NCBI GenBank assembly: GCA_001606155.1
Contig: LODT01000003.1
Span: 1 to 26,265, forward strand
Direction of reading: 5' to 3'
Source of the DNA: Tieghemostelium lacteum
Taxonomy: Eukaryota > Evosea > Eumycetozoa > Dictyosteliales > Raperosteliaceae
DNA: 26,265 nt
Below are positions 1 to 26,265 of the stretch, in pieces. Every line of letters begins with the position of its first letter. Position 1 is the stretch's first letter. The notes under the pieces are model-generated. The model was not told the DNA's origin. It did no database searches and worked only from the letters and a program-made list of their open reading frames with translations. The position numbers were made by a program, and so were the translations under genes.

Positions 1-229
1 TTGCTGTTTTAATCTAATTATCTTATATCTGTAAATCAATTCCTTATACAAATAGGCTATTTATAATTCTAAATCTATTATTATATATCTTTTATTATAA
101 TTCTATATCTATTCTCTTGTTGCTGTAATCTGTTATATTAAAAATAAGAGTTTAGTTAATATTAATATTCAATCTTTATTAAATAGGGAAAAAGGAGATA
201 TAGTAGAAACAAATATTAATGCTAATCGA

Positions 230-583
230 ATGTTCAAAACAATTGAAGGTGCTATTCCACACAGTCAACTTAATAAGAATGATCTTGTACTTTTAACACA
301 GGATTTTGAATCAACTGATGGTGTTGATGTTGTTGGTGCTTATGTTGCTAAAGTTAAAAATAAGAATAACAAAAACAAAGATATAGAATTCGAACTTATA
401 CACAACAAAAAAGTAGTTGTGGAAAAAATAAGTGATAATCAGGGTAAGGTATTTACATTCAAAGGTGATATCTCTGCACTTCGTACCTATATCCAAGATC
501 TTTCTGATGTCCCAAAAGTTACCTACCATATAAATCACTTACCTACCAGAGCTAGAGCTAGAAGTAAAAAAAGAAAGAGATAA
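230..583 (+). CDS. Small basic-tailed protein of unknown function, possibly the last exon of a longer gene
   Basis: The frame codes for 117 residues from the ATG at 230 to a TAA at 581-583. I do not recognise the family. The middle is a plain mixed sequence with a lysine/asparagine-rich patch (about residues 42-50). The C-terminus is strongly basic (RARARSKKRKR), which looks like a nuclear localisation or nucleic-acid-binding tail. The same frame stays open upstream of the ATG back to about 101, and there are AG acceptor-like sites at 154-155 and 185-186. The first exon may therefore lie at the window edge or beyond it, with this as the 3' exon. The region is richer in G+C than its flanks, which supports real coding. 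The overlapping minus-strand frame (311-538) is a low-complexity shadow. Confidence 0.6.
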   Translation: MFKTIEGAIPHSQLNKNDLVLLTQDFESTDGVDVVGAYVAKVKNKNNKNKDIEFELIHNKKVVVEKISDNQGKVFTFKGDISALRTYIQDLSDVPKVTYHINHLPTRARARSKKRKR

Positions 584-1425
584 ATGATCAAAATATTAAT
601 AAAACAAGCAAAATCAATCAAATTGTTTAAAAAAAAATTAAAAAAATAACTATTTTATTTGAAAATGAAAAAAAATGAATTATTTTAGGAAATTTTAAAA
701 AATTTAATTTTTTTAATTAAATTAACTATATTTGGACATACCAAATTACCAGAACGCTAGGGTGCTTGAAACACTGTTATTTTAAAGGGATCACATCATC
801 CATCTCAAACTTGGATTCTTCCAACATAATCAAAATTCCAAACATCAACCAAATTCTAGGTATAATAGAACTAGAAAAGGAGTTAAATTTACAAAACACT
901 CCAACTGCAAATCAAATATGAACAGGACAAAATCAATCCTCTAATCTGCAAATTCAACAAAACATACAAAACAGAACACGTTGTAATAAAAGTGAAAGAA
1001 ACCAGAAGTTCTTATGATAAGGAGAAGAGGCATAAGAGGATGATACCTAGTATCCGATTAATCCCATTTGCGTAGTGGTTATACATCTCCCTTTCTTACC
1101 ATGATTATTTTTTCTTTTATTTTTTTATTAATTAAAAAAAATATGAAGTTGAAAACTTTAAATAATTTCCCAAAGTTTCGATTGATTGGATTCTTTCATT
1201 GAAAAAATTACTTTATAATTAATAATGTTAACTTTTTTTTCTTTTGATATTTTTGATTTTTATTTGGTAAATAATAATAAATTCATATAAAATTTAAATT
1301 GTATTATATAAAGAAGGAGTAAAACATGATCCCATAGAGGAGCATGTTGAGATGATAGAGTTCCATTTAGATGTTGGAATTCATGAACAAAATAAATGTC
1401 TTGTTAAATTATAAAAATCACTATT
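584..1425. other. Gene-free stretch with decayed coding-like islands
   Basis: No intact gene is visible. Positions 584-720 are AT-rich 3' flank. Positions about 700-1018 are clearly less AT-rich than true spacer; one plus-strand frame there is open apart from a single internal stop at about 926, but it has no ATG and no recognisable motif. Positions 1062-1100 resemble the 5' half of a tRNA. Positions about 1293-1413 carry a short open frame ending in TAA that reads like protein (for example VEMIEFHLDVGIHEQNKC) but matches nothing I know. These look like remnants of lost genes rather than active ones. Confidence 0.5.
1062..1100 (+). tRNA. 5' half of a degenerate tRNA-Glu(UUC) gene
   Basis: The segment begins TCCCATT, has an A-box/D-arm-like GCGTAGTGGTTATACAT, and continues into CTCCCTTTC, where TTC sits at the anticodon position as in eukaryotic tRNA-Glu. 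The expected 3' anticodon stem, T-arm/B-box (GGTTCRANNCC) and acceptor stem are absent. The sequence runs straight into T-rich DNA. I regard it as a nonfunctional fragment. Confidence 0.4.
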
Positions 1426-3189
1426 TCAAAAAAAAAATTTTATTTTATTTTCGCGGTTGTCAATTCTAACACCTTGAGAAATTAGATATCGAATTGAATC
1501 ATCACTGAGAAAATCAGGATCTCCAGAAATTTTGATAATTTTGATTTTACTGAGATATTGTTGAATAATTTCTTGTGAAACTGCTTGACTGTCATCTTGA
1601 AATTTTGGTGTTTTTTTGGGATACTGTTCATCACAGTCTAAGTAATGATACTTATCAAATTTGATAACTTCAAGAGTTTCAATGTTTGAGAGGTATTGAA
1701 ATGAATTGTGAGGGAATTTATAATTAGAGATTGTCAAATGTTTGACATGTTGAAGTTGTTTGTATCCTTCACTTGTGATCAATGGACAGTTGATAATTGA
1801 TACTTCTTTGGCATTCCAAAGATATTTCATTGCATTGTCATCAATTTTCGAACAAGTTCTCAATTCAATTCTTTCAATTCCATCAAGAAATGATATTCCT
1901 TTGGAGGTGATATTATGGTTTATGAATATCTTAATTGATCTTGTTCCAATGAGATATTGAAGAGTTTCATCATCAATATTTGTGTCATAAATTGTGAGAT
2001 GTTCGAGTGGTCCAATATTTGGATTTCTGTTTGAGAAAATATTGGTGATGAGTTTTGATGTTGACAGGAACCGTCTATCTGGGTTTATATCAAATACTTG
2101 AAGATTAGAAAAATCTGAAAGGTAATTTTCCTCTGCGAAATATCCTTTGATATAAAGATGAGTGATGAATCGTTTTCCTGCTGGTGGAAGTTGATCAATT
2201 TGGTTGTATGAGTGCACAATTACTCTGAAATATTGTAAATTGGAAAATGAATCATATGATTGACAATCTTCAAAAATATCCAAACTTAATGATTTAAGTT
2301 TTCCACCTCTACATAATCTTTCAATATTTTCAGTTTCTATATTTCTGCATCTTTTAATTTTAAGTTCTTCCAATTGTGTGAATTCTGGAATTGATTTGCC
2401 AGTAACTGAATAATGTAGAATTACTCTTAACCAAAGTACTTTGACAGTGTCTTTAAAATGAATGAGTCCTTCATCTGTGATATAGCTTCCCCTTAAATCT
2501 AGTTTAAGAATTTCAATTCCACATTCAGAACCTTCAGCTAAATGTTTTAACATTTCATCATCTAGTTTAAACCTATTATGCCTTTCTATATTGATCTCTT
2601 TCAGATTTGAGAATATTTTGGTTCTGATGAATTTTTCAATACATTCAGGTTCCTTGTATTCAAAGTATTCCATGAGAGTTACTCCATTGGTGATTGAAGC
2701 GATATTGTGAGTTTCAATGTTGAAACCATCATCTGATGTCACACATGACCATTGAGGTGAGTTGTTGAATTTTATCAATGGTTTTGTGTTACAGATTATA
2801 CCTTTTGAAAACATTTTATCAATGATTAATCGATTTTTGATGATATTCGATAAATGATTTATTGTGTTGGAATGTTGAATTTTTGATTTGTGAATCACGA
2901 GAATATCAACACTTTCAATCAAATTTAATGATTCATCTGTTGGTTGGTAAAGTGTCACTTTATGAAATCTATTGATATATTTGAGAATTGGTATCAATAA
3001 TTTTGATTCAGGATGACTGAAATCAAGAGTGAAATCAAGAATATCCAATGATCTTGTGATTAATTGTTTGTTGTTTGTTGATGTCAACATTAATCTGAAT
3101 AGATCTGGAATTGAATTGATATTCCTCAATATTTCATTTCTTATTATTTTGTTGTTGAATGATTCTTGAAATTTTACATCATTATTCAT
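1426..3189 (-). CDS. F-box-like/LRR protein, family 1 copy A
   Basis: A single-exon gene of 587 residues with its ATG at 3187-3189. Residues about 11-40 (around NNKIIRNEILRNINSI and DLFRLML) have the spacing of an F-box-like helix bundle. From about residue 190 to the end come irregular leucine-rich repeats of the RNI/AMN1 type, for example LEHLTIYDTNIDDETLQYL and VSIINCPLITSEGYKQL. If the F-box reading is right, the protein would be an SCF ubiquitin-ligase adaptor whose LRRs choose the target; this is inferred from architecture only. It is the inverted partner of the copy at 4403-6193. It shares the upstream block TGATCCAATGAGATAC with the copy at 18182. Its last residues (RENKIKFFF) and 3' flank differ from both other copies, so its 3' end was replaced or lies at the duplication border. 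Confidence 0.8.
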   Translation of the reverse strand: MNNDVKFQESFNNKIIRNEILRNINSIPDLFRLMLTSTNNKQLITRSLDILDFTLDFSHPESKLLIPILKYINRFHKVTLYQPTDESLNLIESVDILVIHKSKIQHSNTINHLSNIIKNRLIIDKMFSKGIICNTKPLIKFNNSPQWSCVTSDDGFNIETHNIASITNGVTLMEYFEYKEPECIEKFIRTKIFSNLKEINIERHNRFKLDDEMLKHLAEGSECGIEILKLDLRGSYITDEGLIHFKDTVKVLWLRVILHYSVTGKSIPEFTQLEELKIKRCRNIETENIERLCRGGKLKSLSLDIFEDCQSYDSFSNLQYFRVIVHSYNQIDQLPPAGKRFITHLYIKGYFAEENYLSDFSNLQVFDINPDRRFLSTSKLITNIFSNRNPNIGPLEHLTIYDTNIDDETLQYLIGTRSIKIFINHNITSKGISFLDGIERIELRTCSKIDDNAMKYLWNAKEVSIINCPLITSEGYKQLQHVKHLTISNYKFPHNSFQYLSNIETLEVIKFDKYHYLDCDEQYPKKTPKFQDDSQAVSQEIIQQYLSKIKIIKISGDPDFLSDDSIRYLISQGVRIDNRENKIKFFF

Positions 3190-4402
3190 TGTATCTCATT
3201 GGATCACACAAAAATACCACTGTAATTTTTTTTTTTTTTAATTTTCATTTCAAACAAATACAGTATACTATAAGTTGAAATATTAAAATGGAACCTGAAG
3301 TACCAAATCAGTTCTTCTTCACAAAATAGTAAAAAAAAGCTACTCTAAAAGTATTTACAATGAAGATTGACAATGATGCTGGAGTGTTACTGTTGGCACA
3401 GCTATCAATATCACACCAACGATGACTAATACCAGAAGACTTATGATTACAAAGATTTAAAATTAATTGAAATTTTAAATCATATTCAAGTGTTCAAAAG
3501 AAGTTGGACCATTTCATAAATACTTCAGTTCAGTTGTTGGTCCTAATTGTAGTGGTATATCAAATGTCATTGAGGATATGCTTTTTATAATTGGTTTCAA
3601 TTCTAAACAAATTAAACAGATTAAACTTGGTGATCTAGTTCACAAATCTCAAGATAAAAAGAATCTTACAAATTCACAAGTTTTCAAGAATTCATAAGTG
3701 TATGGACAAGGAGAATGATATAGTTGGTATTAATATGGGAATTTATAGCCAGTTGAGATTATAGAGTTCAGGATTTGTGGTTTCTAGATATATAACAAAG
3801 AAATTTAAAAAGGATGGAAGTTTAATGAAAAGTTGTAGAGGCTATTGATCGTACAGGAAAAGATATTGAAGATAGTAATAAAAGAAAACGTAAACTGAAT
3901 AGGATAAAGATTGTAGAGAAACAAAAGGATGTATTGGCTGAAGTCATAAATATTAATAAACCCAAGGTCAGTGTCAGAATGATATAAAGAGATGAGAAAA
4001 AGAGTTCCTAGTGATGCTAAAGAAATTGGTGGATGAAGAGAAGCAGCTAGAGACCATGTTGAGTTCACTTAAAGGTGAAGTTCAACAAGTTCAACAACAA
4101 ATGGAGACTAAAGAAATCACAGAAGTAAATCCATGGACAATTTAAACCCCAAAGAGAAAGATCAGAGAAATATATAGGTAGACAGTAATGTTGTAGAAAC
4201 AATAAAGCCACCATTATTAATAGAAATTGATTCAAATACCTCAAAACAGTGTTAATACGCAACAATATTTTAATTTATTTATATTGTTTTTAAATTGATG
4301 TTAGTTTAAATTTAAGTCTTTGAACTTTAATTTCTATTGTATATGAAAATGTGCAATCAACATCATTGATAATTTTTTTTTTAAACGATATTTTATGATA
4401 CA
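3190..4402. other. Spacer between divergent LRR genes
   Basis: The spacer holds the upstream regions of copies A (3190 to about 3300, with a long T run) and B (about 4260-4402, ending in a dT run before the ATG). Between them is the SMC4 relic described separately. Nothing else intact is visible. A 13-codon frame starting MEPEVPNQFF at about 3288 ends at once and has no identified meaning. Confidence 0.6.
3437..4145 (+). pseudogene. smc4 (pseudogene): Decayed fragment of condensin subunit gene SMC4
   Basis: Plus-strand pieces, read in order, follow the N-terminal half of SMC4. At 3437 is RLMITKI, then NFKSYSS. At 3500-3694 comes VGPFHKYFSSVVGPN, with a Walker A loop reading GPNCSGISN where the family has GPNGSGKSN, followed by NVIEDMLF and KLGDLVHKS. 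At about 3755-3815 is FVVSRY. At 3835-3984 is KLNRIKIVEKQKDVL, matching the coiled-coil start (family: KLNRVKxVEKEKDAL). At 4014-4142 is coiled coil ending in NPW. The pieces lie in different frames separated by stops, and long family segments are missing, so this is an old dead copy with lost introns or deletions. SMC4 is the condensin ATPase arm; a working copy should exist elsewhere. The identification rests on recalled family motifs. Confidence 0.85.
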
Positions 4403-6193
4403 ATGAATAATGATGTAAAATTTCAAAAATCATTCAACAACAAAATAATAAGAAATGAAATATTGAGGAATATCAATTCGATTCAAGATCTGTTCAGATT
4501 AATGTTGACATCAACAAACAACAAACAATTAATCACAAGATCATTGGATAACCTTGATTTCACTCTTGATTTCAGTCATCCTGAATCAAAATTATTGATA
4601 CCAATTCTCAAATATATCAATAGATTTCATAAATTGACACTTTACCAACCAACAGATGAATCATTAAATTTGATTGAAAATGTTGATATTCTCGAGATTC
4701 ACAGATCAAAAATTCAACATGGTACTACAATAAATCATTTATCGAATATCATCAGAAATCGATTAATCATTGATAAAATGTTTTCAAAAGGTATAATCTG
4801 TAACACAAAACCATTGATAAAATTCAACAACTCACCTCAATGGTCATGTGTGACATTAGATGATGGTTTCAACATTGAAACTCACAATATCACTTCACTC
4901 ACCAATAGAATAACTCTCATAGAATCCCTTAAATACAAGGCATCTAAACGTATTGATAAATTCATCAGAACCAAAATATTCTCAAATCTGAAAGAGATCC
5001 ATTTAAGATGGCAAGAAAAGTTTTATGAAGATATAGGGTTTAAACTAGATGATGAAATGTTAAAACATTTAGCTGAAGGTTCTGAATGTGGAATTGAAAT
5101 TCTTAAACTATCTAGTTGGAGAAAGAATATCACAGATGAAGGACTCATTCATTTTAAAGACACTCTCAAAGTACTTTGGTTAAAATATATGTACTATGAT
5201 AGGGTTATTGGCAAATCAATTTCAGAATTCACACAATTGGAAGAACTTAAACTTAAAAGATGCGGTCCTATACTATCTGGAAAAATTGAAAGATTATTAA
5301 GAGGTGGAAAACTTAAATCATTAAGTTTGGATAATGATGATGTGTGTCTAGAATATGATTCATTATCCAATTTACAATATTTCAGAGTAATTGCGCACTC
5401 ATACAACGAAACAGGACTTACACCAGAAGGAAAACGATTCATCACTCATTATTATATCAATAAAATGGTAGTAGGGGAAGATTTCTTTTCAGATTTTTCT
5501 AATCTTCAAGTATTTGATATAAACCCAGATGAACGTCGATCTTGGTGCCTGTTAACATCAAAATTCATCACCAATATTTTCTCAAACAGAAATCCAAATA
5601 TTGGACCACTCGAACATCTCACAATTTTTAACTCAAATATTGATGATGAAACTCTTCAATATCTCATTGGAACAAGATCAATTAAGATATTCATAAACCA
5701 CAATATCACCTCCAAAGGAATATCATTTCTTGATGGAATTGAAAGAATTGAATTGAGAACTTGTTCGAAAATTGATGATAATGCAATGAAATATCTTTGG
5801 AATGCCAAAGCAGTATCAATTATCAACTGTCCATTGATCACAAGTGAAGGATACAAACAACTTCAACATGTCAAACATTTGACAATCTCTAATTATAAAT
5901 TCCCTCACAATTCATTTCAATACCTCTCAAATATTGAAACTCTTGAAGTTATCAAATTTGAAAAGTATTATGGCTTAGACTGTGATGAACAGTATCCCAA
6001 AATAACACCAAAATTTCAAGATGACAATCAAGCAGTTTCACAAGAAATTATTCAACAATATCTCAGTAAAATCAAAATTATCAAAATTTCTGAAGATCCT
6101 GATTTTCTCAGTGATAATTCAATTCGATATCTAATTTCTCAAGGTGTTAGAATTGACAAACACAAAACTAAAGAATACATTTTTTATAAATAA
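4403..6193 (+). CDS. F-box-like/LRR protein, family 1 copy B
   Basis: A single exon of 596 residues from the ATG at 4403 to the TAA at 6191-6193, with an AATAAA poly(A) signal at 6193-6198 touching the stop. It has the same architecture as copy A: an F-box-like segment at about residues 11-40 and irregular LRRs from about 190 on. Compared with A it carries in-frame insertions, for example about nine residues near 200 (RWQEKFYEDIG) and a few near 390. It runs divergently from A. Its end (DKHKTKEYIFYK) differs from copy C because of a one-base length difference in otherwise nearly identical DNA. The 3' flank TATTATCAACATTTCTCATG is shared with copy C. Target and function are unknown; an SCF-adaptor role is inferred. 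Confidence 0.82.
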   Translation: MNNDVKFQKSFNNKIIRNEILRNINSIQDLFRLMLTSTNNKQLITRSLDNLDFTLDFSHPESKLLIPILKYINRFHKLTLYQPTDESLNLIENVDILEIHRSKIQHGTTINHLSNIIRNRLIIDKMFSKGIICNTKPLIKFNNSPQWSCVTLDDGFNIETHNITSLTNRITLIESLKYKASKRIDKFIRTKIFSNLKEIHLRWQEKFYEDIGFKLDDEMLKHLAEGSECGIEILKLSSWRKNITDEGLIHFKDTLKVLWLKYMYYDRVIGKSISEFTQLEELKLKRCGPILSGKIERLLRGGKLKSLSLDNDDVCLEYDSLSNLQYFRVIAHSYNETGLTPEGKRFITHYYINKMVVGEDFFSDFSNLQVFDINPDERRSWCLLTSKFITNIFSNRNPNIGPLEHLTIFNSNIDDETLQYLIGTRSIKIFINHNITSKGISFLDGIERIELRTCSKIDDNAMKYLWNAKAVSIINCPLITSEGYKQLQHVKHLTISNYKFPHNSFQYLSNIETLEVIKFEKYYGLDCDEQYPKITPKFQDDNQAVSQEIIQQYLSKIKIIKISEDPDFLSDNSIRYLISQGVRIDKHKTKEYIFYK

Positions 6194-6382
6194 ATAAAGT
6201 TATTATCAACATTTCTCATGTATTTATATTAAAAGACAATAAAAAAAAACAATGGTGACAAAAATGTTAAATAATGATTACTTTTAAATTTTTAGCTTCT
6301 GAGATTCTATTAATTTTACTAACGAATAAAAAAATAAATTTTTTAAAATCATTAATAAACAACATATTCGAGATTACAGAAA

Positions 6383-7852
6383 ATGACAGAAGTAGATTTA
6401 ATTGTTATTGCAAAATGGATAATTCCTGTGATTCCTGAGAATACAGTTTACGAAAACCATTGTTTAGTTGTAAAAGACAAGAGAATAGTTGATATTACTA
6501 GAGTTACTGATGTAGATCAGAAATATAATGCCAAATTAGTTTATAATCTAAAAGAACTAAACCCTAATGGGGCTGAATATATAATCACACCAGGATTCTT
6601 TAATATGCACAGTCACTCTGCAATGGCACTCTTTAGATCCTATGCCGATGATGTATCATTACATGACTGGTTGAATAAGTTTATTTGGCCTGCTGAAGGA
6701 CAGTATGTCTCTGAGGAATTTGTAAGAGTTGGTACTCAATTGGCATGTATGGAAATGATAAAAACTGGTACAACATATTGTAATGAAATGTACTACTATC
6801 CTGAAATTTCTGCAAAAGTCATTGAAGCATCTGGTATGAGAGCAACAGTTGCAGCACCAATTATTAAATTCCCAACAGTCTATGCTTCAAATGAAAATGA
6901 ATATATTGATAAGGGGTTAAAATTAATTGAATCATTTAAAGATAATGAAAAAATCAAAATTTCTCTAGGACCACATGCTGTTTATACTAGTATGTATATA
7001 TATTTTCATTGAATTTTACCACATATACGATTTTATCTAATTTTATGAATTTCATTTTTACTTTATAACCTAGTTACTGATGATTGTTATAAGAAAGTTT
7101 TGGAGATTTCAAATAAATATAATTTACCAATTCATACACATTTACATGAAACTCATAAGGAAGTTGAAGATGAAATTATTAGTAGTGGTGAAAGACCAAT
7201 TGATAGATTGAATAACTTGGGATTGTTATCAAATAAATTGATTGCAGTTCATATGACACAATTGACACCAAATGATTTGGATCTAGTTGAAAAGAATAAA
7301 GTCAATGTAGTTCACTGTCCAGAATCCAATTTGAAATTGGGTGTAGCTGGTATATGTCCAGTACACAAGATGCAACAAAAGAATATTAATGTGTCACTTG
7401 GAACTGACAGTGCTGCAAGTAATGATGATTTAGATTTATTAGGTGAAGTTAGAACAGCAGCCTATCTAGATAAACTAGCATACAATCTAAAGAATCTAGA
7501 TGCACAAGAACAAACTTCAACTCCAACTGCAGCTTATAAGATTCTTCAAATGGCTACTTTAAATGGTGCCAAAGCACTAGGTGTTGATAAAGATCTAGGT
7601 TCATTAGAACCTGGTAAATTTGCTGATTTTATTGCAGTTAGAGTATCAAATCCACCAATTTACGATCCAATTAGTTATCTTGTGTATGTAGGTACAAATA
7701 AAGTAACTGATGTTTGGGTTGCTGGTGAACAGTTGGTTAAGAACTCTAAACTAACTAGACAATCTGAACAAGAAATTCGTCAACAAGTACAAGTTTTCTC
7801 TGAAAAAATTCAAGCTACTAGACCATCAACAAAAATGAATATAATTTCTTAA
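6383..7852 (+). CDS. MTA/SAH deaminase-type amidohydrolase (two exons)
   Basis: Exon 1 is 6383-6989, the intron 6990-7073 (84 bp, GTATGT...CTAG), and exon 2 7074-7852; the product is 461 residues. The join restores GPHAVYT-ITDDCYKK across the splice. It belongs to the TRZ/ATZ/MtaD branch of the amidohydrolase superfamily, which hydrolytically deaminates 5'-methylthioadenosine, S-adenosylhomocysteine or adenosine using one metal ion. Visible metal and catalytic residues are H76-x-H78 (NMHSHSAM), H225 and E228 (THLHET), H262 (AVHMTQL) and D314 (GTDSAASND). HCPESNLKL at 283-291 is also typical. The role would be cytosolic purine and SAM-cycle salvage. Most characterised members are prokaryotic, so an old bacterial origin is possible, but the intron and amoeba-like codon use show it is resident. 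Other aminohydrolase substrates cannot be excluded. A poly(A) signal AATAAA lies at about 7872. Confidence 0.85.
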
Positions 7853-7985
7853 GAATCTGTGTTTTTCAATGAATAAAGATAAAGTATATATAATATAAGT
7901 TTTTTTAATTTCATATAATTATTTATTTTATAAACTTTATTTTATATTGAAAAATTGAAAAGTGTAATCAATTGATAATTTAATT

Positions 7986-9050
7986 TTACAATTGTAAATC
8001 TAAAAGTATTTTTCTTCCTTTACCTGGTTCTTGAGATCTAATTAAAGCACTTTCAAAATCCGAGAATTTATGTTTTTCAATATAAAGTTTAAGGGATTTA
8101 CTACGAATCATTGTAAATATTTTATCAAACATTTCTTGTCTTTCGGCTTCAGTGTGAGAACTGTACCAATTATTGAGCCAGAAACCTTTAGATTGAATAT
8201 TACGGAAAATTAAGTGACTGGTTGGGATAATTACAGGTTCTCTAGACATGCCACCATAGGTAACCAAGGTACCATTGTCAGCTAAGATACGGGCCAATTC
8301 AGTAGCAGATAGACCACCGACTGCATTTAGAGCCAATTTTGGTTTTGGAAGATCAGAAATTAGTTTTTGGAAAGCTTGTGTTCTGATATAGTCTTCAGTG
8401 ACTACAATGTCACCTCCTAAACCCTTGAGGAGTTCAACTTGTTCGTCGTGATCTGCACCGTTTCTAATGACATTGATAGTCTTTACACCCTTGGCTTTAG
8501 CCATTTGAATGACAGATAGACCTACCATACCAGAAGATGCATTTTGAATGATAACATCACCTGCTTGTAATTTAACAAAGTCCTCTAGTAATCTGTATGC
8601 TGTAGTTGGGTTGATACTAACTGATGCCAAATACTCTGCTGGAATGTCTGATGGAACCTTGTGGAATTGTTTTTCATTAAATACACCCTTAGTTCTCCAA
8701 GTACCTACAACTTGTGAACTGATAACAGGTACTACCAAATCATTGGCTTTCAATTGTTGAACTTTGCTACCAACTTTCTTTACAACTCCAACACCTTCAC
8801 TTCCAGCTACACTTGGTAGTTTAGGTTGGAATCCATAGGTACCTGATGCCAAATTAAAATCTACTGGATTAATTGGTGCATGTATCATCTCAATCAATAC
8901 CTCTTGTGGTTGTAGATTTTCATTCACTTCTTCTTGTACTACTTTTAAAACTTGTCCTGCATTTCCAAATTGTGAATATTTAACTGCTTTAGATGTAGAA
9001 TAATGACGAATTCCTTTTGAAATACTTGAAACAATGAATCTATTCATCAT
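7986..9050 (-). CDS. mecr: Mitochondrial trans-2-enoyl-CoA/ACP reductase (MECR/Etr1)
   Basis: A single exon of 354 residues. I place the start at the MM codons (9045-9050); the frame extends 15 codons further upstream but has no ATG there. The N-terminus (MMNRFIVSSISKGIRHYSTS) is basic and serine-rich, like a mitochondrial targeting peptide. The body is a medium-chain dehydrogenase/reductase fold without zinc ligands. Motifs are NPVDFNLASGTYGFQPKLP, holding the family's catalytic tyrosine (Y72), AGSEGVGVV, and the nucleotide-binding stretch NASSGMVGLSVIQMAKAKG. The length is close to that of human MECR (373). The enzyme performs the last, NADPH-dependent step of mitochondrial fatty acid synthesis, which supplies octanoyl-ACP for lipoate. 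It is convergent with the amidohydrolase (133 bp between stops) and divergent from the gene at 9468. Confidence 0.9.
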   Translation of the reverse strand: MMNRFIVSSISKGIRHYSTSKAVKYSQFGNAGQVLKVVQEEVNENLQPQEVLIEMIHAPINPVDFNLASGTYGFQPKLPSVAGSEGVGVVKKVGSKVQQLKANDLVVPVISSQVVGTWRTKGVFNEKQFHKVPSDIPAEYLASVSINPTTAYRLLEDFVKLQAGDVIIQNASSGMVGLSVIQMAKAKGVKTINVIRNGADHDEQVELLKGLGGDIVVTEDYIRTQAFQKLISDLPKPKLALNAVGGLSATELARILADNGTLVTYGGMSREPVIIPTSHLIFRNIQSKGFWLNNWYSSHTEAERQEMFDKIFTMIRSKSLKLYIEKHKFSDFESALIRSQEPGKGRKILLDLQL

Positions 9051-9467
9051 CTTTTTTTTTTGTGATCTATCTGTATATTCGAAAAAAAACAACAATGATT
9101 TCAGAAATAAAAAAAAAAAAAATCAAAAAAAAAATTAAATATATGAACTTTCATTTAATTATAAGAAATTAATATATATAAATCAGTATGGTATTAATTT
9201 TCTATAGAAAAAATCAATCTTAGATCATTTAACATAATAATTTTTAAAAAATCTTCTTTTATTCTTTTAAATTCACCCTTGAAATATTTTGATAAAAAGG
9301 GTGTGGGTATTCTTTCATTCAAATTATTTTGGGGAATATATAATTAATTAGATATGATAAAAATACTTTATATTATGTATAATTAAATTAATTAACTTTG
9401 TTTTTTAATTTTTTAAATTAAAATTCTTTTGCTACACTTTCGTTTTTGCATAAAGTGCAACCGCGCA
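9051..9467. promoter_or_regulatory. Divergent promoter region with a G-rich inverted repeat
   Basis: The 417 bp between two divergent gene starts is very AT-rich, with dA/dT runs next to the enoyl reductase gene. A GC-bearing island stands out: CACCCTT at 9274-9280 and its inverse AAGGGTG at 9297-9303, the latter extending to GGGTGTGGGTATTC. GGGTGTGGG resembles the G-box bound by the dictyostelid factor GBF, but the site is untested. It could serve either gene. Confidence 0.35.
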
Positions 9468-12400
9468 ATGTCTAGTAGGAAAACCAATAATAAAAATGTA
9501 CATAAAGAGAAAACCAAAAATACAGAGGATACTGAGAACCAAAATGATAGTTATAAATATAGAAAGCGTTCTGAACACAGTGTAACTAAAAGTAGAGTAA
9601 AGGAACAGAAAAAGAAAGAAGATGCTAGTAATGAAGAGTTATTGAATTCTATCAATGATATTCCTTCAAAACCTCCAGTAAAGTCACATAAAAGGAATAA
9701 AAAGGTTAAAGAGTTATTAGAGAAACAAAAAAAACAGGTGAATCCTACAGTAAAGAAATCTGTAACTTTTAATATCCCATCACCAGAGAAAGTTGTTGAT
9801 GATGAACACTTTCCTTTACATTTGAATGTTGTTATAGATGAATTAAATATAGAACCTGTAGTTTTTGACAATGGTAGTAAGAATAGTAAAAATAAGAAGA
9901 TTCCTAATACAGAAACAACAACAAGAACAACCACAACCACAACCACAAAAGAAGTAACACCACCACAAATATCACCACAAATACCGTCACCACCACACAC
10001 ATCATTTACAGGGTTTGAATCTAATGTTCAATTAAAGCGACACAGAGTATATGAAATTGCAAAAGCAAAATTAAAGGAAATTCAACAACAAGAAAGGCAA
10101 TCTGCAAATATAGAAATTATTTATGCGAATCACGAAAAATCAATTCAAGGGAAATTACATGAGGATTCATTAGAAAGATTATTAGTTTATTTTCCTCATA
10201 ATGAGCCAATATCTGAAACTACAAATCAGGATTCAATTAAAACTACACAACAATTATTCTTTAATGAAAACCAATTCACTGTAAAGGATAAAGAGAATTG
10301 TTTTCCACCTTGGATTTATAGTCATTCTTTTTCAAATATATTTGGATCCATACCAAACCATAACCCATTGGTATCAGCTAGTCACGGGTACCAATTTCTC
10401 CTTAAAGAGATTGAGGTTCTAGGTGACCATCAATCTGATAAACTTCAATTGAAATACTACTATTTCAGTAAGAATGCTAAATTACACTTTGATAAAATGG
10501 TGGTGTTTCCTAAAGAAAAGAGTAATGCTAATAATACAAGTACTATGAAATTCGATGAGGAGTTACTGACGGAACTTGGACTGACGAATAGTGAACTCTT
10601 AGATATCATTCAACAAGAGAATATAGATATAGAAACTGATGATAGTTTGCATTTTGAAGAGTGTCTAGGTGGTACTAGAATGGTATATGATAGATTTGGT
10701 ACTGTTTCTTTACTGATATTTGCCAATGGACCTTGTATGAATGTTTTATCAATATTTGATCTGTCAAATAAATTTCCAACAGATTTTAGATACAAAAACT
10801 ATCCTGGTAACTACTATTGTCTGAACCAATCCATTTTAAATATTTCAATTCATATTATAAACAATTGTATGTATATTTCATCAAACCAAATTTACAACTA
10901 CTCATGGTTATTAATTTATTTAATAAATAATAGGTACAAAATTAATTATTGTAAAAACAATGTATTCATGTCACTATTTCCATTTAAAGATTAATCAGCA
11001 AAATGTAACTGATTCCTCGAACACCAATTCAAAACCAAATATAGAATTGGTATACCTAAATTATATATCATTCAATGAAATGGTTTCAGATGTATTGATT
11101 ACCAATAACAAAACCAATGAATCAATGATACTATTACAAGATGGTTCAGTTCACTCTTTTATATTTGATGACTATATTTATCATGTTGAAAGATTTTCAA
11201 ATTTTCAACTTGATAGAGAAAGATCAACTTTAGTAATACCAAAAATACTCAAACAAAATCCAGAGAATAATAATAGTAAAAAAAAGAATAATAATAGTAA
11301 TAATACAAGTAAAAATCAGTGGTTACAATTTCAGATTCAATCCACTGATAAACATATATTTATAGCTAATAGAGAGGAGGTTGTGATCTATGATCTTGGA
11401 TCATTTAATGATAATAATTTAGAACGACAATCTATAAAATATAGGACATTTTTTAAGACATTAGAGCAATATGGTTCTATAAATTCATTAAAAATGTCAG
11501 TAGAACATCCTTTTCATTTATTTATCAGTACAGAACAATACCTATTTCTATATGATACTAGGTATTCTCTGAATCCATTAATTCAATGGAGATATCCAAG
11601 TGTACAGAAATCAGTAATCATTCAGCTTCTAGATAGGGATTTCATAGGAGACGATATTATCCTTGTAAAGGTTCAAAATAATATCAGTGGTGAATTGACA
11701 ATATTTCAATACAAGTTCGAAAGAGGTCCAATTCCTATGTCAATACCATATATACCACTTCTCAATGACCACATGGAGATTCGAAAAGAGTATTTCGAAG
11801 ATCCATTTAGCTTTTTAATGAATGGTGTCACTAAAGATAATATATCTCTACATGTAGTACCAAGTTTCAACCTATTTCAGCCTATTCCAACATTTGGTGA
11901 GAAATCACTGAATTTGAATTACAATTTCACATCGGATCCATTTGTTTCCAAACCACTTATTGGAAGTGCTTTGGTGCCTGTGAAAATGGGTGACACACAC
12001 ATTGGAATGACAATACTACAAATGAATCTGTTTGGTGATATAACAGCTACTAATTATACTATAATTGATAGTCAGAACAATCTAAATGAGAATAGGGGTA
12101 GCTTAATACTCAAAAAACCAATGGAAATACCAAAAGGTTTAACAATACCACATCACCATGATTTCCAACGAACTTATCAAGATATTCTCATGTTATCAGT
12201 TATAATACAAAAAAGAAATTTAAAAGATTATTTTAAACCAAAGAAAGTAGTAAAAAATGAGAATTGTTATCCAATACCTGACAGGGTACAATTACTGAAC
12301 CATGACAATTCTCTATGGCAGAACCATAATTTCGATGAAACACTAAATTTAACAGATAATTTATTAATCTATCTCGAAAGTGGTCCAAAGACAGCAAATG

Positions 12401-13260
12401 ACATTCTCATGACATTCTCAGGATACTATACTAAAAAGGAAATTATGGATATATTGTCAACAGCTACTGAACCTGTACTAGAGACTCTTACAAATGGTTC
12501 TCTACCTCAATCTATACATAAGACTTTTGTTCACTCTCAATTCAATATCTTCAATATCAAGCCTGTTCCTAGAATTCTACATGACGAATTCATTAGGAAT
12601 AATTCGACGTTATATCACTTGAGTCCATTTTTCTCAGCCAGAGAGTACCTGGAGACTAACCAAATCACCTCCAAAGTATTTCTAAAGAATAAAATCATAT
12701 ATGGTAAAAAACCACAATCCTCTGAAAGCAATGAGGAAACTGAAGAAGATGAAGAGAGTGAAGAAGAAGTTAGAAATCAATCTAGAACTACTATGTCATT
12801 GGACAGCGAAGGAAATATAGTAAGGACCAAGAAAAAGAAAGCTACAAAAAAGAAACCAAAACCAAAGAAAACGATTAGACCTGAAATTGATGTTGATGGT
12901 TGGAGAAAAGAATGGTTAGAAGGATTTGCTGAGATTAATCCAAGATCTAATGATTCCTTGACTAGACCATCTATAAATCTACCAAAAATCACAAAAAGAA
13001 AACTTGATAATCCAATATCAAGTACTCTGGATGTTAATTATCATGACAGTGTGCAATCTCAGAGTACTTATAACTTTGGTTTAGATAACAACAATTCAAG
13101 AGATCAATATAAGAAATCAAAAACCTCTCATATCTCTTATTCTCAACCAGACCTAACTTCTTACTCACAACCTTTACCAGTGTACTCAACCAATGGTAGT
13201 TTTCCATCTCTTATTAATAGACAACAAACTACTACCACAACAACATCATCATCTAGTCAA

Positions 13261-13313
<53 letters not shown>

Positions 13314-13497
13314 AGTATGGGAGAATGATGATGATAATCATTTTTCAATCCCAATTCAAGAGAGTCAAGATTCATCATTCCAATATTCACAACCTGCTGC
13401 ATCTTCTAATACTATTAGCAATCCTTCAAATTATAATTTCTCATTTAGTAATTTTTCAACATCTAATTTCCTTTCCTCGATGAATATGAACCCATAA
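9468..13497 (+). CDS. Large nuclear-type protein, possible Pol I factor TAF1C/Rrn6-like (two exons)
   Basis: Exon 1 is 9468-10866, the intron 10867-10933 (67 bp, GTATGT...ATAG), and exon 2 10934-13497; the predicted length is 1320 residues. I use the ATG at 9468 (MSSRKTNN); the frame is open earlier but without an ATG. Residues 1 to about 230 are charged, Thr-rich and probably disordered. About 300-900 hold beta-rich blocks like a WD40-type propeller, for example HPFHLFISTEQYLFLYDTRY near 659, which recalls the SL1 subunit TAF1C/yeast Rrn6. After a helical part (GPKTANDILMTFSGYYTKKE) come an acidic stretch, a Lys-rich patch near 1095-1115 (KKKKATKKKPKPKK), and a Ser/Asn-rich tail with poly-Asn at about 1243-1260. 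The Pol I role is tentative; a generic propeller protein is the alternative. Confidence 0.7.
13261..13311 (+). repeat. (AAT)n microsatellite coding for poly-asparagine
   Basis: About 17 uninterrupted AAT units lie inside exon 2 of the preceding gene, in frame as Asn codons. Such tracts are a hallmark of dictyostelid proteins and are prone to length change. Confidence 0.95.
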
Positions 13498-13803
13498 ACT
13501 TATTTATTTATATGATTTATCAATAATCAAATTTGAGGTTTAAATTATAAATTAAGTTTTTTTAAATAGGATATGAAAGATTCTATTGGTTGGACATTTG
13601 GTTGATCATATTTAAAGTCAATTCTAGATTAACAATTAAAGTAGTAATCGATTTTAAGTTTTTTTGTTGTTTGGCAAATAAAATAAAAAACAATCATTTA
13701 TTATCTAAAAATTTTAATAATAATAATATAATAATTAAATCTGTGTTTATAGAGGCTTTAAAAAACACTTATAAGGATGATTTTTATTTTAAATTTCCAA
13801 TAA
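13498..13803. other. Intergenic stretch with a family-2 gene fragment
   Basis: This stretch lies between the convergent ends of the TAF1C-like gene and the first family-2 LRR gene. It holds the family-2 relic at 13560-13680 on the minus strand. The rest (13680-13803) is AT-rich with no readable content. Confidence 0.55.
13560..13680 (-). pseudogene. C-terminal fragment of a third family-2 LRR gene
   Basis: Read on the minus strand, 13561-13625 gives RIDFKYDQPNVQP then IESFISYLK. This aligns with the tail of the neighbouring family-2 gene (KMDFQNDQPNEKP then KSLISYIYN). Upstream (13626-13680) a weaker match continues but is interrupted by a stop. No other part of the gene remains. It lies in the same orientation as the two intact copies next to it, so it looks like the eroded end of a longer tandem array. 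Confidence 0.65.
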
Positions 13804-15291
13804 TTATTTATTAAATATATTATAAATATATGAAATTAAAGATTTTGGTTTTTCATTTGGTTGATCATTTTGAAAGTCCATTTTAGTATAGAGATAAGTT
13901 GATGGAGTTACAAAATCAAAAATTTTAAATGGAGGTGATGGGGTAACCAACTGAAGGTTTTTGGTGTGAGTTTTAAATTTAATTTTAATGAAATCTAGAG
14001 TTTCTGATTGATGTAGAGAACTTAAGATTTTAGTCATTTTTAAAGAAAAAGATAAAATAAAGATAAAATTATTTTTATCAATATCTTTTTCATAAAGAAA
14101 TAAAGATAGGTATACAAGTGAAGGTAATAATGAGATTGATTTAGATAATTCCTTACTCTCACCTATATTTAAAGGTCTTAACGGAAGATCTAAATGTAAT
14201 TTAACCAATTGTTGATGTCTCTCTAAGAATGAGTTAAATAGAGATAAATCCAGATCGTTCTCTGAATATATTCTAAGATCTCTGAGTGATGGGAAATTCT
14301 TCAAAAATATCAAATTTCTTAATGAATCTTTAAGGAATGATCGAATTTTTAAATGAACGATATAATGAAAAATCTGATCATGTATCAAATTATCTTGGGG
14401 ATATATCACTGAAAAAACTTGAATATCCAAATGATTTAAATGAGATTTTTCATTTAATACTTCAAAGAGTGAATATAATAGATTTGCTTCGTAAAATGTT
14501 AATTGAAGCTTTTCAATTTGTTTTAATTGAACCCAGTTTTCAAGAAGGTTTTGGACACGATTAACTGTCAATGATTTCAAATGGTTAAAGTGATTGTTAG
14601 CGAATTGAGGGATATATAAATAAGGAAAGATTTTCAATTTTACTAGATTTGGAGCATGATAATTATTCGAAAATTTAATTAACTCAGTATCCATATCTGT
14701 CTCCAACTTTCTGATTTTAATTGATCTGAGAGTGTACTGAAAGTGTTGAAGAAATATCATTATAAATCTATTTGAATTGGTGTGATCGATATATATATCA
14801 ATGTGTTCTAATTGAGGTGGTATCAAATCAATTGAATTTATCCATTTATTCATGTTTACTATGTCATTGGTGTAGAATAAACTTAGTTTAAGTTTTTTCA
14901 GTGATGGGAAACAGTTAAGAAACATTGGTAAACTCACTATATAATCTTCTTTATCATACCAAATGAGATTCAATTTATGTACATTTGGGAATAGATATCT
15001 ACATCTCTTTAATTGATAATCTCCTAAATTAAAAGATGATTTTCTTGATGGTATTTCTGCAATAACTTTTGTTATTCTTCTATTTTTATATTTATCACTA
15101 TTGAAATAACCTTCAACAGTATCATCTAAATTTATAAATGATTCTGATAATCTCTGAAATTCTGATTTAAAATGTTTATAAATAACTGAATTGATCAATG
15201 ATAATGATAATTTATATCTATTTGGTAACCAATTATTATTTAATATATAATCTACAATATGAAATAAAACTATATTTGGTAGTATTGCCAT
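13804..15291 (-). CDS. F-box-like/LRR protein, family 2 copy 1
   Basis: A single exon of 495 residues with its ATG at 15289-15291. The N-terminus (MAILPNIVLFHIVDYILNNN, then KLSLSLINSVIYKHF) has the hydrophobic pattern of an F-box-like domain as seen in many dictyostelid multigene families. Residues about 95 to 450 are leucine-rich repeats, for example FPNVHKLNLIW, FPSLKKLKLSLF, LEHIDIYI and LPSLVYLSLFLY. The paralogue at 15443-16933 is nearly identical over the first ~135 residues and increasingly different after that. The ~90 bp upstream is also duplicated. Function is unknown; a substrate-binding adaptor of an SCF ubiquitin ligase is a reasonable inference from the layout. The short plus-strand frame at 14337-14564 is a shadow. 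Confidence 0.8.
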   Translation of the reverse strand: MAILPNIVLFHIVDYILNNNWLPNRYKLSLSLINSVIYKHFKSEFQRLSESFINLDDTVEGYFNSDKYKNRRITKVIAEIPSRKSSFNLGDYQLKRCRYLFPNVHKLNLIWYDKEDYIVSLPMFLNCFPSLKKLKLSLFYTNDIVNMNKWINSIDLIPPQLEHIDIYIDHTNSNRFIMIFLQHFQYTLRSIKIRKLETDMDTELIKFSNNYHAPNLVKLKIFPYLYIPQFANNHFNHLKSLTVNRVQNLLENWVQLKQIEKLQLTFYEANLLYSLFEVLNEKSHLNHLDIQVFSVIYPQDNLIHDQIFHYIVHLKIRSFLKDSLRNLIFLKNFPSLRDLRIYSENDLDLSLFNSFLERHQQLVKLHLDLPLRPLNIGESKELSKSISLLPSLVYLSLFLYEKDIDKNNFIFILSFSLKMTKILSSLHQSETLDFIKIKFKTHTKNLQLVTPSPPFKIFDFVTPSTYLYTKMDFQNDQPNEKPKSLISYIYNIFNK

Positions 15292-15385
15292 TATTAATTA
15301 AATATTTGAAAGAAATTAAATTTTTATTAAATGAAATAAGTGGGGTACCACTCTCATTATTGAAAAAATATAGTTAAAGAAAAAA
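15292..15385 (-). promoter_or_regulatory. Duplicated upstream element of family-2 copy 1
   Basis: About 90 bp directly upstream of copy 1 match 16934-17031 upstream of copy 2, including a GC-bearing core AGTGGGGTACCACTCTCA. The core contains GTGG-GGTA-CCAC, a short dyad around a GGTACC palindrome, inside otherwise A/T-only DNA. It is a likely shared promoter element or protein-binding site. Confidence 0.45.
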
Positions 15386-15442
15386 TTTAAAAAGAATCAA
15401 AACATTAAACATATTTCCTTTAGAAATTGTAATTTTGGAAAA

Positions 15443-16933
15443 TTATATAATTTTATTTTTAAAATTAAATATTTTGTTAAAATAGATAAAGTAAGATGGT
15501 TGGTCATTTTGAAAATCATTTTTTGAAAAATTATAAGTCACTGGATATTGATTTACAATATTAACAATTTTAAATGGAGGTGATGGAAAAACCAAATTAT
15601 GTTCTTTTGTTTGTGTTAAAAAAACAATTTGAATGAAATCTAGTGAATCTGATTGGTGAAGTGATCTTACTATTTTAGTGGTTTTTAATGAGGGTTTTTC
15701 CATAAGACTAACAATGAATGATAAAGATAGGTATTCAAGTGATGGTAAAAATGATAATGATTTAGATAGTTTCTTACTCTCCTCAGTTTTAAATGGCCTA
15801 AGAGGAATTGTTAAATGTATTTTAACCAATTGTTGATGTCTATCTAAGAATGAGTTAAATAGAGATAAATTAATCTCTGAATTTAATTCAAGGTTTCTGA
15901 GTGACGGATAATTCTTCAAAAAGATCAGATCTCTTAATATATTAAATGGAATCGATTCAATTTTAAGAATTTCAATATAATGAATATCATGAGGAATAAT
16001 CTGATCATGTATCAAAATATCTAGAGGATACAATCTGAAAACTATAATATCCAAATGAATTAATTTAGATTTTTCATTTAATATTTCAAAGAGTGAATTT
16101 AATAAATGGAGATCTAGTTGGGAAATTCTTAATTGAAGTTTTTCTATTTGTTTTAATTGAACCCAGTTTTCAAGAAGGTTTTCGACATGCGTGCAATTAA
16201 CCATCAATAACTTCAAATGGTTAAAGTGATTATTAATGAATTGAAGGATAGGTAAACAATGAATTGTTTTCAATTTTACTAGATTTGGAGCATGATAATT
16301 ATTCGAAAAATTAATTAATTCCATATCTATATCGGTATTCAACAATCTGATTTTAATTGATCTGAGAGTGTACTGAAAGTATTGAAGAAATTTCATTATA
16401 AATCTATGTGAATTGTTATGTTCGAAATATATATCAATGTGTTCTAATTGAGGTGGTATCAAATCAATTGAATTTATCCATTTATTCATGTTTACTCTTT
16501 TTTCAATGGTGCAGTAGCATAAATTTAGTTTAAGTTTTTTCAGTGATGGGAAACAGTTAAGAAACATTGGTAAACTCACTATATAATCTTCTTTATCATA
16601 CCAAATGAGATTCAATTTATGCACATTTGGGAATAGATATCTACATCTCTTCAATAGATAATCTCCTCTATTAAATGATGATTTTCTAGATGGTATTTCT
16701 GCAATTACTTTTGTTATTCTTCTATTTTTATATTTATCACTACTGAAATAACCTTCAACAGTATCATCTAATTTTACAAATGATTCTGATAATCTCTGAA
16801 ATTCTGATTTAAAATGTTTATAAATATCTGAATTGATCAATGATAATGATAATTTATATCTAATTGGTAACCAATTATTATTTAATATATAATCTACAAT
16901 ATGAAATAAAACTATATTTGGTAGTATTGCCAT
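15443..16933 (-). CDS. F-box-like/LRR protein, family 2 copy 2
   Basis: A single exon of 496 residues with its ATG at 16931-16933, 151 bp upstream of and in the same direction as copy 1. The F-box-like N-terminus (MAILPNIVLFHIVDYILNNN) is identical to copy 1. The segment to about residue 135 differs by only a handful of residues. The LRR part then diverges, with in-frame gains and losses (for example CYCTIEKRVN against FYTNDIVN near 140, and HVENLL against a shorter form near 245). The tail (PSPPFKIVNIVNQ then FSKNDFQNDQPS) keeps the family pattern but ends differently. It is a recent tandem duplicate. Function is unknown beyond the inferred F-box/LRR adaptor type. Confidence 0.8.
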   Translation of the reverse strand: MAILPNIVLFHIVDYILNNNWLPIRYKLSLSLINSDIYKHFKSEFQRLSESFVKLDDTVEGYFSSDKYKNRRITKVIAEIPSRKSSFNRGDYLLKRCRYLFPNVHKLNLIWYDKEDYIVSLPMFLNCFPSLKKLKLNLCYCTIEKRVNMNKWINSIDLIPPQLEHIDIYFEHNNSHRFIMKFLQYFQYTLRSIKIRLLNTDIDMELINFSNNYHAPNLVKLKTIHCLPILQFINNHFNHLKLLMVNCTHVENLLENWVQLKQIEKLQLRISQLDLHLLNSLFEILNEKSKLIHLDIIVFRLYPLDILIHDQIIPHDIHYIEILKIESIPFNILRDLIFLKNYPSLRNLELNSEINLSLFNSFLDRHQQLVKIHLTIPLRPFKTEESKKLSKSLSFLPSLEYLSLSFIVSLMEKPSLKTTKIVRSLHQSDSLDFIQIVFLTQTKEHNLVFPSPPFKIVNIVNQYPVTYNFSKNDFQNDQPSYFIYFNKIFNFKNKII

Positions 16934-17031
16934 TATTAATTAAATATTTGAAAGAAATTAAATTTTTATTAAATGAAATAAAAGTGGGGGTACCACTCTC
17001 ACTTTTGAAAAAATATAGTTATAGAAAAAAA
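16934..17031 (-). promoter_or_regulatory. Duplicated upstream element of family-2 copy 2
   Basis: This is the partner of 15292-15385. It has the core AAGTGGGGGTACCACTCTCA with one extra G, followed by the same GAAAAAATATAGTTA. Conservation of this non-coding block next to both start codons supports a regulatory role, although recent duplication alone would also explain it. Confidence 0.45.
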
Positions 17032-18181
17032 ATTCTATATAGACTGAAAGAGATTTATTCATATGATAGCCGTATAACTATAGTTTTATTATTTATATTA
17101 AAGAACATTTAAAGGAAAAGTAAGAAGGTAAATCAAATTCTTGGAGAAATATAAAAATAGAAAAGAATTAGGTAAGATGCATAAACCAAAATATGAAGAA
17201 CCAATGGCTGAATCTGATTCCATTATTCATAAACTTGGTGAAGAGGCTATTAAAAGACTACAGGAGTTTGATAGAGTTTTGGAAGAAGAAAGAAATGGTT
17301 TCAGAGATGATTTAGAATTGGTTACAAGTACCATATCGCAGAATTTGTTGTTGAAGATCTTCAACATAAGATCCATGGTTTGGAAGATGCCAATGAACAC
17401 TCGGAAGAACAGATCAAGTATGCTGCCCACCATCTGAATCTATTTCAAAAGGAAATTGAACATAGAGATCAACTAATTAAATCTCTAGAAGATTCTCTGA
17501 AAAAAATCAAAGAGGAACCATTCATTCATGTACATGTAGTCGATACTCTTGAGCGATATCATGGTAGTATCAAAATGGACTTTGAATTACAAAATAGAAA
17601 ATCTTCCAATACTTGGTAGATTTTGTATTCAAGTCTTTAATTTTGGTTTGAATAATGTGATCTGTATCCTTTATTTGTTTGGTTCGATCAAGTCTAGAAA
17701 TATGATATCCATTAAATATAGCTTAAGTCCCTCATTTTTTGGGTGAAGTATATGGATAACTATTACAATACTAGTCTAGACTCAATATCGCAATTAATTT
17801 AAACTCATCTTCTTTTCATCTTGATCCTCTCCTGTCTTTCTCTTTTCATCATGTATATTAATTTCTACTCTAAAAAACCAACAAATTTAATTTTATTTAA
17901 AAAAAAGAGTTCTGTAACACCATTATTTTATTAAATGACTATAGTTCATATTTATCTTAATTACTTATTCTTCCTATTGAAATATCTATATTTGTATCAT
18001 ATTGAGAAAGGATAATGCATATGATAGATTTAGATTGACCGAAGTCTCTATTACAAACTATTTAGAATGTAATTATAGTAATCATCAATTAAAATCGAAT
18101 AATTTATGTATTGGGATATTTTAGATCGTTCTATTTCTATTTAAGTTTTTTTTTTTGATTTTTATGATCCAATGAGATACA
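17032..18181. other. Spacer with relics between family-2 copy 2 and family-1 copy C
   Basis: Positions 17032-17131 are AT-rich. Positions 17132-17619 hold a broken coiled-coil gene. Positions 17620-18000 show nothing readable. Positions about 18006-18124 hold a short plus-strand frame without an ATG that reads like protein (AYDRFRLTEVSITNYLEC) and ends in TAG; it is unassigned. Positions 18130-18181 are the T-rich upstream of copy C, ending in TGATCCAATGAGATACA, shared with copy A. Confidence 0.5.
17132..17619 (+). pseudogene. Broken coiled-coil protein gene
   Basis: Two adjoining plus-strand frames read as one Glu/Lys-rich helical protein. The first runs from about 17132 (ATG at 17177, MHKPKYEEPMAESDS) through EEAIKRLQEFDRVLEEERNG to about 17335. 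The second, one base out of phase, begins there with EFVVEDLQHKIHGLEDANEH and continues through KEIEHRDQLIKSLEDSLKKI to a TAG at 17617-17619. Heptad-like spacing of hydrophobic residues runs across the break. The 14-bp GT...AG at the junction is too short for an intron, so a one-base frameshift is the simplest reading. The family is not recognised. It may be a gene fragment brought here by duplication, as with the SMC4 relic. Confidence 0.5.
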
Positions 18182-19987
18182 ATGAATAATGATGTAAAAT
18201 TTCAAGAATCATTCAACAACAAAATAATAAGAAATGAAATTTTGAGGAATATCAATTCGATTCAAGATCTATTCAGATTAATGTTGACATCAACAAACAA
18301 CAAACAATTAATCACAAGATCATTGGATATTCTTGATTTCACTCTTGATTTCAGTCATCCTGAATCAAAATTATTGAGACCAATTCTCAAATATATCAAT
18401 AGATTTCATAAATTGACACTTTACCAACCAACAGATCGAACATTTTTTTGGATTGAAAGTGTTGATATTCTCGAGATTCACAGATCACAAATTGAATATG
18501 GTATCACAATAAATCATTTATCAGGTATCATCAAAAATTCTTTAATCATTGATAATAAAATGTTTTCAAAAGGTATAATCTATAACGCAAGACCAATGAT
18601 GCATAAATTGATGCAATTCAACAACCCACCTCAATGGTCATATGTGGCATCAGATGATGGTTTCAACATTGAAACTCACAAAATCACTTCAATCACCAAT
18701 AGAAGAACTCTCATAGATTACTTTCAATACCAGTACATTGAATCTGAACGTATTGATAAATTCATCAGAACCAAAATATTCTCAAATCTGAAAGAGATCC
18801 ATTTAAAATGGCAAAAAAAGATTAATGAAGATATAGGGTTTAAACTAGATGATGAAATGTTAAAACATTTTGCTGAAGGTTCTGAATGTGGAATTGAAAT
18901 TCTTAAACTAACTTGTGGGGGAGGGAAAATCACAGGTAAAGGACTCATTCATTTTAAAGACACTCTCAAAGTACTTTGGTTAAAATATAAGTTTTATGAT
19001 TGGGATATTTGCAAATCAATTTCAGAATTCACACAATTGGAAGAACTTAAACTTAAAAGATGCCATTCTATACTATCTGGAATTGAAAGATTATTAAGAG
19101 TTGGAAAACTTAAATCATTAAGTTTGGATAATTATGATATGTGTCTAACATATGATTCATTATCCAATTTACAATATTTCAGAGTAATTGTGCACTCATA
19201 CAACGAAACAACACAAATTACAGAAGCAGGAAAACGACTCATCACTCATTTTTATATCAATGAAATTGTATTAGAAGAAGATTTCTTTTCAGATTTTTCT
19301 AATCTTCAAGTATTTGATATAAACCCAGATAGACGGTGCCTGTCAACATCAAAATTCATCACCAATATTTTCTCAAACAGAAATCCAAATATTGGACCAC
19401 TCGAACATCTCACAATTTATGACACAAATATTGATGATGAAACTCTTCAATATCTCACTGGAACAAGATCAATTAAGATATTCATAAACCACAATATCAC
19501 CTCCAAAGGAATATCATTTCTTGATGGAATTGAAAGAATTGAATTGAGAACTTGTTCGAAAATTGATGACAATGCAATGAAATATCTTTGGAATGCCAAA
19601 GCAGTATCAATTATCAACTGTCCATTGATCACAAGTGAAGGATACAAACAACTTCAACATGTCAAACATTTGACAATCTCTAATTATAAATTCCCTCACA
19701 ATTCATTTCAATACCTCTCAAACATTGAAACTGTTGAAGTTATCAAATTTGAAAAGTATTATCGCTTAGACTATCGTGAAAAGGATGTCGGAATAGCACC
19801 AAAATTTCAAGATGACAGTCAAGCAGTTTCACAAGAAATTATTCAACAATATCTCAGTAAAATCAAAATTATCAGAATTTCAGAAGATCCTGATTTTCTC
19901 AGTGATGATTCAATTCGATATCTAATTTCTCAAGGTGTTAGAATTGACAACACAAAACTAAAGAATACATTTTTTATAAATAAATAA
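18182..19987 (+). CDS. F-box-like/LRR protein, family 1 copy C
   Basis: A single exon of 601 residues, in the same direction as copy B and about 12 kb from it. The N-terminal F-box-like segment and the last ~170 residues before the tail are almost identical to A and B; over about 310 bp (B 5641-5945) I count four base differences from C. The middle (about residues 100-390) differs by many substitutions and in-frame indels, for example extra residues in NARPMMHKLMQF near 140. The tail reads DNTKLKNTFFINK because C has one A fewer than B at about 19949, which shifts the last codons into another frame. The shared 3' flank shows that B and C descend from one unit. Inferred SCF-type adaptor; target unknown. 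Confidence 0.82.
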   Translation: MNNDVKFQESFNNKIIRNEILRNINSIQDLFRLMLTSTNNKQLITRSLDILDFTLDFSHPESKLLRPILKYINRFHKLTLYQPTDRTFFWIESVDILEIHRSQIEYGITINHLSGIIKNSLIIDNKMFSKGIIYNARPMMHKLMQFNNPPQWSYVASDDGFNIETHKITSITNRRTLIDYFQYQYIESERIDKFIRTKIFSNLKEIHLKWQKKINEDIGFKLDDEMLKHFAEGSECGIEILKLTCGGGKITGKGLIHFKDTLKVLWLKYKFYDWDICKSISEFTQLEELKLKRCHSILSGIERLLRVGKLKSLSLDNYDMCLTYDSLSNLQYFRVIVHSYNETTQITEAGKRLITHFYINEIVLEEDFFSDFSNLQVFDINPDRRCLSTSKFITNIFSNRNPNIGPLEHLTIYDTNIDDETLQYLTGTRSIKIFINHNITSKGISFLDGIERIELRTCSKIDDNAMKYLWNAKAVSIINCPLITSEGYKQLQHVKHLTISNYKFPHNSFQYLSNIETVEVIKFEKYYRLDYREKDVGIAPKFQDDSQAVSQEIIQQYLSKIKIIRISEDPDFLSDDSIRYLISQGVRIDNTKLKNTFFINK

Positions 19988-20329
19988 AGCTATTATCAAC
20001 ATTTCTCATGAAACCTCTAATTCACAAAGTCTTTATCTTTGTTTCATTATTAATGATCGATAAACCTTTCTTGATTTCGTCTTCTTCACTTCTTTTGGTC
20101 TTTAATATCCCTGTAAATGATTAACAAGTTTAAATAGTGGTGATGGAAATATCGGAGCATGTAGCTGAAAGATAATATATTTATTCGTATCAAATCAATT
20201 TTTAATATATATTTAATTATATGAAATACAATATTGGGTATGATTATTTTAGAATTAACTTAAAAATAAAAATTAAAGAGTGAGAATCATTTTTTTTTAT
20301 TTGTTTTTATTTGTTACTAAGTTCAAAAA
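19988..20329. other. Spacer with a family-2 tail relic and the acyltransferase upstream region
   Basis: Positions 19988-20011 continue the 3' flank shared with copy B. Positions 20102 to about 20205 hold a minus-strand family-2 fragment. Positions 20206-20329 are AT-rich DNA with dT runs preceding the ATG of the next gene. Confidence 0.5.
20102..20205 (-). pseudogene. Short family-2 LRR C-terminal relic
   Basis: Minus-strand reading gives KIDLIRINILS and, one frame over, FQLHAPIFPSPLFKLVN then a TAA at 20102-20104. The intact copies have LDFIQIVFLTQT and HNLVFPSPPFKIVN at the matching place. The fragment is short and frameshifted, so the match is suggestive rather than firm. Confidence 0.45.
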
Positions 20330-21498
20330 ATGGAAAAATATTCAAAATGGAGAGATGGACCAACAGGTATCCACCCACTGATCCCAACAAGTGTATGCAA
20401 CATAATAACACTATAATAACAAAATGAATATATAATCAATCTAACATCATAATGATAGGCTAAACCAACAACACTAGTTTCAACATTGATATTTAAAGTA
20501 TTACTTGGACCTATACTTGTATTAGTAAGATTACCAGTTATAATATTACTTGTTTTATTACTTGTAGCAATTGATTTTATTACTAAAGCTGTAGGTATTA
20601 TATTTAATACAAATTCGATTCAAAGTTGATTAACACTTAAAACTATTGTGTTTTGATAAAACTTTAGATACCAATTGGATTTATTAGTAGATTTATAAAT
20701 AGAGGATTCACAATTGTATTGTGTAGATTAATATTCCTATTTATGGGATTTTTTAAGATTGATGAATATACAGAGTCACTAGGTAATAGATCAAAAGATC
20801 CAGTTGGTGATATTAGATCCTATGCATTGAATGATGTGGTTATTGTAAATCATAGTTCCTATGTTGATATTTTATATCTACAGTATAGATACTCACCAAT
20901 ATTTGCAGTACCACCAAATGACAGAAACCCAACTAATATCGATGGTAAATTAGTACCAATGAACTTAATACAAGCATTACAAAATGCAATTTACTCACGT
21001 GTTCAACTGTCAACTAGATCAGTGCCAACTCAGGATTTGTTAAAGAAGATTGACAGTTCTTGGATGGGACCTTTGGTTATCTTACCTGAAGGTACAACTA
21101 GTAATGGTCAAGGACTACTGAATATCGCACCAGTGTTCACAAGTTCTTCAAATATAAAATCAATAGACTCTGTTCATGTAGTTGGTATCAATTACTTTAC
21201 ATGGTGTTATCCAGTTTCCTATCCATCTGTTGGTAGCTTTATATTACATTTCCTTAGATTAATCTCACAGTTTTCCAATTTGATTGAAATCAAGTATCTC
21301 TGTAGAAATAAAATGACTCCACTTCCAACTACTTCTAATCTGTCACTATACGACGACGATATTCATACTTGGTTTGACACCACTTTTAAAACACTTGCAA
21401 GTCTTGTTAATACCAGAAGAACTAAAATCACATCACATGATAAATTAAATTTTATGTCTTATTGGAATGGTTATAAAGTAGATTCAACAAGTTCCTAA
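20330..21498 (+). CDS. Lysophosphatidic acid acyltransferase, LOA1/VPS66 type (three exons)
   Basis: Exons are 20330-20392, 20459-20590 and 20668-21498; introns are 66 and 77 bp. The predicted length is 341 residues. Exon 1 codes for only 21 residues, MEKYSKWRDGPTGIHPLIPT plus one, which closely resembles the N-terminus I recall for yeast Loa1/Vps66. Exon 2 (AKPTTLVSTL then VLLGPILVLVRLPVIIL) supplies a membrane-embedded hydrophobic segment. Exon 3 has the PlsC acyltransferase motifs: NHSSYVD with H127 and D132, and LPEGTTSNGQ with E206. The reaction is acyl transfer from acyl-CoA to lysophosphatidic acid at the ER or lipid droplets. A start taken only from exon 3 would drop the membrane segment. 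The second donor (GTAGGT at 20591) is chosen because it keeps phase. AATAAA lies at 21506. Confidence 0.8.
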
Positions 21499-21558
21499 AG
21501 AATTCAATAAATTAAAAATACAATTACTACTCATCTTTAACAATATCAAATTTTTAAA

Positions 21559-23934
21559 TTATTTATTTACATCAAGTAAAAATTGAATATTTGCAGGTTC
21601 CCACTTTGAATTGCTAAAACATAAAATGAGATCTTTTTCGATGACTATAGGTGTCTTTCCAAATGTATAGATTTGTTGACCATTGTCTGTTTTTCTTTGA
21701 GATGGTATAAAGAGAATTCCATGTTTACTCGCAAGTTGTTCTATAATTTGTCTAGTTGACATTGTATCATGTTGTAATGATACATTATGTTTCTTTCCAT
21801 TTTCAGAATGTTTAGTTATATTTTTAATTGGTTGTGGTTGAGGTGGTGGTGTTGTTGGTTGACTATTAACAGATACTATTTCATTTGGTAACTTGTCACC
21901 AGCCATAGCCTTCTTCATTAATGATAATGAGAATGCAAATTGATTTTGAATTCTTTCAGAACTCTTAACAAAATCTATTGGGAATTGTTTTTTCCAACCT
22001 TGATACCAATTAGAAATCTCTGCGAAATCTGAATTTGGGTTTTTTAGCCACTCTAAAAGGGTGTATTGAAATTTGTTGAAAAAATGTTGTTCAAAGATAT
22101 TGGTAATCACACTGATGGAAACCAATTCCAACCATGGAAATAGACACGTCACAGACTGAATAGATTCACTAGATTGATTGGATGGGTCAAATTTAAAACC
22201 TTGTACAGATTTTGTGAGTTTTGGTATAATTGCTCTATTTAATAGAGATTCCATAGTAGTGCCTTCAAAAACACTTTTCCAAGGTCTAAGTAACTCTAAT
22301 GCACTGGTATCTAGTGGGTTCCAGTACTGAGTCAACAATGGAATTATTTTTTGTCTAATAGTTGGATAATGTGATATTAAATGTTCCTTTAATAAAGGTA
22401 CCCAAGGTATCAGCCATTGACTTATAGGCAGAGGATCATTTACAGCATCCCATTGATCAATTTCCATTACTAATCTTGGTAGAATAGATTGTTCTAATAG
22501 ACCTTCAATCATCAATTCTGGGATTGAATCAGTCCAATGCACAATTATTTCTACAGCTACTTTAAAAGATTCTTTTACACTCCACTGATTTCTAAAATAA
22601 TTTTTAACAACTGGTAACCATATATCTCTAACCATTATGAAATAGGTATGGTCACTATTGTTTGTTTGATCAAAGAACTCTCTCCAATATCTAAATTCCT
22701 TAGCTATAGATTCACCAGAATCCTTTGTAATATCCCATTCTTTTAACATTTTAACCAACAATGGTCTTAGTAACTCTCTTTCGAGGTTATTCAATCTAAA
22801 ATGTTGATATTCCTTTGGATACTCATTAAAAAGTAAAAGAAATATCCTGTACAGTGATTCTATATTCAACTGATTTTCATCTAATTTACATTTACATTTA
22901 GTTATAATTTCCTGAATCTCATTTACATTTTTTGTCTTGTCTTGGTAGACTGACAATGATGATCTAAGACTCTCCAAATTCGTCTCCAAATTCTTTTTTC
23001 TATCCTGCTCGTTTTGTAGTTTAGTCTGATTACTTTGTATTTCTGAAATTTTTAGATTTACAAGTAAATCTATATTATATTTTAATTCTTCTAGTGGTTC
23101 TTTACCATTTGGTTTCTGTTGTTGTTGTAGTTGTTGCTGTTGTTGACCTTTATATATCTGTGCATTTGGATTGGTCATATCAATGATTAACTGAGGTTTT
23201 ATATTAGATAATTCTGATAACTTTGATTTTATCTCATTTTCTTTTTGTTGAGATGTAATATAATCATCCAATTGTTTCTTTGTTTCTTTTTTCTTCCAAT
23301 TATTAGATTTGGATTTTGGTATATTCGGTGATTCACCTTCATTAAAATTATATAAATTGTTGTTGGTTGTATCATAGTCATCTTCATCTTCATCAGATTC
23401 ATATTCATCTCCAGAACCTTCTTTAAAGAACCCAAAACCTGCAGTGGCTTTGGTTCTAACATGAACTTTAATAGGTTCACTTACACCTGATCCATCACTA
23501 CCCAAACCTCCACTACCTGAATATCCCAATTTCGACAATATACTCGAACCTATTCCACTATATGCCTTAGTAGTCGATACTGCACTAGTTTTTGAATTAT
23601 GATTCACAGGACTACCAGAACTACTATTCCTCTTTTTCTTTTTTTCTTTTAATAATTTATATTTCTTTTTAATCTGTTTATCACCATCACTTTCATCATT
23701 ATGTTGCTGTTTTTCAGTTGAATTGTCATTTGAAACTATATTTTCATTAATTTCATATACACCAGATGACACAAAATTAATTGGTTTATGAGTAGAACGT
23801 CCATACGTATATTCAGAATCTTCGGTATCATCATCTAAATGACTACTATTGAATACTCCATAGATTGAGTCCTCTTTTGTGTATCTTCTTTTTTTGTAAT
23901 ATTTAGTGGACAAATCATCTTCATCGCTGCTCAT
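21559..23934 (-). CDS. tfip11: TFIP11 homologue, G-patch spliceosome disassembly factor
   Basis: A single exon of 791 residues (human TFIP11 is 837) with its ATG at 23932-23934. The N-terminal TIP-N region has the family signatures EDSIYGVFNS (21-30) and KPINFVSSG (50-58) among acidic and Ser-rich sequence. A basic stretch (KKKYKLLKEKKKKR, 89-102) probably acts as an NLS. The G-patch lies at about 126-170 (GIGSSILSKLGYSGSGGLG...EPIKVHVR). A Gln-rich spacer and coiled coil follow. The C-terminal half is the GCFC/TFP11 helical domain with Trp-rich repeats (for example LFPWLELVSISV). TFIP11 works with the DEAH helicase PRP43/DHX15 to release the intron lariat and take apart the spent spliceosome in the nucleus. 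It is convergent with the acyltransferase (60 bp between stops) and divergent from the SARAF-like gene (70 bp). Confidence 0.93.
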   Translation of the reverse strand: MSSDEDDLSTKYYKKRRYTKEDSIYGVFNSSHLDDDTEDSEYTYGRSTHKPINFVSSGVYEINENIVSNDNSTEKQQHNDESDGDKQIKKKYKLLKEKKKKRNSSSGSPVNHNSKTSAVSTTKAYSGIGSSILSKLGYSGSGGLGSDGSGVSEPIKVHVRTKATAGFGFFKEGSGDEYESDEDEDDYDTTNNNLYNFNEGESPNIPKSKSNNWKKKETKKQLDDYITSQQKENEIKSKLSELSNIKPQLIIDMTNPNAQIYKGQQQQQLQQQQKPNGKEPLEELKYNIDLLVNLKISEIQSNQTKLQNEQDRKKNLETNLESLRSSLSVYQDKTKNVNEIQEIITKCKCKLDENQLNIESLYRIFLLLFNEYPKEYQHFRLNNLERELLRPLLVKMLKEWDITKDSGESIAKEFRYWREFFDQTNNSDHTYFIMVRDIWLPVVKNYFRNQWSVKESFKVAVEIIVHWTDSIPELMIEGLLEQSILPRLVMEIDQWDAVNDPLPISQWLIPWVPLLKEHLISHYPTIRQKIIPLLTQYWNPLDTSALELLRPWKSVFEGTTMESLLNRAIIPKLTKSVQGFKFDPSNQSSESIQSVTCLFPWLELVSISVITNIFEQHFFNKFQYTLLEWLKNPNSDFAEISNWYQGWKKQFPIDFVKSSERIQNQFAFSLSLMKKAMAGDKLPNEIVSVNSQPTTPPPQPQPIKNITKHSENGKKHNVSLQHDTMSTRQIIEQLASKHGILFIPSQRKTDNGQQIYTFGKTPIVIEKDLILCFSNSKWEPANIQFLLDVNK
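23114..23154 (-). repeat. CAA-rich tract coding for poly-glutamine
   Basis: A short imperfect run of Gln codons, interrupted by Leu codons, lies in TFIP11 between the G-patch region and the coiled coil. It is typical low-complexity filler of dictyostelid proteins. Confidence 0.8.
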
Positions 23935-24004
23935 TTGAATTACCTAATGAATCTAAAAAAAAAATTTTAATTTTTATTGTTTTAATTTCATCAACTTAAA
24001 GAAT
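23935..24004. promoter_or_regulatory. 70-bp bidirectional promoter region
   Basis: Only 70 bp separate the ATG of TFIP11 (minus) from the ATG of the SARAF-like gene (plus). The gap is almost pure A/T with one dA run followed by T-rich DNA and no obvious motif. Both promoters and both 5' UTRs must fit here or overlap the opposite gene. Confidence 0.6.
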
Positions 24005-24827
24005 ATGCATAAAAGACATTTACAGAACCTCAACTATGTACTTATCATAGTCACTTTATGTACTATAGTTGATGCTGTTGATGTCAATCCTATATTAAGA
24101 TTTTCAAAAAATATGTTAACACCAGATTCTAATCACCAATTAAGATGTATTGGTGGTAGTGCTCAAAATACTGATGAGGAAGCGGCTTATCTAATATGTA
24201 GATCTTCTTTAGCTGATATATATAGTGAAAATGGTATTTATATACACAAACTTTGAAAATATTAAAGTTAATCTAATTTACAACATATTTTCATTTAGTT
24301 ATATGGAAATGTCAAGGACCTATATCAAAAAAGGTTCAATTATCACAATTAAAGATTAATTGTCCAAAATTAGAAAATGTAGTTTATTCTTATGGTGATG
24401 ATCATCCATGTAGTGTTGAATATCATTTAGATTGGATTGAATACAGTAAGTTTTTGGATTGGATATTGATTAGTTAGTTACGAGACATATTAACATCAAT
24501 AATATATGATCAGGACATGAATTTAGTAAAGTTTTAGGATGGAGTTTATTAGGAATTATATTCTTTTATCTTTTATTAAAAAGAAATAATACTATTTATA
24601 ATACACAGTATGTGTTTCTCTAATTTTATCATAATTTGTTATTATCATAATGTTTGAACTAACCTTCTAAATCGTGTATTAGAATTAATAATCCAATGTC
24701 GCTACCCAGAGAACAAATTAATCCAAAAGTATTTAGGGGACTAGGTATTATGGTTATAGTTATTGTGGTAATAGCCACTATTGCATTTATACTACTTTGT
24801 CTATTTATGTTTTCTGCTCCATTGTAA
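24005..24827 (+). CDS. SARAF-like ER membrane protein (four exons)
   Basis: Exons are 24005-24233, 24299-24445, 24514-24607 and 24683-24827; introns are 65, 68 and 75 bp, all GT...AG with consistent phase. The product is 204 residues. Residues 1 to about 24 form a signal peptide (YVLIIVTLCTIVDA). The lumenal part has five cysteine motifs in the order known for SARAF/TMEM66: QLRCIGG (48), YLICRSS (65), IWKCQG (81), INCPK (98) and PCSVEYHLDW (114-122; human GSCGLEYNLDY). Membrane segments lie at about 131-147 and 175-200; human SARAF has one, so the second is unusual. In animals SARAF is an ER protein that damps store-operated calcium entry by acting on STIM. Whether that holds here is unknown. 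The 3' coding end overlaps the opposite gene by 23 bp. Confidence 0.82.
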
Positions 24828-25914
24828 CCTTCTTTTTGTTGGTAACTTTAAAAAATGAAGAATTTGGTGTGGAAACTGAAGTTGGTGTAGATATTTGTAC
24901 AGTTGTTTCAATGCTAATACTTTCCTTTGTAGTAGTAATAGAAGGTGTTTCTTGACTATTAAGACCACTAGAAATAGAAGAGGAACTTGTTGATTTTGTC
25001 TTTTGTGCTTTTAGAGAATCTAAACTCTCTTTATCAACAGATTGAAAGAAACTATTATTATTTGGATTCTGATCCATTTTGAATTTCTCTAAAGCACCTT
25101 TAAAATCTATTGTTACAAGTCTATCAATAGGTTTGGTTGAATAAAAATTCCAGAGATTTAATGCAGATAGAAATGCATCAAAAGACTCATTGATATTAGG
25201 TACTTGTTTCCAATCGAAACCTCCTTCTTTTTTGTTAAATTTTACAATCCAAGCTTCAGGTACAGGTTCACCTGAAATCTCTTCGACGGCTTTCGCATAG
25301 GCACTAACTTGCAAGAGATACTCTGTGTGTACTGAAGATGAAGTCTTCCAATCTATAGCAACTAGACTACCATCTTTCTTTCTCCCCAGTGTATCAATAG
25401 CACCTGCAAATTTATAACGTTCGGAGCAGAACATGGTATCCCTAAGTTCAACTTTTTCCAACCCCGAACCCTCTAACCACACATCAAATGAATTTTTTAT
25501 AATTTTTACAGGTGCCTCCATTTTATTAAGTTCCTCTTCTGTTAGAGCGGGAAGTGTTGGAATCTCATCTGTCTTGTCTATGATAATCTGATCAATTACC
25601 GAATGTGCCTGGGTGCCTATAGTAGCAGCATGTTGCATTACTTTTTGAGGTTTTTGAATAGACTCTTTAACAACCTTATCAATCCATTCATCTTCATTCT
25701 TTATAGATTTTGGTCTTTGTAAAAACTGTTCTTTAACCTCATGTAACATTTGGTTTCTCTTCCAGGTGTTTAATTGAGGTTTATCTATAATCTGTAAAAC
25801 AGTTGTAACGGAAGGATAGAGTTCCTCTTTATCCCCAATCTTGTAAAACCTCTGACCATTGATATAGACCCTACTAACATTTTGAAATTTTGCAAATTTA
25901 TCAAAAATAGTCAT
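24805..25914 (-). CDS. mgme1: MGME1-like PD-(D/E)XK exonuclease
   Basis: A single exon of 369 residues with its ATG at 25912-25914. YPSVTTVL (33-40) and the helical part after it match the start of human MGME1. The nuclease core shows E165, GAIDTLGR with D174, VAIDWKTSS with D188 and K190, then LLQVSAYAKAVEE with Q202 and Y206: the PD-(D/E)XK/RecB-type active site. MGME1 trims single-stranded DNA flaps and 5' ends during mitochondrial DNA replication. No strong targeting peptide is visible, although the first ten residues (MTIFDKFAKF) could form a short amphipathic helix. The C-terminal ~90 residues are a Ser/Thr/Lys-rich disordered tail absent from the human protein. A more general RecB/Cas4-like nuclease is the alternative. 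The stop lies inside the last exon of the SARAF-like gene on the other strand. Confidence 0.82.
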   Translation of the reverse strand: MTIFDKFAKFQNVSRVYINGQRFYKIGDKEELYPSVTTVLQIIDKPQLNTWKRNQMLHEVKEQFLQRPKSIKNEDEWIDKVVKESIQKPQKVMQHAATIGTQAHSVIDQIIIDKTDEIPTLPALTEEELNKMEAPVKIIKNSFDVWLEGSGLEKVELRDTMFCSERYKFAGAIDTLGRKKDGSLVAIDWKTSSSVHTEYLLQVSAYAKAVEEISGEPVPEAWIVKFNKKEGGFDWKQVPNINESFDAFLSALNLWNFYSTKPIDRLVTIDFKGALEKFKMDQNPNNNSFFQSVDKESLDSLKAQKTKSTSSSSISSGLNSQETPSITTTKESISIETTVQISTPTSVSTPNSSFFKVTNKKKVTMEQKT

Positions 25915-26265
25915 TTATAACCCCTCCTTATACACACAACACCCTTTGAAAGATCAAATACTAAGATCTGAATCGGGATAACTTTTCTTTTAATCAAAAA
26001 AAAAAAAATTGCACAAAAAATTTGAAATTTTAGTGATATCCACTATTCTCACCTTATTTTTCCTCAAAACTTAAAATTTTAGAAGATTATATTTATATAT
26101 ATATATATATTAATTTAATATTGAAATAATAGTTTATAAAATATCATACAAACAATTAGTGGATATATCTATTTAAATCTGATAGGAAACTATCAAAATT
26201 TGAAAAATTTTTTATATTAATTTTTAAGCTTTTTTTTAATTTTTTTTTTTTTTTTACTAGTACTG
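25915..26265. other. Upstream region of the MGME1-like gene, no gene seen
   Basis: AT-rich DNA with a pyrimidine-rich block CCCCTCCTTATACACACAACACCC directly upstream of the ATG (25921-25944 in part), a dA run at about 25998, an (AT)n tract at 26094-26110 and a long T-rich run at 26230-26255. There is no open frame of note. Confidence 0.6.

Follow-up and report, generated by a model that had tools for sequence, protein, structure and literature searches.

Variation among three F-box-like leucine-rich repeat paralogues of Tieghemostelium lacteum is concentrated in β-to-α loops

Results

The stretch of DNA analysed here (the window, 26,265 nucleotides) is AT-rich and apparently eukaryotic, with Asn/Gln runs and an apparent short intron; in its base composition, these runs and the intron it resembles dictyostelid DNA. 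It carries two families of genes for leucine-rich repeat (LRR) proteins. Family 1 consists of copies A, B and C, whose open reading frames (ORFs) are all uninterrupted, and family 2 consists of copies D and E, which sit between B and C (Table 1). Comparison of the two families gave no significant sequence similarity. A and B are arranged head to head, and the distance from B to C is 12 kb. The neighbours are housekeeping genes: a GCFC/G-patch (TFIP11-like) protein, a zinc dehydrogenase, a PD-(D/E)XK nuclease-like protein and an amidohydrolase spread across two ORFs. Two long overlapping ORFs at 9429–13497 lack matches in Pfam (E up to 0.01) and are probably parts of a single gene.

The segment 1426–6193 is an inverted repeat whose ~1.8 kb arms, A and B, are 91% identical; a 1.2 kb spacer (3190–4402) separates them, and their flanks are unrelated. 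Retroposition was considered as the origin of family 1 and set aside: inspection by eye gave no clear poly(A) at the homology ends, and the intron evidence points neither way. We found no relatives of family 1, and hence no outgroup and no additional paralogues, in collections of viral contigs, prokaryote genome contigs and plasmids; eukaryote genomes are few or missing there, and this absence says little. All family-1 comparisons below are of only three sequences, those of A, B and C.

Table 1. Gene copies of the two families and sub-regions of copy B, in window coordinates.
Feature	Position	Strand	Basis
Copy A, 587 aa, F-box-like N-terminus and LRRs	1426..3189	-	ORF and alignment
Copy B, 596 aa, subject of this study	4403..6193	+	ORF, alignment, low-confidence model
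B, conserved F-box-like N-terminus, alignment codons 0–85	4403..4657	+	Weak Pfam F-box; ML ω
B, hypervariable middle, codons 85–405, ω about 3.7	4658..5593	+	NG86, ML, simulation
B, first hypervariable β-to-α loop	5006..5032	+	LRR-phase analysis
B, loops 2–4	5111–5137, 5183–5209, 5255–5281	+	LRR-phase analysis
B, loops 5–8	5330–5356, 5390–5416, 5459–5485, 5522–5548	+	LRR-phase analysis
B, conserved LRR block, codons 405–520	5594..5938	+	NG86, base counts
B, variable C-terminal tail, ω imprecise	5939..6193	+	NG86, ML, base counts
Copy D, family 2, LRR protein, same variable loop phase	13804..15291	-	ORF, loop-phase test
Copy E, family 2	15443..16933	-	ORF; first ~125 codons and ~60–95 bp upstream close to D
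Copy C, 601 aa	18182..19987	+	ORF and alignment

The N-terminus of family 1 resembles an F-box. The Pfam F-box model scores 13.8 bits in B and 12.5 bits in C, below the cutoff of 20.5, over residues 18–46; for A, D and E it was not among the matches listed. In a low-confidence model of B, the N-terminus folds into helices at residues 4–11, 14–22, 27–34 and 38–50. The remainder has the features of an LRR solenoid, with 19 strand motifs recognized by eye and an alternation of strand and helix in the model; no Pfam LRR model scored above its cutoff. Foldseek paired the model with an LRR F-box protein at E 3.5e-8. For two structure models, both with a mean pLDDT of 57, the first-ranked PDB matches were plant F-box/LRR receptors (D3 for one; COI1 and then TIR1 for the other), which are conserved hormone receptors. 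TM-scores were low among the 50 matches listed for each (0.20–0.47, query-normalised), many of the matches were other LRR proteins, and the second-ranked match of the family-1 model was a mouse cytoplasmic-lattice chain. A sequence search of the PDB returned a single weak match, FBXL2 (E 0.022), and a PDB search with alignments found nothing. Neither FNIP nor TIG families occurred among the Pfam matches listed for A–E at E up to 1. Pfam Abi_alpha (E 0.002 in A and 0.008 in B) was below its cutoff and was treated as a chance match.

Along the family-1 gene, two conserved regions alternate with two variable ones, a conserved region coming first. Base differences (AB/AC/BC) number 7/5/6 per 255 in codons 0–85, 109/126/85 per 909/909/924 in codons 85–405 (the middle), 7/3/6 per 345 in codons 405–520 and 18/32/33 per 249 in codons 520–604 (the tail). 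Identity among A, B and C is 97–99% in the two conserved regions. The boundaries at 85, 405 and 520 were fixed after inspection of the alignment. Three ω (dN/dS) values fit far better than one (2ΔlnL 113, p 3e-25). The first-pass annotation had described near-identical ends, the second comprising the last ~170 residues, around an LRR middle rich in substitutions and in-frame indels. This observation is partly confirmed and needs correction in places. It holds for the F-box-like N-terminus, for codons 405–520 and for the substitutions in the middle, and its count of four B–C differences in ~310 bp is exact at codons 418–521 (4/309). It does not extend over the full last ~170 residues: codons 520–604 are variable, and the C-terminus thus combines a conserved block of ~115 codons with a variable tail behind it. 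As to the indels, all three ORFs stay open across each length difference, but the whole-codon gap lengths are not independent evidence because the codon alignment was protein-guided.

In the middle, the pairwise NG86 ω values are 3.23, 3.30 and 3.52 (Fisher p 1.8e-4, 1.1e-4 and 9.5e-4). The narrower boundaries of the first-pass annotation (100–390) lead to the same outcome (ω 3.10/3.02/3.11; p 3.6e-4/4.3e-4/0.004), and so does removal of codons up to 3 from a gap (ω 3.58, 3.10 and 3.17). Under GY94/F3x4, ω is 0.32–0.33 in the ends, 3.69 in the middle and 2.9–3.3 in the tail. A middle ω of 1 is rejected with an equal scale (p 1.7e-9) and with a free scale (p 3.8e-6). For the middle alone, 2ΔlnL is 21.1, and the maximum among 150 simulations with ω = 1 was 7.6. 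Among middle codons with a single-base change, silent changes number 1/55, 2/70 and 2/58, against an expected share of about 0.20, or 0.23–0.26 with transition bias (one-sided p 2e-5 to 3e-4); in the conserved ends this share is not lowered. The tail has pairwise ω values of 1.53 (AC) and 1.49 (BC), which are not significant, and AB is without silent change there (p 0.03). Over the whole gene, the one-ratio ω is 2.3, which is unusual across an entire protein of ~590 residues. Site models also favour positive selection (M1a vs M2a, p 2e-27; posterior >0.95 at 21/585 codons), and M3 assigns an implausibly high ω to 5% of sites. We do not rely on M2a or M3, because recombination and multi-base changes inflate site models.

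A codon-usage artefact behind the high ω was considered and rejected. The GC3 of family 1 (0.23–0.24) is near the noncoding GC (0.26) and the GC3 of neighbouring genes (0.21–0.25), which gives no hint that selection on codon usage has lowered dS. A middle dN/dS well below 1, which the first-pass annotation had named as evidence against diversification, did not appear when dN/dS was calculated by region, and the conclusion that selection appears to have favoured change in the family-1 middle is supported. It is scarcely credible that the middle is under relaxed constraint or has become pseudogenic. Nothing in family 1 speaks for this; in family 2, relaxed loops would agree with the loop ω of 1.0. 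In family 1 the idea is contradicted, because relaxation cannot yield ω above 1, and the ORFs are uninterrupted and the scaffold residues kept.

The conserved ends, pooled, have NG86 ω values of 0.33, 0.42 and 0.35, and both are under purifying selection. It had been proposed that gene conversion homogenises both ends while the middle escapes. Their identity agrees with this, as does the presence, in the same window, of a family-2 5′ end that is young at silent sites and continues into near-identical upstream DNA. The silent sites of family 1 argue otherwise. Its dS is about 0.045 and is as high in the ends as in the middle (Fisher p 0.79, 0.26 and 0.76); a common neutral scale fits both (p 0.97), and the ends/middle silent ratio is 1.0, with an interval of about 0.35–2.7 (profile likelihood, read from a grid). 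A model with one ω and differing ages is rejected (p 7e-4). The power of these comparisons is limited by a total of 10 purely silent variable codons, 2 of them in the middle. Since silent changes are few, a 2-fold age difference between ends and middle is compatible with the data, and ends more than ~3-fold younger are excluded. With an end ω of 0.33 and equal silent divergence, purifying selection explains the conserved ends; homogenisation by conversion is not supported in family 1 and seems to us very improbable.

To locate the changes, we aligned eight consecutive LRRs on the final residue of the LxxLxL motif, with anchors picked by eye. Family-1 variation falls on the β-to-α loop after the LxxLxL strand in all eight. 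Variable or gapped columns number 46/64 at positions +1 to +8 and 31/131 elsewhere in the same repeats (Fisher p 1.4e-10); at strand positions −5 to 0, 5/48 vary. Circular shifts matched this contrast in 6/195 cases, the identity among them. The low-confidence model places most of the variable loop positions between a strand and a helix. The loop window (+1 to +8 or +9) was picked after inspection of the family-1 alignment, and the test of family 2 with +1 to +8 is an independent check. There, 61/96 columns are variable or gapped in the window and 54/237 elsewhere (p 4e-12), and 1/333 circular shifts matched, namely the identity. The two families, without significant similarity in sequence, vary at the same loop position, which suggests that they have a mode of binding or a selective pressure in common. 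For the family-1 loops alone, the pairwise evidence for ω above 1 is weaker (Fisher p 0.007, 0.052 and 0.15); by maximum likelihood (ML) with a free scale, p is 0.003–0.007, and 0.02 without multi-base codons. As an evolutionary pattern, the diversifying recognition surface proposed in the first-pass annotation is supported: ω is about 3.2–3.7 in the middle and the change is concentrated in LRR loops.

Many loop codons differ by more than one base. Two- or three-base differences occur in 24/65 ungapped loop codons and 3/119 codons elsewhere in the same repeats. By NG86, dS in the loops is about 0.08–0.21; outside the loops, these repeats offer about 77 silent sites, with 0 changes. ML puts the silent scale of the loops at 4.7x that of all other codons 0–520 (p 0.02) and at 3.5x that of the ends (p 0.06); compared with the non-loop codons of the repeats themselves, the increase has no upper bound (p 0.001). 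Without multi-base codons (41 loop codons remaining), the raised scale falls to 1.04. A search within the window revealed no donor cassettes for the loops, and the longest exact loop matches equal those of shuffles (other repeats, 8.12 vs 8.09; rest of the window, 9.96 vs 9.93).

A local mutational process, either multi-nucleotide replacement or templated hypermutation, could target the LRR loops and supply such variation. The excess of multi-base codons, the raised silent scale and the implausible M3 class are what this would leave. The amino-acid excess is nevertheless present in single-base codons alone, loop ω exceeds 1 even with a free scale, the search of the window gave no donor, and multi-base codons are also expected from strong repeated selection on few codons. 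We regard such a process as improbable. A stricter version is highly doubtful. Here the β-to-α loops of one repeat after another would receive new DNA several bases at a time, and the scaffold would stay near-frozen, silent sites included; if true, this would amount to targeted or templated diversification, perhaps in both LRR families of the locus.

Family 2 has a different history at its 5′ end. In codons 0–125, D and E have a dS of 0.07, compared with 0.31 in the remainder (Fisher p 6e-4), and an equal scale across regions is rejected (p 1.3e-4); the boundary at codon 125 was chosen after inspection of the profile. Near-identity of D and E covers the first ~125 codons and extends upstream (15291–15385 and 16933–17030). 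Because this end is near-identical and the remainder has a dS of about 0.3, it is likely a tract of recent conversion or exchange. We searched family 2 for ω above 1 and did not find it: ω is 1.0 in the loops and 0.57 in the middle, where ω = 1 is rejected (p 0.02). Differences in ω among its regions are not significant (p 0.13). There are two further traces of this family. A decayed fragment on the minus strand at 20168–20277, just 3′ of copy C, resembles the family-2 upstream region and 5′ end (alignment score 54, against a maximum of 38 in 50 shuffles). A short direct repeat of the 3′ end of D (13543–13627 and 13802–13886, 76% across 88 columns) may be what is left of another family-2 copy.

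Discussion

The reading we favour, with a fair measure of doubt, is that A, B and C are close paralogues encoding intracellular F-box-like/LRR substrate receptors with diversifying target-contact loops. The N-terminal helices would bind Skp1 within an SCF ubiquitin ligase. The LRR solenoid would offer its β-to-α loops as a target-binding surface, and bound targets would be ubiquitinated. The targets may be fast-changing, for example a selfish element or a protein of a parasite or competitor, and selection would then favour new loop sequences. Several results count against this reading: the F-box scores lie below the Pfam cutoff, the models are of low confidence and match many other LRR proteins at low TM-scores, pairwise evidence from the loops alone is weaker, ω is not above 1 in family 2, and the tail ω does not significantly exceed 1 in two of three pairs. 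In addition, the loops of the middle repeats are where the silent differences are clustered, and amino-acid selection alone does not predict such clustering.

The raised silent scale of the loops speaks for another reading, in which the entire CDS is exchanged among paralogues, which would hold dS down throughout the gene, and selection keeps or restores the loop differences, as in the HNWD genes of Podospora. Family-1 homology ends within 27 bp of the CDS ends, and the 500-bp flanks of the copies align no better than shuffles, which is odd at a dS of about 0.045; there is also region-by-lineage heterogeneity along the gene (p about 0.008–0.009, three sequences). The raised loop scale vanishes, however, without multi-base codons, and exchange would be required at a scale of 30–60 bp. 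Heterogeneity in three sequences fits exchange and lineage-specific selection alike, and unrelated flanks are also expected from gene-sized transposition. We consider such whole-gene concerted evolution rather unlikely. In the sections cited here, HNWD het-d/het-e share repeat-protein recognition, few positively selected surface residues and a homogeneous backbone with family 1, and differ in having WD40 repeats and demonstrated concerted evolution (PMC1805685). They appear to be the closest evolutionary analogue that we found (PMC1805685).

A positively selected F-box/LRR type of receptor is already known in nematodes and plants, judging from the parts of the literature cited. The F-box adapters of both show positive selection in their substrate domains (Thomas 2006 via PMC3984280, PMC12062965), and they share with family 1 a conserved F-box end, a positively selected substrate domain and lineage-specific paralogues. 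The nematode adapters differ in having FTH/FBA2 domains, and LRRs are said to be rare among them in the cited section (PMC3984280); in family 1 the F-box is degenerate and the variation is concentrated in the LRR β-to-α loops. The combination of ω above 1 in the substrate domain and below 1 at the F-box end is found in family 1 and not in family 2. Plant TIR1, COI1 and D3/MAX2 likewise have an F-box followed by an LRR solenoid and contact their ligands through β-α loops; in COI1/TIR1, the cited sections describe loops on the top surface that bind hormone or ligand and degron (PMC4030839, PMC6058352). The PDB searches by sequence found no match to these plant receptors.

Among amoebae, 38 Skp1 interactors of Dictyostelium have been predicted to carry F-box-like sequences, and 24 of them receptor-like domains that are mostly LRRs, according to the cited part of PMC9485057. 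The F-box-like and FNIP-LRR proteins of Dictyostelium resemble family 1 in joining a degenerate F-box to LRR-type receptor domains; the FNIP-LRR proteins differ, FNIP being absent from the Pfam matches listed for A–E. One FNIP-repeat gene, chtB, affects cheating (PMC3559258, cited section). The allorecognition genes tgrB1/tgrC1 are also duplicated recognition genes that diversify fast, but the source, as cited, describes TIG repeats, action between cells and a dN/dS below 1 (PMC12324515). The family-1 ω of 2.3 exceeds that value, the two being different kinds of comparison. Within the collection of papers searched, we found none combining dictyostelid, F-box, leucine-rich repeat and positive selection, and none on the family-1 pattern by title or start of abstract.

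Taken from the sequences, the pattern in A, B and C suggests a fast-diversifying recognition family that acts inside the cell. If this is true, the three genes would belong to an amoeba gene family that serves recognition or defence within the cell. The variable loops would then pinpoint the residues that likely contact the target, and a direct screen for targets would be gained.
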